A stretch of DNA of 64,000 nt, taken from assembly GCF_004361855.1 (NCBI RefSeq), contig NZ_SNWQ01000019.1:1-64000 (forward strand), given 5' to 3'. Both the position numbers and the translations under genes were made by a program. The DNA is from Kribbella caucasensis. GTDB lineage: Bacteria > Actinomycetota > Actinomycetes > Propionibacteriales > Kribbellaceae. Positions 1 to 64,000 of the stretch are shown here, piece by piece; positions within the stretch are counted from its first letter, which is position 1; every line of letters starts with the position of its first letter. The notes beneath the pieces are model-generated. The model was not told where the DNA came from. It did no database searches and saw only the letters and a list, made by a program, of their open reading frames with translations.

Positions 1-276
1 CAACCAACGCCGCCGAGTACGGTACTTCTGCACCCGGCAATCACGCCGGAGCACAGCCAGACCAGAATCGCTGCCCGGTCAAGTTTGAAGAGCCGCTTAA
101 CCGGCGACACAACGCTCGACCAGCACGCCATCACCTACTACCGCAACGCCCGCGCCCTCGAAGACGTCGCGCTGTGGGCCGAGCAGGCGATCACCGGCCC
201 CGACCGGGAGGAGTCCCTCGACATCCTGAAGGGAGTCCTCGGACCCCACGGCCTCGCAGTATTCGCGCTCTCCTGA
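1..276 (+). CDS. 3' end of an unidentified gene, possibly an APH-type phosphotransferase (partial)
   Basis: The reading frame is open from the left edge to a TGA at 274-276, so this is the C-terminal end of a longer gene; an internal TTG at 85 need not be the real start. The visible residues include ITYYRNARALEDVALWAEQ followed by a short helical tail ending GLAVFALS. The pattern of paired tyrosines and a leucine/glutamate-rich helix reminds me of the C-terminus of aminoglycoside phosphotransferase-like kinases, but no catalytic motif lies in the window. The family assignment is therefore weak. The gene ends 55 bp before the stop of the next gene, which is convergent. Confidence 0.45.
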   Translation, partial: QPTPPSTVLLHPAITPEHSQTRIAARSSLKSRLTGDTTLDQHAITYYRNARALEDVALWAEQAITGPDREESLDILKGVLGPHGLAVFALS

Positions 277-331
277 CTCGGACAGCCCCGGACCGACCCT
301 CGACGAGCCGGGGCTGGCCGAATGCTGCGGG

Positions 332-715
332 TCAGCCGGCGCAGAGTGCGAACGCGTCGGGGACCGCCGCGTCGATGGCGTCGAAGTTGAGATGCGAGAT
401 TGACGGCGTCCCCGCGTCCGCGCCCTTCTTCAACGTGCCGCCGGCCATGGTGCCGTGGGTGTTGATCAGCGTGGACGTCCTCACCCCGCCTGCTGTGGCG
501 AGATGCTCGATCCCCGCCTCGCACAGACCCGGCAGGAACTCGGCCGCGAGGTCACCGAACGGCACCCAGTTCGCCGAACCGGCCATACCTTGTGCCGCGA
601 TGGCGTTCAGGTTGGTCTTGAAGCAGAAGTGTGCGTTGGCCGGAGCCGCGGCAAGTCCGACGATCGCGACCGCGCCGGCCCCGGTCATGAGCGCACGGCG
701 AAGCAATCTGTTCAT
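332..715 (-). CDS. small secreted protein of unknown function
   Basis: 127 residues. The N-terminus has a basic stretch (MNRLLRRAL), a hydrophobic core and an Ala-x-Ala cleavage site (APANA) near residue 28, a classical Sec signal peptide, so the product is probably exported. The mature part has three cysteines (in HFCFKT, GLCEAG and LCAG) and no domain I recognise. I chose the ATG at 715 because a purine-rich GGGGGAAAC precedes it; a GTG at 736 would place seven residues before the signal peptide. It stands alone, convergent with the partial gene to its left, and nothing nearby suggests a role. Confidence 0.6.
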   Translation of the reverse strand: MNRLLRRALMTGAGAVAIVGLAAAPANAHFCFKTNLNAIAAQGMAGSANWVPFGDLAAEFLPGLCEAGIEHLATAGGVRTSTLINTHGTMAGGTLKKGADAGTPSISHLNFDAIDAAVPDAFALCAG

Positions 716-846
716 GGTGTTTCCCCCATCCCCCACGCGGGCGGACTGCCCACGATTTGGTGCACTCTGACACGCGCGCCACTACGGGTTCAAGACCATG
801 AGGGTGAGAGTGCGGCCACGCACCGCTACGACGTTGCCCGGAGCCC

Positions 847-1581
847 CTAGCTGTGACGCATCCAGATGTTCGGCTCGCTGTAGATGCCTGTGTCGGCGGA
901 CCGGTCGATCTCCAGTAGAGCCAGGCCGTCGGGGATGACGTACGAACCCGACGCGGGGAACACCATCCCGGTCCATTTCTCCCAATCGGCCACCGAACCC
1001 GTCATCGTCTGCGACACGGGCGCCGGCGCGAGCAGTTCAGCACCAAGCCGCACGTGGGTGCGCAACCACGGATCCAGCGGCAGCCCGTCGTCACGAGTCC
1101 ACGTCATGAACTCGGCGATGCCGGTCAGCGGATAGCGGCTCTTCAGCGTCGGCCGGACGGGCGCGATCATCCGCGCCAGACCAGCCTCGGCCGCGCGCTC
1201 CCGGACCGCCGTGATCACCCGACCGGCGTACCCCTTGCCCTGCTCGTCGTTCCGTACCGCGGCCGCCATCAGGACGAACGTGTCCGGCACAACACCCGCC
1301 TCGTACGACGTGACCGCCCGCGCGAGTGAATCGGTGAACCCGCTCGGCAGATCCGCCACCGTCCCGTCCCACGCGATCGGCACACCCCAGCACCCGGCGA
1401 TCAGCCGGCGCTCGTTCGACACCAGGTAGAACTCCCAATCCCGGAAGTACTCCACCCGGCGATCCCGGTAAGGCTTCACGCCGAGGTCGTGGAAGATGAA
1501 CTCCGGCCAGTCCTCGACGAACCGCTTCCCGGCCTCCTCGTCCAACTCGGGCGCCTCGGCCACCGGGATCAGCTTGTCCAT
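847..1581 (-). CDS. GNAT-like N-acetyltransferase
   Basis: 244 residues. The middle holds an acetyl-CoA-binding type segment, VLMAAAVRNDEQGKGYAGRV, in which the run Q-G-K-G-Y-A matches motif A of GNAT acetyltransferases (Q/R-x-x-G-x-G/A). The substrate cannot be told; the C-terminal part (ADWEKWTGMVFP) looks specific to a small actinobacterial subgroup. The ATG at 1581 removes an arginine-rich extension. The stop lies at 847 and the next gene upstream, an AraC regulator on the same strand, ends ten bases away, so the two may be cotranscribed. The family is fairly sure, the substrate unknown. Confidence 0.65.
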   Translation of the reverse strand: MDKLIPVAEAPELDEEAGKRFVEDWPEFIFHDLGVKPYRDRRVEYFRDWEFYLVSNERRLIAGCWGVPIAWDGTVADLPSGFTDSLARAVTSYEAGVVPDTFVLMAAAVRNDEQGKGYAGRVITAVRERAAEAGLARMIAPVRPTLKSRYPLTGIAEFMTWTRDDGLPLDPWLRTHVRLGAELLAPAPVSQTMTGSVADWEKWTGMVFPASGSYVIPDGLALLEIDRSADTGIYSEPNIWMRHS

Positions 1582-1591
1582 GCGCTGAAGG

Positions 1592-2383
1592 CTAAACCGC
1601 CTGACCGGCCACGACGACCGCATTTCGTACCGCCCGGGGTGATCCGCCCAGCTCGCGGCGGCAGGCCTTGTTGAAGGCCTGGAGATCCGGGATGCCGACC
1701 GAGGCCGCGACCGCCGGGATCGAGAGTGTGGACGCGACCAGGAGATGGCGGGCGCGGGTGAGACGTCGGCGGCGGATGTACGCGATCACCGTGTCGCCCG
1801 TCTCCGCGTGGAAGAGCCGGGTCAGGTGGTTGTGCGAGACACCCGCGACCCGGGCCAGTTCGGGCACCGTCAGCGGGCGGGCGAGGTTGGCCTCGATGTA
1901 GGCGATGGCCGTCGCGACTGCCTGGTGGGAGGTGGCCTGCCCGCCCTCGGTGACGCGCGCGCCGAGCTGGGCCACCCGCCAGAGCGCGGTCCACACCTCG
2001 GCGGTCACTCGGGCCGATCCGGTCGGAGACGCCTCCAGCGCAGACCGGAGCAACTCGGTCAGCACCGGCGCCGCAGTACCAGCGTCCTGGACGACCGGGA
2101 CGTACGACGGCTCGCCGACCTCACGGGGACGGAAGTGGACGTAGAGGTGCTCGGACCGACCGCGGTACGCGAACTCCACCTCGACCCCGGCCGGCGTAAG
2201 GCTGACGAATCCGGGCGCCACCGCGTACGTCGTACCGTCGACCGTCAGGTCCGCCGAGTAGGTGAAGAGGTGGAGCTGCCACAGGTCCGGCAACCGGAAG
2301 ACGTCCCGCCGCGTCCGCACGCCGTGCACCCCGAGCCCGACGCTGACCACCTCGGGCGGCGCAGACAGCGGCATAGGAAGCAT
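1592..2383 (-). CDS. AraC-family transcriptional regulator
   Basis: 263 residues. An N-terminal cupin-like sensing half (LFTYSADLTVDGTTYAVAPG) is followed by the double helix-turn-helix of AraC/XylS proteins, from about residue 160: LARPLTVPELARVAGVSHNH then LTRLFHAETGDTVIAYIRRR and the second helix pair SIPAVAASVGIPDLQAFNK. It is transcribed away from the PhyH-family dioxygenase gene with about 105 bp between the starts. Such AraC/dioxygenase pairs usually mean control of the neighbour. A short palindrome at 2397-2407 lies just upstream of its start and may be part of its operator. Confidence 0.85.
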   Translation of the reverse strand: MLPMPLSAPPEVVSVGLGVHGVRTRRDVFRLPDLWQLHLFTYSADLTVDGTTYAVAPGFVSLTPAGVEVEFAYRGRSEHLYVHFRPREVGEPSYVPVVQDAGTAAPVLTELLRSALEASPTGSARVTAEVWTALWRVAQLGARVTEGGQATSHQAVATAIAYIEANLARPLTVPELARVAGVSHNHLTRLFHAETGDTVIAYIRRRRLTRARHLLVASTLSIPAVAASVGIPDLQAFNKACRRELGGSPRAVRNAVVVAGQAV

Positions 2384-2396
2384 GGTGAAAACCTAC

Positions 2397-2407
2397 CACT
2401 AGTAGTG
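2397..2407. promoter_or_regulatory. short palindrome between divergent araC-type and phyH-type genes
   Basis: CACTA, one base, TAGTG form a perfect 11-bp dyad 14 bp upstream of the AraC start. A second perfect palindrome, ACAACGTTGT, is at 2425-2434 nearer the dioxygenase gene. Both lie in the only shared promoter region, so they are candidate operators. No binding data can be read from sequence. Confidence 0.35.
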
Positions 2408-2488
2408 ATCTCAGCCCACGCGAAACAACGTTGTCGACGCCTAGCCTGGACGAGTACGAACCACCAAGTCACCCCGAGAGGGAGAGAC

Positions 2489-3352
2489 ATGCCCCAACCG
2501 CATCGCAAGAACTTGCTCACCTCCGTCCAGATGGCCCACTTCGTCGCGAACGGCGCGTTCCGGATGGACGCCGTCGTGCCCGACGAGATGAACCAGCAGG
2601 CGATCGACGTTCTGAAAGCCGGCATCCCCGGCGTCCCGTACGGCACCCCGCTGTCCGAGGCGTTCGTGGGCAGCGAGTTCGTCCAGCGGCTGGTGCAGCT
2701 GCCGGAGGTCGCGGGCGCGATCCACAGCCTGGTCGGGCCGGATCCCACGGTCGACCACCACGCGGTGCACATCCGCAAGGCGCACGAGGGCGAGGCGCAG
2801 AACCTGCACGGCGACGCGATCATCGACGTCCGCGAGGACGCCTTCGACGTGCAGCTGATGTACTACCCGCAGGAGGTGACGCTCGAGATGGGCGGCACCC
2901 TCAGCGTGCCCGGCAGCCACCTGCGCCGCACCAACGAGTCGGACACCGGCCGGTACCAGAACCTGCTCGGCCAGACCCGGCTCACCTGCCCGGCCGGCAC
3001 CGTGGTGTTCCTGCACCACGGCATCTGGCACGGCGGCCGCAAGAACGACAGCGCCATCGACCGGTACATGTTCAAGATCCGGTTCAACCCGACCGTCCGC
3101 CAGGTCCGGCTGTGGAACACCGACGACCTGTACGACGCCGAGGTCGCGCGTGAACTCGACCAGACGTTCCCCTGGTACGAGAACGCCACCGGCCGGCTGG
3201 AGAAGTACAACCGGATCAAGCTGTGGCAGGCCCTCACCGGTGACGACACCTTCGACCCGGAGTACTGGGTCACCCGCGTGTCGAACCGGCCGCAGCGCGT
3301 CGTCGCCCAGCGCAGTCTCAACCCGCACGCCGCGAAGAAGGAGATGGCATGA
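2489..3352 (+). CDS. PhyH-family Fe(II)/2-oxoglutarate dioxygenase
   Basis: 287 residues. The iron facial triad is visible: H107-x-D109 in NLHGDAI and a distal histidine in VFLHHGIWHGG (residues 174-183), with PGSHL at 141-145 as often seen in phytanoyl-CoA dioxygenase relatives. It would use oxygen and 2-oxoglutarate to hydroxylate a small molecule; the substrate is unknown. The ATG at 2489 follows GAGAGGGAGAGAC, a good ribosome site; the open frame continues far upstream but is then antisense to the AraC gene. It overlaps the next gene by an ATGA and is therefore translationally coupled to it. Control by the divergent AraC protein is likely. Confidence 0.85.
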   Translation: MPQPHRKNLLTSVQMAHFVANGAFRMDAVVPDEMNQQAIDVLKAGIPGVPYGTPLSEAFVGSEFVQRLVQLPEVAGAIHSLVGPDPTVDHHAVHIRKAHEGEAQNLHGDAIIDVREDAFDVQLMYYPQEVTLEMGGTLSVPGSHLRRTNESDTGRYQNLLGQTRLTCPAGTVVFLHHGIWHGGRKNDSAIDRYMFKIRFNPTVRQVRLWNTDDLYDAEVARELDQTFPWYENATGRLEKYNRIKLWQALTGDDTFDPEYWVTRVSNRPQRVVAQRSLNPHAAKKEMA

Positions 3353-3660
3353 CCGCGACCGCCCCCGCCGAGACCGCACAGCAGACCGTCCGCCAGCAGG
3401 TGCTGGTCCTCTACCTGGCCTCGTCCGCCCTGGATGCACGGGTCGTCGGCTGGTCGAGGTACGACGGCACCGGCGAGACCCACCCGACTACTGGCGACAG
3501 CGACGTCCCGCCGTACGCGACCGGGCTGGACGCGTTGAAGGACGGCTGGCGACTGTTCCAGGCCGCGCAACTGCTGCCACCTGCGCACGGGCACGAGTAC
3601 GACGTGTCGTTCCTCAAGCACGAGTTCTTCTTCGAAAAGCTGGCCTCTGTTACGGCGTGA
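3349..3660 (+). CDS. small protein coupled to the PhyH dioxygenase
   Basis: 103 residues, starting in an ATGA overlap with the dioxygenase gene. The sequence is soluble looking, with the motifs VVGWSRYDGTGE, LDALKDGWRLFQAAQLLPP and a C-terminal DVSFLKHEFFFEK. I do not recognise a named domain. Coupled translation suggests it works with the dioxygenase, for example as an accessory or substrate-specific partner. Its last 11 bases overlap the 3' end of the convergent HD-GYP/LuxR gene. Confidence 0.75.
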   Translation: MTATAPAETAQQTVRQQVLVLYLASSALDARVVGWSRYDGTGETHPTTGDSDVPPYATGLDALKDGWRLFQAAQLLPPAHGHEYDVSFLKHEFFFEKLASVTA

Positions 3661-5188
3661 ACAGGCCGTTTTGCATCGCGAACAGCGCTGCCGCGGCTCG
3701 GGTGGAGACGCCGATCTTGCCGTAGATGTGCTGCACGTGGTGTTCCGCGGTACGGGGTGAGACCACCAACTCGCGGGCGATCTCGGCGTTCGACCGGCCG
3801 CACGCGACCAGGCGTAGTACCTGCACTTCCCGCTCGCTGAGGCCGGCCGGGCGACTCGTCAGGCGGCCGGGCACCTGTTGCCCGGCCGCCTCGAGTACGG
3901 CCCGCGCACAGTCCCCATCCAGCCGCCCCGCAGCCACTTCAGCCAGTACTGCGTCCGCCGCTGCGGCCGGTGACCGCGCTGGGCGGTGTGGGCGTGACTG
4001 GGTGAGCGCCTGGTACACGTCGGCCACTGCGAGCAGGCGGGCCCCAACCGGTAGCTCACCGGCCTTCGACTGCTTCGGATAGCCGCTCCCGTCGAGCCGT
4101 TCGTGGTGGAGACCGACCAGAGCGGCCACTGGTTCGAGTGCGGTGGAGCGGGCCAGGATCCGCTCCGAGTGGTACGGGTGGAGGCGGACCTGCTCCCAGT
4201 CGGCCCTGCGGAGCTCGCTCTTGCGCTCCCACACGCTGGTCGGGACGGCTGCCCGGCCGAGGTCATGGAGGTAGGCGGCCTGCCTGACGATCGCCCGCTG
4301 GTCGTCATCCAGCCGCAGCTTCGGCGCCGCCTGGTCGACCAGGTCCGCGACCCCGGTCGAGTGACCGAACAGGTACGGCGACTTGAGATCCACGAAATGG
4401 GCGAAGGCCCGGGCCACGTCGTCCAGCCGATCGGCCGGAACGTGGCGGCGCGGCTCGGGTTCGGCGTCGAGAGCGTGCTGCCAGACGTCGATGGTGTCCA
4501 GGTCCTTGAGCAGGTCCGGGTTGAAGACCGCGACCACACCTGGGTCAAGCCACCCGCCCTGGCGTTTGCCGAACGCCGTCTGAACCGCCTCCGGCCCGCC
4601 GAGGTTGGTGAAGATGACAGCCTGGGTGGCGACCTCGGCGATCCGGGTGGCGATGGCGATCTCCTCGCCCGCCAGGCCCTTCGGCGAACCGGCGCCGTCC
4701 CAGCGCTCCAGGTTCTGGTAGAGCGCGGCGGCGACCTCGGGGCCGAGGTGTAGCCGTTTCGCGAGCATGCTGCCGACCTCGCAAACCGCCAGCAGTATCT
4801 CCGCCTCGCCGGTCTTACCTGCCGTCAAGACGCGCGTGAAGTACTGGAGGCGGCGGACTCCACCGCCCTTGCCGATCTGCCGGAGGATGGCGAGTGTCGC
4901 GCGGCTGTCGGAGCTGTCGGTCCGCTCCGCGAGAGGACGGAGCTCGGCCGCGCGGGGGCCGAACTGGTGGGCCTCCTCGTGGGTGGTGGCGGTGCAACCG
5001 AGATGGCGGAGCAGCGTCGCGTAGTACACGGTCCGCTGCTCGACGGCGGGCAGGCCGAGGCGCTGCGCGAGCCGGATCGCGACCAGGCAACTGCGGATCG
5101 ACTTCTCGAGCGGCTGGGCCATGGCGAGGTCCAGCGTCACGGACAAGGCGCAGAGGGGTTCGGCGAGCCGCAGTTCGTCGCGGGCCAT
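3650..5188 (-). CDS. tandem HD-GYP domains with a C-terminal LuxR helix-turn-helix
   Basis: 512 residues. The second half carries an apparently intact HD-GYP phosphohydrolase domain: AAYLHDLGRAAVP with the HD pair, HPYHSERIL, and GLHHERLDGSGYPKQ. The first half repeats the same scaffold in worn form: RHLG where HDLG is expected, and ERWDGAGSPKGLAGEEIAIA where HHERxDGSGYP is expected. The last 65 residues are a LuxR-type DNA-binding domain (SEREVQVLRLVACGRSNAEI and VVSPRTAEHHVQHIYGKIGV). HD-GYP enzymes commonly hydrolyse cyclic di-GMP, so this could be a regulator whose DNA binding depends on a nucleotide signal; that is inference. It stands alone. Confidence 0.85.
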   Translation of the reverse strand: MARDELRLAEPLCALSVTLDLAMAQPLEKSIRSCLVAIRLAQRLGLPAVEQRTVYYATLLRHLGCTATTHEEAHQFGPRAAELRPLAERTDSSDSRATLAILRQIGKGGGVRRLQYFTRVLTAGKTGEAEILLAVCEVGSMLAKRLHLGPEVAAALYQNLERWDGAGSPKGLAGEEIAIATRIAEVATQAVIFTNLGGPEAVQTAFGKRQGGWLDPGVVAVFNPDLLKDLDTIDVWQHALDAEPEPRRHVPADRLDDVARAFAHFVDLKSPYLFGHSTGVADLVDQAAPKLRLDDDQRAIVRQAAYLHDLGRAAVPTSVWERKSELRRADWEQVRLHPYHSERILARSTALEPVAALVGLHHERLDGSGYPKQSKAGELPVGARLLAVADVYQALTQSRPHRPARSPAAAADAVLAEVAAGRLDGDCARAVLEAAGQQVPGRLTSRPAGLSEREVQVLRLVACGRSNAEIARELVVSPRTAEHHVQHIYGKIGVSTRAAAALFAMQNGLFTP

Positions 5189-5341
5189 GGCACCCCCTCG
5201 ACAGCGCCGGTCAGGTCCGAGGCACGGGGTCTGTGTGTCGGCCGTCGAGATGGGCAGATCTACCGATGCCCCGGAGAGCGCCGTACGGCCATTGTGAACC
5301 TCAAACGCCCAGTTGGGACGTTTTGGGACCGGGGAGGAATC

Positions 5342-6517
5342 ATGAGCCAGACCGCGACAACCGCCCGGCCTCGCCTCGTCACGCCGCAGTTCGCGATGCT
5401 GGGAGTGGCGGCGCTGGCCTACTTCTTCGCCGACGGACTCCTGGTGCCGAGCGTGCCGCTGTACGTGACCGGCCCTCTCGCGAGCAGTGACGTGAGCGTG
5501 GGGATGGCCGTCGGGGCGTTCAGCTTGTCCGCGTTGCTGCTACGGCCGTGGGCGGGCCGGTTCGCGGATCGGCGCGGGCGGTCGACTGTGATGATCTTCG
5601 GTGGGCTGGTCTTCGCCGCCTCGGTAGCCGGGTACAGCTTGGCCGACAGCGTTGCGATGCTGGTCGCGTTGCGGCTGCTCACCGGTGTCGGGGAGGCGTT
5701 CTTCTTCGTCGGCGCGGTGACCGCGATGAGCGACCTGGCTCCCGCGGAACGCCGAGGCGAGGCGATCAGCCTGTTCTCGTTGTCCCTGTACGTCGGGCTC
5801 GCGGTCGGCCCTCCGCTCGGGGAGGCTGTGGTCGGCGCGATCGGGTTCGGCACGGTCTGGGTGTTCTCGTCCTGCGCGGCCGTGCTCTCCGTCGTACTGG
5901 CGTCACGCGTCGGTGATACACGGGAACCGGGGCCTACCGAATCCGGCGGACGGCTGATCCACCCGGCCGCCGTCGTACCCGGCTTGTTGCTGCTTGCACT
6001 GGTCTGGGGGATGGCGGGGTTCCTGGCCTTCGTACCGCTCTACGCGCTGGATCTCGGGTTGGCGGGTGCGGGTCCCCTGATGTTCGTCTTCGCCGGGATT
6101 GTGGTCGTGATCCGTAGCATCGGCGCGCGCATCCCGGATCGGCTGGGCGCGGCTCGGAGCGTACGGCTCGCGCTGTCCTGCTGTGCCATCGGGCTGGCGA
6201 TCATAGGCAGTTGGCGGGCTGTGCCGGGTCTGGCCATCGGGACAGTCGTGCTGGGCGTCGGCATCGCCTTCGGCACTCCGGCGATCATGATGCTGGCGCT
6301 GCAGGGCATCCCGGCCGCCGAACGTGGGGCCGTGATGGGCACGGTCAGCATGAGCATCGACCTCGCACTCGGTCTCGGCCCGGCGACATTCGGACTCGTC
6401 GCCGCCGGACTCGACCGCAGCACCGGCTTCCTCACCGCCGCCCTGGTCGCCACCGCCGGCTTCCTACTGGCAAGCCGAACCACCCACCGCTCCGCAGCGC
6501 TTCAATCAGGCGGGTAG
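5342..6517 (+). CDS. MFS transporter
   Basis: 391 residues, almost entirely hydrophobic, with the major facilitator loop between helices 2 and 3 (GRFADRRGRS) and the helix-4/5 region LTGVGEAFFFVGAVTAMSDL. It probably exports a drug-like or small organic molecule by proton antiport; no substrate can be named. The start at ATG 5342 follows GGGGAGGAATC, a strong ribosome site, and removes a long upstream frame that is antisense to the regulator gene. An imperfect dyad of AAACG and CGTTT arms lies at 5303-5323, shortly before the start. The 3' end overlaps the convergent lactonase gene by 12 bp. Confidence 0.85.
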   Translation: MSQTATTARPRLVTPQFAMLGVAALAYFFADGLLVPSVPLYVTGPLASSDVSVGMAVGAFSLSALLLRPWAGRFADRRGRSTVMIFGGLVFAASVAGYSLADSVAMLVALRLLTGVGEAFFFVGAVTAMSDLAPAERRGEAISLFSLSLYVGLAVGPPLGEAVVGAIGFGTVWVFSSCAAVLSVVLASRVGDTREPGPTESGGRLIHPAAVVPGLLLLALVWGMAGFLAFVPLYALDLGLAGAGPLMFVFAGIVVVIRSIGARIPDRLGAARSVRLALSCCAIGLAIIGSWRAVPGLAIGTVVLGVGIAFGTPAIMMLALQGIPAAERGAVMGTVSMSIDLALGLGPATFGLVAAGLDRSTGFLTAALVATAGFLLASRTTHRSAALQSGG

Positions 6518-7525
6518 GACGCAGACGGGTTTCGGCCAGGGCAGCGGCGTCCCCGTTGCGGTGAGGACGCCGCTGGTCTGGTCGACGGTGAAGGTCGCGA
6601 GCTGGTCGGAGCGCTCGTTCGCGGCGTACAGGACGGCCGGGTCATTGCCAAGAGCAAGGTGTCGCGGCCAGACGCCGCCGGTGCCGATCGTCTGGATCAG
6701 TTGGACGCTCAACCCGTCGGCCGCGACCGCGAACACCGCGATCGTGTCGTCGCCGCGATTCGACCCGTAGACGAACCGCCCATCGGCCGAGATCAGCACC
6801 TCCGCCGGGAAGTTGTCCCCCTCCGCACCCTCCGGCCGGGTCGACACCGTCTGCACGATCACCAGCTTGCCGTCTTGATAGCTGCAAACGGTCAATGTCG
6901 AATCCAGCTCGTTGATGATGTACGCCGCGCCGCCGCCCGGCCGGAACACGAGGTGCCGCGGCCCGGCCCCCGGATGCACCGGAAGCCGCCCGACCTCCTC
7001 CAGCCGGCCTTCGGACGAGAGCGTGGAGACGTACACCAGATCCGTGCCGAGATCGACGTCGAAGGCGTACTCACCCGACGGGTCGAACGCCACCTGATGC
7101 GCGTGCGGCCCTTCCTGGCGTTCCTTGTTCGGCCCGGTCCCCTCGCGCTGCACGATCTGGGTCGCGGTACCGAGCGAACCGTCCGCCGCGATCGGGTGGA
7201 TGGCGACCGATCCGGAGCTGTAGTTCGCCGACAACAGGAACCGGCCCGACGGGTCGACCGCCAGGTGACACGGATGCGCCCCCTCGGTCGGCTGGTCGTT
7301 CAGGAACTTCAACCCGCCGTCCGCCTCGATCGCGAACGCACTGACCCGTCCCGCCTCGAGCTCGTTCGTCGCGTACAGGAACCTGTGGTCGGCCGATCGG
7401 GTCAAGAACGACGGATCCGCGGTCTCCGCCACAACGCTCAATACCTCGGTGGTCCCAAACGCGATCCCGTCCCCGCCCCCGGACTGACTCGTGTAACTCC
7501 CGACATAGATCCGCTCCGAAGTCAT
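6506..7525 (-). CDS. lactonase-family seven-bladed beta-propeller protein (6-phosphogluconolactonase type)
   Basis: 339 residues. Repeated blades with SADHRFLYATNE, VDPSGRFLLSANYSSG, FDPSGEYAFDVDLG and VFRPGGGAAYIINE are typical of the YbhE/muconate lactonising-like lactonase family, which includes bacterial 6-phosphogluconolactonase of the Pgl type. It may hydrolyse a sugar lactone in the pentose phosphate pathway, but the same fold has other roles. The ATG at 7525 follows GGCAGGGTGGGGGT; upstream in-frame ATGs have no better site. It is monocistronic and convergent with the MFS gene. Confidence 0.8.
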   Translation of the reverse strand: MTSERIYVGSYTSQSGGGDGIAFGTTEVLSVVAETADPSFLTRSADHRFLYATNELEAGRVSAFAIEADGGLKFLNDQPTEGAHPCHLAVDPSGRFLLSANYSSGSVAIHPIAADGSLGTATQIVQREGTGPNKERQEGPHAHQVAFDPSGEYAFDVDLGTDLVYVSTLSSEGRLEEVGRLPVHPGAGPRHLVFRPGGGAAYIINELDSTLTVCSYQDGKLVIVQTVSTRPEGAEGDNFPAEVLISADGRFVYGSNRGDDTIAVFAVAADGLSVQLIQTIGTGGVWPRHLALGNDPAVLYAANERSDQLATFTVDQTSGVLTATGTPLPWPKPVCVLPA

Positions 7526-7669
7526 ACCCCCACCCTGCCAGGTCCCGGATCCCCAGCCCATCACAATCCACTCTTTGATCCCGGCTCCAAGCGTGGGCGG
7601 CCCCGCAAGCGACCCGCATTGATGGCGTGCACGTCCGCTCCCCCACCGCCGGCCCAGCCCCGGCAGGGC

Positions 7670-7840
7670 CTACTTCGTCAAAGCGGCGATGGTCTTCTCG
7701 ATCGGGCCTGCTGCCAGGGTCTGAGGAAGTCGGCTGCCCGACCCGCCGACGTACTGGAAGACGTCGCCGTCGAGTTCGTAGAGACCGTCGGCACCCGTGA
7801 GAACGAGGCGATCGACTCCATCGCTGGTTTCCCTGGACAT
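7670..7840 (-). CDS. possible 56-residue ORF or gene fragment downstream of nuoN2
   Basis: An ATG at 7840 opens a frame that ends at TAG 7670-7672. The product includes DRLVLTGADGLYELDGDVFQ, then a glycine/serine-rich piece, and ends IEKTIAALTK. About three quarters of its third codon positions are G or C, which is compatible with real coding sequence. The start has no clear ribosome site and the frame runs on upstream into nuoN2 in another phase. It may be a small gene or the tail of a gene cut when the neighbours came together. No family is recognised. Confidence 0.35.
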   Translation of the reverse strand: MSRETSDGVDRLVLTGADGLYELDGDVFQYVGGSGSRLPQTLAAGPIEKTIAALTK

Positions 7841-7856
7841 GAAGAGGGCTGCAAGT

Positions 7857-9308
7857 TCAGGTGATGAGGGTGAAGAGGGTGCTGGGGAGGACGGAGACGA
7901 CTATCGCCGCGGCGGTGTAGGCGCTGATGACGGTTACGGCGGGGGTTTCTATGTCGACCGAGAAGGGGGCTTCGGCGGGGAGGCGGAAGAGTTCGGCGAT
8001 CCAGCGGAGGTAGACAGCCAAGCCGATCATGACGTTGACGGCCATGATGACGGCGAGCCAGAGGAGGTCGGCGTCGATGACCGACTGGAAGGCGGCGAAC
8101 TTGGTGAAGAGGCCGGCCAAGCCTGGGGGTAGGCCGGCCAGGACCACCAGGAAGAAGATCAGGGCAGCGGCCAGGCCTGGTTCGGAGCGGATCATGCCTC
8201 GGTAGTCGGTGAGGAGGCCTGCCGGGCGGTGGCGTTGGACCACGGCGACCGCACCGAAGGCGCCGAGCGTTACGACGACGTAGGCGGCGAGGTAGCCGAC
8301 GACCGCTTGGGCATCGCCTACCGCCAGGGGTGCAAGGAGGAAGCCGACCTGGCCGATGGAGGACCAAGCGAGGAGGCGGACCGCTTCGCCTTGGCGGAGG
8401 GCAGCGAGGTTCCCGACGGTCATGGTGACGGCGGCCAGGATCGCGACGACCGTCCGGAGCTCCGAACCGCTGGGGGCCACGCCGAAGGTGACGAGGACCA
8501 GGAGCCCGGCCACGCCGGCCGACTTGGAGACGACGGCGAGGAAGGCGGTGACCTCGACCGGCGCACCGGCGTACGTGTCGGGGAGCCAGCCGTGGAACGG
8601 GACGGCCGCGATCTTGAAGCCGAAGCCGACGATCACGAACAGGCCGGCCGCGAACGCCACCCGGCGCAGGTCCGGGTCGATCCCCGGGAGTTGCGTCGCG
8701 ATCGTCTGCAGGTAAAGCGAGCCGGTCACGCCGTAGAGGTAGGAGATGCCGAACAGCATCACGGCCGTCGACAGGACGGAGACGAGGAACGCCTTGAGCG
8801 CGGCTTCGGAACCGCGGCGGTCGCGGCGCAGGGCAACCATCGCGAAGCTCGGCAGCGACACCACCTCGAGGGCGATCACGATTGTCGCAAGGTCGCGCGC
8901 ACCGGCCAGCACGGTCGCGCCGGTGAGCGCGCTGAGCAGCAGGAAGTGGTACTCGCCGACCGGGATCTCGCGATCGAGCAACCCGTACGTCGAGAGGCCG
9001 ACGACGCCGAGTCCGCCGATCAACAGGACGGCCCACAACCCGACGGTGAGGGGTTCGAAGACGATGCTGCACTCGGCCGGTGCTTCGACTGCGGCGCGGC
9101 AGAATCCGGGTCGGACCGAGTTGCGCTGCGTCACCAGGAACGCGAAGCCGAACAGGATCGCGCCAGCGGTGACCAGCGTGACGCAAAGGTGTTTGAGCTG
9201 ACGGCTACCGGCGCCCCAGAAACCGTCGACGAGCAGCGCGGCCACGGCACCCAGCGCGAGCACCAGTGGTACCGCGATCGCTTGCCAGTCGGTCCAGGTG
9301 ATCGTCAT
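7857..9308 (-). CDS. nuoN2: NADH-quinone oxidoreductase subunit N, second set
   Basis: 483 residues of antiporter-like membrane subunit, one of the three proton-pumping subunits of complex I. The conserved glutamate in IALEVVSLPSFAM and the lysine in GFGFKIAAVPFHGWLPDTYA are present, as are later conserved stretches (WSSIGQVGFLL). The ATG at 9308 lies in an ATGA overlap with the nuoM2 stop, which settles the start. It is the last gene of the block I-J-K-L-M-N. It is shorter than the main-operon NuoN (531 residues) and clearly divergent from it, so it is not a recent duplicate. Confidence 0.92.
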   Translation of the reverse strand: MTITWTDWQAIAVPLVLALGAVAALLVDGFWGAGSRQLKHLCVTLVTAGAILFGFAFLVTQRNSVRPGFCRAAVEAPAECSIVFEPLTVGLWAVLLIGGLGVVGLSTYGLLDREIPVGEYHFLLLSALTGATVLAGARDLATIVIALEVVSLPSFAMVALRRDRRGSEAALKAFLVSVLSTAVMLFGISYLYGVTGSLYLQTIATQLPGIDPDLRRVAFAAGLFVIVGFGFKIAAVPFHGWLPDTYAGAPVEVTAFLAVVSKSAGVAGLLVLVTFGVAPSGSELRTVVAILAAVTMTVGNLAALRQGEAVRLLAWSSIGQVGFLLAPLAVGDAQAVVGYLAAYVVVTLGAFGAVAVVQRHRPAGLLTDYRGMIRSEPGLAAALIFFLVVLAGLPPGLAGLFTKFAAFQSVIDADLLWLAVIMAVNVMIGLAVYLRWIAELFRLPAEAPFSVDIETPAVTVISAYTAAAIVVSVLPSTLFTLIT

Positions 9309-10849
9309 ACGAAGTTCCAATAGTCGAGCAGGAGCCAGGGCGCGAGCCCGAGGACGACGGTCAGCGCCACCAGCGGCGTCCACGTGAGCAACTCGATCCG
9401 GCTCAGGTCGACGGCGAACGCGGTCGTCGGGTACTCGGCCGGGTCACCCTGGCACAGGTTGCGGATCAGCCGGAGGAAGTACGCCGCGGTCAGCACTGTC
9501 CCGAGACCCGCGATCACCATGAACACCAGGAAGGTTGTCCGAGGCAACGAGTCGGCCGGGCGGTAGGCGCCGAGCAGGGCGAGCATCTCACCCCAGAACC
9601 CGGCCAGCCCGGGCAGCCCGAGCGAGGCGAGGCTGGCGAAGACGAGCAGTCCGCTGATCCGTGGCAGCCGGGCGTTCAGCGCGCGGCCGATCGTGCGCAG
9701 ATCGCTGGTGTCGTGCCGGTCCTTGATCGCGCCGGCCAGGAAGAACAGCAGACCGGTGATCAGCCCGTGCGCGATGTTCGCGAACAGCGCCCCGCTCAGG
9801 CCCTCCGGCGACATCGTCGCGATCCCGAGCCCGATGAACCCCATGTGCCCGACGCTCGAGTACGCGATCAGCCGCTTCACGTCGGTCTGCGCGAAACACG
9901 CCAGCGATCCGGCGATGATCGCGACCGTGGAGAAGCCGCCCAGATAGGGCGCGATGGTGGTCGTCGCCTCGGGCAGCACCGGCAACAGGATCCGGATCAG
10001 GCCGTAACTGCCGAGCTTGAGCAATAGGCCGGCCAGCAGGACCGACCCGACCGTCGGCGCCTTCGCATGCGCATCGGGCAACCAGATGTGCAGCGGCCAG
10101 AGCGGCATCTTCACGGCCAGGCCGAGCGCGACCAGGATCGCCGCCGCGAGTGGTACGCCGCGTCCGCCCGCCACCGGGTTGTTGCCGAGCACCTCGAGAT
10201 CGAACGTCCCTGCCTGCCGGTGGATCAGCAGGAAGCCGAGCAACATCACGGCCGAACCGAGCACCGTCATCAACACGAACGTGGTCGCCGCACGCCGTCG
10301 CCCGGCCGCGTCGTGCTCGTCACCCCAGATGTCGATGACGAGCCACATCGGGATCAGGACGACCTCGAAGAACAGGAAGAACAGCACCAGGTCGACGGCC
10401 GAGAACGTACCGATCACCCCGGTCTCGATCACCAGCAACAACGCGATCAGGGACCGGGTACGGCCGATCCGTGGGGTGATGCGAAGCGAGTACAGGCAGC
10501 AGAGGAAGACCAGCAACGCGGTGAGCATGATCAACGGGATCGAGATCGAGTCCACCGCGATGTGGAACCGCACATCCAACGGCGGGATCCACTCCAGATC
10601 GGTCTCCGCGAACGGGTACAGCTTGCCGGGCAGGGTCCTGGGCGCTGTCTCGAACCCAACAAGCGTCCCCGGTCCGTCGGCGGGCCGCAGATAGTCGATC
10701 CACAACCACACCGAACCGACCAGCACCAGCCCGGAAATCACTGAGCCCACAACGGCGGCCACCCGATCGGCGAACGACACCGGCAGCACCCACAGCACCA
10801 TCGCCGTCAGCGCCGGCACGGCCAGCAATGCGATCAGCAAAGTACTCAC
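9305..10849 (-). CDS. nuoM2: NADH-quinone oxidoreductase subunit M, second set
   Basis: 514 residues, a Mrp-antiporter-type membrane subunit of complex I. The conserved glutamate is in FFEVVLIPMWLVIDIWG and the key lysine in GLAVKMPLWPLHIWLPDAHA, both needed for proton transfer in studied homologues. ATGA overlaps join it to nuoL2 upstream and nuoN2 downstream. It contains all the usual conserved segments (AQTDVKRLIAYSSVGHMGF), so it looks functional. Compared with NuoM in the main operon (507 residues) it has a different N-terminal loop rich in prolines. Confidence 0.93.
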   Translation of the reverse strand: MSTLLIALLAVPALTAMVLWVLPVSFADRVAAVVGSVISGLVLVGSVWLWIDYLRPADGPGTLVGFETAPRTLPGKLYPFAETDLEWIPPLDVRFHIAVDSISIPLIMLTALLVFLCCLYSLRITPRIGRTRSLIALLLVIETGVIGTFSAVDLVLFFLFFEVVLIPMWLVIDIWGDEHDAAGRRRAATTFVLMTVLGSAVMLLGFLLIHRQAGTFDLEVLGNNPVAGGRGVPLAAAILVALGLAVKMPLWPLHIWLPDAHAKAPTVGSVLLAGLLLKLGSYGLIRILLPVLPEATTTIAPYLGGFSTVAIIAGSLACFAQTDVKRLIAYSSVGHMGFIGLGIATMSPEGLSGALFANIAHGLITGLLFFLAGAIKDRHDTSDLRTIGRALNARLPRISGLLVFASLASLGLPGLAGFWGEMLALLGAYRPADSLPRTTFLVFMVIAGLGTVLTAAYFLRLIRNLCQGDPAEYPTTAFAVDLSRIELLTWTPLVALTVVLGLAPWLLLDYWNFV

Positions 10850-12612
10850 GAGGCGATCACCCCCGCGAGGACAGCCAGCGCGACCACACCGATCACCGCA
10901 GCGGTCAGATACGTCTGCACATTCCCGGTCTGCAGCAACCGGAAGCCCTGCGAAGCCAACGTCCCCGCCCGCCCCGTGGCCCGCACATATCCCCCGATCA
11001 CATCCCGATCACCAAGCACCGCGAGCTTCGCGAACCACCGCACCGGAACGACGACCGCTCCCTGGTACGCCGCATCCAGGCCGAACTCGTGCTCCAGCAC
11101 AACCGGCCGCGGATCCGCCCCACGTTGCCACAACGAGTACGCCGGGAGCGCGCCGAACACCGCCAGCACGGTCGTCACCAGCGCAACGCCCCAGTGGACA
11201 TGCACCCCATCGGCATACCCGAGCCCGGCCGCACCGATCGCCAGCAGCACCAGCGGCCCGAGCATCAACCAGGACGGCTCGCGGAGCTTGGACGTGTCCG
11301 GCTCATCGACATCCGCCATCGGGTCGTCATCCTCGAACGCGCCGAGCGCCCCGGCCAGTGCGGGCGTCCGGAAGAACGTCCACAACCACAAGCGCACGCA
11401 ATAGAACGCGGTCAACGCCGCCGTCAGGCAGACCGAGACCAGCACGACCCAGCCAATGGTCGACCCGTCTCGCGCGTGGTGCCAGGCCGCCTCGACCACC
11501 GAGTCCTTGGAGAAGAACCCGGCCAGCCCCGGCACGCCGGCCAGCGCACCGAGGCCGATCGTCATCGTGACGAAGGTGACCGGCATCGCCCGGCGGAGGG
11601 CACCGCGTCGGGTGTAGCGACGGAGTACGACGAAGGCGGCACTGCCGACCTGGTGCAGCAGCACACCGGCACAGAGGAACAGCAACGCCTTGAAGGACGC
11701 ATGCGTGACGAGGTGGAACAACGCGGCGTGCCGACCGTCTTCTGTCCCGAGCGAGAGACCGGCGAACATGATCGCCAACTGGCTCACCGTCGACCACGCG
11801 AGCACCCGCTTGACCTCGACGGCCGCCATCGCACAGAGCGCGGAGACCAGCATCGTCACGCACGCGACCACCGCGAGCACGGTGAGGGTCGCCTCGGCCT
11901 CGACGAACACGTCGTACAGGCGGGCGATCAGGAAGACGCCGGCGGCAACCATGGTCGCCGCGTGGATCAGGGCGCTGACCGGGCTCGGACCGGGCATCGC
12001 GTCGGGGAGCCAGGTCTGCAACGGGACCTGGGCGGACTTGCCGACCACGCCGACCAGCAGCAGCACCGTCCCGGCCGTCAATGCACCGGGCGAGATCGGG
12101 CCGGAGCCCAGCTCGGAGATGCGGAACGTGTTGTAGCCGATGCCGAGGACGAAGATGCCGAACAGGAACCCGACGTCGGCGAACCTGGTCATCAGGAACG
12201 CCTTCATCGCACCGGAGCGGGCGTCACGGCGCTCCCAATAGTGCCCGATCAGCAAGTACGAGCAGACGCCCATCACCTCCCAGCCGATCAGCAACAGGAA
12301 CAGGCTGTCCGCGACGACAACCGTGACCATGGCCGCGGTGAAGAGGGTGACGAGCGCCGTGTACGACGCGGCGCGCTCGTGCAGGTAGCCGATCGAGTAG
12401 ACCTGGACGCAGGCGGAGACGACGCCGACCACGGCCAGCAGCAGCACGGTCAGGTCGTCGGTTCGCAGGTCGAAGGTCCAGAACACGTCGGGGCCGACAC
12501 CCGTGCCGGGAAAGCTGGTCTGCTGAGGCTCGACACCGGACAGCAGGATGGCCGCCAGGATCACCAGCAGGGAGAAGCCGACGCCGACCACGCGCCACGT
12601 CGTCGCGATCAC
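10846..12612 (-). CDS. nuoL2: NADH-quinone oxidoreductase subunit L, second set
   Basis: 588 residues, the most distal proton-pumping subunit, whose C-terminal lateral helix normally clamps the membrane arm. The conserved glutamate is in IGWEVMGVCSYLLIG and the lysine in [35 protein letters not shown] follows. The C-terminal region after about residue 480 carries the expected amphipathic part and a last membrane segment. The start ATG at 12612 overlaps the nuoK2 stop by four bases. Compared with NuoL1 (623 residues) it lacks some N-terminal sequence, but the functional core is complete. Confidence 0.93.
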   Translation of the reverse strand: MIATTWRVVGVGFSLLVILAAILLSGVEPQQTSFPGTGVGPDVFWTFDLRTDDLTVLLLAVVGVVSACVQVYSIGYLHERAASYTALVTLFTAAMVTVVVADSLFLLLIGWEVMGVCSYLLIGHYWERRDARSGAMKAFLMTRFADVGFLFGIFVLGIGYNTFRISELGSGPISPGALTAGTVLLLVGVVGKSAQVPLQTWLPDAMPGPSPVSALIHAATMVAAGVFLIARLYDVFVEAEATLTVLAVVACVTMLVSALCAMAAVEVKRVLAWSTVSQLAIMFAGLSLGTEDGRHAALFHLVTHASFKALLFLCAGVLLHQVGSAAFVVLRRYTRRGALRRAMPVTFVTMTIGLGALAGVPGLAGFFSKDSVVEAAWHHARDGSTIGWVVLVSVCLTAALTAFYCVRLWLWTFFRTPALAGALGAFEDDDPMADVDEPDTSKLREPSWLMLGPLVLLAIGAAGLGYADGVHVHWGVALVTTVLAVFGALPAYSLWQRGADPRPVVLEHEFGLDAAYQGAVVVPVRWFAKLAVLGDRDVIGGYVRATGRAGTLASQGFRLLQTGNVQTYLTAAVIGVVALAVLAGVIAS

Positions 12613-12992
12613 GACGCCGCACCCTTCTCGACCGCGGTCCTCCCAGCGGCGGTGCCCGCCCCATCAGCCGCGGGGATCCCGCCGTCCTGCTCAACCAGGT
12701 CGCGGGCGGCGTCCGCATCCACATGACCGTGGCCGCGGAACAGCAGCAGCACGATCGCCAGCCCGAGGCCGATCTCGGCCGCGGCCAGCGTGATGACGAA
12801 CACCGCGAGCGTCTGCCCGGTGGCGAGTCCGTCCAGTCGCCAGGCGTCGAAGGCGACCAGGTTCAGGTTGACCGCGTTCAGCATCAGCTCGAAGGACATC
12901 AGCATGGTGATCGCGTTGCGCCGCGCCAGCACGCCGTACACGCCGAGGCAGAACAGCAGGACGGCCAGCAGCAACGGGAGAACCAGTGGCAT
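12609..12992 (-). CDS. nuoK2: NADH-quinone oxidoreductase subunit K, second set
   Basis: 127 residues with three membrane helices. The two conserved membrane glutamates are present, in MSFELMLNAVNLNLVAF and in LAAAEIGLGLAIVLLLF. NuoK is normally about 100 residues; this one has an extra C-terminal tail of about 30 polar residues (from VDADAARDLVEQDGG on) that the main-operon NuoK (99 residues) does not have. It starts one base after the nuoJ2 stop and overlaps nuoL2, so it is part of the same transcript. Confidence 0.92.
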   Translation of the reverse strand: MPLVLPLLLAVLLFCLGVYGVLARRNAITMLMSFELMLNAVNLNLVAFDAWRLDGLATGQTLAVFVITLAAAEIGLGLAIVLLLFRGHGHVDADAARDLVEQDGGIPAADGAGTAAGRTAVEKGAAS

Positions 12993-12993
12993 G

Positions 12994-13524
12994 TCAGTCC
13001 TCCTTCCCCGAGGAGGACAGCCTGTCAGAGCGCTCCGACAATTTCCTTTGGGACAAGACGATCGCGCCGATCAGGGCTGCCAGCAACAACACCGAGAGGA
13101 CCTCGAAGGGCAGCACCCAGATCCTGAAAACCGCGGTCCCGACATCGGTCGCCGACCCGGCCGGCACCGGTTCGATCTTCTCGTTGCCAAAGGCAATCAC
13201 CACTCCGGTGCCGAGGAGCAGCGCCAGCACCCCGGCGACGATCGCCGCGAACGGGCTCCGCCGGGTGGTCAGCGCCGGCAGCGGGTTGGTCGGTGCCTTG
13301 GTCAGCATCAGCGCGAACAGCACCAAGACCACGATCGCGCCCACGTAGACGAGGATCTGCACCAGCGCGACGAACTCGGCGTGCAGCGCGCCGAAGCAGC
13401 CTGCGACCGCGCCGAGCGCGACCACCAGCCAGAGCGCGGCGTGCACGATCCGGCGGGACGTGACGACGAGAACGGCCGCCGCGATCGCCACCGCCCCCGC
13501 GATGGAGAAGAGCGCAGTGGTCAC
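12994..13524 (-). CDS. nuoJ2: NADH-quinone oxidoreductase subunit J, second set
   Basis: 176 residues with about five membrane helices. The conserved segment [20 protein letters not shown], which includes the pi-bulge helix of complex I subunit J, is intact. The start is a GTG at 13524 that shares a GTGA with the end of nuoI2; the longer open frame upstream is antisense-like arginine-rich sequence and was rejected. It lacks the roughly 100-residue charged C-terminal extension of the main-operon NuoJ (281 residues). Confidence 0.92.
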
Positions 13525-14087
13525 TCGCCGCCCCCGGACTCGGGCCCCTCGCCAGCCCTCGGCGCCCCGTCGGACGGCGCTGCCCCGGCAGCTGGTCCCT
13601 CGACGGCCGGTGCCTCGATGACGGACGGGCCGGGGTCGATCGGCTGGGGTGCGGGGACGGTCCACATCCAGTCGCGCAGCCGGTCCTTCTCGTGGGTCAG
13701 GTTGCGGATGTCGGTCTCGGCGTACTCGAACTCGGGTGACCAGAACAGCGCGTCGAACGGGCAGGCCTCGATGCAGATCCCGCAGTACATGCAGAGCGAG
13801 AAGTCGATCGCGAACCGGTCCAGCACGTTGCGGCTGCGCTCTCGGGCCTGCTCACCGACCGACGGCGCGGTCTCGGTGTGCGAGTCGATGTAGATGCACC
13901 AGCTCGGGCACTCCCGGGCGCACAGCATGCAGGAGGTGCAGTTCTCCTCCAGCAACGCGATCACGCCCCGGCTGCGCGGCGGCAGCTCGGGCTGGACGTC
14001 CGGGTACTGCTCGGTGACGGCGCGGCGGGACAGCGTCTTCGCAGTGACTTTCAGGCCGTCGATCAGACCCTTGCCTGGTAGTGCCAC
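13521..14087 (-). CDS. nuoI2: NADH-quinone oxidoreductase subunit I (two [4Fe-4S]), second set
   Basis: 188 residues. Two ferredoxin-type cluster motifs are complete: cysteines 50, 53, 56 and 60 in [12 protein letters not shown] and 99, 102, 105 and 109 in [12 protein letters not shown]. They would carry electrons from the peripheral arm toward NuoB. The GTG start at 14087 follows GGGAGGAGGAGGC, one of the strongest ribosome sites in the window. The last 45 residues are Pro/Ala/Gly-rich (about residue 145 on). It opens the I-to-N block, so a promoter should lie in the 141 bp upstream; there are 11-bp direct repeats there (14201-14233). Confidence 0.93.
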
Positions 14088-14200
14088 GCCTCCTCCTCCC
14101 GTCCGGCGAACCGAGCCATCAAACAACAGAAACCCTGCAGGCTGACACTAACCGGTCCAGCCCCCTTACGGAGTCACCAGACGGCCGCAGTTCCCACTCG

Positions 14201-14233
14201 GTGCAGTGGAAATGCAGGGAGAGTGCAGTCAGA
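14201..14233. repeat. three 11-bp direct repeats upstream of nuoI2
   Basis: Three successive units GTGCAGTGGAA, ATGCAGGGAGA and GTGCAGTCAGA share TGCAG at exact 11-bp spacing. Direct repeats at one helical turn are the usual form of sites for OmpR/PhoB-type response regulators. They are 114-146 bp upstream of the nuoI2 start and overlap the last codons of the upstream gene. They could control the nuoI2-N2 block. Confidence 0.4.
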
Positions 14234-14987
14234 GTTCCGGTTCGAGCCGCGCCGCGACCTGTCGGTACCGGCTCACCGGGATCAGATGCACCCCGTCGAA
14301 GGCGCCGCTGTCCCGGATCCGGAGGACCTGCTCGCAGGCCGCCTCGACGCCCGCGTCCCGATCCCGCTCGACCGCCTCGACCAGCCGATCGGGGATGGCG
14401 AGCTGCGGCACGGACGCCAGGTTGTGGGCCATCTTCGCGCTCGCCAGCACCATCACCCCGGCGTACACCGGGATGTCCAGCGCGACGCTGTCCCGCCAGC
14501 GGAGCAGTTCGTCCACGTCGAAACTGACCTGCAGGTAAAGGAAGTCCGCCTCGGCCTTCCACCGCGGGACCCTGCCCAGCCGGGCGGTCGCGCCGACCTC
14601 GAACGGCCCGCAACCGGGGAAGCCGGTCGCCCGGGTCTCCTCGATCATCGTCCGGACCGTGAGCTGACTGGTCCGGCCGCCCTCGCGCGGGTCGTCGCCG
14701 TGCACGAACAGGAACTGCTCGACCCCGTACGCCGCGGCCGTGAGCAGGTCGCGGCGGAAGCCGAGCAGATTCCGGTCCCGTGAGTTGAGGCACGCGATCC
14801 CCCGGGCGCCCATCAGCTGCACCTCGTTGGCCACCGCGACGCTGGACACGGTGGCCCGGCCGATGTGGTTGTCCGGGATCAGGAACGCGTCCGCGATCGG
14901 GCTCATCACGCCGATCTGGTGCCGCACCTTCTTCAGATCCGGCCGCGTCGGCGGTTCCACCTCACAGATCACCTGAAACCCGGTCAC
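14229..14987 (-). CDS. methylenetetrahydrofolate reductase family protein
   Basis: 252 residues in a TIM-barrel fold of the MetF family: it begins with FQVICEVEPPTRPDL, where the glutamate matches the catalytic Glu of MTHFR, and continues with ADAFLIPDNHIGRATVSSVA, LNSRDRNLLGFRRDL and FLFVHGDDPREGG. MTHFR reduces 5,10-methylene-tetrahydrofolate with flavin. This short form may instead be a ferredoxin- or F420-linked or otherwise specialised relative. Standing between nuoH2 and nuoI2 on the same strand, it could use electrons from the same pool, though that is speculation. Its 3' end lies 141 bp before nuoI2. Confidence 0.75.
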   Translation of the reverse strand: MTGFQVICEVEPPTRPDLKKVRHQIGVMSPIADAFLIPDNHIGRATVSSVAVANEVQLMGARGIACLNSRDRNLLGFRRDLLTAAAYGVEQFLFVHGDDPREGGRTSQLTVRTMIEETRATGFPGCGPFEVGATARLGRVPRWKAEADFLYLQVSFDVDELLRWRDSVALDIPVYAGVMVLASAKMAHNLASVPQLAIPDRLVEAVERDRDAGVEAACEQVLRIRDSGAFDGVHLIPVSRYRQVAARLEPEL

Positions 14988-15003
14988 CCCCGAGACCCTA
15001 TCG

Positions 15004-15657
15004 TCAGCTGGTCGTCAGAATCGGGTTGTCCACAGCCCAGTACCAGTCGTTGTCGCCGCTGGCCAGCGACCACGTGACCTTCAACGTCTGCGCGCCGGCT
15101 GGGACAGGAACGGCGAGGCGCTCGATCCGCGCGGTGACGTCACCCCCGTCAGTGAGGATCGGCTGAGGAGTCCCCCCGTCGAAGGAGACCAGGACCCGGG
15201 CGGTTTCCGCGCCGCTCTTCCGGTAGTGCGAGGTGAAGCTGAGCAACGCAGCACTGGCACCAGCGACGGAGGACGAAGGTGAAATGAGCTTGCTGTTGAA
15301 GAGGCCGATGCGGGGCAGGTCAGACCACTCGCCGGAGTCGGCGACGGCGAACACACCGCGGGCGCGGACGTTGCTCTCGCGGCTCTGGTTCGGCGCGGCA
15401 CTGAAGATCGCCTGGCCGGCGCTGTTCGTGGTCAGCGGGGTCCAGTCGGCGATCGCGTCCGTCGAGAGGTCGGGCCGCGCGCGTTCCAGCCGGGTGAGGA
15501 AGTCGGGGTAGCGCTGAGTGCGGTCCCGGTCCCCAGCTGTTGCTGGTCACTTTGTGCTTGTCCGGCCAGACCCAGTCGCGTTGGTGGCCCAGCCAGGACC
15601 AAACTTTGCCGTCGGGTGTGCGGTGGTTCAACAGCCGGGATGCGACCAGTAGGTGAA
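15004..15657 (-). pseudogene. 5'-truncated, frameshifted remnant, possibly of an AlkP-superfamily phosphodiesterase
   Basis: Reading on the minus strand, the 3' part (to TGA-bounded frame start near 15545) encodes RTQRYPDFLTRLERARPDLS, DAIADWTPLTTNS and a beta-rich end with WSLASGDNDWYWAVDNPIL. The first piece resembles the alkaline phosphatase superfamily of type I phosphodiesterases. A second frame further upstream contains TPDGKVWSWLGHQRDWVWPD and breaks off in frame at the junction near 15550. There is no start codon with a ribosome site and no catalytic metal motif, and the frame runs straight into the end of the sigma factor gene. I read this as the tail of a lost gene. The family call is tentative. 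Confidence 0.5.
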
Positions 15658-16869
15658 CTACAGCATGGCGAGCCGGCCGCGGAGGAAGGCCTGCTCGGCT
15701 GCGTTGGCGGACATGGCGATGGCGGCTTCGTAGGCGGCAGCGGCGTCCCGAGGACGATCGAGTCGCCGGAGCAGATCGGCGCGGATGGCGTGGAAGAGGT
15801 AGTAGCTGCCGAGGTCCAGGTCGTCGACGATGGCGAGCGCCTCGGCGGGACCCGTCAACTCGCCGACGGCGACCGCGCGGTTGAGGGCGACCACCGGAGT
15901 CGGGGTGAGGCGCATCAGGTGGTCGTAGAGCTGGACGATCTGGGACCAGTCGGTTTCCGCGGTACTCGGAGCGTCGCTGTGGACGGCGTTGATCGCGGCC
16001 TGGAGCTGGTACGGACCTGGTTGGTCGCGACGCAGGCAACGCCGTACGAGGTCCTGTCCCTCGGTGATCAGCTCTCGGTCCCAGCGCGATCGGTCCTGCT
16101 CGGGGAGCGGGACGAGCGAGCCGTCCGCCGCGGTGCGCGCCGGACGCCGGGATTCCTGCAGCAGCATCAGCGCGAGTAGACCGAGTACTTCGGGTTCGTC
16201 CGGCATCAGTTCGGCCAGGACGCGACCGAGCCGGATCGCCTCCGCGCAGAGCTCGGTCCGGATCAGCTCGTCGCCGGAGGACGCGGCGTACCCCTCATTG
16301 AAGATCAGGTAGACCACGGCCAGTACTCCGCGCAGCCGTTCGGGGAGATCCGAGTCGGACGGGACGCGGTATGGGATGCCGGCGGCGCGGATCTTGGTCT
16401 TTGCGCGGACCAGGCGCTGGGCCATCGTCGGCTCCGGGACCAGGAAAGCGCGCGAGATCTCGGCCGTGGTGAGGCCGCCGAGCAGGCGCAGGGTGAGGGC
16501 GACCCGGACGTTCAGCGCCAGCGCCGGGTGGCAGCAGGTGAAGATCAGCCGGAGCCGGTCGTCGCGCACGGGTCCCTCCTCCACTGGTTCGTCCTGGGCG
16601 TGCAAGAGAGCGGCTTGCGCGTGCTTGTCCTCGCGGGCCGCCTCCCGCCGGAGCCGGTCGATCGCGCGGTGCCGGGCGGCGGTGATGATCCAGCCGGCCG
16701 GGCTCGGTGGGAGTCCATTGGCCGGCCACTTCTCGACCGCGGCCGCGAACGCCTCCTGCACGGCGTCCTCGGCGATGTCCAGATCACCGAAGACACCCGC
16801 CAGCACCGCGACCGCCCGGCCGTGCTCCTGCCGGAACACGGCCGCCACTTCCTCAACGGCGAGCCCCAT
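15658..16869 (-). CDS. ECF42-type RNA polymerase sigma factor with long C-terminal extension
   Basis: 403 residues. The N-terminal half has sigma region 2 ([19 protein letters not shown] and [19 protein letters not shown]) and region 4 ([37 protein letters not shown]). The C-terminal half of about 200 residues is helical and repeat-like ([40 protein letters not shown]), the tetratricopeptide-like extension typical of the ECF42 group. ECF42 factors are normally encoded with a DGPF/YCII protein, and one lies ten bases upstream. The start at ATG 16869 is supported by homologous starts and by the spacing. Confidence 0.9.
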
Positions 16870-16879
16870 CAGCGGCCCA

Positions 16880-17224
16880 TCAGTGCGCGAACGGCCGGAC
16901 CTCGATCGACAGCGGCTCGAGAATCCGGGCCAGCTTGCGGGCCCACTCCATCGCCTCGTCGAGATCGGCCACGTCGACCACAGTGAACCCGCCCAGGTGT
17001 TCCTTGCCCTCGGTGAACGGCCCGTCCGTGACCAGCAACTCCTCACCCGACGACCGCAGTACGGTCGCCGTCTCCGGCGGGTGCAGACCGGCGCTGAAGA
17101 CCCAGGATCCGGCCGCACGGAGCTCGTCGTTCCAGATCGCCAGCTCCTTCATGATCGGCGCCAGGAACTCGTCGTCCGGCACGGGCCCGTCCGGCTGGTA
17201 GATGCTGAGCAGGTACTGCGTCAT
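16880..17224 (-). CDS. DGPF (YCII-family) protein partnered with the ECF42 sigma factor
   Basis: 114 residues of the YCII-related fold. The signature [18 protein letters not shown] is clear near residue 65. Proteins of this kind are found beside ECF42 sigma factors and are thought to be part of the same regulon or signal; their biochemical role is not settled. The ATG at 17224 begins [16 protein letters not shown], matching the usual N-terminus. It ends ten bases before the sigma factor start, so the two form an operon. Confidence 0.85.
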
Positions 17225-17270
17225 CACGACCTCCAGGTGTCGGGTGTTGTCACCCACTACACGAACGGCA

Positions 17271-18509
17271 TCAGCCCGGATCGACAGGCAGCGACACGAC
17301 CACCGTCAGCCCACCGCCATCGCGCGGGGCCGCCCGGACGGTTCCGTCATGAGCCTCCGCCACCGACCGCACGATCGACAACCCCAGGCCGGCCCCCTTC
17401 GGAGCGACGAGCCGGTCGTCACCCAGCCGCCGGAACGGCTTGAACAACCCCTCGACCTCGTACGGCGGGACGTCGGGCCCGGTGTTCTCCACCTCCACCT
17501 CCACTCGGTCGCCCACCGAGCGGCTGGCCACGCTCACCCAGCCATCGCCCTGCGTGTTGTGGCGAATGCCGTTCTCCACGAGGTTGTGGACGAGTCGTTC
17601 GAGCAGGAGCGCGTCCCCGGTGGTCGGTGCATCCATCGCGTAGGCGTGGACGTCGATTCTGGCCTGGGCCGCCTCGGCGGCGAGCTGGGCGACGACGTGA
17701 GCCGTTACGTCGCTCAGGTTGACCGGGTAGACCGCTGTGAGCACCTTGTCGGAGTCGGCCAGCGCCAGCAGACCGTTGATCAGTTGCTCATGCCGCGCGT
17801 TGATCGCGAGCAGGTTCTCGCCCAACTGCTTCACGTCGGCCGACGCGGTCTTGCGGTGCATCGCGACCTCGACCAGGGCGCGACTCAAGGTCAGTGGGGT
17901 GCGCAGCTCATGCGAGGCGTTCGCGACGAACCGGCGCTGTCCGTCGAAGGAGTGGTCCAACCGCTCGACCATGGTGTCGAACGCGTCGGCCAGGTCCTTC
18001 ACGTCGTCGTCCGGGCCGCTCAATGCGATCCGCTCGTGCAGACCGCGACCGGCGGCAGGGGCTGCGGCGATGCGACGTGCTGTGTCGGTGACTCGGTGGA
18101 GGGGCGCCAGGACTCGGCCCGCGACAATCCAACCGGAGCCGGCGGCCAGAGCTCCCACCAGCACGAGTGCGATGCTGCCCTGGACGAGCAGTGTCTTCCT
18201 GGCGGCGTCCCGGACCTGCGCCTGCTGTTGTTCCATCACCCGCTCGGCGTCCGGGCCCGTGAGGACGTCGCCGGACGGATTCAGCACCCAGAGGTTCGGG
18301 CTGGTCGGGACGGCGCCCGGCTGTGGTGTCGTTCCCGGAGATTGCGGTCGTTGCAGGTAGGTGCCCTTGACCACGACGCGGTTGTCGAGCCGCTGGTTGA
18401 ACAGGGCGTAGGTGACGCCGAGCAGCATCACCCCGGCGATCATGAACAGCCCGCCGTAGATGAGTGTCAGCCGGGCCCGCAGCGTCAGGCGGCCGATGAG
18501 TGACTTCAC
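17271..18509 (-). CDS. membrane sensor histidine kinase
   Basis: 412 residues. Two membrane segments (about 14-36 and 108-130) enclose a short extracytoplasmic loop rich in proline, then a HAMP linker, then the kinase core: phospho-acceptor histidine H200 in NASHELRTPL, the N-box VHNLVENGIRHN and the G-box GAGLGLSI. It phosphorylates the response regulator encoded immediately upstream; the two genes share an ATGA. The signal is unknown. The divergent lipoprotein/adaptor/ABC operon beyond the regulator is the likely target, as in envelope-stress or antimicrobial-peptide detoxification modules. Confidence 0.92.
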   Translation of the reverse strand: MKSLIGRLTLRARLTLIYGGLFMIAGVMLLGVTYALFNQRLDNRVVVKGTYLQRPQSPGTTPQPGAVPTSPNLWVLNPSGDVLTGPDAERVMEQQQAQVRDAARKTLLVQGSIALVLVGALAAGSGWIVAGRVLAPLHRVTDTARRIAAAPAAGRGLHERIALSGPDDDVKDLADAFDTMVERLDHSFDGQRRFVANASHELRTPLTLSRALVEVAMHRKTASADVKQLGENLLAINARHEQLINGLLALADSDKVLTAVYPVNLSDVTAHVVAQLAAEAAQARIDVHAYAMDAPTTGDALLLERLVHNLVENGIRHNTQGDGWVSVASRSVGDRVEVEVENTGPDVPPYEVEGLFKPFRRLGDDRLVAPKGAGLGLSIVRSVAEAHDGTVRAAPRDGGGLTVVVSLPVDPG

Positions 18510-19162
18510 GGTATCCGGTACCCCACTCCTGTCACGGTCTCCACCACGGCCGGCTCACCGAGCTTGCGGCGCAGCTTGAGGATTGTCAGCCGCACCACGG
18601 CGGTGAACGGGTCCACATGTTCGTCCCACGCCTTCTCCAGCAGTTGTTCCGCGGACACGGTTGCGCCGTCAGCGCGGAGCAGCTCGGACAGTACGGCGAA
18701 TTCCTTCTTGGACAGCGGCACATAGCGCCCGTCGCGGAAGACCTGGTGTCTCGCCGGATCCAGGGCCAGCCCGGCGCGACGTAGTACAGGTGGATCGGCC
18801 GGACGACTGCGGCGGCCGAGGGCGTGCACCCGGGCCGCGAGCTCCACGAAGGCGAACGGCTTGGTCAGGTAGTCGTCCGCTCCCAGCCCGAGTCCTTCCA
18901 CCCGATCGGTGATCGCGGCGGCCGCGGTCAGCATGAGCACCCGGGTCGGCGAGCCGGACGCGACCAGCTCGCGGCAGACCTCGTCGCCGTGAACCAGTGG
19001 GATGTCGCGGTCCAGCACCAGTACGTCGTACTCGTTGACGACGAGCCGTTCCTGCGCGGCGACCCCGTCGGTGGCGACGTCGACCGCGTGGGCGTCATCG
19101 CGCAACCACTCCGCGATCGCTGCCGCCAGCAACGGTTCGTCCTCGACCACCAGCACCCGCAT
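18506..19162 (-). CDS. OmpR-family response regulator
   Basis: 218 residues. Receiver domain with acidic pocket (VVEDEP), phospho-acceptor D51 in LVLDRDIPL and the lysine in YLTKPFAFVELAAR, followed by a winged-helix effector domain (LSKKEFAVLSELLRADGATV ending VVETVTGVGYRIP). It is translated ahead of its kinase with an ATGA overlap. The 135-bp region to the divergent lipoprotein gene holds a large inverted repeat (19210-19249), a good candidate for its binding site. Confidence 0.93.
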   Translation of the reverse strand: MRVLVVEDEPLLAAAIAEWLRDDAHAVDVATDGVAAQERLVVNEYDVLVLDRDIPLVHGDEVCRELVASGSPTRVLMLTAAAAITDRVEGLGLGADDYLTKPFAFVELAARVHALGRRSRPADPPVLRRAGLALDPARHQVFRDGRYVPLSKKEFAVLSELLRADGATVSAEQLLEKAWDEHVDPFTAVVRLTILKLRRKLGEPAVVETVTGVGYRIP

Positions 19163-19209
19163 GCCGCACCGCCCTTCCGCCGTTTCCAGACATCATCTCC
19201 GACCCGGCT

Positions 19210-19249
19210 GTTTCCCCAGCGTTAGCGCGAACGGTAACGGCAGGGAAAC
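19210..19249. promoter_or_regulatory. inverted repeat between the two-component genes and the export operon
   Basis: GTTTCCCCAGCGTTAGCG at 19210-19227 and CGGTAACGGCAGGGAAAC at 19232-19249 are inverted copies matching at 14 of 18 positions around a 4-bp spacer. The element sits 48 bp from each of the two divergent start codons, so a single bound regulator could act on both transcripts. Confidence 0.55.
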
Positions 19250-19297
19250 GCGCTACCGCGTTGGCTGGGACTCGCAAGCATCGACCGAGGAGCTGAG

Positions 19298-19816
19298 ATG
19301 AAACGACTGCAGTACCTGGCCGCGTTCGCCCTGGCCGCGAGCGTGATCCTGACCGGTTGCGGCGCCGACACCGAGGACCCGCAGGTCGCGTCCGGCAGCG
19401 GCGCCCAGCCGCAGTCCGACGGCAGCGCCAGCCCCGCGCCGGAGAACCTCAGCCGGGACGAGAAGGCGATCAAGTTCGCCCAATGCCTGCGCGAGCATGG
19501 TCTGAACGTGCCCGACCCCGAGCCAGGGAAGGGATTCCAGCTCAAGGTCGGTCCGGAGTCGGGGCTGAGCCGGGAGCAGGTGGACAAGGCGATGGAAGAG
19601 TGCAAGCAGTACAACCCACAGGGCGACGCCGCGCCGAACCCGGAGCAGGAAGAGAACGGCCGTGAGTTCGCCGCTTGTATGCGGAAGAACGGCGTCGAGT
19701 CGTTCCCCGACCCGAAGCCCGGCCAGCGCGGCATCATGATTGGCCCGGAGTCGGGGAACGACCCGGACTTCGACAAGGCGCAGCAGACCTGTCAGCCGAT
19801 CATGGCGGGTAACTGA
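19298..19816 (+). CDS. lipoprotein of unknown function in an export operon
   Basis: 172 residues with a lipoprotein signal: basic start, hydrophobic core and lipobox ILTGC, giving Cys22 as the acylation site. The mature part is hydrophilic and contains two similar motifs, KAIKFAQCLREHGLNVPDPE and GREFAACMRKNGVESFPDP, each with one cysteine. This duplicated cysteine motif suggests two small domains that may bind a ligand or metal at the outer face of the membrane. The end overlaps the next gene by one base. With the adaptor and ABC genes it forms one operon divergent from the two-component system. Confidence 0.85.
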   Translation: MKRLQYLAAFALAASVILTGCGADTEDPQVASGSGAQPQSDGSASPAPENLSRDEKAIKFAQCLREHGLNVPDPEPGKGFQLKVGPESGLSREQVDKAMEECKQYNPQGDAAPNPEQEENGREFAACMRKNGVESFPDPKPGQRGIMIGPESGNDPDFDKAQQTCQPIMAGN

Positions 19817-20880
19817 TGCCCCGTCGTCGTCGCACCACCCTCACCGCACTGGCTGTGCTGGCCGCAGGTGGTGCACTCACGGCCACGCTCCTCACCCGTA
19901 GCGACAGCAGTCAGGCCGCGGACGACACCACGCCAACACTGCCGCCGAACACAGCCAAGGTGACACAGCAGACCCTCAAGGACACCGAGACTGCCGACGG
20001 CGAGCTCGGGTACGGCACGACCAGTACTGCGGTCAGCCGTGGTGCAGGGACCGTTACCGCATTGCCTGACAGTGGGCAACAGTTCTACCGCGGGCAGACG
20101 GTGTTCTCCGTGAACAACAAGCCGACCAGTCTCATGTACGGCGCGCTGCCGGCGTACCGGAGGCTCGCGGTGGACAGTGAGGGTCCGGACGTCCTCCAGC
20201 TCGAGCAGAACCTCGAGGCACTCGGCTACACGGGTTTCACCGCGGACGACGAGTACACGTCGAACACGGCCGACGCGGTCGAGGCGTGGCAGGAGGACCG
20301 CGGGCTGGACGAGACAGGCAGCGTGGAACTCGGCCAGGTCCTGTTCTCGACCGGTCCGATCCGGGTGGACAGCCTGGCGGCGCAGGAGGGAGCGCCGACC
20401 GGTCCGGGCCAGCAGTTGCTGACCTACACGGCGACGAAGAAGGCAGTGACGGTCAAGTTGGAGGCCGCGGACCAGCGGCTGGCCAAGAGGAACGCCAAGG
20501 TGACCGTCACCCTGCCGGACGACAAGACCGTCGAGGGCCGGGTGGACAAGGTGTCCACCGTGATCGTCCCGGCGGCCGCCCAGAACGAGGAACCGACGAC
20601 GGAGATCGAGGTGATCGTCGCCGTCGACAACCAGAATGCGTTGGCCAGTTACAGCAACGCCTCGGTCGACGTCACGTTCACGGCGGCCGAGCGGAAGAAC
20701 GTGCTGACCGTCCCGGTCGCCGCGCTGCTCGCATTGAGCGAAGGCGGATTCGGTGTCGAGGTGACCGACGGCACGTCCTCCCGGTATGTGGCGGTGAAGA
20801 CCGGGCTGTTCGCGAGCGGCCGGGTCGAGATCAGCGGGACTGGGATCGCGGCCGGGGTCAGCGTGGGGGTGCCGAAGTGA
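19816..20880 (+). CDS. membrane-fusion-like adaptor with peptidoglycan-binding domain
   Basis: 354 residues. One N-terminal membrane anchor, then a beta-rich segment ([20 protein letters not shown]), a helical peptidoglycan-binding domain of the PG_binding_1 type ([18 protein letters not shown], then [16 protein letters not shown]), and an HlyD/RND-adaptor-like C-terminal barrel ([20 protein letters not shown]). In actinobacteria such proteins accompany MacB-type ABC exporters and probably connect the pump to the cell wall. It begins one base before the lipoprotein stop and shares a GTGA with the ATPase gene. Confidence 0.88.
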
Positions 20881-21539
20881 TCGAACTGACCGACGTGACC
20901 AAGGTCTACCCGGGCGGCGTGACCGCGCTCGGTGGCGTCTCGGTGCGGATCGATCGCGGCGAACTGGTCGCCATCGTCGGCCCGTCCGGTTCGGGCAAGT
21001 CGACCATGCTCAACGTGCTCGGCACTCTCGATCGGCCGACCTCGGGCCGGGTCATGATCGACTCGTACGACGTCGCGCGGCTGTCCGACGCGGGTCTGTC
21101 GGCGTTGCGGGCGAGCCGGATCGGGTTCGTCTTCCAGCAGTTCCACCTGGCGTCCGGTGTACGGGCGGTCGACAACGTCGCGGACGGATTGCTGTACTCC
21201 GGGTTGCGGGCGACCCAGCGTCGTCAGCGAGCCGCGGCCGCCTTGGAGAAGGTCGGGCTCAGTCATCGGCTGGACCACGAACCTCACGAGTTGTCCGGTG
21301 GTGAGCGCCAACGGGTCGCGGTCGCTCGCGCGGTCGCGGGTGATCCCGGGCTGTTGCTGGCCGACGAGCCGACCGGCGCCCTCGACTCGCAGTCCGGAGC
21401 CGGGGTGATGCAACTCTTCCGCGACCTCAACGCCGCCGGCACCACGGTCGTCATCATCACCCACGACCGCGACATCGCCGCCTCCCTCCCCCGCCAGGTC
21501 CAGATGCGAGACGGCCGAATTGTCACGGAGGTGCGCTGA
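20877..21539 (+). CDS. ABC transporter ATP-binding protein (MacB/LolD type)
   Basis: 220 residues. Walker A is GPSGSGKST near residue 40, Q-loop FVFQQFHL, signature [15 protein letters not shown], Walker [14 protein letters not shown] and the switch histidine in VIITHDRD. These match the family of ATPases that drive MacB/FtsX permeases. The GTG at 20877 overlaps the adaptor stop; the longer open frame upstream is out-of-phase sequence of the adaptor. The stop overlaps the permease ATG. Confidence 0.94.
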
Positions 21540-22759
21540 TGAACCCCGGACCACGCCAACCTGCGCAGTTGCGGCCGGCTCGGTTGTGGCCGGGAGATGT
21601 GGTGAAGGTAGGGGCGGTCGGGTTGCGGACCCGGCCGACCCGGGCGTTCCTGTCGGCGCTGGGGATCGCGATCGGGATCGCCGCGATGGTGGCCGTGGTC
21701 GGGATCTCGTCATCGTCGCGGGCCGAGCTGGACAACACCCTCGATGCCCTCGGCACCAATCTGCTGACCGTCGAACCCGGTACGACGCTGACCGGCGAGG
21801 AGGCGCAACTCCCGCTCGCCGCCGAGTCGATGGTCGGCCGGATCGGGCCGGTCCGGGCGCACTCCGCGATCGGCCGGGTGGACGGCGCGAACGTCTACCG
21901 CAGCGACAAGATCCCCGCGATCGAGACCAACGGCATCGTCCCGTACGCCGCTCGCACGGATCTGCTGAGCACCATCGGCGGCGTGATCCGCAGCGGCAAA
22001 TGGCTCGACGCTGCGACCAGCCGGTACCCCGCGGCGGTGCTCGGCTCGGCGGCCGCCGAACGGCTCGGGATCAGCCGATCCAGTCCGGACACACAGGTGC
22101 TGATCGGTGACGAGTGGTTCACGGTGCTGGGCATCCTGGCCCCCGCGGCGCTGGCTCCGGAGCTCGACAGTGCGGTCCTGGTCGGCTGGCCCGCGGCCGA
22201 TTCCACCCTGGGCTTCGACGGGCATCCGACCAAGATCTACACGAGGTCGGCCGACGCGCAGGTCGAATCGGTCCGCGAGGTCCTTGGGGCGACGGCCAAT
22301 CCCGAATCCCCGAGCGAGGTCCAGGTGTCCCGTCCGTCCGACGCGTTGGCGGCGAAACAGGCCGCGGGCGAGGCGTTCACCGGATTGCTGCTCGGTCTCG
22401 GCGCGGTCGCCCTGCTCGTCGGCGGGGTCGGCGTCGCCAACATCATGGTGATCTCGGTGCTCGAACGCCGCGCCGAGATCGGGCTGCGGCGATCACTCGG
22501 CGCCACGCGTGGACAAGTGCGCACGCAGTTCCTCACCGAGTCGTTGCTGTTGTCGGCGCTCGGCGGAATAGGTGGTGCCGTCCTGGGGAGCGGCGTGACG
22601 ACGGCGTACGCGGCGTACCAGGGCTGGCTGACCGTGATCCCGGTCTGGTCTGTGGCCGGCGGGATCCTGGCGACGCTGGTGATCGGCGGACTGGCCGGGC
22701 TCTATCCGGCGATCCGCGCGTCCCGGCTCTCACCAACGGAGGCGCTTGCCACTCCTTAG
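21539..22759 (+). CDS. ABC transporter permease (MacB/FtsX family)
   Basis: 406 residues. One N-terminal membrane helix (AFLSALGIAIGIAAMVAVVG), a large extracytoplasmic MacB periplasmic-core-like domain, and three C-terminal helices in an FtsX domain (GVGVANIMVISVLERRAEIG, LRRSLGATRGQVRTQFLTES). The whole operon would move a hydrophobic or peptide substrate out of the membrane by mechanotransmission; the substrate is unknown. The last four bases overlap the 3' end of the convergent nuoH2. Confidence 0.92.
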   Translation: MNPGPRQPAQLRPARLWPGDVVKVGAVGLRTRPTRAFLSALGIAIGIAAMVAVVGISSSSRAELDNTLDALGTNLLTVEPGTTLTGEEAQLPLAAESMVGRIGPVRAHSAIGRVDGANVYRSDKIPAIETNGIVPYAARTDLLSTIGGVIRSGKWLDAATSRYPAAVLGSAAAERLGISRSSPDTQVLIGDEWFTVLGILAPAALAPELDSAVLVGWPAADSTLGFDGHPTKIYTRSADAQVESVREVLGATANPESPSEVQVSRPSDALAAKQAAGEAFTGLLLGLGAVALLVGGVGVANIMVISVLERRAEIGLRRSLGATRGQVRTQFLTESLLLSALGGIGGAVLGSGVTTAYAAYQGWLTVIPVWSVAGGILATLVIGGLAGLYPAIRASRLSPTEALATP

Positions 22760-23706
22760 CGGAACAACGTGACCCCGATGCCGGTGAGCGCGAGCTGCAG
22801 GAGCGCCACCGGCACGAGGCCCTGCCAGGCGAGCTTCTGCAACTGGTCGGCCCGCATCCGCGGAAACGCGACCCGGACCCAGATCACCACGAGCGAGACG
22901 GCCGCGATCTTCACGATCGACCACAACCAGCCGAGCTCATCCGGACCAGGCCCGCTCCACCCGCCGAGGAACAGCACGGTGGTGAGACCCGCGAGCACCA
23001 CGATCCCGGCGTACTCGGCGAGCAGGAACAGGGCGAACCGGAGGCCGGTGTACTCCGTGTACGGCCCGAAGATCACCTCCGAGTCGGCCACCGGCATGTC
23101 GAACGGCGGCCGCTGCAGCTCGGCCAGTCCGGCGATGAAGAACACCACCAGACCGGGCAGCTGCCAGAGCAACCACAACGGATTCCACTCGTCGACGATG
23201 CCGGTGAAGCTCAAGGTGCCCGCGGCAACCGCCACGCTCGCGGCCGACAACACGAACGGCAGCTCGTAGCTCATCAGCTGCGCGGCGACCCGCAGTCCAC
23301 CGAGCAGGCTGTACTTGTTGCCGCTCGCCCAGCCGGCCATCAGCGAACCCAGGACGCCGATGCTCATCACGGCGATCACGAAGAACAACCCCGAGTCCAG
23401 GTCGGCGCCGACGATCCCCGGGGCGAGCGGGATCGCGGCCAGCGCCGCCAGGTACGGCAGGATCGCGACCACCGGGGCCCACTCGAACACCCGCTTGTCG
23501 GCGGCCGCCGGCGTGACGCTCTCCTTCTGAACGAACTTCACCCCGTCGGCGACGAGTTGCGCCCAGCCGTGGAAGGCGCCGGCGTACATCGGCCCGAGTC
23601 GCGACTGCATGTGGGCCATCACCTTGTGCTCGGCCTGACCGACCAGCAGCGGCGCGACCAGGAACGCGACCAGCACGCCGACGACCCGCAGTACGAACTC
23701 GACCAT
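22756..23706 (-). CDS. nuoH2: NADH-quinone oxidoreductase subunit H, second set
   Basis: 316 residues, the membrane subunit that shapes the quinone chamber with NuoB and NuoD. The motif RLGPMYAGAFHGWAQLVADG and VKFVQKES (residues 36-62) match NuoH. The loop after PPFDMP differs from usual: the main-operon NuoH has PEAEGEL, whereas here it is PVADSEV, with V206 and D208 in place of two glutamates and E210 kept. It is also much shorter than NuoH1 (436 residues), lacking its C-terminal extension. It is a single-gene block, split from nuoI2 by about 8.7 kb and from nuoC2 by 1.4 kb. Confidence 0.92.
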   Translation of the reverse strand: MVEFVLRVVGVLVAFLVAPLLVGQAEHKVMAHMQSRLGPMYAGAFHGWAQLVADGVKFVQKESVTPAAADKRVFEWAPVVAILPYLAALAAIPLAPGIVGADLDSGLFFVIAVMSIGVLGSLMAGWASGNKYSLLGGLRVAAQLMSYELPFVLSAASVAVAAGTLSFTGIVDEWNPLWLLWQLPGLVVFFIAGLAELQRPPFDMPVADSEVIFGPYTEYTGLRFALFLLAEYAGIVVLAGLTTVLFLGGWSGPGPDELGWLWSIVKIAAVSLVVIWVRVAFPRMRADQLQKLAWQGLVPVALLQLALTGIGVTLFR

Positions 23707-23729
23707 GACGGCACCTTACCGACTCCGGC

Positions 23730-23755
23730 TTGACCTCAACCTCTGTTCAGGTCAA
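23730..23755. promoter_or_regulatory. near-perfect 26-bp dyad upstream of the NmrA-type gene and nuoH2
   Basis: TTGACCTCAAC and GTTCAGGTCAA are inverted copies with one mismatch in 11, around the spacer CTCT. The sequence has the look of MerR/SoxR-family operators, in which a dyad fills the stretch after a TTGACC -35 box. It is in the 99 bp shared by the divergent nuoH2 and NmrA-type genes. No MerR gene is in the window. Confidence 0.55.
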
Positions 23756-23805
23756 AGGCTTTGTTGGACACGGGGACAACAGAAGACGATGGTGAGGGAG
23801 TTGGG

Positions 23806-24978
23806 ATGATTCTGGTGACCGGAGCTACCGGGAAGGTCGGCCGGCAGGTGGTCGCGGGTCTGCTCGAGGCGGGCGCCGAAGTACGGGCGCTGGTGCGGCA
23901 ACCGCTGCTGTCGGGGCTGCCCGCTGCCGTCGAGCTGGTGCAGGGCGACATCAACGATCCAGCCGCCGTACGACGAGCCGCCGCGGGGGTTGATGCCGCC
24001 TTCCTGCTCTGGCCGTCCTTCAGCTCGGAGGGCGCGGCGCCGATCGTGTCAGCTCTGGTCGAGGAGGTACGGCGGGTTGTGTACCTGTCCGCGTTGGTCC
24101 CTGCGGGTGTGTGGGGTGAGGTGGAGGAACTGCTCACGTCCAAGGGCGCCGCGACGACGTTCCTTCGCGCCGGCGGGTTCGCGGCCAACACGCTCGGATG
24201 GGCGCCGGCGTTCCGTACGGGTGACGTCATCCGGATCCCGTCGCCGAAGGCCGGTCGCTCGCTCATCCACGAACGCGATATCGCCGACGTCGCCGTACTG
24301 TCGTTACTGGACGAGGTACACGTCGGCAAGGCGTACGAGCTGACCGGGCCGGAGGTGCTCACGCAGGAGGAGCAGGTCGCGGTGATCGGCTCCGTCATCG
24401 GCAAGCCGCTCCGGGTCGAGGAGGAGACGCCCGACGAGGCCCGCGCCGCGATGCTCGCGATGGGAGCCGACGAGACCCTGGCCAACGCATCCGTCTCCTA
24501 CTGGGCCTCGCTCGTCGACAATCCCGAACCCGTGATCACCACAGTCGCCGACCTGACCGGTCACCCCGCCCGCACCTTCCGCGAGTGGGTCAAAGACCAT
24601 GCATCGGAGTTCCGCGTCCTGTCGACCGCCGAGGTTGCTGAGGAGTTCGTGACCGCCTTCCGTACCGGCGACTTCTCCCGCGCAACCAAGCTCGAGGCTC
24701 CCGACGTGACCCGCGTGGCGCCTCTCGAGTACGACGGCGAACTGGTCGGCCACGAAGCCATCCTCACCAACGCCGCCCGCACCCTCGAGGGCCACACGAT
24801 CACAGCCGTCGACATCCCCGACCCACTCCTGTCGGCAGACCAGTTCGGCGTCCGCTTCACCTTCCAATACGCCGAAACCGACGCCCTCACCACGAAGTTC
24901 TCCCTCTACACCGTCACCACCGGCCAAATCACCCGAGAGGAAGTCTTCTACTTCACCCCACCAACCCCGCAGGGCTGA
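23806..24978 (+). CDS. NmrA-type NAD(P)-binding protein with SnoaL-like C-terminal domain
   Basis: 390 residues. The Rossmann start MILVTGATGKVGRQVVAGL and the course of the first 270 residues (VRQPLLSGLPAAVELVQGDI, VYLSALVPAGVW) fit NmrA/SDR-a proteins that sense or reduce with NAD(P)H. From about 275 a second domain, STAEVAEEFVTAFRTGDFSR to the end, resembles SnoaL/NTF2-like folds. The ATG at 23806 follows GGTGAGGGAGTT. It lies on the opposite strand between nuoC2 and nuoH2, exactly where nuoD stands in a canonical operon. A strong MerR-like dyad precedes it. Confidence 0.82.
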   Translation: MILVTGATGKVGRQVVAGLLEAGAEVRALVRQPLLSGLPAAVELVQGDINDPAAVRRAAAGVDAAFLLWPSFSSEGAAPIVSALVEEVRRVVYLSALVPAGVWGEVEELLTSKGAATTFLRAGGFAANTLGWAPAFRTGDVIRIPSPKAGRSLIHERDIADVAVLSLLDEVHVGKAYELTGPEVLTQEEQVAVIGSVIGKPLRVEEETPDEARAAMLAMGADETLANASVSYWASLVDNPEPVITTVADLTGHPARTFREWVKDHASEFRVLSTAEVAEEFVTAFRTGDFSRATKLEAPDVTRVAPLEYDGELVGHEAILTNAARTLEGHTITAVDIPDPLLSADQFGVRFTFQYAETDALTTKFSLYTVTTGQITREEVFYFTPPTPQG

Positions 24979-25046
24979 TCTACGTGTACCGGGGGCGGCC
25001 GCCGATGGGTGACGAGGGGTTCGGACGTCCGCGTGGACGGGCAATC

Positions 25047-25123
25047 GGGACCTCGGACAAGAAGTGGGGAGCTCGGTCACGTTATTTCTTGTTCACGGTC
25101 CCGGTTTCTTGTTCACGGTCCCG
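25047..25123. repeat. dispersed hairpin repeat between convergent genes (copy A)
   Basis: CGGGACCTCGGACAAGAA at 25047-25063 region pairs with TTCTTGTTCACGGTCCCG at 25086-25103, 15 of 18 positions matching, and the right arm is repeated once more at 25106-25123, giving a 20-bp tandem. The same arms (GAACAAGAA, GGGACC and their complements) build the hairpin at 53942-54002. Both copies lie between two gene 3' ends, here 7 bp from the nuoC2 stop, so a bidirectional terminator is likely. Confidence 0.6.
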
Positions 25124-25129
25124 CGAATG

Positions 25130-26092
25130 TCAGGCCCGATCCTCTGGGTCAGCGGGCGGCGCGTCGGCGGGTGGGTTGGGCGCGGCGGGTGGGTTGGACG
25201 CGGCGGGTGGGTTGGGCTCGGCCGGTGGGGTGGGCTCGGCCGGTGCCTCGGTTGCTGGGCGCGCGGTCTGCGGAGCGTCGGTTGGCGGGGACGCGGGCGG
25301 GGACGATGCGTCGGATGGTGGGGTGGGGGCGGCCGAGGGGGTTGGAGGTGGGGCCTCGGCCGTGGTGGGTGGGGTTTCGGCCGTGGTGGTTGGGGTTTCG
25401 GCCGTGGTGGTTTGGGGGCGGGGGCGGCGTTCGGTGGGGGTTCGGCGGGGGCGGGCGGGGGCTGCTGCGGCCGCGGCGGCCGGAGCCAGGGGGTCGGGGT
25501 CTGGGGTGCCGGGTGGGCGGGGGCCCCAGGTTTCGGGGTCGGGGACGCCGGGGGGCAGGGTGCGGCGGCGGGAGGGGGCGCCGGAGCGGGCGGCTGGGGC
25601 GTGGTCGGATTCGCCTGGTTCCTTGGCGCCGGGCCACGGTTTGGCTACTCGGGAGGCGAGGATGAACTCCTTGCGGAGCGGGTTGCCTTCGAAGCCGTCG
25701 GGAAGCAGCAGCGGGATCAGGTTCGGGTGGTCGTCGAAGGTGATGCCGAACATCTCGAAGGTCTCGCGCTCGTGCCAGTTCGCGCCCGCGTAGACCCCCG
25801 AGAGCGTCGCCAGCCGGGCCGGGGTCCGCGGGATCAGGGTGCGGACCAGGACATGCTCGACATGCGCGCCACCCCAGAAGTCGGCCAGGTGCGTGACCAC
25901 CCGGAACCCGTCGGTCAGCTCGTCGCTCGCGGTCAGGAAGTCGAAGAAGATCAGGCCGACGTCGTCCCGGAGTACCTCGTGCGCCGCGACCCACGACTCC
26001 GCCGGTACGTCGATCGCGACCGGGCCGAAGCTGTCCGTCGAGGTCGCGGTGATCCCGGCCTCGGTGAGGGCCGAGAGCATGTGGTCGCTCAC
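25130..26092 (-). CDS. nuoC2: NADH-quinone oxidoreductase subunit C, second set, with Pro/Ala/Thr-rich tail
   Basis: 320 residues. The first 180 are a NuoC (30-kDa) domain: [20 protein letters not shown], then [20 protein letters not shown] and [11 protein letters not shown], which carries the family signature. After about residue 190 comes a tail of some 130 residues of Pro, Ala, Thr and Glu with short repeats (TTTAETP, NPPAAP), absent from normal NuoC. The start GTG at 26092 shares a GTGA with nuoB2. The tail does not resemble NuoD, so this is not a NuoCD fusion. NuoC normally binds NuoD, which is missing from this set in the window. Confidence 0.9.
25162..25251. repeat. 18-bp tandem repeat inside nuoC2
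   Basis: About five units of 18 bp related to CGCGGCGGGTGGGTTGGG and CTCGGCCGGTGGGGTGGG (plus strand), coding on the minus strand for Pro/Ala-rich hexapeptides such as NPPAAP and TPPAEP. Boundaries are approximate. The strong G bias on the plus strand extends to about 25560. Confidence 0.6.
25353..25415. repeat. three 21-bp tandem repeats inside nuoC2
   Basis: Three units, each like GTTTCGGCCGTGGTGGTTGGG on the plus strand with few changes, encode on the minus strand the heptapeptide series around TTTAETP. The low divergence suggests recent slippage-type expansion in the tail region. Confidence 0.6.
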
Positions 26093-26673
26093 CGCGGCTC
26101 CACCGGACCAGGGGTCACAGCGGGCTGCACGAGTCCGCGGGTCAGGGCTTGCGCGGACGGCTCGTATCGGGTGGTGACGTCCTCGCCGGCGATCTTCTCC
26201 TGCAACTTGAGGATCCCCTGCAGCAACGCCTCCGGCCGGGGCGGGCAGCCGGGCACGTAGACGTCCACCGGGATGATCTGGTCGACGCCCTTCGTCACGC
26301 AGTACGAGTCCCAGTACGGACCGCCCGAATTGGAGCAGGAACCGAACGAGATGACGTACTTCGGCTCCGGCATTTGCTCGTACAGCCGCTTGATCGCCGG
26401 TGCCATCTTGTCCGTCACAGTGCCCGACACCACCATCAGGTCGGCCTGCCGCGGCCCGGGCGCGAACGGGATCACGCCGAGCCGGATGAAGTCGTGCCGG
26501 CCCATCGACGCCGCGATGAACTCGATCGCGCAGCAGGCGAGCCCGAAGTTGAACACCCAGAGCGAGTACTTGCGGCCCCAATTCAGCAGGTACCGCACCG
26601 GCTCGGGCGCGAGCTTCGCCAGCCCGCCCACAGCCGGCCGCACCGTCGGCATCGGCAGATGCACATCAGCCAT
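26089..26673 (-). CDS. nuoB2: NADH-quinone oxidoreductase subunit B (cluster N2), second set
   Basis: 194 residues. All four ligands of the terminal [4Fe-4S] cluster N2 are present: Cys47 and Cys48 in LACCAIEF, the cysteine in [11 protein letters not shown] and the one in [11 protein letters not shown]. This subunit passes electrons to quinone together with NuoD. It starts four bases after the stop of the epoxide hydrolase-like gene on the same strand, so it is probably read from that gene's transcript. Its C-terminal 40 residues are an unconserved Pro-rich tail. Confidence 0.94.
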
Positions 26674-26677
26674 GGGG

Positions 26678-27523
26678 TCAGCCTAGTCCGACGATCTCCT
26701 CTGCGAGCACTTCCGGATACTCGAGCGGTGCGAAATGCCCAACTCCATCGACCGGCCGGAGCCGTACGTCGCTGAAGAACTCATCCAGCCGATCGGACCA
26801 CGAGCGCGGAAACAGCGGATCGTGCTCCGGCCACAACACCGTCGTCGGTACGCCGATCCGCTGGTCCGGCGTAGGCGCGACCTCAGCGGCGGACGTGGCA
26901 ACCGCACCGGCCCCGGCGCGGTACCAGTTGATGGACGCCGTGAACGCCCCCGGCGCGGAGTACACCTCGACGAGATGATCCAGTTCGGGCTCGAACCCCG
27001 GGCCGGACCAGTGCGTCCAGAAGTGGTTCAGGTAGGCCCGCACCGCATCGGGGTTCCCGTCGATCAACTCCTCGATCACCGGCAGCCGGTGGAACGCCTG
27101 GTACCAGAACTCGGTCTGCGCCCGCTCCGAGAAGACCCGCTGCCCGATGCCCGGCAACGGCGGCGCCACCACCAACGCCTTCACCAGTTCGGGCCGGCTC
27201 TTCGCGATCCCCTGCGCGACCCGGCTGCCGATGTCGTACCCCGCGAGTACCGGCAGCTCGAGCCCGAGTTCGTCGATCAACCCGACAACGCTGCGGCCCT
27301 GCCCCGCGACGTCGTACTGCCCATCCACCAAATACTTGTCGGACTCCCCGAACCCTCGAAGATCCGGTACGACGACCTGCCGGCCGCGCTCCACCAGCAT
27401 CGGCCCGAGCCGTCGATAATCCGTCCGATCCCCCGGCCATCCGTGCAACAACACGACCGCGGGCCCGTCCCCCACCTGGTCATACGCCAACCGGAAACCA
27501 TCCACCGCAGTGCTGACCGGCAT
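26678..27523 (-). CDS. alpha/beta hydrolase, epoxide hydrolase-like
   Basis: 281 residues. The oxyanion motif VLLHGWPGD is followed by the nucleophile elbow [11 protein letters not shown] with an aspartate (D97) where lipases and esterases have serine, which points to an epoxide hydrolase or haloalkane dehalogenase type mechanism. The acid region is [10 protein letters not shown] and the catalytic histidine is in [12 protein letters not shown]. The ATG at 27523 follows GGGAGGACACTC. It is directly upstream of nuoB2-nuoC2, four bases away, although no functional link is known. Confidence 0.85.
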
Positions 27524-27601
27524 GAGTGTCCTCCCGATGACAGCGCGCCCTGACCGAACCACCGGGTTGCGGTGGTTCGGACGACGCTCAGGGGGCAGCG
27601 G

Positions 27602-27829
27602 TCAGAGGGGGTAGAGCTTGGTGAAGGGGGCCATGACGCGGACCAGTTTGCCGCCGCCGAAGTCGACGACCACTGCGTGGCCGCCGTCCACCGAGGCGAT
27701 CCGGCCCAGACCTTCTTTGTCGTGGGACACCCGCTCACCGACCTCGAAGACCTTGACCGGCTCGGGTTCGCGGGGCTTGAAGGGGCTCGTTGACAGGTGA
27801 CGACGCGTCGTCGCGCGGTAGGAATCCAT
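27602..27829 (-). CDS. small protein with SH3/CarD-like motif
   Basis: 75 residues. It contains FEVGERVSHDKEGLGRIASV and HAVVVDFGGGKLVRVMAPFT, a short beta-barrel pattern like those of KOW/CarD-type or PcrA C-terminal modules that bind RNA polymerase. Small proteins of this type are common in actinobacteria and have no fixed name. It lies 78 bp upstream of the epoxide hydrolase gene on the same strand. I am confident it is real, not of its function. Confidence 0.7.
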   Translation of the reverse strand: MDSYRATTRRHLSTSPFKPREPEPVKVFEVGERVSHDKEGLGRIASVDGGHAVVVDFGGGKLVRVMAPFTKLYPL

Positions 27830-27881
27830 CAGGCTTCAAGTATGCGCTGTTCTGGCCCGGTCGGCAGCCCCACCCGATTCC

Positions 27882-27935
27882 TTGACCCATTCTTCAGGCC
27901 GACCTACCGTGATTGAACAGGACTGAACAGGTTCA
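27882..27935 (+). promoter_or_regulatory. promoter and repeated operator of the NCS1 permease operon
   Basis: TTGACC at 27882 and TACCGT at 27905, 17 bp apart, form a good housekeeping-type promoter. Immediately downstream come two 10-bp direct repeats, TTGAACAGGA and CTGAACAGGT, and the dyad TGAAC-AG-GTTCA at 27924-27935. The GntR protein encoded last in the operon is the likely ligand-responsive repressor here. Confidence 0.55.
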
Positions 27936-27959
27936 CTTCCCCGGATTGGGAGAACGGCG

Positions 27960-29414
27960 ATGGCCGAGCAGGTGGAGGTGGGGCCGCGAGCGCTCACCGT
28001 CGAGAACAACGGGCTGAACGTGATCGACGACTCGGAGCGGAAGGGCCGGCCGAATCAGTTGTTCTGGCCCTGGTTCGGGGCGAACGTGTCGGTGCTGGGG
28101 TTGAGCTACGGCGCGTTCACCCTCGGGTTCGGGGTGTCGTTCTGGCAGGCCGTGATCGCTGCGGTGGTCGGGATCGTGTTCTCGTTCCTGCTCTGCGGGT
28201 TGATCTCGCTGGCCGGCAAACGTGGATCGGCGCCGACGATGGCGTTGAGCCGGGCGGCGTTCGGCGTACGGGGTAACAAGCTGCCGTCGTTCGTGTCCTG
28301 GTTGCTCACGGTCGGCTGGGAGACGGTGCTGACGATCCTCGCGACGCTGGCGACCGCGACCGTGTTCGAGCGGCTCGGCTGGGGTGGTGGTGACATCACC
28401 AAGGTGGTCGCGCTGGTCATGGTCGGCACGCTGATCGTCGCGTGCGGCGTACTCGGGTTCGACCTGATCATGCGGATGCAGACCATCATCACGATCGTCA
28501 CCGCGGTACTGACCGTCGTCTACATCCTCCTGGTCGCCGACGAGGTGAGCTGGAGCACGGTGTCCGCGCTGCCGAGCGGGTCGACCCAGGCGTTCATCGG
28601 GGCGCTGGTGTTCCTGATGACCGGGTTCGGCCTCGGCTGGGTGAACCTGGCCGCGGACTACTCCCGCTACCTGCCCCGTACGTCGTCAAGTGCGGGCGTG
28701 GTCGGCTGGACCACCTTCGGCGCGTCGATCGCGCCGCTCGTGCTGCTGATGTTCGGGCTGTTGCTGGCCGGCTCCTCGACCGACCTGAGCGCGGCCATCG
28801 CGGCCGACCCGATCGGGGCCTTGGCCGAGGCGTTGCCGACCTGGTTCCTGGTGCCGTTCGTGATCGTGGCGGTGCTCGGACTCGTCGGTGGCGCGGTCCT
28901 GGACATCTACTCGTCCGGCCTCGCCCTGCTGTCGATCGGCCTGCCCGCACCCCGGTACGTCGCCGCGTTCATCGACGGCCTCGTGATGATCGCCGGGACC
29001 ATCTACGTGGTGTTCTTCGGCGACGAGTTCCTCGGCGAGTTCCAGGGCTTCCTGATCACCCTCGGCGTCCCGGTCGCGGCCTGGTGCGGCATCATGCTGG
29101 CCGACATCGCGAGCCGCAAACGCGACTACCACGACGCCGACCTCTTCGACCGGAACGGCCGGTACGGCGATGTGCGGTGGTTGCCGATCGCGATCATGGT
29201 CGTTGCCACCGGCATCGGTTGGGGCCTGGTCACGAACGCGGCCGCGGCCTGGCTGAAGTGGCAGGGGTACCTGCTCGGACCACTCGGTCTCGGCGGCAAG
29301 GAAGGCGCGTGGGCGTTCGCGAATCTCGGTGTGCTGGTCGCGCTGGTCCTGTCCTTCCTGGTCCAGTGGTTCGCCGGCCGATCCGCCGTACAGGCCCAGG
29401 AACGGGTGAGCTGA
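27960..29414 (+). CDS. NCS1-family permease (cytosine/purine/allantoin type)
   Basis: 484 residues with about twelve membrane segments. FWPWFGANVSVLGLSYGAF and GWVNLAADYSRYLPRTSS are hallmark stretches of nucleobase:cation symporter-1 proteins of the CodB kind. The substrate is probably a pyrimidine, hydantoin or related ring compound. It is followed by a cysteine hydrolase gene with a TGATG overlap and then a GntR regulator: an uptake, hydrolysis and control unit. Confidence 0.88.
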   Translation: MAEQVEVGPRALTVENNGLNVIDDSERKGRPNQLFWPWFGANVSVLGLSYGAFTLGFGVSFWQAVIAAVVGIVFSFLLCGLISLAGKRGSAPTMALSRAAFGVRGNKLPSFVSWLLTVGWETVLTILATLATATVFERLGWGGGDITKVVALVMVGTLIVACGVLGFDLIMRMQTIITIVTAVLTVVYILLVADEVSWSTVSALPSGSTQAFIGALVFLMTGFGLGWVNLAADYSRYLPRTSSSAGVVGWTTFGASIAPLVLLMFGLLLAGSSTDLSAAIAADPIGALAEALPTWFLVPFVIVAVLGLVGGAVLDIYSSGLALLSIGLPAPRYVAAFIDGLVMIAGTIYVVFFGDEFLGEFQGFLITLGVPVAAWCGIMLADIASRKRDYHDADLFDRNGRYGDVRWLPIAIMVVATGIGWGLVTNAAAAWLKWQGYLLGPLGLGGKEGAWAFANLGVLVALVLSFLVQWFAGRSAVQAQERVS

Positions 29415-29950
29415 TGGTGCTGGCCCTGATCGATCTGCAGCGGATCTTCGCCGAGCCTGGGAGCGCTTGGGCGGCGCCCGATTTCCAGCGCGTGGTGGAA
29501 CCGACCCGGCGACTGGTCGAGCAGTTCTCGCCGCACGTGATCTTCACCAGATTCGTCGCGCCCACCGACGTACCGACCGGCTCCTGGGCGTCGTACTACG
29601 AGCTGTACCCGTTCGCCCTGCAACCACCGGACTCGGACGCGTACCAACTAGTGGACGAGTTCCACGGCGCGCCCACCCTCGACAGCCCGAGCTTCGGCAA
29701 GTGGGGCAAGGAACTCGCCGACGCGGTGGGGCCGGGCGGCAACCTGGTCCTGGCCGGCGTGACCACCGACTGCTGTGTGCTCAGCACCGCCCTGGCAGCC
29801 GCAGACGCCGGTGTGTACGTCCAGGTGGTCGAGGATGCGTGCGTCGGGTCCGACGAGGCGAACCACCAGAAGGCGATCGACATCATGCGGCTGTACACGC
29901 CGATGCTGGAGATCGTCACCGTCGACGAACTCCGGAAGCAGACGCAGTGA
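29414..29950 (+). CDS. isochorismatase-like cysteine hydrolase
   Basis: 178 residues of the isochorismatase/nicotinamidase fold. The triad is Asp7 in LIDLQ, a lysine in FGKWGKEL (K96 or K99) and the nucleophile in GVTTDCCVLSTALAA (Cys120 or Cys121). It would cleave an amide or related bond, and its place after an NCS1 permease suggests a carbamoyl or ring-derived amide such as a ureide. The ATG at 29414 overlaps the permease stop; the GTG of the next gene overlaps its stop. Confidence 0.87.
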   Translation: MVLALIDLQRIFAEPGSAWAAPDFQRVVEPTRRLVEQFSPHVIFTRFVAPTDVPTGSWASYYELYPFALQPPDSDAYQLVDEFHGAPTLDSPSFGKWGKELADAVGPGGNLVLAGVTTDCCVLSTALAAADAGVYVQVVEDACVGSDEANHQKAIDIMRLYTPMLEIVTVDELRKQTQ

Positions 29951-30666
29951 TCCGTGGCATCACCCTGAAACACGAGCGGATCGCGTCGATCCTGGCCCGG
30001 GAGATCCGGTCCGGCCAGGTCCGGCACGGCAGCCGGTTGCCCGGCGAGGTGGAGCTCGCGAAACGGTTCGCCGTCAGCCGCAACACCGTCCGCTCGGCGC
30101 TCGCGACACTGTGCGAGGACGGGCTGATCACCACCCGGACCGGCAAGGGGTCGTTCGTACTGTTCGACGGACGCCCCCTGGACGACCGGCTCGGCTGGAC
30201 CCACGCCCTGGCCGAGCACGGTGTGGAAACACAGATCCGGGTACTACGGCTGGCGCTCGAGCAGGACCACGATCTCGCGGCGCGACTGGAACTCGAGTCG
30301 CCGGACGTGATCGTCGTACAGCGGGTCCGCACCATCGTCGGCGGCGACGCGATCTCGATCGAGCGGAGCTGCCTGCCCGCGATCGGTGAACTCCGCGACC
30401 TTCCCCAACGAGGGCTGGAGAACGCCTCGATCACGGCGACCCTGATCCGGGCCGGACTGCATCTCGACCATGGTGAACAGCGGTTGCGCGGCCGACCGCT
30501 GGACCGGGAGGAGGCAGCGTTGCTCGGCCGGCCGGACGGGACCTGGTTCCTGCACAGCACGCGGACCAGCTGGACCGCCGACGACCGGTTCGCCGAACAC
30601 GTGGACAGCCTGCTCGATCCGCGGCACTTCGAACTCAGCCTGACCTTCAACGAGGCCGGTGGATGA
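29947..30666 (+). CDS. GntR-family regulator (HutC/UTRA type)
   Basis: 239 residues. N-terminal winged helix (LPGEVELAKRFAVSRNTVRS, LATLCEDGLITTRTGKGSFV) followed by a UTRA ligand domain (DVIVVQRVRTIVGGDAISIE). It starts at GTG 29947 within a GTGA and closes the permease/hydrolase operon, which it presumably represses in the absence of the transported ligand. The repeated operator at 27911-27935 is a candidate site. Confidence 0.9.
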   Translation: MIRGITLKHERIASILAREIRSGQVRHGSRLPGEVELAKRFAVSRNTVRSALATLCEDGLITTRTGKGSFVLFDGRPLDDRLGWTHALAEHGVETQIRVLRLALEQDHDLAARLELESPDVIVVQRVRTIVGGDAISIERSCLPAIGELRDLPQRGLENASITATLIRAGLHLDHGEQRLRGRPLDREEAALLGRPDGTWFLHSTRTSWTADDRFAEHVDSLLDPRHFELSLTFNEAGG

Positions 30667-30698
30667 CCCGGTCCTTAGACGCTTGGGCGGGCGATCTC

Positions 30699-30755
30699 TA
30701 GGGAGTAGTGCCGATGTGGTGACGGACCTCAGACGAGCACAGTCGAGCCATCGAC
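30699..30755 (+). repeat. duplicated leader upstream of the first small gene (copy 1)
   Basis: 57 bp that align without gaps to 31072-31128 at 42 of 57 positions. The core TAGGGAG-AGT-CCGATGTG and the 13-bp CCTCAGACGAGCA are shared. Each copy lies just upstream of a small-protein gene, so the promoter or an untranslated leader was duplicated with the gene. Confidence 0.6.
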
Positions 30756-30772
30756 CAGCTCTGGAGGACGGC

Positions 30773-30934
30773 ATGTACTTCCACACCCCCGAATCTCTGC
30801 AGGCGGAGATCGAGTACCGGCAGGAGCGGCTCAAGCGGGACTTCCAGCGGCCGGGGTGGTTCCTGCGCCGCGCCCCGAAGCCGGAGGCGACCGCGCTCGA
30901 GCTGCGGGTGATCCGCTCCCGGCACGCGATGTGA
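30773..30934 (+). CDS. small charged helical protein, paralogue 1
   Basis: 53 residues, ATG at 30773 after GGAGGACGGC. The core SLQAEIEYRQERLKRDF predicts one highly charged helix. The same pattern, S-[LVI]-[QK]-A-E-x-x-YR-[QR]-[EQ]-R-[LI]-[KA]-RD-[FY], recurs in the next two small genes. No named domain is known to me. It has its own terminator (30968-31000) and a leader duplicated in front of the second gene. High charge and length suggest nucleic acid or protein binding, but that is a guess. Confidence 0.75.
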   Translation: MYFHTPESLQAEIEYRQERLKRDFQRPGWFLRRAPKPEATALELRVIRSRHAM

Positions 30935-30967
30935 GCGCCCGGCCACCACCTGTCTCCTTCCACCAAT

Positions 30968-31000
30968 GCAGCGCGACCGAGGCTCCCTCGGTCGCGCTGC
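30968..31000 (+). terminator. strong hairpin terminator after small paralogue 1
   Basis: GCAGCGCGACCGAGG and CCTCGGTCGCGCTGC form a perfect 15-bp stem with a 3-nt loop, 33 bp after the stop codon. The following bases are TGCCTTTGCG, so the T-tract is short, as usual in high-GC actinobacteria. Confidence 0.8.
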
Positions 31001-31013
31001 TGCCTTTGCGGAC

Positions 31014-31055
31014 GCCTTAGGCGGGGTCCCAGGCGATATAGGGACCGCCTAAGGC
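31014..31055. promoter_or_regulatory. inverted repeat upstream of small paralogues 2 and 3
   Basis: GCCTTAGGCGGGGTCCC at 31014-31030 and GGGACCGCCTAAGGC at 31041-31055 pair over nearly their whole length with a 2-nt bulge. It follows the terminator and precedes the second leader copy. CCTTAG also occurs at the matching place before the first gene (30673-30678), which suggests a shared operator motif. Confidence 0.5.
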
Positions 31056-31071
31056 AACCGGGGGTGGTGGA

Positions 31072-31128
31072 TAGGGAGGAGTTCCGATGTGCGGGTCCTC
31101 CTCAGACGAGCAGATTTAGGGCATCGAC
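31072..31128 (+). repeat. duplicated leader upstream of small paralogues 2 and 3 (copy 2)
   Basis: Gapless 57-bp counterpart of 30699-30755. The distance to the start codon differs (38 bp here, 17 bp for copy 1), so the leader rather than the ribosome site is the conserved part. Confidence 0.6.
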
Positions 31129-31166
31129 AAGGCGTCGATGCAACCGCAGCCCAGGAGGCAGCACAA

Positions 31167-31298
31167 ATGTTCAGCACCGAGTCCGTCAAGGCAGAGGTCG
31201 ATTACCGCAGGCAGCGCCTCGCCCGTGACTACCGCCGCTCGGCCCGCCAGAGCGGGAACCGCCGGCACCTCGTCCACCTGTTCACCAAGAAGGCCTGA
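31167..31298 (+). CDS. small charged helical protein, paralogue 2
   Basis: 43 residues, ATG at 31167 after AGGAGGCAGCACAA. The core SVKAEVDYRRQRLARDYRRS matches paralogue 1 in the pattern A-E-x-x-YR-x-x-R-L-x-RD. It ends in a basic tail (LVHLFTKKA). It is followed 16 bp later by paralogue 3, and the two share the leader at 31072-31128 and the terminator at 31486-31525, so they form a two-gene unit. Confidence 0.72.
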   Translation: MFSTESVKAEVDYRRQRLARDYRRSARQSGNRRHLVHLFTKKA

Positions 31299-31314
31299 AG
31301 GGAGGGAAACCACC

Positions 31315-31476
31315 ATGTTCATGACACAGCAAAGCATCCAGGCGGAGACCGCCTACCGGCAGGAACGGATCAAGCGCGACTTCCGGGCGACCGCCCGTAA
31401 GGAGCGGCGGGAGCAGGCCGCGAAGGCCGAACCCCGGAGCGCGCGCCGGGCCCTGCGACCCACTCACGCCGCATGA
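31315..31476 (+). CDS. small charged helical protein, paralogue 3
   Basis: 53 residues, ATG at 31315 after GGGAGGGAAACCACC. The core [20 protein letters not shown] is closest to paralogue 1. The C-terminal half is Arg/Ala-rich ([19 protein letters not shown]), again consistent with binding an acidic partner such as nucleic acid. It is the last gene before a perfect hairpin terminator. Confidence 0.75.
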
Positions 31477-31485
31477 CCGCCACAC

Positions 31486-31525
31486 ACGCCGTCCCTGGTC
31501 CAGCAACCAAGACCAGGGACGGCGT
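31486..31525 (+). terminator. perfect hairpin terminator after small paralogues
   Basis: ACGCCGTCCCTGGTC and GACCAGGGACGGCGT make a perfect 15-bp stem around a 10-nt loop, starting ten bases after the stop of paralogue 3. TCTGC follows. It insulates the small genes from the LuxR regulator downstream. Confidence 0.8.
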
Positions 31526-31625
31526 TCTGCTACCCGGAGAAAGGCCGGCTGCGAGCGGTGTTGGACGGGCTTCCGATGGGGCTCGGATGGGATGTCGTCG
31601 AATTGTGTCGGCGCCAGGGGCGAAG

Positions 31626-34541
31626 ATGGACGACGTGCCCTGGACCTCGACACCTCTCGTCGGCCGCTCAGCCGAGATGGCCGCACTGCTCAGCGCCGTC
31701 GACGAGGCGAAGACCCGCCGCGCCGGCGCGATCCTGCTGTCCGGCGACGCCGGCGTGGGCAAGACCCGGCTGCTCGACGAGATCGCCACCGGCGCGCAGG
31801 AGCGGGGTTTCGGCGTACTGGTCGGGCACTGCACCGACTTCGGCGACGCCGGCCTGCCGTACCTGCCGTTCACCGAGATCTTCGGCCGGCTGGCGGGTGA
31901 GCGGCCGGACCTGGTCGACAGCGTGCTGACCAACTTCCCCGCGATCGGCCGGCTGCTGCCGACCCACCGGCTGATCGGCGCCCAGCCGGTCCCGCAGGAC
32001 GGCCAGCTCGACCGCGGTGCCCTGTTCGACGCCGTGCTCGGCGCGCTCACAGCGCTGTCCACCAGCGAACCGCTGCTGGTGATCGTCGAGGACGCGCACT
32101 GGGCCGACGACTCGAGCCGGGACCTGATCGGTTTCCTGCTCACCCGGCTGACGTCGCAGCGACTCGCCCTCGTGGTCTCGTACCGCAGCGACGATCTGCA
32201 CCGCCGGCACCCACTCCGCCGCCCGATCGCCGAGTGGTCCCGCAACCCGCGCGTCCACCGCGTCACCCTCAACCCGCTGGACGCCGTCGAGTCGCGCACT
32301 CTGCTGACCGCGCTCCTCACCGAGCCACTCCCCGAGTCGGAGGTCAGCCGCATCCTCGAGCGGGCCGGCGGCAACGCGTTCTTCACCGAGGAACTGGTCG
32401 CGGCGGCCTCGATGGGCGACGCGGACGCAGTACCGCCGGACCTCGCCGATCTGCTCCTGGTCCGCCTCGACCCGCTGTCCGACGACGCCCGCCAGGTGGC
32501 CCGGGTGATCGCCGTCGCCGGCCGGCGCGTTCCGCACAATCTGCTGACCGCCGTCGCCGGGCTGCCCGACCGCGAACTCGACGCCGCCCTGCGCGAGCTG
32601 ATCGACGCGCACATCATCGAGCACCCGGGCAACGCGGGGTACTACTTCCGCCACGCTCTGCTGTCCGAGGCCGTGTACGACGACCTGCTGCCGGGCGAAC
32701 GCGTCCGCCAGCACGCGGCGTACGCGAAGGCTCTGAAAGACCAGACCGTCGCCGGTACTGCGGCGGAGCTGGCCGGGCACGCCACTCGATCCCACGATCT
32801 GGCGACCGCGTTCGAGGCACGTGTGCGGGCCGGGCAGGAGGCGATCTCGGTCGCCGCGCCGCAGGAGGGGCTCAAGCACTACGAGATGGCGCTGGAGCTG
32901 TTCCCGAACGCCGCGGCCGACAGCACGATCGAGAAGACCTGGCTGGTCGTCCAGACCGCGACCGCCGCCACGCTCTCCTCGCAGCACCTCCGCGGGGTCA
33001 AGCTGCTCCGCAAGGCGCTGACGGATCTGCCGGCCGACGCGCCGAAGATGCAGCGGGCGCAGCTGTTGCTGCCGCTGGCCGACATCGCGTTGATCATCGA
33101 CCAGGACCGCGAGTCGCATGAGGCGATCACGCAGGCGTTCCGGATGATGGCCGACGAGCCGGCGAGTGTGTTCAAGGCCCAGGTGGTCTCGTTGTACGCG
33201 CGCGTCTCGGATGCGCTCGGCCGGCCGATGGACGCCGAGCGCTGGGCCAACGAGGCGCTCCAGATCGCCCGCGAGATCGGCCAGGAGGACGCGGCCGGTG
33301 ATGCCGGGATCACGCTGGCCCAGCTCCGCCGCCGAGCCGGTGATCCGGTCGCCGCGGCGAAACAGCTCGAGGAGGCCGCGGTCCGGGCCCAGTTGGCGGG
33401 CGATGCCGCGGCCGAGGTCCGCAGCCGGTACCTGCTCGGCGCGAACCACTACGAACAAGGTGATCTGGCCAACGCGAAGACGGCTCTGCTGAACGCCAGT
33501 CAGCGAGCGGGTGAGCTCGGCCGCCAGTGGGCGGCGTACGGGTTCGATGCCCGGCGGATGCTCGCGCTGACGCAGTTCGTGCTGGGCGAGTGGGACGAGG
33601 CGGCGGTGACCACGCGGACCGACACGATGACGCCCGCCGCCGCCGATGCCGGACTGCGGGCGGTCGGGATGGCGGTTCGCAGCGGTCGGGGTGACACGTC
33701 GGTCGCGGAGGAGCTCGAGCGGTCCCGCAAGTTCTGGTCGCTCGACGTGATGCTGCCGCTGCTCGGGTTGCAGCCGGCCGTGGACGCGTATGTGGCGCTC
33801 AACCGGACTGCCGAGGCGGAGAAGCTGATAGCCGATGTCACGACGCTGCTCAGCGACGTGTTCCAGAGCGAGTGGTTCCTGGCCCGGATCCGGTACTCCG
33901 CGATCGGGTTGCAGGTGCTCAGCCATCGGGTGGTGACCGAGCCGACCGCGGCCGCGGAGTTGGTCGCGCGGGGTGCGGATCTGCTCAGCGTGGGGCACAC
34001 GGTGGCGGAGAAGGGGCTGCCGCCGGGGCGGGTGCTGGGCGTCGAGGGAATCGCCTGGCTGGCGCGACTGGAGGCCGAGTGGGAGCGGCTTCGGTGGCTG
34101 GCCGATATCGATCCGCCGACGGCCGCCGAACATGTCGCGACCTGGCAGCGAACCGTGGACGCCTTCGGTTATGGGTATGTGTTTGAGCAGGCGTGGTCGC
34201 GGGTGCGGCTGTCGGACGCGTTGCGGGCGGCCGGGCGGGTCGCGGAGGCGAACGAACAGGCTCAGCTGGCTGCGGAGGTCGCTCGCGAACTGGGGGCGAA
34301 GCCGCTGCTGGACGAGCTGGGCAGTTCGGCCGAGCCGGCCGGCGTTTCCGCGCTGACGGCCCGCGAGACCGAGGTACTACGACTGCTCGCCGAGGGCCGC
34401 ACGAATCGGCAGCTCGCGCGGGAGTTGTACATCAGCGAGAAGACCGTGAGCGTGCACGTGTCGAACATCCTGGCCAAGCTCGGGGTCCGCTCCCGCACCG
34501 AGGCGGCCGCCGTGGCCCACCGGGACGGTCTGCTGGACTGA
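31626..34541 (+). CDS. large ATP-binding LuxR (LAL) family regulator
   Basis: 971 residues. N-terminal AAA-like NTPase with Walker [15 protein letters not shown] and Walker [21 protein letters not shown], a long helical-repeat middle, and a C-terminal LuxR helix-turn-helix ([40 protein letters not shown]). LAL regulators of MalT type switch on operons after ligand binding. Among in-frame starts I prefer ATG 31626, which follows AGGGGCGAAG and leads directly into [13 protein letters not shown]; an earlier frame would run through the upstream terminator. No target operon is obvious nearby. Confidence 0.9.
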
Positions 34542-34546
34542 TTCGG

Positions 34547-34777
34547 TCAGCGCTGCCGGCTGTGCGGGTGAGCCTGGTGCGGGACCAAGGCCGCATCCGT
34601 ACGGCGCCGGCGGGCTAACTCGTCGATCGGGGCGTCGAGATCTGGGCACGCGGCCGGGTCGTCGAGCTGGTCGATGATGTGGTCGAAGACCCTCTGCGCG
34701 TGCCTGAATCGCACCGTCACGAAGATCAGCAGGCCACTCGCGACCACCGCAACCAATACCCACAGTTGCCAGAACAT
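34547..34777 (-). CDS. small single-span membrane protein
   Basis: 76 residues. The N-terminus FWQLWVLVAVVASGLLIFV is one membrane helix, followed by a short cytoplasmic tail with two charged helices (RFRHAQRVFDHIIDQLDDPA, IDELARRRRTD). No family is recognised. The ATG at 34777 is preceded by GGTGAGGC. It is convergent with the LAL regulator (5 bp apart). Upstream of it lies a perfect dyad at 34839-34862 that may be its operator. Confidence 0.6.
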   Translation of the reverse strand: MFWQLWVLVAVVASGLLIFVTVRFRHAQRVFDHIIDQLDDPAACPDLDAPIDELARRRRTDAALVPHQAHPHSRQR

Positions 34778-34838
34778 GCCTCACCGCCCCGTACTCGCCC
34801 CGTTCCCCCCAGTAATCACCATAGCCCCGTCCTGACCG

Positions 34839-34862
34839 GATTGCGATAGTCCCATCGCAATC
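34839..34862. promoter_or_regulatory. perfect 9-bp inverted repeat in a 180-bp intergenic region
   Basis: GATTGCGAT, six bases, ATCGCAATC. It is upstream of the small membrane protein gene and downstream of the broken dipeptidase. The lower GC of the arms and the symmetry favour an operator over a terminator. Confidence 0.45.
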
Positions 34863-34957
34863 GGTAACAACAGCAGGGGATTTCGTCACAATGGTTGTCG
34901 AACGCAATGACTCAGGGTGATCAGGCAACCATCGGTCCCTGTCCAGGCAGGTGACTC

Positions 34958-35733
34958 TCAGTGACTCATGATCCGGACCAGGTTCTGCCCGAGCACCTTC
35001 CGGATCGTTACCTCGGGCAACCCGCGGGCGACCAGGGCCTCGGTGACCAGTGGCATCCCGGCCGGCCCCTCGAGCCCGGGGACGTACACACTGCTGTCCA
35101 GCCCCTCGATGATCACCGGCCGGTCGCAAGCCGGGATCTTCTCGTCGAACACCTCTTGGACGAAGTCGCTGCCGAGCCCGACATGGTCCTCCCCCGCCAC
35201 GGCCAGCATGTGCTCGATGTGGTCGGCGAGGTGCTCGATCGTCGGCTTCTCGGTGGTCAGGAAGCCGGCGAAGAAGTTCACGCACGCGACTCCGCCGGTC
35301 GCCGCGATCCCGCGCAACTGGTCGTCGGTGAGGTTGCGGTGGTGCTCGCGAACCGCGAAGGCGCTCGAATGCGACGCCATCACCGGCTTCGTCGCCAGCT
35401 CGAGGATGTGCTCGACGCCGGCCCGGCCGACATGGGACACGCGGCGGTGAGGTCGGCACCGGTCCGGCAGAGCGCGACCTGGTCCGGATTCCCCTCCGCG
35501 ATCCGGTACGCCGCTTCGATCATCCGCAACGTCTCCCGCAACGCCCCCTCCGGCCGGAACTCGTCGTCGATGAACACCGGCAACACCTGAACGTCGACCC
35601 CACCGTCCCGCAACTGCGGAATCCACCGATCCCGGAAGTACCCCGCCCACGTCTCCCTCGGCCGCCGCGCCACCAACATCAACAAATCGTTGTGCGCGTC
35701 GGCCACGATCGCGTCCCGGTGCAGTTCGCTCAT
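34958..35733 (-). pseudogene. renal-type dipeptidase (M19) broken by internal deletion and frameshift
   Basis: The first part, read from ATG 35733, gives MSELHRDAIVADAHNDLLML, with the metal-binding H-x-D-x-x-N of M19 dipeptidases, up to CRTGADLTAA. The C-terminal part, in another frame, resumes with VSHVGRAGVEHILELATKPV and MASHSSAFAVREHHRNLTDD and continues to the end. In intact relatives about 80 to 100 residues lie between these two pieces, carrying the rest of the barrel and the bridging glutamate. Here the parts meet near 35440-35446. Thus a deletion both removed the middle and shifted the frame; the enzyme cannot be made. The ornithine cyclodeaminase gene is divergent from it. Confidence 0.8.
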
Positions 35734-35829
35734 CCCACCAACCCCCTGACTCATCAAGTTCCCGAGCCAGCCGACCACCGCAGTACACGAATTTCAACCC
35801 CGCCCCCGCAGGACCGTCTGGCGTACATC

Positions 35830-35915
35830 TCGACATGAGGTGGTCAGGGTTGGGGCGTTCAATCGGTGGGCTTCAGGCGTGGAGGACTGCCAAGCGAGGG
35901 ACTACCTCATGTCGA
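35830..35915. promoter_or_regulatory. widely spaced inverted repeat spanning the ornithine cyclodeaminase start
   Basis: TCGACATGAGGTGGT at 35830-35844 and ACTACCTCATGTCGA at 35901-35915 are inverted copies with one mismatch in 15, 56 bp apart. The right arm covers the chosen ATG (35909). Either two operator sites in opposite orientation or an mRNA stem hiding the start is possible. Confidence 0.5.
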
Positions 35916-36853
35916 CCGGTACAGGGTGGGTGGCGGCTAGGGTGCGGGTGGTGAGGATCTTTGGGGCGGAGGATGTGCGGCGGGTTGTCTCGATGCCGAT
36001 GGCGATCGAGGGGATGCGGCAGGCGTTTCTGGACCTTGCGGCTGGGAACTTCGTGCTGCCGGCGCGGCAGGTTTTCGGGGATGGCGCGGTGCTGGTGATG
36101 TCGACGTACCACACGCCGACCCGGACCGCTGTGGTGAAGAAGATCAGTATCGATCTGGACCGTGATCCGGCCATCCGTGCGCTTCTGATCTGGACCGGCG
36201 GCGAGCAGATCGTTGCCGATGGCACCGTGATCACCACACTCCGGACCGGCGCCGTTGTCGGCCTCGCAACCGACCTACTGGCCCCCGCCGACGCCACCAG
36301 GCTCACCCTGATCGGAACCGGGGGCCAGGCAGCCGACCAGGTCCGCGCCGTCCTCGCAGTACGGCCGATCGCCGAGACGATGATTGCCGGCCGCAACCCC
36401 GACCGCGCGAGAGCCCTGGCCGCCGCGCTCACTGACGAGTTCCCTCAGGTGAAGTTCATCTCCGGCACCAACATCGACCGCGCAGTCGCCGCGGCCGACA
36501 TCATCTGCTGCGCCACCTCCACGTCCACCCCACTCTTCGAGGCGGACGCCCTCCCCGAGCGCGTCCACGTCAACGCGATCGGCGCCTTCCGCCCAACCAT
36601 GCGCGAACTCCCCCGTTCCCTGCTTGCCAGCGCCGACCTGGTCCTCGTCGACCAACGCGAAGCCGCACTGGAGGAGTCCGGCGAGATCATCGACGCCGTC
36701 CAGTCGGGCGCCCTCTCCCCCGACTCCCTGGTCGAACTGGGCACCGCCCTCACCACCCACCCCCAACCCACCACCGGCCGAACCGTCTTCAAATCAGTCG
36801 GCCTAGGCCCCCAGGACTGGGCGATCGCCCGCCTCCTGTCCCAGAGCCCGTAG
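35909..36853 (+). CDS. ornithine cyclodeaminase/mu-crystallin family protein
   Basis: 314 residues. NAD-binding Rossmann core LTLIGTGGQAADQVRAVLAV, the family stretch AVVKKISIDL near the N-terminus and HVNAIGAFRPTMRELP toward the end. Members deaminate ornithine to proline, or act as ketimine reductases or alanine dehydrogenases. A dipeptidase pseudogene is divergent; together they may once have formed an amino acid or peptide degradation locus. The start is uncertain: ATG 35909 has GCGAGGG upstream, but GTG codons at 35942-35951 nearer the conserved VRIFGAEDV could also serve. Confidence 0.8.
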   Translation: MSTGTGWVAARVRVVRIFGAEDVRRVVSMPMAIEGMRQAFLDLAAGNFVLPARQVFGDGAVLVMSTYHTPTRTAVVKKISIDLDRDPAIRALLIWTGGEQIVADGTVITTLRTGAVVGLATDLLAPADATRLTLIGTGGQAADQVRAVLAVRPIAETMIAGRNPDRARALAAALTDEFPQVKFISGTNIDRAVAAADIICCATSTSTPLFEADALPERVHVNAIGAFRPTMRELPRSLLASADLVLVDQREAALEESGEIIDAVQSGALSPDSLVELGTALTTHPQPTTGRTVFKSVGLGPQDWAIARLLSQSP

Positions 36854-36869
36854 CTCTCGACCACGCGGA

Positions 36870-37226
36870 TCAGGTCCAGGTGAGGATTTTTTTGCGCCAG
36901 GCGTAGAGGAGGCCTACGGTTACGAAGCCGAGGAAGATGAACATCTCGATCAGGGACGAGACGCCGACCGTGGCGAAGATGGTGGCCCAGGGGAAGAGGT
37001 AGACGGCGTCGACGGCGAAGATGACGTACAGGTAGGCGTACAGGTAATAGCGGATGTGGAGTTGCGCCCAGCCTTCGCCGACCGGGTCGACGCCGGACTC
37101 GTACGTCTTCAGCTTCTCCGGGGTCGGGTGCGTGATCGTGAGGGCCCGGTTCAGGGCGAACGCGCCGATCAGGCCGCCGAGGGCGAGCACCACCAGGACG
37201 GCGACGACTCCGTAGGCCTCGGACAT
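36870..37226 (-). CDS. nuoA2: NADH-quinone oxidoreductase subunit A, second set
   Basis: 118 residues with three membrane helices. YESGVDPVGEGWAQLHIRYY and VYLFPWATIF identify NuoA. Two features are unusual: serine replaces the common cysteine in the YECG motif, and the membrane motif FDVE is FAVD here (A71 and D73), losing one conserved acidic residue and swapping the other. In E. coli the corresponding Asp and Glu matter for assembly or activity. It is a one-gene block about 10 kb from nuoB2, 26 bp downstream of a lipoprotein gene on the same strand. Confidence 0.92.
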   Translation of the reverse strand: MSEAYGVVAVLVVLALGGLIGAFALNRALTITHPTPEKLKTYESGVDPVGEGWAQLHIRYYLYAYLYVIFAVDAVYLFPWATIFATVGVSSLIEMFIFLGFVTVGLLYAWRKKILTWT

Positions 37227-37252
37227 GGCCGCAGTCTAGTTCCGGGCGAGCT

Positions 37253-38053
37253 TCAGTTGGTACAGAGGAGCATCGAGTCGAGGGCGACCTGGGGGCCGTA
37301 GCCGGAGCGGACGTCGGCGATCTGGACGCGGAGCCGGTTGACGCCGAGGATCTTGCGGTTCAGCCAGGTCTCGGTCTCCTGGGCCATATCGACCGAGCCG
37401 AGCCCGGTCGAGCCGTTCAGCAGCGACGCGCGGATGGTGCCGTCGGTGATGTTGCCCAGCCAGTTCTTCACCCAGGAACAGCCAGCGGAGTTGACGTCGC
37501 CCCAGACCACACCGGTCTTGTCGGCGAGCACCTCGGCCTCGGCGCGACGTGGCGCCTCCGACACCGGGATCACGGTGAACACCGGATGCCCAGTGCCACC
37601 CGAGGCGAGCAGTGGCTTCTTGAACATCCCGCGCCACACGTAGTGGTAGAACCCGGCCGGCGCCGAGGCGGCAGCGGCGTACGGCGCCTGCGGGCCGATC
37701 GCGAGCCGGTACGTGCGGATCGAGCCGGGCTGGTTCGACGAGATGGTGACGTTGCCGCCGGAGGGAGTGCCGTGACCGATCTCCTGCCAGCCGGCCGTCG
37801 ACGACCAGCGCTGCAGGGCCACCCGTGACCCGGCGGCCGGCGCCGGGCTGAGCGTGCCCGAAACGGTGAGCGTGCCCTTGGTGTAGTCGGTCGTCCGGAC
37901 GCTCGTGATCTTCACCGTGCGCGCCGCCGATTGGGACGCCACCAACATGTCGTCGGTCACGACCATCGCGTTCTGCGCCGGGGCGACCGTCGCGGCACAA
38001 CCCGTCAAAACCAAAGCCGACACGACAAGACCGATGAGAGGGCGAACGCCCAT
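37253..38053 (-). CDS. exported lipoprotein of unknown function
   Basis: 266 residues. Lipoprotein signal with lipobox LVLTGCAAT (Cys about 19). The middle resembles an immunoglobulin-like surface domain (SRVALQRWSSTAGWQEIGHG), the C-terminal half a domain with three cysteines (AGCSWVKNWLGN, MLLCTN). I do not recognise the whole. The ATG at 38053 follows GGGAGTTTCCACC. Its stop is 26 bp from nuoA2, so it may be cotranscribed with it; divergent from korA. Confidence 0.75.
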   Translation of the reverse strand: MGVRPLIGLVVSALVLTGCAATVAPAQNAMVVTDDMLVASQSAARTVKITSVRTTDYTKGTLTVSGTLSPAPAAGSRVALQRWSSTAGWQEIGHGTPSGGNVTISSNQPGSIRTYRLAIGPQAPYAAAASAPAGFYHYVWRGMFKKPLLASGGTGHPVFTVIPVSEAPRRAEAEVLADKTGVVWGDVNSAGCSWVKNWLGNITDGTIRASLLNGSTGLGSVDMAQETETWLNRKILGVNRLRVQIADVRSGYGPQVALDSMLLCTN

Positions 38054-38316
38054 GGTGGAAACTCCCTCGAGACCCGGGGCATCCCGGGGTAGATCACAAC
38101 TTGATGAAGACACCTTGCCGGTAATGGCTGCGGATGGCAAGCGAGCGACTGCTCTACGTCACACTGACGGATTTGGTCTGCCCATCCCAGGCTGTGGACC
38201 ACTCGGCGATCCGCATGGTTCTGTACTAAGTGCGAACTAACATTGGGGTTATCGCCCTGACAGGGGGGATCGGCCGACTTCTACCGAAGGCCGGTCGGCC
38301 CAAGCTCGACTTGGAG

Positions 38317-40311
38317 ATGAACAGAACAGTGACCATCGAGGTCAAGCAACTCGACCGAGTGGTGATCCGGTTCGCCGGCGACTCCGGTGACGGGATGCAA
38401 CTCACGGGGGACAGGTTCACAGCGGAAACGGCTTCGTTCGGCAATGACCTGTCGACGTTGCCCAACTTTCCGGCGGAGATCCGGGCACCAGCCGGAACCC
38501 TGCCGGGAGTCTCGTCCTTCCAGCTCCACTTCGCCGACCACGACATCCTCACGCCGGGTGATGCGCCCGATGTGCTGATAGCGATGAACCCGGCGGCGCT
38601 CAAGGCGAACCTGCGCGACGTACCGCGCGGCGCCACCCTGATCGTCGACACCGCGGACTTCACCGCGCGCAACCTCAAGCGGATCGGGTACGACGAGAAC
38701 CCACTCGAGACCGGCGAGCTGGACGCGTACCACGTCGTCCCGCTGAACCTGACCGGCATGACGGTGGAGTCGGTCAAGGAGTTCGGGCTGACCCGCAAGG
38801 ACGCCTCCCGGGCGAAGAACATGTACGCCCTCGGCCTGGTGTCCTGGTTGTTCCAGCGACCGGTCGAGTCGACGATCAAGTTCCTCGAGACCAAGTTCGC
38901 CTCGAAGCCGGACATCCGCGACGCCAACATCGCGGCGTTCCGCGCGGGGTACAACTTCGGCGAGACGGCCGAGGAGTTCTCCGTCCGGTACGAGGTGAAG
39001 CCGGCCGCGATGCCGACCGGTCAGTACCGCAACATCTCCGGCAACCTCGCGCTCGCGTACGGGCTGGTGGCGGGCGCCCAACGGGCCGGTCTGCCGCTGG
39101 TGCTCGGGGCCTACCCGATCACCCCCGCGTCCGACGTGCTGCACGAGTTGTCCAAGCTCAAGCGGTTCAACGTCACCACCATCCAGGCCGAGGACGAGAT
39201 CGCCGGTGTCGGCGCCGCCCTGGGTGCCGCGTTCGGCGGGGCGCTCGGGGTGACCACGTCGTCCGGTCCGGGCATCAGCCTGAAGTCGGAGACGATCGGC
39301 CTCGGCGTGATGCTCGAGCTGCCGCTGGTGGTCTGCGACATCCAGCGCGCCGGCCCGTCGACCGGGATGCCTACGAAGACCGAGCAGGCCGACCTGCTCC
39401 AGGTGATGTTCGGCCGCAACGGCGAGGCCCCGCTGCCGGTGGTCGCGGCCCAGTCCCCCGCGGACTGCTTCGCGATCGCGGTCGAGGCGACCCGGATCGC
39501 GGTCACCTACCGGACGCCGGTGATCGTGCTGTCCGACGGCTACCTGGCCAACGGTTCCGAGCCGTGGCAGATCCCGGTGATCGAGGATCTGCCCACGATC
39601 GACCCGGACTTCACCACCGGGCCGAACGCGACCAACGACAAGGGTGAGCCGACGTACCTCCCCTACCTCCGCGACCCGGAGACCCTGGCCCGCGCCTGGG
39701 CGGTTCCCGGTACGGCGGGGCTGGACCACCGGATCGGCGGTCTGGAGAAGGAGGACAAGACCGGCAACATCTCCTACGACCCGGCCAACCACGACCTGAT
39801 GATCCGCACCCGGCAGGCGAAGGTGGACGGCATCGCGGTGCCACCCCTCGAGGTGGACGATCCGGACGGTACTGCGAAGGTGCTGGTCCTCGGCTGGGGT
39901 AGCACCTACGGCCCGATCGGCGCGGGGTGCCGCCGGGTCCGCAAGGTCGGCGGCAAGGTCGCGCAGGCGCACCTGCGGCACCTGAACCCGTTCCCGTCGA
40001 ACCTGGGCGAAGTACTGAAGTCTTACGACAAGGTCCTCGTGCCTGAGATGAACCTCGGCCAGCTGGCGATGCTGCTGCGCGCCAAGTACCTGGTCGACGT
40101 GGTCTCGTACGCACAGGTCCGGGGCATGCCGCTCGGCGCCGCGGAACTGGCCGAGGTGATCGGTAACCTGGTCGAGGAGACCGAGGGCATCGACGACGAC
40201 GCCCGGCACATGGGCGAGGCCGCGGCCAGCCTGACGCATGGCGAAGCGCTGCACACCGAGCCGAACGGCCGGTCCAACGGCCACTTGCACCACCCGGAGG
40301 GAGCACGATGA
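38317..40311 (+). CDS. korA: 2-oxoacid:ferredoxin oxidoreductase, alpha (gamma-alpha fused) subunit
   Basis: 664 residues. The N-terminal gamma domain begins VVIRFAGDSGDGMQLTGDRF, as in actinobacterial KorA, and the pyrimidine-binding alpha part follows (LVLGAYPITPASDVLHELSK, QAEDEIAGVGAALGAAFGGA, FAIAVEATRIAVTYRTPVIV). With KorB it decarboxylates 2-oxoglutarate with CoA and reduces ferredoxin, an alternative to the 2-oxoglutarate dehydrogenase complex. The ATG at 38317 is directly preceded by GGAG with poor spacing; a GTG at 38329 has better spacing. It overlaps korB by ATGA. It lies just past nuoA2 and could feed ferredoxin to the second complex I (inference). Confidence 0.94.
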   Translation: MNRTVTIEVKQLDRVVIRFAGDSGDGMQLTGDRFTAETASFGNDLSTLPNFPAEIRAPAGTLPGVSSFQLHFADHDILTPGDAPDVLIAMNPAALKANLRDVPRGATLIVDTADFTARNLKRIGYDENPLETGELDAYHVVPLNLTGMTVESVKEFGLTRKDASRAKNMYALGLVSWLFQRPVESTIKFLETKFASKPDIRDANIAAFRAGYNFGETAEEFSVRYEVKPAAMPTGQYRNISGNLALAYGLVAGAQRAGLPLVLGAYPITPASDVLHELSKLKRFNVTTIQAEDEIAGVGAALGAAFGGALGVTTSSGPGISLKSETIGLGVMLELPLVVCDIQRAGPSTGMPTKTEQADLLQVMFGRNGEAPLPVVAAQSPADCFAIAVEATRIAVTYRTPVIVLSDGYLANGSEPWQIPVIEDLPTIDPDFTTGPNATNDKGEPTYLPYLRDPETLARAWAVPGTAGLDHRIGGLEKEDKTGNISYDPANHDLMIRTRQAKVDGIAVPPLEVDDPDGTAKVLVLGWGSTYGPIGAGCRRVRKVGGKVAQAHLRHLNPFPSNLGEVLKSYDKVLVPEMNLGQLAMLLRAKYLVDVVSYAQVRGMPLGAAELAEVIGNLVEETEGIDDDARHMGEAAASLTHGEALHTEPNGRSNGHLHHPEGAR

Positions 40312-41387
40312 GCACGGTCGATCTCGGCCTGCCGAGTCTGCCCGGCGGCCTTCACGGCGTACCGGCCGCCGACGGACCGCAGAACCGCAAGGAGTACGTG
40401 TCCGACCAGGAGGTCCGCTGGTGCCCGGGTTGCGGTGACTACGCCGTACTGGCCGCGTTCCAGGGGTTCCTGCCCGAGCTCGGGATCAAGCGCGAGAACG
40501 TGGCGATGGTGTCCGGGATCGGCTGCTCGTCCCGGTTCCCGTACTACCTGTCGACGTACGGGATGCACTCGATCCACGGCCGCGCGCCGGCGATCGCGAC
40601 CGGCCTCGCGGTGTCCCGTCCCGACCTGAGTGTCTGGGTGGTGACCGGTGACGGCGACGCGCTGTCGATCGGCGGCAACCACCTGATCCACACCCTGCGC
40701 CGCAACGTGAACATGAAGATCCTGCTCTTCAACAACCGGATCTACGGTCTGACCAAGGGCCAGTACTCGCCCACCTCCGAGACCGGCAAGGTGACCAAGT
40801 CGACCCCGATGGGATCGGTGGACAACCCGTTCAACCCGGTCTCGCTGGCCCTGGGCGCGGAGGCGACGTTCGTGGCGCGGACGGTCGACTCCGACCGCAA
40901 GCACCTGACGTCGGTACTGCGGGCCGCGGCCGAGCACCGCGGTACGGCGTTCGTGGAGATCTACCAGAACTGCCCGATCTTCAACGACAACGCGTTCGAG
41001 GCGTTCAAGGACCCGGAGACCCGGGACGACGCGATCATCCCGCTCGTGCACGGCGAACCGATCAAGTTCGGCAAGGAGGGCCGGCTCGGCGTGGTCCGGG
41101 ACGGGTTCGCCTCGCTCGCGGTCCGCGAGATCGCCGGCCTGCCGAACGGTGAGGCCGACCTGGTTGTCCACGACGCGCACACCGACGACCCGGCGTACGC
41201 GTTCGCCCTGTCCCGGCTGACCGACGCCGGCGTCCTGCACCGGGCCCCCATCGGCGTCTTCCGCTCGGTGGAGCGCCCCGCGTACGACGACCTGGTCCGC
41301 CACCAAGTGGAGACCGCCCAGCAAACCCAAGGCCCCGGCGACCTCCAGTCCCTGGTAACCGGCTCCGACACCTGGACCGTCAACTAG
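40308..41387 (+). CDS. korB: 2-oxoacid:ferredoxin oxidoreductase, beta subunit
   Basis: 359 residues. Cluster motif WCPGCGDYAVLAAFQ, thiamine diphosphate-binding stretch VVTGDGDALSIGGNHLIHTL ending in NNRIYGLTKGQYSPT, and MVSGIGCSSRFPYY. It binds ThDP and a [4Fe-4S] cluster and passes electrons to ferredoxin. Starting in the ATGA overlap with korA, it is translated together with it. The C-terminus after residue 300 is variable. Confidence 0.94.
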   Translation: MSTVDLGLPSLPGGLHGVPAADGPQNRKEYVSDQEVRWCPGCGDYAVLAAFQGFLPELGIKRENVAMVSGIGCSSRFPYYLSTYGMHSIHGRAPAIATGLAVSRPDLSVWVVTGDGDALSIGGNHLIHTLRRNVNMKILLFNNRIYGLTKGQYSPTSETGKVTKSTPMGSVDNPFNPVSLALGAEATFVARTVDSDRKHLTSVLRAAAEHRGTAFVEIYQNCPIFNDNAFEAFKDPETRDDAIIPLVHGEPIKFGKEGRLGVVRDGFASLAVREIAGLPNGEADLVVHDAHTDDPAYAFALSRLTDAGVLHRAPIGVFRSVERPAYDDLVRHQVETAQQTQGPGDLQSLVTGSDTWTVN

Positions 41388-41401
41388 TCAACCAACGAGG
41401 G

Positions 41402-41782
41402 TCAGACGGCGATGACTTCCACAAGGTCGTGGAGGGACTGGAAGCCCTTCGGGTTGCGGGTGTAGAGGGCGGCTTCGTGGGTGGCGGCCGTGGCTGCGAT
41501 CAGCAGGGCGAACGCCCGGGCCCGCGGCTGCCGCCCAGCCGCCGCGACCGTCGCAGCGAGAGAGCCGTAGGTGCGAGCCACCGCGTCCGTGACCGGCAAC
41601 GCTTCGAAGGCGCGCTCGATGCCGGCCAGGCGACGCAGCCGGGCCGCGCGGATCTCCGGCGACTTGGCGACCAGCACACCGAAATGCAGCTCGGCCAGAC
41701 TGACCGTGCTGATCGCCAACTCAGCCTCGATGGGATCGTCAAGGCCCTCGATGAGGACGCTGGTGTCGAGCAGCGCCTTCAC
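41402..41782 (-). CDS. vapC: PIN-domain toxin of a VapBC-type pair
   Basis: 126 residues starting at GTG 41782 within a GTGA of the antitoxin. The PIN fold acidic residues are visible: Asp6 in LLDTSVLI, Glu in TVSLAELHFGVL, and Asp in LPVTDAVARTYGSL. The final part has ALYTRNPKGFQSL. PIN toxins are Mg-dependent ribonucleases that cut tRNA or rRNA and stop growth until the antitoxin is restored. The target cannot be told from sequence. Confidence 0.88.
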   Translation of the reverse strand: MKALLDTSVLIEGLDDPIEAELAISTVSLAELHFGVLVAKSPEIRAARLRRLAGIERAFEALPVTDAVARTYGSLAATVAAAGRQPRARAFALLIAATAATHEAALYTRNPKGFQSLHDLVEVIAV

Positions 41783-42030
41783 TGCCGCGGCTCCCAGGGA
41801 TCGACCAGATCCTGATCGATCAGCTCGCGATCGGTCTCCCACTCGTCGTCGGTGCGGCGGCGAAGGACGTCAGCGACATCTTCGTAGTGCCGCCAATGGT
41901 CGCGCTCCGGTGGTCCGAGCACGGCGGCCGGACGGCCGGACACGGTGATCACCAGGTGCTCGCCGGCTTCGGCCCGGCGCACCAGGTCACTCGCGTGTTG
42001 CCGCAACTCCCGCAGTCCCAGTGCATCCAT
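41779..42030 (-). CDS. vapB: Phd/VapB-type antitoxin
   Basis: 83 residues. The N-terminal MDALGLRELRQHASDLVRRA and HLVITVSGRPAAVLGP are typical of Phd/YefM/VapB antitoxins, which bind DNA as dimers and mask the toxin with the C-terminal acidic part (ETDRELIDQDLVDPWEP). A perfect palindrome (42041-42056) ends ten bases before its start codon and is the natural autoregulatory operator. The ATG at 42030 is preferred to a GTG three codons earlier, since it is followed immediately by the conserved part. Confidence 0.88.
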   Translation of the reverse strand: MDALGLRELRQHASDLVRRAEAGEHLVITVSGRPAAVLGPPERDHWRHYEDVADVLRRRTDDEWETDRELIDQDLVDPWEPRQ

Positions 42031-42040
42031 ACCGACCAAG

Positions 42041-42056
42041 GTAGCACATGTGCTAC
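42041..42056. promoter_or_regulatory. palindromic operator of the toxin-antitoxin pair
   Basis: GTAGCACATGTGCTAC is a perfect 16-bp palindrome ten bases upstream of the antitoxin ATG. Autoregulation through such a palindrome is the rule for VapBC and Phd systems. No ribosome site is visible between it and the ATG, so the transcript may be leaderless or nearly so. Confidence 0.75.
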
Positions 42057-42060
42057 ATCA

Positions 42061-43308
42061 TCACAGCAGCTCGCTGAAGGTGTGGATCAGGAGGCCTACC
42101 AGGGCGCCTACTACGGTGCCGTTGATTCGGATGAACTGTAGGTCTCGGCCTACGTGGAGTTCGATTCGGGCGGAGGCTTCGCGGCCGTCCCAGCGTTCGA
42201 TGGTGTCGGAGATGATGGAGACGATTTCGCGGCCGTAGGTGCGGATGACGTAGCTGACGGCCTCGGTGGCGCGGACGTCGACCTTGGCGCGGAGGGTGTC
42301 GTCGGTCTGGAGGCGTTTACCCAGGTCCTTGATGGCCTGGGTGGCGCGGGTCTGGAGCGTGCTGCCGGGATCGGCGATGGCGTCGATCAGCGCGGTGCGG
42401 ACGGCGTCCCAGACGGCGGTCAGGCTGGTGCCCATGTCGGGGTGAGTGAGCATCCGGCGCTTGAAGGTCTCGAACCGCTCCATCATCTCCGGGTCGCGCT
42501 GGAGGTCGTCGGCGAGCTGACGGAGCAGCCGGTCGACCGCCTTGCGGGCCGCGTGATCGTGGTTGTCGCGGACGTCGGCCAGCCAGGCCAGCGCCTCGCG
42601 GTGGATCCGGTCGATCACCAGCGAGTCGACCCAGCGCGGCGACCAGCGCGGCGCGCGCGGCCCGACCACCTCGGTGAGCGTCTCCCGGTTGTCGTGCAGC
42701 CAGTCGTACGCCTCCACCATCAGCAGTTCGAACAGCGCGTGATGGGCGCCGTCGTCGACCACCGACTCCAGGAAGTGCCCGGCGATCGGGCTGAGCGGCT
42801 CCTTCTCGAACCGCGGCAGCAACGACCCCTGGACGAACGCGGTCACGTCGGCATCCCCGAGCTTCGGCAGCGCCGCGCCGATCGTCCGGGCCCCTTCGGC
42901 GACGATCCGTTCGGCATGGTTGCCCGCGGCAAGCCATTCGCCGGCCCGGCGGCTCACCTCGGCGGTCCGCATCTTCTCCGCGACCACCGCCTCGGACAGG
43001 AAGTTCTCGGTGACGAACTGCTCCAGGCTCTCGGCCAGACTGTCCTTGCGGGTCGGCACGATCGCGGTGTGCGGGATCGGCAGCCCGAGCGGATGCCGGA
43101 ACAGCGCGGTCACCGCGAACCAGTCGGCCAGCGCACCGACCATCGCCGCCTCCGCCGCCGCGTTCACATAGCCCCAGCCACCATCCTGGTGCAGCGTGAC
43201 CAGGTAGATGGCAGCCGCGAGCAGCAGCAGCGACACCGCCACTCCCCGCATCTGCCGGAGCCCCCGGCGCCGGATCAGGTCCGGCTCACTCAACGTCAGC
43301 GTCGCCAT
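42061..43308 (-). CDS. DUF445 family membrane protein
   Basis: 415 residues. Hydrophobic N-terminus (MRGVAVSLLLLAAAIYLVTL), then NAAAEAAMVGALADWFAVTA and FRHPLGLPIPHTAIVPTRKD, hallmark of DUF445 (YheB/YjiN type) proteins, then a long helical part and a C-terminal membrane segment (VGALVGLLIHTFSELL). The function is unknown; it likely forms an extended structure tethered at the membrane. ATG 43308 is preferred to a TTG at 43320. It starts 9 bp after the MFS gene stop, so the MFS transporter is probably in the same operon. Confidence 0.85.
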   Translation of the reverse strand: MATLTLSEPDLIRRRGLRQMRGVAVSLLLLAAAIYLVTLHQDGGWGYVNAAAEAAMVGALADWFAVTALFRHPLGLPIPHTAIVPTRKDSLAESLEQFVTENFLSEAVVAEKMRTAEVSRRAGEWLAAGNHAERIVAEGARTIGAALPKLGDADVTAFVQGSLLPRFEKEPLSPIAGHFLESVVDDGAHHALFELLMVEAYDWLHDNRETLTEVVGPRAPRWSPRWVDSLVIDRIHREALAWLADVRDNHDHAARKAVDRLLRQLADDLQRDPEMMERFETFKRRMLTHPDMGTSLTAVWDAVRTALIDAIADPGSTLQTRATQAIKDLGKRLQTDDTLRAKVDVRATEAVSYVIRTYGREIVSIISDTIERWDGREASARIELHVGRDLQFIRINGTVVGALVGLLIHTFSELL

Positions 43309-43316
43309 ATCTAGAT

Positions 43317-44537
43317 TCAACCAACTACCCGGTTAGACCGCCGATCCATCAGCCCCGAGACCAGCGCGAGCACCAACCCGGCCACCGCCAGCGCCGCCCC
43401 GACCCGGCTCGGCCACTCGTAGCCGTACCCGGCCGCCAGTACGACGCTGCCGAGCCACGCGCCCAGTGCGTTCGCCACGTTGAGCGTCGAGTGGTTGAGC
43501 GATGCCGCGAGCGACTGGCCTTCGTGCGCGACGTCCATCAGCCGGGTCTGCAACGCGGGGATCAGGATGCTTGCCGAGAACCCCATCGCGAACACGCCGA
43601 CCAACGCGCCCGGCTTGCTCTGCGCGAGCCAGCCGAACGTGCCAAGAACCACGGTCACCGCCACCAACCCGCCGTACAGGCTGGGCATCAGCGCGCGGTC
43701 AGCGAGCCGACCGCCGACCAGGGTGCCGCCGGTCATGCCCACGCCGTACACGGCCAGCACGATCGTCACCGCGGCCGGCGTGAAGCCGGCCAGCTCGGTC
43801 ATGGTCGGCGTGATGTATGAGTAGGTCGCGAACATGCCGCCGAAGCCGACCATGCCGACGAGCAACGCCATCCACACCTGCGGGCGGGCCAGGGCGCTCA
43901 GTTCGCTGCGGACGTTGACGTCGCTGCCGACCGGTTGCGGCGCGACCCAGAAGTACACGGCGACCAAGGTGAGCAGACCGAGTCCGCCGACCAGCAGGAA
44001 CGGCAACTGCCAGCCGAGCTGCTGCCCGATCAGGGTGGTCGCCGGGACGCCGATGATGTTGGCGATCGGCAGGCCGACCATGATCATCGAGACTGCCCAC
44101 GCCCGCCGGTTCACCGGCACCAGCGAGGCGCCGACCACCGCGCTGATCCCGAAGAACGCGCCGTGCGGGAGCCCGGTCAGGAAACGGGCCGCCATCAGGA
44201 GTTCGTAGCTGGTGGCAACGGCCGACAACACGTTGCCGAGCACGAACACGGCCATCAACCCGAGCAGCAGCCGCTTCCGCCCGGTCCGCGCCCCCAACGC
44301 GGCGATCACCGGCGCGCCGGCAACCACGCCGATCGCGTACGCCGCGACGATGTGCCCCGCGGCCGGGATGGAGATGTGCACCCCGTCGGCGATCTGCGGC
44401 AGCAGCCCCATCGTCACGAACTCGGTCGTCCCGATCGCGAACCCACCCGTCGCCAGCGCCAGCAACGCCATCCCGACGTGCCGGGAAGAGACCCGAGTGT
44501 CAGGAGTCACCGAAGTAGTCACACATGATTGTCCCAT
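43317..44537 (-). CDS. MFS transporter (drug/arabinose efflux type)
   Basis: 406 residues with about twelve membrane segments: TGGFAIGTTEFVTMGLLPQI, the loop GARTGRKRLLLG and ARFLTGLPHGAFFGISAVVG are those of the DHA1 AraJ/CmlA-type exporters. It probably expels a drug or sugar-like compound by proton exchange. The start is ATG 44537 or GTG 44522; neither has a strong ribosome site. It is divergent from the alpha-hydroxy acid oxidase gene; the 49-bp interval is short for two promoters. Confidence 0.85.
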   Translation of the reverse strand: MGQSCVTTSVTPDTRVSSRHVGMALLALATGGFAIGTTEFVTMGLLPQIADGVHISIPAAGHIVAAYAIGVVAGAPVIAALGARTGRKRLLLGLMAVFVLGNVLSAVATSYELLMAARFLTGLPHGAFFGISAVVGASLVPVNRRAWAVSMIMVGLPIANIIGVPATTLIGQQLGWQLPFLLVGGLGLLTLVAVYFWVAPQPVGSDVNVRSELSALARPQVWMALLVGMVGFGGMFATYSYITPTMTELAGFTPAAVTIVLAVYGVGMTGGTLVGGRLADRALMPSLYGGLVAVTVVLGTFGWLAQSKPGALVGVFAMGFSASILIPALQTRLMDVAHEGQSLAASLNHSTLNVANALGAWLGSVVLAAGYGYEWPSRVGAALAVAGLVLALVSGLMDRRSNRVVG

Positions 44538-44586
44538 CAGGCACCCTGCCGCCGACGGTGCGGGGCGTTGAGGTGGGGGCGGGTGC

Positions 44587-45753
44587 GTGAAAGCATCCGG
44601 CATGGCCAATTTCGGTGATCACCAACTCGGGATCTACCTGCAGGGGATGTTCCAGGACACCCGGCCGGAGATCACCACCGACCTGTCCCGGCTGGAGTCA
44701 CAGGCGGCGGCGAACCTGTCGGCAGAGGCGATGGGTTACATCGCGCCGAGCGCGGGCACGGGGGCCACCGCTCGGGCGAATCTGGCCGCGTTCGAGCGAT
44801 GGCGGCTGGTCCCGCGGATGCTGCGCGGCTCGACCGATCGGGACCTGTCCTGCACGGTGCTCGGGACGAAGATGCCGGCGCCGATCGTGATCGCACCGGT
44901 CGGCGTACAGACGCTTGCTCATCCGGACGGCGAGCTGGCCACCGCAAGGGCCGCGAGTGCGCTCGGGTTGACGTACACGCACTCGACGCAGGCCAGTCAC
45001 GCGTTCGAGCAGATCGAGGCGGACAGTAAGTGGTACCAGCTGTACTGGCCGACCGACAAGGACGTCTGCCTCAGCTTCCTGCAACGGGCCAAGGACAACG
45101 GGTACTCCGTTCTCGTGGTCACCCTGGACACCGGCACGATCGGGTGGCGTCCGGCGGACCTGGATCGCGGGTTCCTGCCGTTCCTGAAGGGTGAGGGGCT
45201 GGCGAACTACTTCAGCGACCCCGCGTTCCAGGCGAAGCTGGCCAAACCGGTCGCCGAGGACCCGGCCGCCGCGGTGATGCACTGGGCGCAGATGTTCCCG
45301 AACGTCGGACTGAGCTGGGACGAACTGTCCTTCCTGCGGGACAACTGGACCGGGCCGATCGTGCTCAAGGGGATCACCTCGATCGAGGACGCCAAACTGG
45401 CCGCCGAACAAGGTGTCGACGGCCTGGTCGTGTCGAACCACGGCGGCCGTCAGGTGGACGGCGCGATCGCTTCTCTCGACGCGCTGCCCGCGATCGCGGA
45501 GGCGGTCGGCGAGCAACTGACCGTGCTCTTCGACTCCGGGATCCGCACCGGCGCCGACGTCGCGAAAGCGCTCGCGCTTGGTGCTAAGGCTGTTCTCGTC
45601 GGGCGACCGCTCATGTACGGGCTCGCCCTCGCGGGTCAGGCCGGCGTCGATCACGTACTGCGCTGCCTGCTCGCCGAGTTCGATCTCACCCTTGCCCTGT
45701 CCGGCTACGCGAACCACCGCGAGCTCAACCGGGACTCCCTGGTCCGCGCGTGA
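44587..45753 (+). CDS. FMN-dependent alpha-hydroxy acid oxidase (lactate 2-monooxygenase-like)
   Basis: 388 residues. FMN barrel: PAPIVIAPVGVQTLAHPDGE, TLDTGTIGWRP, IVLKGITSIEDAKLAAEQGV and the catalytic His-Gly-Gly-Arg-Gln in VVSNHGGRQVDGA, followed by FDSGIRTGADVAKALALGAK. It oxidises lactate or a related 2-hydroxy acid with oxygen. The GTG at 44587 follows GGTGGGGGCGGGTGC; ATG 44602 is another possibility. A HAD phosphatase gene is coupled by a GTGA overlap. Confidence 0.88.
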   Translation: MKASGMANFGDHQLGIYLQGMFQDTRPEITTDLSRLESQAAANLSAEAMGYIAPSAGTGATARANLAAFERWRLVPRMLRGSTDRDLSCTVLGTKMPAPIVIAPVGVQTLAHPDGELATARAASALGLTYTHSTQASHAFEQIEADSKWYQLYWPTDKDVCLSFLQRAKDNGYSVLVVTLDTGTIGWRPADLDRGFLPFLKGEGLANYFSDPAFQAKLAKPVAEDPAAAVMHWAQMFPNVGLSWDELSFLRDNWTGPIVLKGITSIEDAKLAAEQGVDGLVVSNHGGRQVDGAIASLDALPAIAEAVGEQLTVLFDSGIRTGADVAKALALGAKAVLVGRPLMYGLALAGQAGVDHVLRCLLAEFDLTLALSGYANHRELNRDSLVRA

Positions 45754-46406
45754 AGGCTGTCCTCTTCGATCTGGACGACACGCTATTCGACCACACCACG
45801 TCGGCGGCAAACGCGGTCCGTTCCTGGGTTCCGACGGTGGGGGCGACCTTCACCGAAGACCTGATCGACCGATGGTTCGAGATCGAGCGAGTGAACTTCG
45901 ACGGCTGGCTCGCCGGCCGGCTGACGCATCAAGGGCAGCGCCGGGGGCGGTTGCTCGAATTCCTGCCGCTGCTCGGCGTACCGGTGCCGTCGACCGATGC
46001 GGAGCTGGACGAGGTGTTCGCCGGGTACCTCGAGCACTACCGGCTGCGGTGGGCGGCCTTCCCCGATGCCCGGCCCGCACTGGAGGTTGCCCGGGGCAAC
46101 GGTTGGCGGATCGGGGTGCTGACCAACGGGAGTACGGCGCAGCAGAACGCGAAGCTGGCCGCGATCGGGCTGGCCGACCTGGTGGACGTGGTGTCGACCT
46201 CGGAGGGACTCGGCGTCAGCAAGCCCGCGGCCGAGGCGTACAACCTGACCTGCGAGGCGTTAGGCGTCGAACCGGCCGACACGTTGATGATCGGCGACAA
46301 CTTCGAGCTGGACGTCCTCGGTGCGCGGGCCGCCGGTTTGACCGCGGAACACCTCGACCGTACGGCGGGGATCGGGCTGGCTCAGCTGGTTCGTCGTACC
46401 AGCTGA
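45750..46406 (+). CDS. HAD-family hydrolase
   Basis: 218 residues. Catalytic D7-x-D9 in VLFDLDDTLFDH, the Thr motif in GVLTNGSTAQQNA, lysine in LGVSKPAAEAYNL and the aspartates in TLMIGDNFELDVLGARAAGL. A phosphatase of the 2-haloacid dehalogenase-like/phosphoglycolate phosphatase group. Coupled to the oxidase upstream, it may deal with a phosphorylated 2-hydroxy acid, but that is a guess. Confidence 0.9.
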   Translation: MKAVLFDLDDTLFDHTTSAANAVRSWVPTVGATFTEDLIDRWFEIERVNFDGWLAGRLTHQGQRRGRLLEFLPLLGVPVPSTDAELDEVFAGYLEHYRLRWAAFPDARPALEVARGNGWRIGVLTNGSTAQQNAKLAAIGLADLVDVVSTSEGLGVSKPAAEAYNLTCEALGVEPADTLMIGDNFELDVLGARAAGLTAEHLDRTAGIGLAQLVRRTS

Positions 46407-46419
46407 GCCAGGAACCGGA

Positions 46420-47187
46420 TCAGATCCCGCAGTTGGGTGCATCCCAGAAGTTGCTGGTGCGGATGTCGAGGTGGGTGTGGTCGTTGTGGCCCGGGTAGCC
46501 GGGACCCAAGATGCCGCCGAAGCCGTGGTTACGGGCTTGCTGGGCGAGCCGGCAGAGCGAGTGTGAGCCGACCAGGTCGGCCGCCCGGCCGTACAGGTGC
46601 TGACTGTTGCTCGCACCGCCGACCGAGTTGTTACACGCAATGCTGCGGAAGCCGCTGGTGATGTTGAGCGGCGCATCGCCCATCGCGTGCCGCATCGCCT
46701 CCAGCTGCCACATGGTCTGCAGCGCGTTGGCCTTCGTCGCGGCCGCGGACAGCGGGCCGCCGTCCCAGCCGGAGCCGCCGCACCCGTCGTCGAGCTCGGA
46801 GTAGGTGAAGTGGATCGGGGTGCAGTCGTCGTCCTGCAGTGAGTAGATCTTGCTGAACGTGGCCGAGCCGGCGATCCCGTCCGCGGCCAGGCCGTACGCC
46901 TGCTGGAACCGGGTCACCGCGGCCTTGGTGGCGGGCCCGAAGGCGCCGTCGGTCGCCAGGTGTGCGCCGTACCCGGGATAGCCGGCGACGCGGATCTGCA
47001 GCTGGCGGACGTCTTCGCCGCTGGTGCCTTGGCTGAGCGTCCGGCCCCAGGTGTAGCAGCCGTCGGCGTGGGCCTTGGTCGCGGTGACGACCTGGGTGGT
47101 CACGGTGGTACCCAGGACGGCCGCGAACAAGGCGAGCACGGCCAGGATCCGGGGTAGTGGTTTGGAGAATGCGGTACGGAAGGACAT
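46420..47187 (-). CDS. secreted peptidoglycan-binding protein with M15 peptidase domain
   Basis: 255 residues. Sec signal peptide (PRILAVLALFAAVLGTTVTT, cut near KAHADG), a peptidoglycan-binding domain (EDVRQLQIRVAGYPGYGAHL, DGAFGPATKAAVTRFQQAYG), then a VanY/M15-type metallopeptidase with zinc ligands in SQHLYGRAADL and PGHNDHTHLD. It should cut D-Ala linked bonds in peptidoglycan. The ATG at 47187 follows CGGAGGTCCTCCG. Convergent with the HAD gene; not in an operon. Confidence 0.9.
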   Translation of the reverse strand: MSFRTAFSKPLPRILAVLALFAAVLGTTVTTQVVTATKAHADGCYTWGRTLSQGTSGEDVRQLQIRVAGYPGYGAHLATDGAFGPATKAAVTRFQQAYGLAADGIAGSATFSKIYSLQDDDCTPIHFTYSELDDGCGGSGWDGGPLSAAATKANALQTMWQLEAMRHAMGDAPLNITSGFRSIACNNSVGGASNSQHLYGRAADLVGSHSLCRLAQQARNHGFGGILGPGYPGHNDHTHLDIRTSNFWDAPNCGI

Positions 47188-47319
47188 CGGAGGACCTCCG
47201 GGGACGCGGTGGGGGGCGGTTCGCGCTGTCACCGGCCAGGATTGCGCCAATATCTACCCTTTGACCAGCCCTCAACAGAAACTTTTCCCCGAAACCCCGC
47301 TGAACACCCGGCCAACCAG

Positions 47320-47877
47320 TCAACTGTCCTGATCATGGCCAGCAGCAAGATCGTCGCAGGGAATCAGCGGGCACCCGGCCCTCTTCAGATAGGATCCCGC
47401 GCCTCGATCACCGACAGCGGCGGCCGCTGCGTTCGTCCAATGCGCCCGGCCCATCATCACCGGATGCCCCGCCCGCCCGTAGTACCCGGCCCGCGCGAGC
47501 GCCGATTCACCCGGTCCCGCGGCCGCGACGACCCGCCGTACGACGTCGCTCCCCACATCGGGCATATCGACCAGATGCACCAGCGCAGTCTCCGCGTCCG
47601 TCCCCGCGACCCACGCCAACCCTGCCCGCAGCGAGGCCGACATCCCGTCGCTCCAGTCGGTCGCAGGCACCACGGTCACATCCTCGCCATCCAGCAGCCC
47701 GACGACCTCGTCGGCCGACGCCCCCACCACCACGGCGACTCGGCCGCACCCGCCCTCCCGCATCACCCGGACGGTCCGCACGACCCAAGGCACCCCGTCC
47801 TCGTCCCGGACCAGCGCCTTGGGCATCCCCATCCGGGTCCCCGCCCCCGCTGCAAGCAACACTCCGACCGGTTCCAT
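47320..47877 (-). CDS. MobA-like nucleotidyltransferase
   Basis: 185 residues. NTP-transferase start PVGVLLAAGAGTRMGMPKAL, with the glycine-rich loop and metal-binding Asp in VHLVDMPDVG. This is the MobA/MocA family, which includes molybdenum cofactor cytidylyl- and guanylyltransferases; the exact product cannot be told since no Mo-enzyme genes are near. It is divergent from the SigE factor gene (110 bp apart). Confidence 0.82.
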   Translation of the reverse strand: MEPVGVLLAAGAGTRMGMPKALVRDEDGVPWVVRTVRVMREGGCGRVAVVVGASADEVVGLLDGEDVTVVPATDWSDGMSASLRAGLAWVAGTDAETALVHLVDMPDVGSDVVRRVVAAAGPGESALARAGYYGRAGHPVMMGRAHWTNAAAAAVGDRGAGSYLKRAGCPLIPCDDLAAGHDQDS

Positions 47878-47987
47878 GACCCCAAGTCTCCACCCAGGCA
47901 ACCTCAGGCCGCGGCCAGGTAGTCAGCCATGATGTGACCATCGATGACCAAGCACTTACCGTGCGGGCCGGCAGAACGGGGCGAGCT

Positions 47988-48497
47988 GTGACGGCTGTGG
48001 AGAGCTTCGATGCCTTCGTGCTGGCGCGATCCCGCAGATTGACGCGGACCGCCTACCTGCTGACCCAGGATCACGCGCTGGCCGAGGACCTGGTCCAGAC
48101 CGCGCTCGCCAAGGCGTGGTTCTCCTGGTCCCGGATCGAGGGCGGCGACCCCGAGCCGTACGTCCGCAGGATCATGGTCAACACCTACGCGACCTGGTGG
48201 CGCCGCCGCTGGAACGGCGAGCAGCCGACCGAGGAGCTCCCCGAACCCACCGGTCCCGACCAGACCGACGCCGCGCCGGACCGCACCGATCTGTGGCGCG
48301 CCCTGCAACGTCTGCCCCGGAAGCAACGCGCCGTCGTCGTCCTCCGGTACTACGAGGACCTGAGCGAGGCCGAGACCGCCAGAATCCTGGGCTGCAGCAC
48401 CGGCACCGTCAAGAGCCAGACCTCGAAGGCGTTCGCCAAACTCCGCCTCGATCCCGCGCTACTCGCCGACCTCCCGGCCGAGGAGGCCTCCCGATGA
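47988..48497 (+). CDS. SigE-family RNA polymerase sigma-70 factor
   Basis: 169 residues. Region 2 (SRRLTRTAYLLTQDHALAED, LVQTALAKAWFSWSRI) and region 4 (LPRKQRAVVVLRYYEDLSEA, TARILGCSTGTVKSQTSKAF) are typical of the SigE-family of actinobacterial ECF factors. I prefer GTG 47988, which follows GGGGCGAGCT and gives the usual length; GTG 47934 adds 18 residues. It overlaps the next gene by an ATGA, so that membrane protein is its natural partner. Confidence 0.9.
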   Translation: MTAVESFDAFVLARSRRLTRTAYLLTQDHALAEDLVQTALAKAWFSWSRIEGGDPEPYVRRIMVNTYATWWRRRWNGEQPTEELPEPTGPDQTDAAPDRTDLWRALQRLPRKQRAVVVLRYYEDLSEAETARILGCSTGTVKSQTSKAFAKLRLDPALLADLPAEEASR

Positions 48498-49942
48498 ACC
48501 TCACCGACCTCCGCGACGAGCTCAACTCCCGGGCCGCCGACGCCGACGACAACACCGGCAACGTCCTCGACGGCGTCCACCGCAAGATCCGCCGGACCAA
48601 ACAACGCCGCGTCGCGACCGCACTGGCCAGTACCGCGGCCCTGGTGGCCGTCGCGCTCGGCATCGTCGTCCCCAGCCTGACCAGCTCGACCCCCGAGCCG
48701 TCGGACCCACCGCCGGCGGACTACACCAAGGACGGCATCACCATCCCAGGCGTCGTGAACGGCGACCGCCTGGACAAGGCATGGATCGGCAAGCCCGGCG
48801 AGGACCGGCTCGAGTTCACCTGGGTCCCGTCGTCGAAGCAGATCGCACTCCGCTCGTTCTGCCGCTCGACCGCGAGCACCCCGAAGAACATCCAGGCCGC
48901 GATCAACGGCGTCGTCGTCCTGGAGATGGGGTGCGAAGACGCTCTGCCCGACCAGCCGACCACGCTGTCACCCGATGATTCGCTCTGGCTGGATGTCCCG
49001 CTCCGCCGACCGGCCAAGGTCACGATCACAATCGTCGACCCCACGACCCGAGCGGTTGGCGACTCGAACAGCCAACTGGCGCTCGGCATCTACACGTCGT
49101 CCGGCCAGACCGACCCGACCACTGCCCCGTCTCGGGAAGCACCCCAGAGCCCGGACGACTACGTCAAGAACGGAGTCCGCTACCGCGCCAAGGTCGGCGG
49201 TGACACGCTGGCCACCGCGGCCGTCGGCGATCCCGGTGAGTCCACTCTCCGGCTGCGGTTCACCGCCACCGGCGCACCGGTGAGCCTGCGCGACTTCTGT
49301 ACGGCGAACAAGGGCGACGTCCACGACCCGAAGTACGGTCTGCGGGTGCAGTTCAACGGGATCGAACGCGCCAATGGCCACTGCTACGGCGGTTCGACCG
49401 ATGCGGGTGGGGAGAGTAGCTACACCCTCAATGACCCGCCGCCTGCCGGCCAGACCGTGGAGGTGGTCGCGACGCTGATCGACAACGAGTCCGGCCGGCC
49501 GGTGACCGTCCCCGGCGTACGGCTGGGCCTGGGCGTCTACTTCCAGGGCCCACAGCGCGCCGTGACGAATCCGTCCGACGGCAAGAGCGTCAGGCTGCCT
49601 GAGCTGACCGAAGTGGACGGCTACACGTACAAGCTCGATCAGGTGAAGTCCGCTGCTGCGACCAGCGGCGAGGTCTCCGTCAAGACTCCGGACAACCGCC
49701 CCTACTTGATCCTGGCCGGCAGCACTCCACTGGGCGGCGGAGACACGCTCATCCAGGCGACCGTCCGGACCAACTCCGAGGAAGGCTCGATGTCGGCCGA
49801 CAGTGCCAGCTCCGACGGCAGCTTCGGTGTCGGCACCTATCCGCAACCGGCCGGGCCTTCCGCCACCGCCACCACCCGCATCACCAGTGGCAAGCCCACC
49901 AAGGGCATCCTGGTGATCGCCGTCTACGTGCCGGTGGAGTGA
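48494..49942 (+). CDS. membrane protein coupled to SigE-type factor, with duplicated extracytoplasmic domain
   Basis: 482 residues. A short cytoplasmic N-terminus (MNLTDLRDELNSRAADADDN), one membrane helix (VATALASTAALVAVALGIVV), then a large outer part. Two copies of a 120-residue domain are visible: YTKDGITIPGVVNGDRLDKA, followed by IALRSFCRST and a cysteine-bearing strand, and YVKNGVRYRAKVGGDTLATA, followed by VSLRDFCTAN and GHCYGG. A third, incomplete copy may follow. Position and topology suggest an anti-sigma-like or sensing partner of the sigma factor, but there is no anti-sigma zinc-finger motif. Confidence 0.8.
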   Translation: MNLTDLRDELNSRAADADDNTGNVLDGVHRKIRRTKQRRVATALASTAALVAVALGIVVPSLTSSTPEPSDPPPADYTKDGITIPGVVNGDRLDKAWIGKPGEDRLEFTWVPSSKQIALRSFCRSTASTPKNIQAAINGVVVLEMGCEDALPDQPTTLSPDDSLWLDVPLRRPAKVTITIVDPTTRAVGDSNSQLALGIYTSSGQTDPTTAPSREAPQSPDDYVKNGVRYRAKVGGDTLATAAVGDPGESTLRLRFTATGAPVSLRDFCTANKGDVHDPKYGLRVQFNGIERANGHCYGGSTDAGGESSYTLNDPPPAGQTVEVVATLIDNESGRPVTVPGVRLGLGVYFQGPQRAVTNPSDGKSVRLPELTEVDGYTYKLDQVKSAAATSGEVSVKTPDNRPYLILAGSTPLGGGDTLIQATVRTNSEEGSMSADSASSDGSFGVGTYPQPAGPSATATTRITSGKPTKGILVIAVYVPVE

Positions 49943-50695
49943 TCAGACCCAGGAGTGCAGGTTGGCGGCGTCGGTCGCGAGCTGGGTGATCGAGTCGTCG
50001 GCGACGAACTCGAGCAGCGCGTTGATCTCCCGGGGCTCGGCCGCCAGTCGGTCGAGCACCGGGCGCCACAGCGACTCCCGGCCGGACAACGGGAGCCGGT
50101 TGTTGGACGGCCACCAGGAGAAGACGTGCACGGTGCTCAGCCAGGGCATCAGCGCCTCCAGCTGTTCCAGACAGGTCCTGTCATCCAGGTCGACGGGCGG
50201 TTGCCAGTACGTCGTGAGGTTGGGCGCGCCGACATCGAGCAGCAGCGTGATGGTGGAGTCGACCTCGTCGGTCAGGGTGCCGCGGTGGAACTCCATCGCG
50301 ATCTCGATCCCGGCTCCGGCCGCGACATCGGCGAGCTCGGCCAGCCCCCGGGTCACCGCCATCCGGTCGCCCACGCCGGCGTCGGCGGTCCCCACGTTCC
50401 CGGCCCAGACGCGGATCCTCGGGGCACCCAGCTCAGCCGCCGTGGTCACCGCGGTACGGATCTCCTCCCGGTCGACGCTGCCGGCCCGCAGATAGGACCC
50501 GTACGCCGCGACCGCGAGCCCGTGATCCTCGCAGAGGGCGCGTGCCTTCCGGGCGGCCGGCAGATCGCCCAGCGGCACGTGGATGTCACCACCCCACTCG
50601 ATCGCCGAGAGCCCCGCCTGCGCGGCCACCTCGACGACCTCCTCGACCGCCAGCTGACGGAACGTCACCGAGACCAGACCGGTCCTCACACCCAC
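49943..50695 (-). CDS. sugar phosphate isomerase/epimerase (TIM barrel)
   Basis: 250 residues of the xylose isomerase-like AP2EC barrel: VSVTFRQLAVEEVVEVAAQA, SAIEWGGDIHVPLGD, MEFHRGTLTDEVDSTITLLL, with conserved metal-site Glu, His and Asp. Members act on sugars or on AP sites (endonuclease IV-like). The family is clear, the substrate not. It ends next to the membrane protein gene, stop codons adjacent, and starts 105 bp before rarD, divergent. Confidence 0.85.
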   Translation of the reverse strand: MGVRTGLVSVTFRQLAVEEVVEVAAQAGLSAIEWGGDIHVPLGDLPAARKARALCEDHGLAVAAYGSYLRAGSVDREEIRTAVTTAAELGAPRIRVWAGNVGTADAGVGDRMAVTRGLAELADVAAGAGIEIAMEFHRGTLTDEVDSTITLLLDVGAPNLTTYWQPPVDLDDRTCLEQLEALMPWLSTVHVFSWWPSNNRLPLSGRESLWRPVLDRLAAEPREINALLEFVADDSITQLATDAANLHSWV

Positions 50696-50765
50696 GCGTG
50701 CCTCCTTGTGTCACCTCTATCCAACCGCATCACTCCAGCGCATCTCACGTAATGAGCAAAGTGGT

Positions 50766-50793
50766 TTGACGCTTATGACGCAGGACCTAGACT
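50766..50793 (+). promoter_or_regulatory. promoter of rarD, probably leaderless
   Basis: TTGACG at 50766 and TAGACT at 50788 are 16 bp apart. The GTG start of rarD is at 50801, seven bases after the -10 box, so transcription should begin at or next to the start codon. Confidence 0.6.
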
Positions 50794-50800
50794 GCGAGGC

Positions 50801-51709
50801 GTGCCAGAGCTGCGGAGAGGGTTCTTCTACGGGTTCGCCGCGTACCTGATCTGGGGACTCTTCCCGCTCTACTGGAAGCTGCTGGACCAGTCCAGTGCGG
50901 TCGAACTGCTGGCCCACCGGATCATCTGGTCGCTGGTCACGATCGCCCTGCTGACCCTCGGACTCCGGCGCCTCGGCCGGGTCCGCGCGCTGCTCAGAGA
51001 TCCACGGCGCAGGTGGCCGCTCGTCGCGGCGGCACTGCTGATCTCGGTCAACTGGGGCACCTACATCTGGGGCGTGAACAACAGCCGCGTCGTCGAGACC
51101 TCGCTCGGCTACTTCATCACCCCGCTGTTCACCGTGCTGCTGGGCGTCTTCGTCCTGAAGGAGCGGCTCAACGCGGCTCAGTGGACCGCGCTGGCGATCG
51201 CCTTCGTCGCGGTGGCCGGGCTGACCATCGAGAACGGCCGGCCGCCGTGGGTGGCGATCGTGCTGACCTTCTCGTTCGGGTTCTACGGACTGGCGAAGAA
51301 GAAGGCCGGTGCCGGGGCGATCGAGGGGATGGCGATCGAGTCGGCCACCGCGGCTCCACTCGCGCTCGCGGCCATCGCCGTACTGGCTGTGCAGGGTCAG
51401 TCGACCGTGACTCACGAGGGTTCCGGCTATCTGGTGCTGGTGCTGCTGACCGGGCCGATCACCGCGGTCCCGCTGCTGCTCTTCGGTGCTGCCGCGACCA
51501 GGATCTCGATGACCACGCTCGGGCTGCTGAACTACATCGCGCCGATCATGCAGTTCGCGACCGGCGTCCTGGTGTTCCACGAGGACATGTCGCCGATGCG
51601 GTGGGCCGGGTTCGGGCTGGTCTGGCTGGCGCTGGCGATCTTCAGCTGGGACGGGATGAACCGGCGGCGGCGTACGGTGTCGCTGGAAGTCGCCGCATCC
51701 GCTGTGTGA
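50801..51709 (+). CDS. rarD: RarD/EamA-family transporter
   Basis: 302 residues, ten membrane segments. GFFYGFAAYLIWGLFPLYWK, FLVNWGTYIWGVNN-like stretch ISVNWGTYIWGVNNSRVVET, SLGYFITPLFTVLLGVFVLK and GLLNYIAPIMQFATGVLVFH are hallmark RarD. The role is unclear; the family is tied to chloramphenicol sensitivity in some bacteria and belongs to the drug/metabolite transporter superfamily. There is no ribosome site; the strong promoter right before the GTG points to a leaderless message. Confidence 0.9.
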   Translation: MPELRRGFFYGFAAYLIWGLFPLYWKLLDQSSAVELLAHRIIWSLVTIALLTLGLRRLGRVRALLRDPRRRWPLVAAALLISVNWGTYIWGVNNSRVVETSLGYFITPLFTVLLGVFVLKERLNAAQWTALAIAFVAVAGLTIENGRPPWVAIVLTFSFGFYGLAKKKAGAGAIEGMAIESATAAPLALAAIAVLAVQGQSTVTHEGSGYLVLVLLTGPITAVPLLLFGAAATRISMTTLGLLNYIAPIMQFATGVLVFHEDMSPMRWAGFGLVWLALAIFSWDGMNRRRRTVSLEVAASAV

Positions 51710-51730
51710 TCGGCTGGACGCATCCGGCTA

Positions 51731-51746
51731 CTTAGGGCAACCTAAG
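51731..51746. promoter_or_regulatory. short inverted repeat next to the phoX promoter region
   Basis: CTTAGG, four bases, CCTAAG. It lies 22 bp after rarD and ten bases before the PHO box. It recalls half of an iron-regulator box but its spacing is too short for one. It could be the loop end of a rarD terminator or an operator. Confidence 0.35.
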
Positions 51747-51755
51747 CCTTTTGAC

Positions 51756-51777
51756 GTTCACCTGACCTTCACCCGGT
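51756..51777 (+). promoter_or_regulatory. PHO box (PhoP site) of phoX
   Basis: Two contiguous 11-bp direct repeat units, GTTCACCTGAC and CTTCACCCGGT, match the actinobacterial PHO-box pattern G-T-T-C-A-C-C followed by a degenerate half. A likely -10 is TAGCCT at 51794. PhoP would activate from here under phosphate limitation. Confidence 0.7.
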
Positions 51778-51844
51778 TCCCGTTTGGGCTCCCTAGCCTC
51801 GCGGCGTCTGCTGAACTGAACTTCTGAGAACCGGAGTCACCCGC

Positions 51845-53911
51845 GTGAGCCCCAAGCTGCTGCCGCTGATCAGCCAGATCGGCACCCGTCACGGATCCCG
51901 ATCCCTTCGCACTTGTGAGATGAAGTGCGCGAACCAGTGCGACCACGCCGACCCGAACCCGTCGGGTAACGAGCACATCCAGACCGTCATGCGGTCCGCG
52001 TTCTCGCGGCGCGGCATGCTGAAGCTCGGCGCCGCCGGGGTCGCGGCAGCCGGTGTCACCACGCTCGCGGTGAACGCCCCGGCCGCGGCCGACATGCTCG
52101 TCGCCTCGAACGGTGACAAGGGCAACGGATCGTTCCCCGGTTTCCCCGGTCCGCGCGGCGAACTCAGCCACAGCGTGGTGCCGCCGAACCGCAAGGACGA
52201 CATCGTCGTCCCGAAGGGTTACGAGCAGGCCGTGATCATCGGCTGGGGAGACCCGGTCGTGCCGGGCGCGCCGAAGTTCGACGTCAACGCGCAGACGCCC
52301 GAGGCGCAGGCCAAGCAGTTCGGCTACAACAACGACTACACGATGATCGTGCCGCTGCGGGACGACAAGAAGTCGCTGCTCGTCTGCAACCAGGAGTACA
52401 CCGACGAGTACCTGATGTTCCCGACCGGCAAGTACGACGACGCCACCACCAAGAAGATCGCGATGGCCGCGCACGGCATGTCCGTCGTCGGCATCGAGCG
52501 GGTCGGCCGCAGCGGCCAGTGGCGCCGGGACAAGTCCCTGCCGAAGTACAACCGCCGGATCACCGTGCACACCGAGTTCGAGGTCACCGGCCCGGCCGCG
52601 GCGGATCCCCGGGTCGGCACGAAGGTCTCCGGCACGTTCGGCAACTGCGCCGGCGGCGTCACGCCGTGGGGCACGATCCTGTCCGGCGAGGAGAACTTCC
52701 AGGGCTACTTCGACGTCTCCGACACCGTCGCGGCCGAGCACGTCACCTCCCTCAAGCGGTACGGCGTGCCGACCACCAAGACCACGCAGAAGGGCTGGAG
52801 CACGGTCGACCCGCGCTTCGACCTGACCAAGACCCCGACCGAGGCGTACAAGTTCGGCTGGATCGTCGAGGTCGACCCGTACGACCCGAAGTCGACGCCG
52901 AAGAAGCGCAGCATGCTCGGCCGGCTCAAGCACGAGGGCGCCACCATCACGATCACCGCCGACGGCCGGATCGCGGCGTACACCGGTGACGACGAGCGCG
53001 GCGAGTACATCTACAAGTTCGTCTCGACCGGCAAGTACGACGAGGACGACCGCAAGGCGAACTTCGGCCTGCTCGACCACGGCACCCTGTACGTCGCCAA
53101 GTTCACCGGCGACGGCAGCGGCGACGGCCTCTACGACGGCACCGGCCAGTGGATCCCGCTGACCTCGGACACGGAGTCGTTCGTCGCCGGGATGAGCGTC
53201 GCCGAGGTCCTGATCAACACCCGGATCGCGGCCGACAAGGTCAGCCCGACCCGGATGGACCGGCCCGAGGACATCGAGCGGAACCCGGTGAACGGCAAGG
53301 TCTACGCCGCGCTGACGAACAACTCCAACCGGGGCGGCACCTTCCCGGTGGACGAGGCCAACCCGCTGGCGAAGTCGCACACCCGCCCGAGCCTGGGCGC
53401 CCCGCTGGTGGAGCAGTCCGGCAACCGCAACGGGTACGTCCTCGAGCTAAGCGAGGAGGGTGACGACGCCGCCAAGACCGGGTTCAACTGGAACCTGTTC
53501 CTGGTCTGCGGCGACCCGGCCGCGCAGGAGACGTACTTCGGTGGGTTCGACAAGACCAAGGTGAGCCCGATCTCCTGCCCGGACAACGTCGCCTTCGACG
53601 GCTCCGGCAACCTGTGGATCTCCACCGACGGCAACGTGCTCGGCTCCAACGACGGCATCTTCACCGTCCCGGTGGCGGGCCCGAAGCGCGGCCAGGTCAA
53701 GCAGTTCCTGTCCGTGCCGTTCGCCGCCGAGGCCTGCGGTCCGCTGATCAGCGATGACGACAAGACCGCCTTCGTCGCCGTTCAGCACCCCGGCGAGACC
53801 GACGACGCGACCTTCGAGAAGCCCACCTCGACCTGGCCGCACACGCACAAGTTCCCCCGCCCGGCCATCGCCTGCGTCTGGCGCAAGGACGGCGGCCGCG
53901 TCGGCAGCTGA
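51845..53911 (+). CDS. phoX: PhoX-type alkaline phosphatase (DUF839), Tat-exported
   Basis: 688 residues. A twin-arginine signal is near residue 55 (FSRRGMLKLGAAGVAAAG) after an unusually long 50-residue leader with several cysteines, then a PhoX beta-propeller: YTDEYLMFPTGKYDDATTKK, GGVTPWGTILSGEENFQGYF, RPEDIERNPVNGKVYAALTN and SGNLWISTDGNVLGSNDGIF. PhoX enzymes are calcium/iron-dependent monoesterase phosphatases exported folded. The PHO box upstream implies control by PhoPR. Convergent with the polyprenyl synthase gene. Confidence 0.9.
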   Translation: MSPKLLPLISQIGTRHGSRSLRTCEMKCANQCDHADPNPSGNEHIQTVMRSAFSRRGMLKLGAAGVAAAGVTTLAVNAPAAADMLVASNGDKGNGSFPGFPGPRGELSHSVVPPNRKDDIVVPKGYEQAVIIGWGDPVVPGAPKFDVNAQTPEAQAKQFGYNNDYTMIVPLRDDKKSLLVCNQEYTDEYLMFPTGKYDDATTKKIAMAAHGMSVVGIERVGRSGQWRRDKSLPKYNRRITVHTEFEVTGPAAADPRVGTKVSGTFGNCAGGVTPWGTILSGEENFQGYFDVSDTVAAEHVTSLKRYGVPTTKTTQKGWSTVDPRFDLTKTPTEAYKFGWIVEVDPYDPKSTPKKRSMLGRLKHEGATITITADGRIAAYTGDDERGEYIYKFVSTGKYDEDDRKANFGLLDHGTLYVAKFTGDGSGDGLYDGTGQWIPLTSDTESFVAGMSVAEVLINTRIAADKVSPTRMDRPEDIERNPVNGKVYAALTNNSNRGGTFPVDEANPLAKSHTRPSLGAPLVEQSGNRNGYVLELSEEGDDAAKTGFNWNLFLVCGDPAAQETYFGGFDKTKVSPISCPDNVAFDGSGNLWISTDGNVLGSNDGIFTVPVAGPKRGQVKQFLSVPFAAEACGPLISDDDKTAFVAVQHPGETDDATFEKPTSTWPHTHKFPRPAIACVWRKDGGRVGS

Positions 53912-53941
53912 CGTAGTGCGGACAGCTCTTCGGGTGACCAT

Positions 53942-54002
53942 GAACAAGAAGTGGGGACCTCGGACAGGGAATTACCTTGTCCGCGGTCCCCGGTTCTTGT
54001 TC
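53942..54002. terminator. long hairpin repeat between convergent genes (copy B)
   Basis: Arms 53942-53966 and 53978-54002 form a stem of about 25 bp with three imperfect positions and an 11-nt loop; outer arm GAACAAGAA pairs with TTCTTGTTC, inner GGGGACC with GGTCCCC. Shares both arm sequences with copy A at 25047-25123. It lies between the 3' ends of phoX and the polyprenyl synthase gene, which fits a two-way terminator. Confidence 0.7.
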
Positions 54003-54042
54003 AAGGTCCCGAGAATTGAAGGTCCCCGGCGTACGGAGAACC

Positions 54043-55065
54043 TCAGACGGAGCGGGTGACGACCAGGTCGCAGAGGGATTCGAGGGCGGTGCGGGGGATG
54101 CCTTCGGGGAGGCCGGAGAGGAGTTTGCGGGCGTCGGCGGCCCGGCGGCGGACGTCGTCCTCGGCCTGCTGGAGGGACGGGTGGGCCCGGAGCAACCCCA
54201 GGGTTTCGGCCAGCCGGGCGTCGTCGGTGAGGTCGGAGTCCAGCAGCTCCAGCAGCCGGGCGTCCCCGGGCTTCGACGGATCGGCCGAGGCGCGGAAGAT
54301 GAGCACCGGCAGCGTCGGCACCCCCTCGCGCAGGTCGGTACCGGGCGTCTTGCCGGACTGGACCGATTCGGAGGTGACGTCGAGGATGTCGTCGGCCAAC
54401 TGGAAGGCGGCGCCGATCTCCTCGCCGAAGGCCCGCAGCGCCTCCTGCACCTCCTCCGAGGCACCCGCGAAGCGCGCACCGAACAAGGCGGATGTGGCGA
54501 TCAGTGAGCCGGTCTTGTCCGCGACCACCGACAGGTAGTGCGCGAGCGGGTCCTGGCCATCGCCGACCCCGAGTGTCTCCCGGATCTGCCCCTCGACCAG
54601 CCGGCCGAAGGTACGGGCCTGGATCCGGACCGCTTCCGGTCCGAGCCCGGCGACCAGGTCGGATGCGCGGGCGAACAACCAGTCCCCCGCCAGGATCGCC
54701 ACCGAGTTGTCCCAGGCCGCGTTCGCGGTGGAAGCACCCCGCCGGAGCGCGGCCTCGTCCATCACGTCGTCGTGGTGCAGCGTCGCGACGTGGGTCAGCT
54801 CGACCACGACGGCCGACTCGATCACCTCATCGGCGTCGGGACGCGGCCCGAACTCCGCCGCCAGCAATACCAGCAGCGGGCGGAACCGCTTGCCGCCGGC
54901 AACCATGACGTGCTGGGCGGCCTGGGTGACGAACGGCGCCTCGGACTGGGTGGAGTCCCGCAGCGCCTGCTCGACCCGTTCCAGGCCGGCCCGGACCCGG
55001 GACTCGAGCGCCTCGTCGGCGATCGCGAATCCCAGGCTCTCAGCCGGCAACGGAGTCGGGCTCAA
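54043..55065 (-). CDS. ispB: trans-polyprenyl diphosphate synthase for the quinone side chain
   Basis: 340 residues. First aspartate-rich motif in VATLHHDDVMDEAALRRG, second in GAAFQLADDILDVTSES, plus GGKRFRPLLVLLAAE. It makes the long isoprenoid chain attached to menaquinone, the electron acceptor of complex I. It starts with TTG at 55065 in a TTGA overlap with nuoN1, so it is translated with the nuo operon. The exact chain length is not readable from sequence. Confidence 0.88.
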   Translation of the reverse strand: MSPTPLPAESLGFAIADEALESRVRAGLERVEQALRDSTQSEAPFVTQAAQHVMVAGGKRFRPLLVLLAAEFGPRPDADEVIESAVVVELTHVATLHHDDVMDEAALRRGASTANAAWDNSVAILAGDWLFARASDLVAGLGPEAVRIQARTFGRLVEGQIRETLGVGDGQDPLAHYLSVVADKTGSLIATSALFGARFAGASEEVQEALRAFGEEIGAAFQLADDILDVTSESVQSGKTPGTDLREGVPTLPVLIFRASADPSKPGDARLLELLDSDLTDDARLAETLGLLRAHPSLQQAEDDVRRRAADARKLLSGLPEGIPRTALESLCDLVVTRSV

Positions 55066-56657
55066 CGGATGAACTCACCCGCTCGGGCCGCCAGGTCGAG
55101 CATCGGGCCGGGAACCAGGCCGAAGACGACGGTGGCGGCGAGACCCAGGGCGACGGCGGCCGTGGTCTGCCAGCCCGGCAGCGCCACGTCCGGCGCATCA
55201 GCCGGCAGGTCGGAGAAGAACATCAGCACGATCACCCGGACGTAGAAGAACGCGGCGACCAGGCTGCACAGTACGGCGACCACGACCAGCGGCCAGGCCC
55301 CACCGGTCCACGCGGCGGTGAACACGGCCCACTTGCCGGTGAAACCCGCGGTCAGCGGGATGCCGGCGAAGGACAGCAGGAAGAAGGCGAAGACACCGGC
55401 CAGCAGCGGCGACTTCTTGCCCAGCCCGGCCCACCGGGACAGGTGGGTGGCCTCGCCGCCCGCGTCCCGCACCAGCGTGACGACGGCGAAGGCGCCGATG
55501 GTCGGGAAACCGTAGGTGACCAGGTAGAACAGCACCGCCTGGGTCGAGGTGATCCCGTTGAGCACACCGCTCCCGGCCTGTGCGAGCCCGACGAACGCGG
55601 TCAGCAGGAAGCCCGCGTGCGCGATCGACGAGTACGCGAGCATCCGCTTCACGTCGGTCTGGGTGATCGCGACGATCGAGCCGACCACCATGGTCAGGAT
55701 GGCGACCACCCACATCATCGGCGCCCAGTCCCACCGGCTGCCGCCGAGCGCGACGTAGAAGACCCGCATCAGCCCGACGAACGCGGCGATCTTGGTGCAC
55801 GCGGCCATGAACCCGGTGACCGGCGTCGGCGCACCCTGGTACACGTCCGGCGTCCAGGAGTGGAACGGCACCGCGCCGACCTTGAACAGCAGGCCGACCC
55901 CGATCATGCCGGTACCGGCGAGCAGGATCGTGTCGCCGCCGGTCTGGGTGGCCAGCGCGTCGGCGATCCCGCCGAGCGACATGGTGCCGGCGTACCCGTA
56001 CAGCATCGCGATCCCGAACAGCAGGAAGGCCGAGGCGAAGGCGCCGAGCAGGAAGTACTTCATCGCGGCTTCCTGCGAGATCAGCCGGCGACGCCGGGCC
56101 AGCCCGCAGAGCAGGTACAGCGGCAGCGAGAAGACCTCGAGCGCGACGAACATCAGCAGCAGGTCGTTGGCTGAGGCGAACAGCATCATGCCGCCGACGG
56201 CGAACAGCGTCAGCGGGAAGATCTCGGTGTGCTCGACCTTGGCCGCGGTACCCTCCCGCTCGGCCTCGGACCCCGGTACGGCGGCCGCCTGGCCCGCGAA
56301 CGCGGACAGCCCACCGTCGACCGAGCGCTCCGCGAACAGCAGCACACTGATCAGCGTCAGCGCGAGCAACGTGATCCAGGTGAACAGCGCCGGGCCGTCC
56401 ACCGAGATCGCGCCCTGGGCGGCGATCAGTTCCTTCTTGTCGGCCATCAGCAGCACGGTCAGTACGCCGGCCGCCGCCAACCCGACGATCGCCAGCGCGA
56501 CCTGGACCAGGTGCCGGAGGTACCGCGGCAGGAACGCCTCCACCAGGACGCCGACACAGGCCGCCCCGAAGACTACGAGCAACGGCATCAGCTCGGTGTA
56601 CTCGAGCTTCGGCGCGGTGAAGTCCGCCACCGGCAAAGCCGTCAGCACTGCACTCAC
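55062..56657 (-). CDS. nuoN: NADH-quinone oxidoreductase subunit N, main operon
   Basis: 531 residues of antiporter-like subunit. Conserved glutamate in FVALEVFSLPLYLLCGLARR, conserved lysine in LLFKVGAVPFHSWTPDVYQG, and TDVKRMLAYSSIAHAGFLLT. The GTG at 56657 follows CGGAGGGACAGAA and overlaps the nuoM stop. Last nuo gene, followed by the prenyl synthase. A charged cytoplasmic loop (SEAEREGTAAK) between helices is longer than in NuoN2. Confidence 0.94.
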   Translation of the reverse strand: MSAVLTALPVADFTAPKLEYTELMPLLVVFGAACVGVLVEAFLPRYLRHLVQVALAIVGLAAAGVLTVLLMADKKELIAAQGAISVDGPALFTWITLLALTLISVLLFAERSVDGGLSAFAGQAAAVPGSEAEREGTAAKVEHTEIFPLTLFAVGGMMLFASANDLLLMFVALEVFSLPLYLLCGLARRRRLISQEAAMKYFLLGAFASAFLLFGIAMLYGYAGTMSLGGIADALATQTGGDTILLAGTGMIGVGLLFKVGAVPFHSWTPDVYQGAPTPVTGFMAACTKIAAFVGLMRVFYVALGGSRWDWAPMMWVVAILTMVVGSIVAITQTDVKRMLAYSSIAHAGFLLTAFVGLAQAGSGVLNGITSTQAVLFYLVTYGFPTIGAFAVVTLVRDAGGEATHLSRWAGLGKKSPLLAGVFAFFLLSFAGIPLTAGFTGKWAVFTAAWTGGAWPLVVVAVLCSLVAAFFYVRVIVLMFFSDLPADAPDVALPGWQTTAAVALGLAATVVFGLVPGPMLDLAARAGEFIR

Positions 56658-58177
56658 TTCTGTCCCTCCGTCACGGGGATCTCCGGGGCCGGGTCGGTGA
56701 CTCCGACGCGCTGCATCGTCGACTCGACCGCGGGCTTGATGATGTCGACCACCGGCTTCGGGTAGACGCCGAGGCCGACGATCAGTACCAGCAGCGGTGC
56801 GATCGCGAACACCTCGCGGAAGTTCAGGTCCTTGAGCTTCTCGACCCCGTCCCGGACCGGCCCGGTCATCAGGCGTTGGTACATGAGCAGGATGTAGAGC
56901 GCCGCCAGCACGATACCGACGACCGCGATCACGGCGATCACCCTGTGCTTGCTGAACGTCCCGGCCAGCACCATGAACTCGCTGATGAACGGCGACAACC
57001 CGGGCAGCGACAGGCTGGACAGACCCGCGAACAGGAACGTCCCGGCCAGCACCGGTGCCACCTTCTCGACGCCGCCGTAGTCCGCGATCCGCGCCGAACC
57101 GCGCCGCGAGATCAGGTACCCCGCGACCAGGAACAGCGCGGCGGTGGAGAGACCGTGGTTGAACATGTAGAGCGTCGACCCGGTCATACCCTGCGAGGTC
57201 AGCGCGAAGATGCCCATCACGATGAACCCGAAGTGCGAGATCGACGTGTAGGCGATCAGCCGCTTGATGTCGGTCTGCCCGATCGCCAGTAGCGCGCCGT
57301 ACAGGACGCTGATCAGCGCGAGTACGAGCACCACCGGGGTGGCCCACTCGGACGCGTTCGGGAACAGGCCCAGGCAGAACCGGATCATCCCGAAGGTGCC
57401 GATCTTGTCCAGGACGCCGACCAGCAGCACCGACGTACCCGGCGTCGCCTCGGCGGCGGCGTCCGGCAGCCAGGTGTGGAACGGCACCATCGGCGCCTTC
57501 ACCGCGAACGCGAAGAAGAAGCCGAGGAACAGCCAGCGCTCGGTGTTCTGGCTGATGTCCAGCTGGATCAGGTCGGTGAGCAGGTACGACGGGTCGCCGG
57601 CGCGGGCCGAGAGGACGTACAGGCCGACCACCGAGGCCAGCATCAGCAGTCCGCCGAGCAGCGAGTAGAGCAGGAACTTCACCGCGGCGTACGAGCGCTG
57701 GGCCCCGCCGAAGCCGCCGATCAGGAAGTACATCGGGATCAGCGTGGCCTCGAACAGCACGTAGAACAGGAACACGTCGGTGGCGGCGAACACGCCGAGC
57801 GACAGCGCCTCCAGGCCGAGGATCCAGGCGAAGAAGGACTTCTCGCTCCAGCGGCCCTGCTGGGCGTCGTTCCAGGAGGCGAGCAGCACGATCGGGGTGA
57901 GCAGCGCGGTGAGCACCACCAGCACGATCCCGACCCCGTCCAGGCCGAGCGCGAAGTGCGCGCCGAAGGCCTCGATCCAGGTGTGCGTCTCCGCGTAGTC
58001 GGCTGCCCCGTTCTGGTGGTAGCCGATCGCGATCACGATGGTCAGCGCCAGCGTGAGCAGCGAGAAGACCAGCGAGACCTGCTTCGCCAGCAGCCCCTTC
58101 GCCTTCGGGACGGCCATCGTCGCGATGGCTCCCACGAACGGCAGGAGGAGGAGATAGGTCAGCCAACCGATGTTCAC
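56654..58177 (-). CDS. nuoM: NADH-quinone oxidoreductase subunit M, main operon
   Basis: 507 residues, proton-pumping membrane subunit. Conserved glutamate in [20 protein letters not shown], lysine in [20 protein letters not shown], and [24 protein letters not shown] overlap with nuoL upstream and GTGA with nuoN downstream. It shares only the family core with NuoM2, which shows that the two sets diverged long ago. Confidence 0.95.
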
Positions 58178-60045
58178 GACAACCTCACCGCGAGGAGGGC
58201 GACGACCACGAATGCGGCGCCGAAGACCATGCTGAGTGCGTAGGACCGGACGAACCCCGTCTGGAACCGGCGGAGCCGGCCGGACAGTCCGCCGAAGAGT
58301 GCGGCCAGCCCGTTCACCAGACCGTCCACACCCCGGTTGTCGAGCCAGACCAGCGTCCGGGTGCTGTACTGACCCGGGCGCATGAAGACCGCCTCGTTCA
58401 GCGCGTCGCCGTACAGGTCACGGCGGGCGAAGGTGGTGGCCGGCGAGACCCGCGCGGGCGCCTCGCTCGGGATGTCCCGGCGGTACCGGAGCACCGCGAT
58501 GACGATGCCGACGGCAACCACCGCGAGAGTGATCAGCGTCATCACCAGCGCGCTGACCGGCGGGTGGTGCTCCTCGTGACCGACCACCGGCTCCAGCCAG
58601 TCGACGATCCAGTGGCCGGCGAAGTACAGCGCGCCGCCACCGAGCGAGAGCGCCGCCAGCACGACCAGCGGACCGGTCATCACGGCCGGCGACTCGTGCG
58701 GGTGGACGTCCTGCTTCCACCGCTTCTCACCGAAGAACGTCATCAGCATCAGCCGGGTCATGTAGAACGCGGTGATGCCGGCGCCGAGCAGCGCGCACAA
58801 CCCGATCACCGTGTTGTCCGCGAACGCGGCCTCGATGATCTTGTCCTTGCTGAAGAAGCCCGAGAACGGCGGGATGCCGAGGATGGCCAGGTAGCCGAAC
58901 GCGAAAGTGGCGAAGGTGACCTTCATGTACTTCGCCAGGCCGCCGTAGTGCCGCATGTTCACGTCGTCGTTCATGCCGTGCATCACCGAGCCGGCGCCGA
59001 GGAACATGTTGGCCTTGAAGAAGCCGTGGGTGAGCAGGTGGAAGATCGCGAACGCGTACCCCGCCGGGCCGAGCCCCGCGGCCAGCATCATGTAGCCGAT
59101 CTGGCTCATCGTCGAACCGGCCAGCGCCTTCTTGATGTCGTCCTTGGCGCAACCGATGATCGCACCGGCCAGCGCGGTCACCGTACCGACGATCACCACC
59201 GCGGTCGACGCGGCCTCGGACACCTCGTAGATCGCGTGCGACCGGACCACCAGATAGACACCGGCGGTGACCATGGTCGCGGCGTGGATCAGGGCCGACA
59301 CCGGGGTCGGGCCCTCCATCGCGTCCAGCAACCAGGACTGCAGCGGCACCTGGGCCGACTTGCCGCAGGCCGCCAGCAAGAGCATCAGGCCGAGCAGCGT
59401 GCCCCAGGTCTCCGACAGCCCTTCGGCCCCGGCGTTCACGGTGGTGAAGGCCGACGAGCCGAACAGCGCCCACATGCTCATCACCGCGAGCGAGAGGCCG
59501 ATGTCACCGACCCGGTTCACCACGAACGCCTTCTTCGCGGCGACCGCGGCCGAGTTCTTGTGCTGCCAGAATCCGATCAGCAGGTACGACGCCAGACCGA
59601 CGCCCTCCCAGCCGACGAAGACCACCAGGTAGTCCGCCGCCAGCACCAGCAGCAGCATGGAGGCGACGAACAGGTTCAGGTAGCCGAAGAAACGGCGCCG
59701 GCGCGGATCGTGCGCCATGTAGCCGATCGAGTAGATGTGGATCAGCGAACCGACCCCGGTGATCAGCAGCACGAACAGGATGGACAGCTGGTCGGCCAGC
59801 AGGGACACGTCCACCTTGATACTGCCGACCGAGAACCACTCGAACAGGTGGACCGTCTCGGACCGCTCTTCGGCGTGCAGGCCCTGCATCTGGAAGAACA
59901 GCACGACACCGCAGACGAACGAGGCCAGCGGCGCCGCGGTCCCGAGCAGGTGACCCCACGCGTCGGTGGCCTTGCCACCCAGCAGCAGGATCGCCGCGGA
60001 CACCGCCGGAATGGCGACCAGCAGCCACGTCAGCTCATGACTCAT
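58174..60045 (-). CDS. nuoL: NADH-quinone oxidoreductase subunit L, main operon
   Basis: 623 residues. Conserved glutamate in [20 protein letters not shown], lysine in [20 protein letters not shown], then [20 protein letters not shown], and a C-terminal lateral helix region. The distal pumping subunit of the membrane arm. It ends in an overlap with nuoM and starts 11 bp after nuoK. Confidence 0.95.
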
Positions 60046-60056
60046 CGGTGATTACC

Positions 60057-60356
60057 TCAGTACTTGAGCAGGTTGGCGTCGTCGACCGAGGCCGAGCGAC
60101 GGGTGCGGAAGATGGCCATGATGATCGCCAGACCGATCACGACCTCGGCCGCGGCCACCACCATCACGAAGAAGGCGGCGATCTGGCCGTCGAGATTGCC
60201 GTGCTGGCGGGCGAAGCTGACGAACGCGAGGTTGGTCGCGTTCAGCATCAGCTCCACGCACATGAAGACGACGATGGCGTTCCGGCGGACCAGCACGCCG
60301 AGCGCGCCGATGCTGAACAGGATCACCGAGAGCACGATGTACGGCTCCGTGGTCAC
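60057..60356 (-). CDS. nuoK: NADH-quinone oxidoreductase subunit K, main operon
   Basis: 99 residues, normal length. Both conserved membrane glutamates present, in [18 protein letters not shown] and [21 protein letters not shown] start in a GTGA overlap with nuoJ. Confidence 0.94.
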
Positions 60357-61198
60357 AGCTTGTCTCCTTCACCGAATCCGGTCAGATCCGTGCCGGTCGG
60401 TTCCGGCGGGACCTGGTCTCCGGGGTCACCTGCAGCGATCCGGCGGACAGCCTCGATCTCGGCGCGCTCCTCCGCTTCGGGGAACACGGTGCCACGTGCC
60501 TGCAGGACTCGCGAAACCGAGGTCGGTGCGATCGACCCGTCCGGCAGCAGCGCGGGCGTGTCGACGGCGTTGTGCCGGGCCAGTACGCCGGGGGTCGGCA
60601 GCGGCCCGGGGTGGACGCCGTGCTCGGCGTACTTGAGGATCCGCTCCTCGGACAGGTCCCGCTGGGTCTTCTTCTTGGTCAGCCGCTCCCGGTGCGCCAG
60701 CATCATCGCGCCGAGCGCGGCGGTGATCAGCAGCGCCGAGGTCACCTCGAAGGCGAACACGTACTTGCTGAACAGCAGTTGCGCGATCGCCATCGGGTTA
60801 CCGTCCGGCTGCGCCTGGCCGAGACCGATCGGGTCGCCGTACATCGCGCTGCCGACGGCGGAGACGAGCAGGATGCCGAAGCCGAGGAAGGCCAGGCCGG
60901 CCAGCAGCCGCTGACCGCGGATGGTCTCCACCAGCGAGTCGGACGCGTCGACGCCGACCAGCATCAGCACGAACAGGAACAGCATCAGGATGGCGCCGGT
61001 GTAGACGATGATCTGCACCGCGAACAGGAACGGCGCGTCCTGGGCGGCGTACTGCACGGCCAGGCAGACCATCACCGTGGCCAGCAGCAGCGCGGAGTGC
61101 ACCGCCTTGCGGACCAGGACCATCGCGATCGCGGCCAGCACCATCACCGGTGCCAGCATCCAGAACGCGACCTGTCCGCCAGTCACGAGGGTGATCAC
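60353..61198 (-). CDS. nuoJ: NADH-quinone oxidoreductase subunit J, main operon
   Basis: 281 residues; the membrane part is about 170 residues with [20 protein letters not shown] as the key helix, then a long charged extension ([20 protein letters not shown] onward) typical of actinobacterial NuoJ. The GTG at 61198 overlaps the nuoI stop. NuoJ2 lacks this extension. Confidence 0.93.
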
Positions 61199-61746
61199 TT
61201 GTTGCCACCACCTTCGGCCGGCGCGGCCGCCGCACCGGTCAGCCCGAGGTAGTAGTCCTTCTCGCTCGCGCCGAGCTGCATCTCGTGCGGCGGCTCCTGC
61301 ATCCCGGGCAGCAGCGGCGCCAGCAGGTCCTTCTTCTCGTAGATGAGGGACTCGCGGCTGCGGTCGGCCAGCTCGTACTCGTTGGTCATCGTGAGCGCCC
61401 GGGTCGGGCAGGCCTCGATGCACAGACCGCAGAGGATGCAGCGCAGGTAGTTGATCTGGTAGACGCGCCCGTACCGCTCACCCGGCGACATCCGACCGCC
61501 TTCGGTGTTGTCGGCACCTTCGACGTAGATCGCGTCGGCCGGGCAGGCCCACGCGCACAGCTCGCAGCCGATGCACTTCTCCAGGCCGTCGGGCCAGCGG
61601 TTCAGCTGGTGCCGGCCGTGGAACCGCGGTGCGGTCGGCTTCTTGTCGAACGGGTACTCCTCGGTGAACACCTTGCGGAACATCGTCCGGAAGGTGACCC
61701 CGAACCCGGCAACCGGGTCCCAGAGGGACTCTTTCACACTAGCCAC
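61195..61746 (-). CDS. nuoI: NADH-quinone oxidoreductase subunit I, main operon
   Basis: 183 residues. Two [4Fe-4S] motifs: cysteines 58, 61, 64, 68 in [12 protein letters not shown] and 103, 106, 109, 113 in [12 protein letters not shown]. The GTG at 61746 lies eight bases inside nuoH, so the two are coupled; the open frame upstream belongs to nuoH antisense phase. It carries electrons to NuoB. Confidence 0.95.
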
Positions 61747-63049
61747 GGTTGGCTTCCTCGCTTCGGCTCGGAGTCTCGACGAGCGGTGGTGGGACCGGGA
61801 ACCCACCGGCGAAGGCGTCGAAGTCGCCTTCCGCGGCCGGCGTGGGCTCCTCGGTCTTCTTCTGCGGCAGGAACATGGTGATCACCGCGATCAGCGCGAC
61901 GATGCCCGCGGCCACCAGCAGGTAGTTGCGGTTGAAGTCGACCTCGCGGCCGACGGCGCGGACGGTGGCGACCAGCAGGATCCAGCCCATGGCGACCGGG
62001 ATCAGGATCTTCCAGCCCAGCTTCATGAACTGGTCGTACCGCAGTCGCGGCAGTGTCCCGCGCAGCCAGATGTAGAAGAAGATGAAGCACATCATCTTGC
62101 CGACGAACCACAGCACCGGCCAGAAGCCGGAGTTCGCGCCGTCCCAGATCGAGATCGGCCAAGGCGCACGCCAGCCGCCCAGGAACAGCGTGGTCGCCAG
62201 CGCCGACACCGTCGCCATGTTGATGTACTCCGCCAGGAAGAACATCGCGTACTTCATCGACGAGTACTCGGTCAGGAAGCCGGCCACCAGTTCGCCCTCG
62301 GCCTCGGGCAGGTCGAACGGCGCCCGGTTCGTCTCGCCGACCATCGAGATCACGTAGATCACGAACGACGGGAACAACAGGAACGCGTACCAGCCCGGGA
62401 TCGGGATGTCCGCGCCGAACAGGCTGATCGACTGGTTCGAGCCCTGCGCGGCGACGATCTCCGAGGTGGACATCGACCCGGCGAACAGGAACACCGTGAC
62501 GAATGCCAGCCCCATCCCGACCTCGTACGAGATCATCTGGGCGCTGGACCGCAGCCCGCCGAGCAGTGAGTACGTCGAGTTCGACGACCAGCCGCCGAGG
62601 ACGATGCCGTAGATGCCGATCGACGCGATCGCCAGCACGTACAGCACCGAGACCGGCAGGTCGGTGATCTGCAGCCGGGTGTAGGTGTCGGTGAACGGGA
62701 TCTTCACCGTCGGCCCGAAGGGGATCACGGCGAACGTCAGGAAGGCCGGGATCGAGACGATCACCGGTGCCGCGACGAAGACGACCTTGTCCACGCCCTT
62801 CGGCATGAGGTCTTCCTTGAACATCAGCTTCATACCGTCGGCCAGCGACTGGAGCAGCCCCTGCGGGCCGTGCACGTTCGGGCCGATCCGGTGCTGCATC
62901 CGGGCCACCACCCGGCGCTCCAGCCAGATGTTGAACAGCGTCAGCACGACCAGGAAGACGAAGACCAGCAGCACCTTGAGGCCGATCACCCACCAGGGGT
63001 CCTGACCGAAGCCCGCATCCGGCACATCAGCGAGCGGGATCATGCTCAT
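61739..63049 (-). CDS. nuoH: NADH-quinone oxidoreductase subunit H, main operon
   Basis: 436 residues. [20 protein letters not shown] and the quinone-chamber loop [20 protein letters not shown] are fully canonical. The C-terminal 50 residues are a hydrophilic actinobacterial extension ([20 protein letters not shown]). The ATG at 63049 follows GGAGGGAACGC and overlaps the nuoG stop by ATGA. Good reference for the changes in NuoH2. Confidence 0.95.
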
Positions 63050-64000
63050 GCGTTCCCTCCGGCGATCGTCACGATCGAGCCATGGTCGGCGTGCAGTGAC
63101 CGGCGGACATGCGAGTCGGCCGAGTTCGTCGGCAGCCACACCACGTTGTCCGGCATGGCCGTGACCACCACCGGCAACCGGATCGAACCGGCGTCGGTGC
63201 TGACCACCAGCTCGTCACCATCGGTCACCCCGACCCGGCGCGAGGTGGTCAGCGAGATCTTCGCCACCGGCTTCCGGGCGGTCGCGACCAGGTGCGGCTC
63301 GCCGTCGTTGCTGCGGCTGTCGTCGATCAGCATCCGCCAGGTGGACAGCCGGGTCGAGTCGAACGCGCCGAGCGCCGGACCGGCCTGGTACGTCGGCTCC
63401 TGGGCCCGGTCGCCGTCCCAGCGGCCGAGCTCGTCGTACTCCTTCTTCGCCGCTGCGGCAGTGCTGAAGCCGAGCGACAGGCCCATCTCCTGGGTCAGCG
63501 CGGCCAGCGCCCGGACGTCGGGCATCGCGGCCGGCACCTGGAGCACCACCGGGAAGGACCGCTCCCGGCCCTCCCAGTTCATGAAGGTGCCGTCCTTCTC
63601 CGCCGGCGGAACCACCGGGAAGATGACGTCGGCGTGCTCGGTGACCTGGGAGTTGCGGACCTCGAAGCTGACCACGAACGGCGCCGCCTCAAGCGCGGCG
63701 AGCGCGGCCGCCGGATCCGGCAGGTCGTCGATCTCGACGCCCGCGACGACCAGCGCCTGCAGCGATCCGGCCGCGGCGAGGATCTCGCCGGTGTCCTTGC
63801 CGACCGTGCCCGGCAGGCTGTCGACACCCCACGCGGCCTGCAGGTCGACCCGCGCCTGCGGGTCGGTCACCAGCCGGCCACCGGGCAGCAGGCCCGGCAG
63901 GCAGCCGGCCTCCAGCGCACCCCGGTCACCCGCGCGCCGCGGGATCCAGGCCAGCTGCGCACCCGTGTCGAGCGCCAGCCGCAGGGCCGCGGAGTAGGCG
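63046..64000 (-). CDS. nuoG: NADH-quinone oxidoreductase subunit G, main operon (C-terminal part)
   Basis: The frame is open to the right edge; about 317 C-terminal residues are visible. They include [40 protein letters not shown] and [14 protein letters not shown], features of the molybdopterin-oxidoreductase-like domain of NuoG, and end with a formate dehydrogenase-type accessory barrel ([20 protein letters not shown]). The N-terminal Fe-S domain is outside. NuoG belongs to the NADH-accepting arm missing from the second set. Confidence 0.92.

Follow-up and report, generated by a model that had tools for sequence, protein, structure and literature searches.

The stretch of Kribbella DNA analyzed here (the window: 64,000 nucleotides, positions 1-64000 of contig C19 of genome G000) carries a second set of complex I genes, called nuo2 below, from which nuoD is missing. 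The original prediction stated that the interval between nuoC and nuoH, where nuo operons carry nuoD, is filled in this cluster by an opposite-strand NmrA-type gene, and that the second enzyme needs a NuoD from elsewhere, probably either from a distant gene or from the main-operon copy. Two questions follow: how did the nuoD slot come to be empty, and which NuoD does the second enzyme use?

The interval between nuoC2 and nuoH2

The ten genes of the second cluster other than nuoD2 are present in the window, all on the minus strand. The nuoA2 gene (36870-37226) was identified as an ORF and by its sequence, and tblastn finds its orthologues in relatives, whose nuo2 clusters are compact; nuoB2 (26089-26673) matches PF01058. 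The genome's second copies of PF00329 and PF00146 are nuoC2 (25130-26092) and nuoH2 (22756-23706), respectively. The ORFs nuoI2 (13521-14126), nuoJ2 (12994-13665, start uncertain), nuoK2 (12609-12992) and nuoN2 (7857-9383, start uncertain) have orthologues in relatives' nuo2 clusters, and the same comparison supports nuoL2 (10846-12612; NCBIfam NuoL models) and nuoM2 (9305-10849; TIGR01972, NDH_I_M). In Kribbella this set is split into separate pieces by inserts, including the NmrA-type gene. A methylenetetrahydrofolate-reductase-like gene (PF02219, window positions 14229-14987) directly adjoins nuoI2, as it does in three Kribbella loci (L086, L087 and L088); it occurs in no nuo2 cluster read outside the genus.

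No nuoD is concealed in this arrangement. A PF00346 (NuoD) profile search of the window, the gap between nuoC2 and nuoH2 included, returned no match, in agreement with the original prediction, and a concealed nuoD, whether between these two genes or anywhere else in the window, was rejected. A NuoCD fusion was likewise rejected, as had been predicted, since NuoC2 carries the 30-kDa domain (PF00329, residues 27-147) alone, followed by a Pro/Ala-rich C-terminal tail; its GTG start overlaps the nuoB2 stop. The lone gene in the interval is on the plus strand (23806-24978) and encodes an NmrA-type NAD(P)-binding protein (PF05368, 2e-18). The NmrA half of its predicted NmrA/SnoaL identity therefore stands, but its SnoaL_2 match falls below the Pfam cut-off. 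The dyad that had been assigned to this gene is present at 23730-23755 (TTGACCT-N12-AGGTCAA) and is a possible promoter or operator. A supposed hairpin repeat between this gene and nuoC2, however, appears to be a 19-nt tandem direct repeat in two copies (TTTCTTGTTCACGGTCCCG, 25085-25123), and the sole inverted repeat found nearby falls within the NmrA gene.

Comparison with relatives reveals how the slot came to look as it does. The NmrA gene lies at the nuoC2/nuoH2 junction in 11 of the 12 Kribbella loci examined, with a match of only 29 residues in the other (L025), whereas none occurs in nuo2 of 16 genomes from other families of the order. In these 16 the cluster is compact, with the order A2-B2-C2-H2-I2-J2-K2-L2-M2-N2; nuoC2 sits beside nuoH2, no NuoD is encoded within nuo2, and nuoD2 is always elsewhere, with pan/nad genes on one side and folate genes on the other. 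As a result, the slot must have been empty before the NmrA gene arrived, and the gap was not formed by loss of nuoD in this lineage. We conclude that the NmrA gene is a later insertion within Kribbella that is unrelated to complex I, and not an occupant of a former nuoD position as originally supposed.

A second nuoD encoded elsewhere

The original prediction proposed a genome-wide search for a second nuoD, whose discovery would indicate relocation and not loss. When we searched the genome with the PF00346 profile, two nuoD genes were found. The first, nuoD1, is a full-length gene of the main operon at C19:67535, 3.5 kb past the window end. The second, nuoD2, is an orphan on another contig (PF00346 match at C1:31597-32352), and so nuoD of the second set has been displaced rather than lost. 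The second complex I set of this genome includes A2-C2 and H2-N2 in the window and D2 on contig C1.

The nuoD2 ORF (P0001; L006:9058-10356, with a probable true start at 9152, MSTERVV...) encodes a full-length NuoD. It carries the Complex1_49kDa domain (PF00346, 238 bits) and aligns over residues 61-432 with cyanobacterial NdhH and mitochondrial NDUFS2 (phmmer). The NCBIfam NuoD models divide, with a score above the cut-off for NF004739 (373 bits against 360) and below it for TIGR01962 (375.8 bits against 459). The histidine of the beta1-beta2 loop and the HRGxE motif are present, and both the histidine and HRG-E are invariant in nuo2-bearing genomes. Identity to the main NuoD of the same genome is about 40% over the conserved part, which indicates that nuoD2 is not a recent copy.

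The gene stands alone among genes for pantothenate and NAD (panC, nadB, nadC, coaX) and for folate (folK, folB, folP, folE, ftsH), as named from sequence and context, and the same surroundings recur in, for example, Streptosporangiaceae, Aeromicrobium, Streptomyces and Pedococcus. The D2 loci read contain no nuo2 gene closer than ~8 kb to nuoD2, and the distance from nuoD2 to nuoH2 is 87-288 kb in the 18 genomes for which it was computed, with both genes on one contig. The orphan is found in 38 of 38 Kribbella genomes, the same 38 that carry nuoH2, and across the class Actinomycetes, all families read have nuoD2 as an orphan. This last observation led us to reject a recent relocation in Kribbella; judged from such sequence distributions, the displacement is old.

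Several other observations concern nuoD2 and additional homologs in the genus. A near-perfect palindrome of ~100 nt (L006:9010-9110; folding energy about -73 kcal/mol) lies just upstream of nuoD2 on contig C1. Related copies accompany nuoD2 in four other Kribbella loci (L008, L014, L015 and L066), and weak matches to residues 1-33 of the NuoD2 query suggest many dispersed copies. In the single-contig genome G017, nuoD2 (L066:7985-9278) is in two frames, split near residue 350, which may reflect a sequencing error, a programmed shift or a real break. Six Kribbella genomes (G011, G012, G016, G018, G026 and G034) carry a further nuoH elsewhere, ~39-42% identical to nuoH2, and G016 also has an additional main-type nuoD. 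In five others (G014, G020, G021, G029 and G032), NuoD-like and NuoH-like proteins of low identity (28-29%) are encoded within a few kb of each other and may belong to complexes of the group-4 hydrogenase type.

Probable membership of NuoD2 in the second enzyme

We consider it highly probable (roughly 85%) that nuoD2, encoded apart near a PF02636 gene, is the second complex I's own NuoD; this, taken as a whole, is the best explanation of the locus. Three lines of evidence bear on this reading.

First, the residues beside Fe-S cluster N2 distinguish the two NuoD proteins. In Yarrowia this cluster has the HRG-motif arginine of NuoD next to it and NuoB has threonine, whereas in Thermus NuoD has threonine and Arg83 of NuoB fills the same space, an arrangement termed an 'intersubunit residue switch' (PMC8042128). 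Loss of the N2-side arginine abolishes cluster N2 in Yarrowia. We tabulated the NuoD residues before checking NuoB, and the check could thus have gone against the predicted pairing of arginine with threonine. NuoD2 has arginine in 95 of 95 sequences, and NuoB2 has threonine at the Nqo6-R83 position in 22 of 22; the window's own copy has this threonine. The main-operon proteins have the opposite setting: NuoD1 lacks the HRG arginine and has threonine (21/21), and NuoB1 has arginine (20/20; a row assigned to B1, L287, in fact represents the B2 region of genome G286). NuoD2 would accordingly be expected to pair with NuoB2 through this switch.

A further difference was unexpected. The tyrosine of NuoD that binds the quinone headgroup has been described as strictly conserved (PMC8119997). 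It is tyrosine in 21 of 21 NuoD1 sequences, but the equivalent position is tryptophan (Trp131) in 95 of 95 NuoD2 sequences. This residue is a feature of the catalytic site and does not decide whether a protein is a NuoD subunit.

Second, nuoD2 and nuoH2 largely occur together. In a sample of 197 genomes of the order, D2 orthologues (E up to 1e-195) and H2 orthologues (E up to 1e-138) each occur in 54 genomes, and the two sets are identical. In the class, leaving the window's own genome aside, 374 genomes were compared: 88 carry the two genes together, four have a strong D2 only and two have H2 only, although these counts are uncorrected for phylogeny. The two H2-only genomes are MAGs that are 72% and 80% complete.

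Third, a methyltransferase gene (PF02636, Methyltransf_28; 55.5 bits against a cut-off of 23.3; COG1565-like) is located near nuoD2. The two genes are no more than 15 kb apart in all 107 genomes that have both on one contig, and the methyltransferase is present in 115 of the 117 D2-bearing genomes of the class, including those that lack nuoH2. We take PF02636 to be the family of NDUFAF7/MidA, and the Kribbella protein, which resembles NDUFAF7 at the family level, is a candidate counterpart. In humans, NDUFAF7 dimethylates the HRG arginine of NDUFS2, Arg85 (PMC3829151). By analogy, we infer that the actinomycete enzyme would dimethylate Arg108 in the HRG motif of NuoD2 during assembly. On this model, NuoD2 made from its distant locus would join the second complex I, whose cluster encodes A2-C2 and H2-N2, and the NmrA protein would have no part in the enzyme.

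The association with nuo2 is not strict, which leads to an extension of the preferred reading. Genomes of the class without a close nuoH2 include about 25 with a diverged nuoD2 (50-69% identity), nearly all of which have the methyltransferase, and four whose nuoD2 is well conserved. Checks with PF00146 and PF00346 found that most genomes with nuoD2 and without nuoH2 carry just one full-length nuoH, along with a main nuoD of their own. Such genomes contradict a strict tie between nuoD2 and nuo2, and suggest that NuoD2 functions, or once functioned, outside nuo2 as well. The nuoH2-less loci include L118-L129 and L063-L065, mostly with a PF02636 gene nearby. NuoD2 might supply the second complex and also act together with the methyltransferase in some other, possibly older, process, such as one involving a different Fe-S or quinone protein, and might keep its own locus for this reason. 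The near-universal pairing of the two genes favors this proposal, as does the finding that the HRG, HDW and MH residues of NuoD2 are invariant in the nuoH2-less group while many otherwise invariant residues have changed, several of them clustered near 175-196. However, no partner gene was identified beside D2 in these genomes, and D2 may merely outlive the loss of nuo2. We regard this additional role as possible, but as the less likely state of affairs.

The persistence of nuoD2 and the methyltransferase without nuoH2 could also be read to mean that nuoD2 does something else entirely and that NuoD1, which is present and full length, serves both complexes, as the original prediction had allowed. 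We consider this quite improbable. Threonine in NuoD1 combined with threonine in NuoB2 would leave no arginine beside N2, making NuoD1 an unlikely supplier, and every nuoH2-bearing genome of the class carries nuoD2 save the two incomplete MAGs. Of the two sources of NuoD originally proposed, the evidence favors the distant gene and disfavors the main-operon copy.

Finally, the idea that nuoD was lost, leaving a decaying or D-less cluster with the NmrA protein standing in for NuoD, is scarcely credible, although most Kribbella loci read do have the NmrA gene precisely between C2 and H2. That gene is of an unrelated family and runs on the opposite strand; its absence from the relatives' nuo2 and its short match in L025 led us to reject it as a functional replacement. 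The other nuo2 genes are all open (with nuoH2 88-93% identical across the genus), and an intact nuoD2 gene already contradicts a D-less enzyme.

Relation to known complex I systems

If nuoD2 is the second enzyme's NuoD, these bacteria hold two NuoB/NuoD pairs side by side with opposite settings of the arginine switch, only one of which has the methylation target and a methylase gene nearby, together with a natural Tyr-to-Trp change at a quinone position thought to be strictly conserved. A broader proposal, which we advance tentatively and rate at somewhat less than even odds, is that actinomycetes widely possess a second complex I in which the NuoD tyrosine is fixed as tryptophan and a dedicated methylase of the NDUFAF7 type, encoded nearby, matures the N2-side arginine. 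One cell would then contain both versions of the switch and two chemically different quinone sites, and the second enzyme might differ in its quinone chemistry or its electron donor. Tractable, non-pathogenic strains with both pairs would allow gene removal to show what arginine dimethylation and the quinone tyrosine contribute.

The puzzle of the missing subunit is itself ordinary, because a separately encoded nuoD2 is already known in Streptomyces. As described in passages of two accounts (PMC3765725; PMC8388888), the second Streptomyces set (nuoA2, B2, D2, H2-N2) lacks the N-module, none of which adjoins the Kribbella set either, and its genes are contiguous except for nuoD2, which lies apart; a presumed Streptomyces genome (G214) has the same arrangement. 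Kribbella nuo2 differs in being broken up by inserted genes. Those passages of the Streptomyces accounts (PMC3765725; PMC8388888) report the separate nuoD2 without mention of a methyltransferase partner, a residue switch or a Tyr-to-Trp change, and we found no prior report in the open-access papers searched of the NuoD/NuoB switch in these bacteria, of the methylase association or of the Tyr-to-Trp change.

The second Kribbella set also resembles the 11-subunit complex-I-like enzymes that lack NuoEFG, as in Desulfitobacterium (PMC11238625), in comprising A-D and H-N with no adjacent N-module. In Desulfitobacterium, however, nuoD resides within the operon nuoABCDHIJKLMN (PMC11238625), whereas in Kribbella it is a distant orphan. 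The closest parallel for the predicted modification is the NDUFAF7/MidA system acting on Arg85 of NDUFS2 (PMC3829151), with which the Kribbella genes share the methyltransferase family and an arginine in the HRG motif of the 49-kDa/NuoD subunit. Unlike that system, the two Kribbella genes lie close together, only one of two NuoD copies has the arginine, and its methylation is a prediction.
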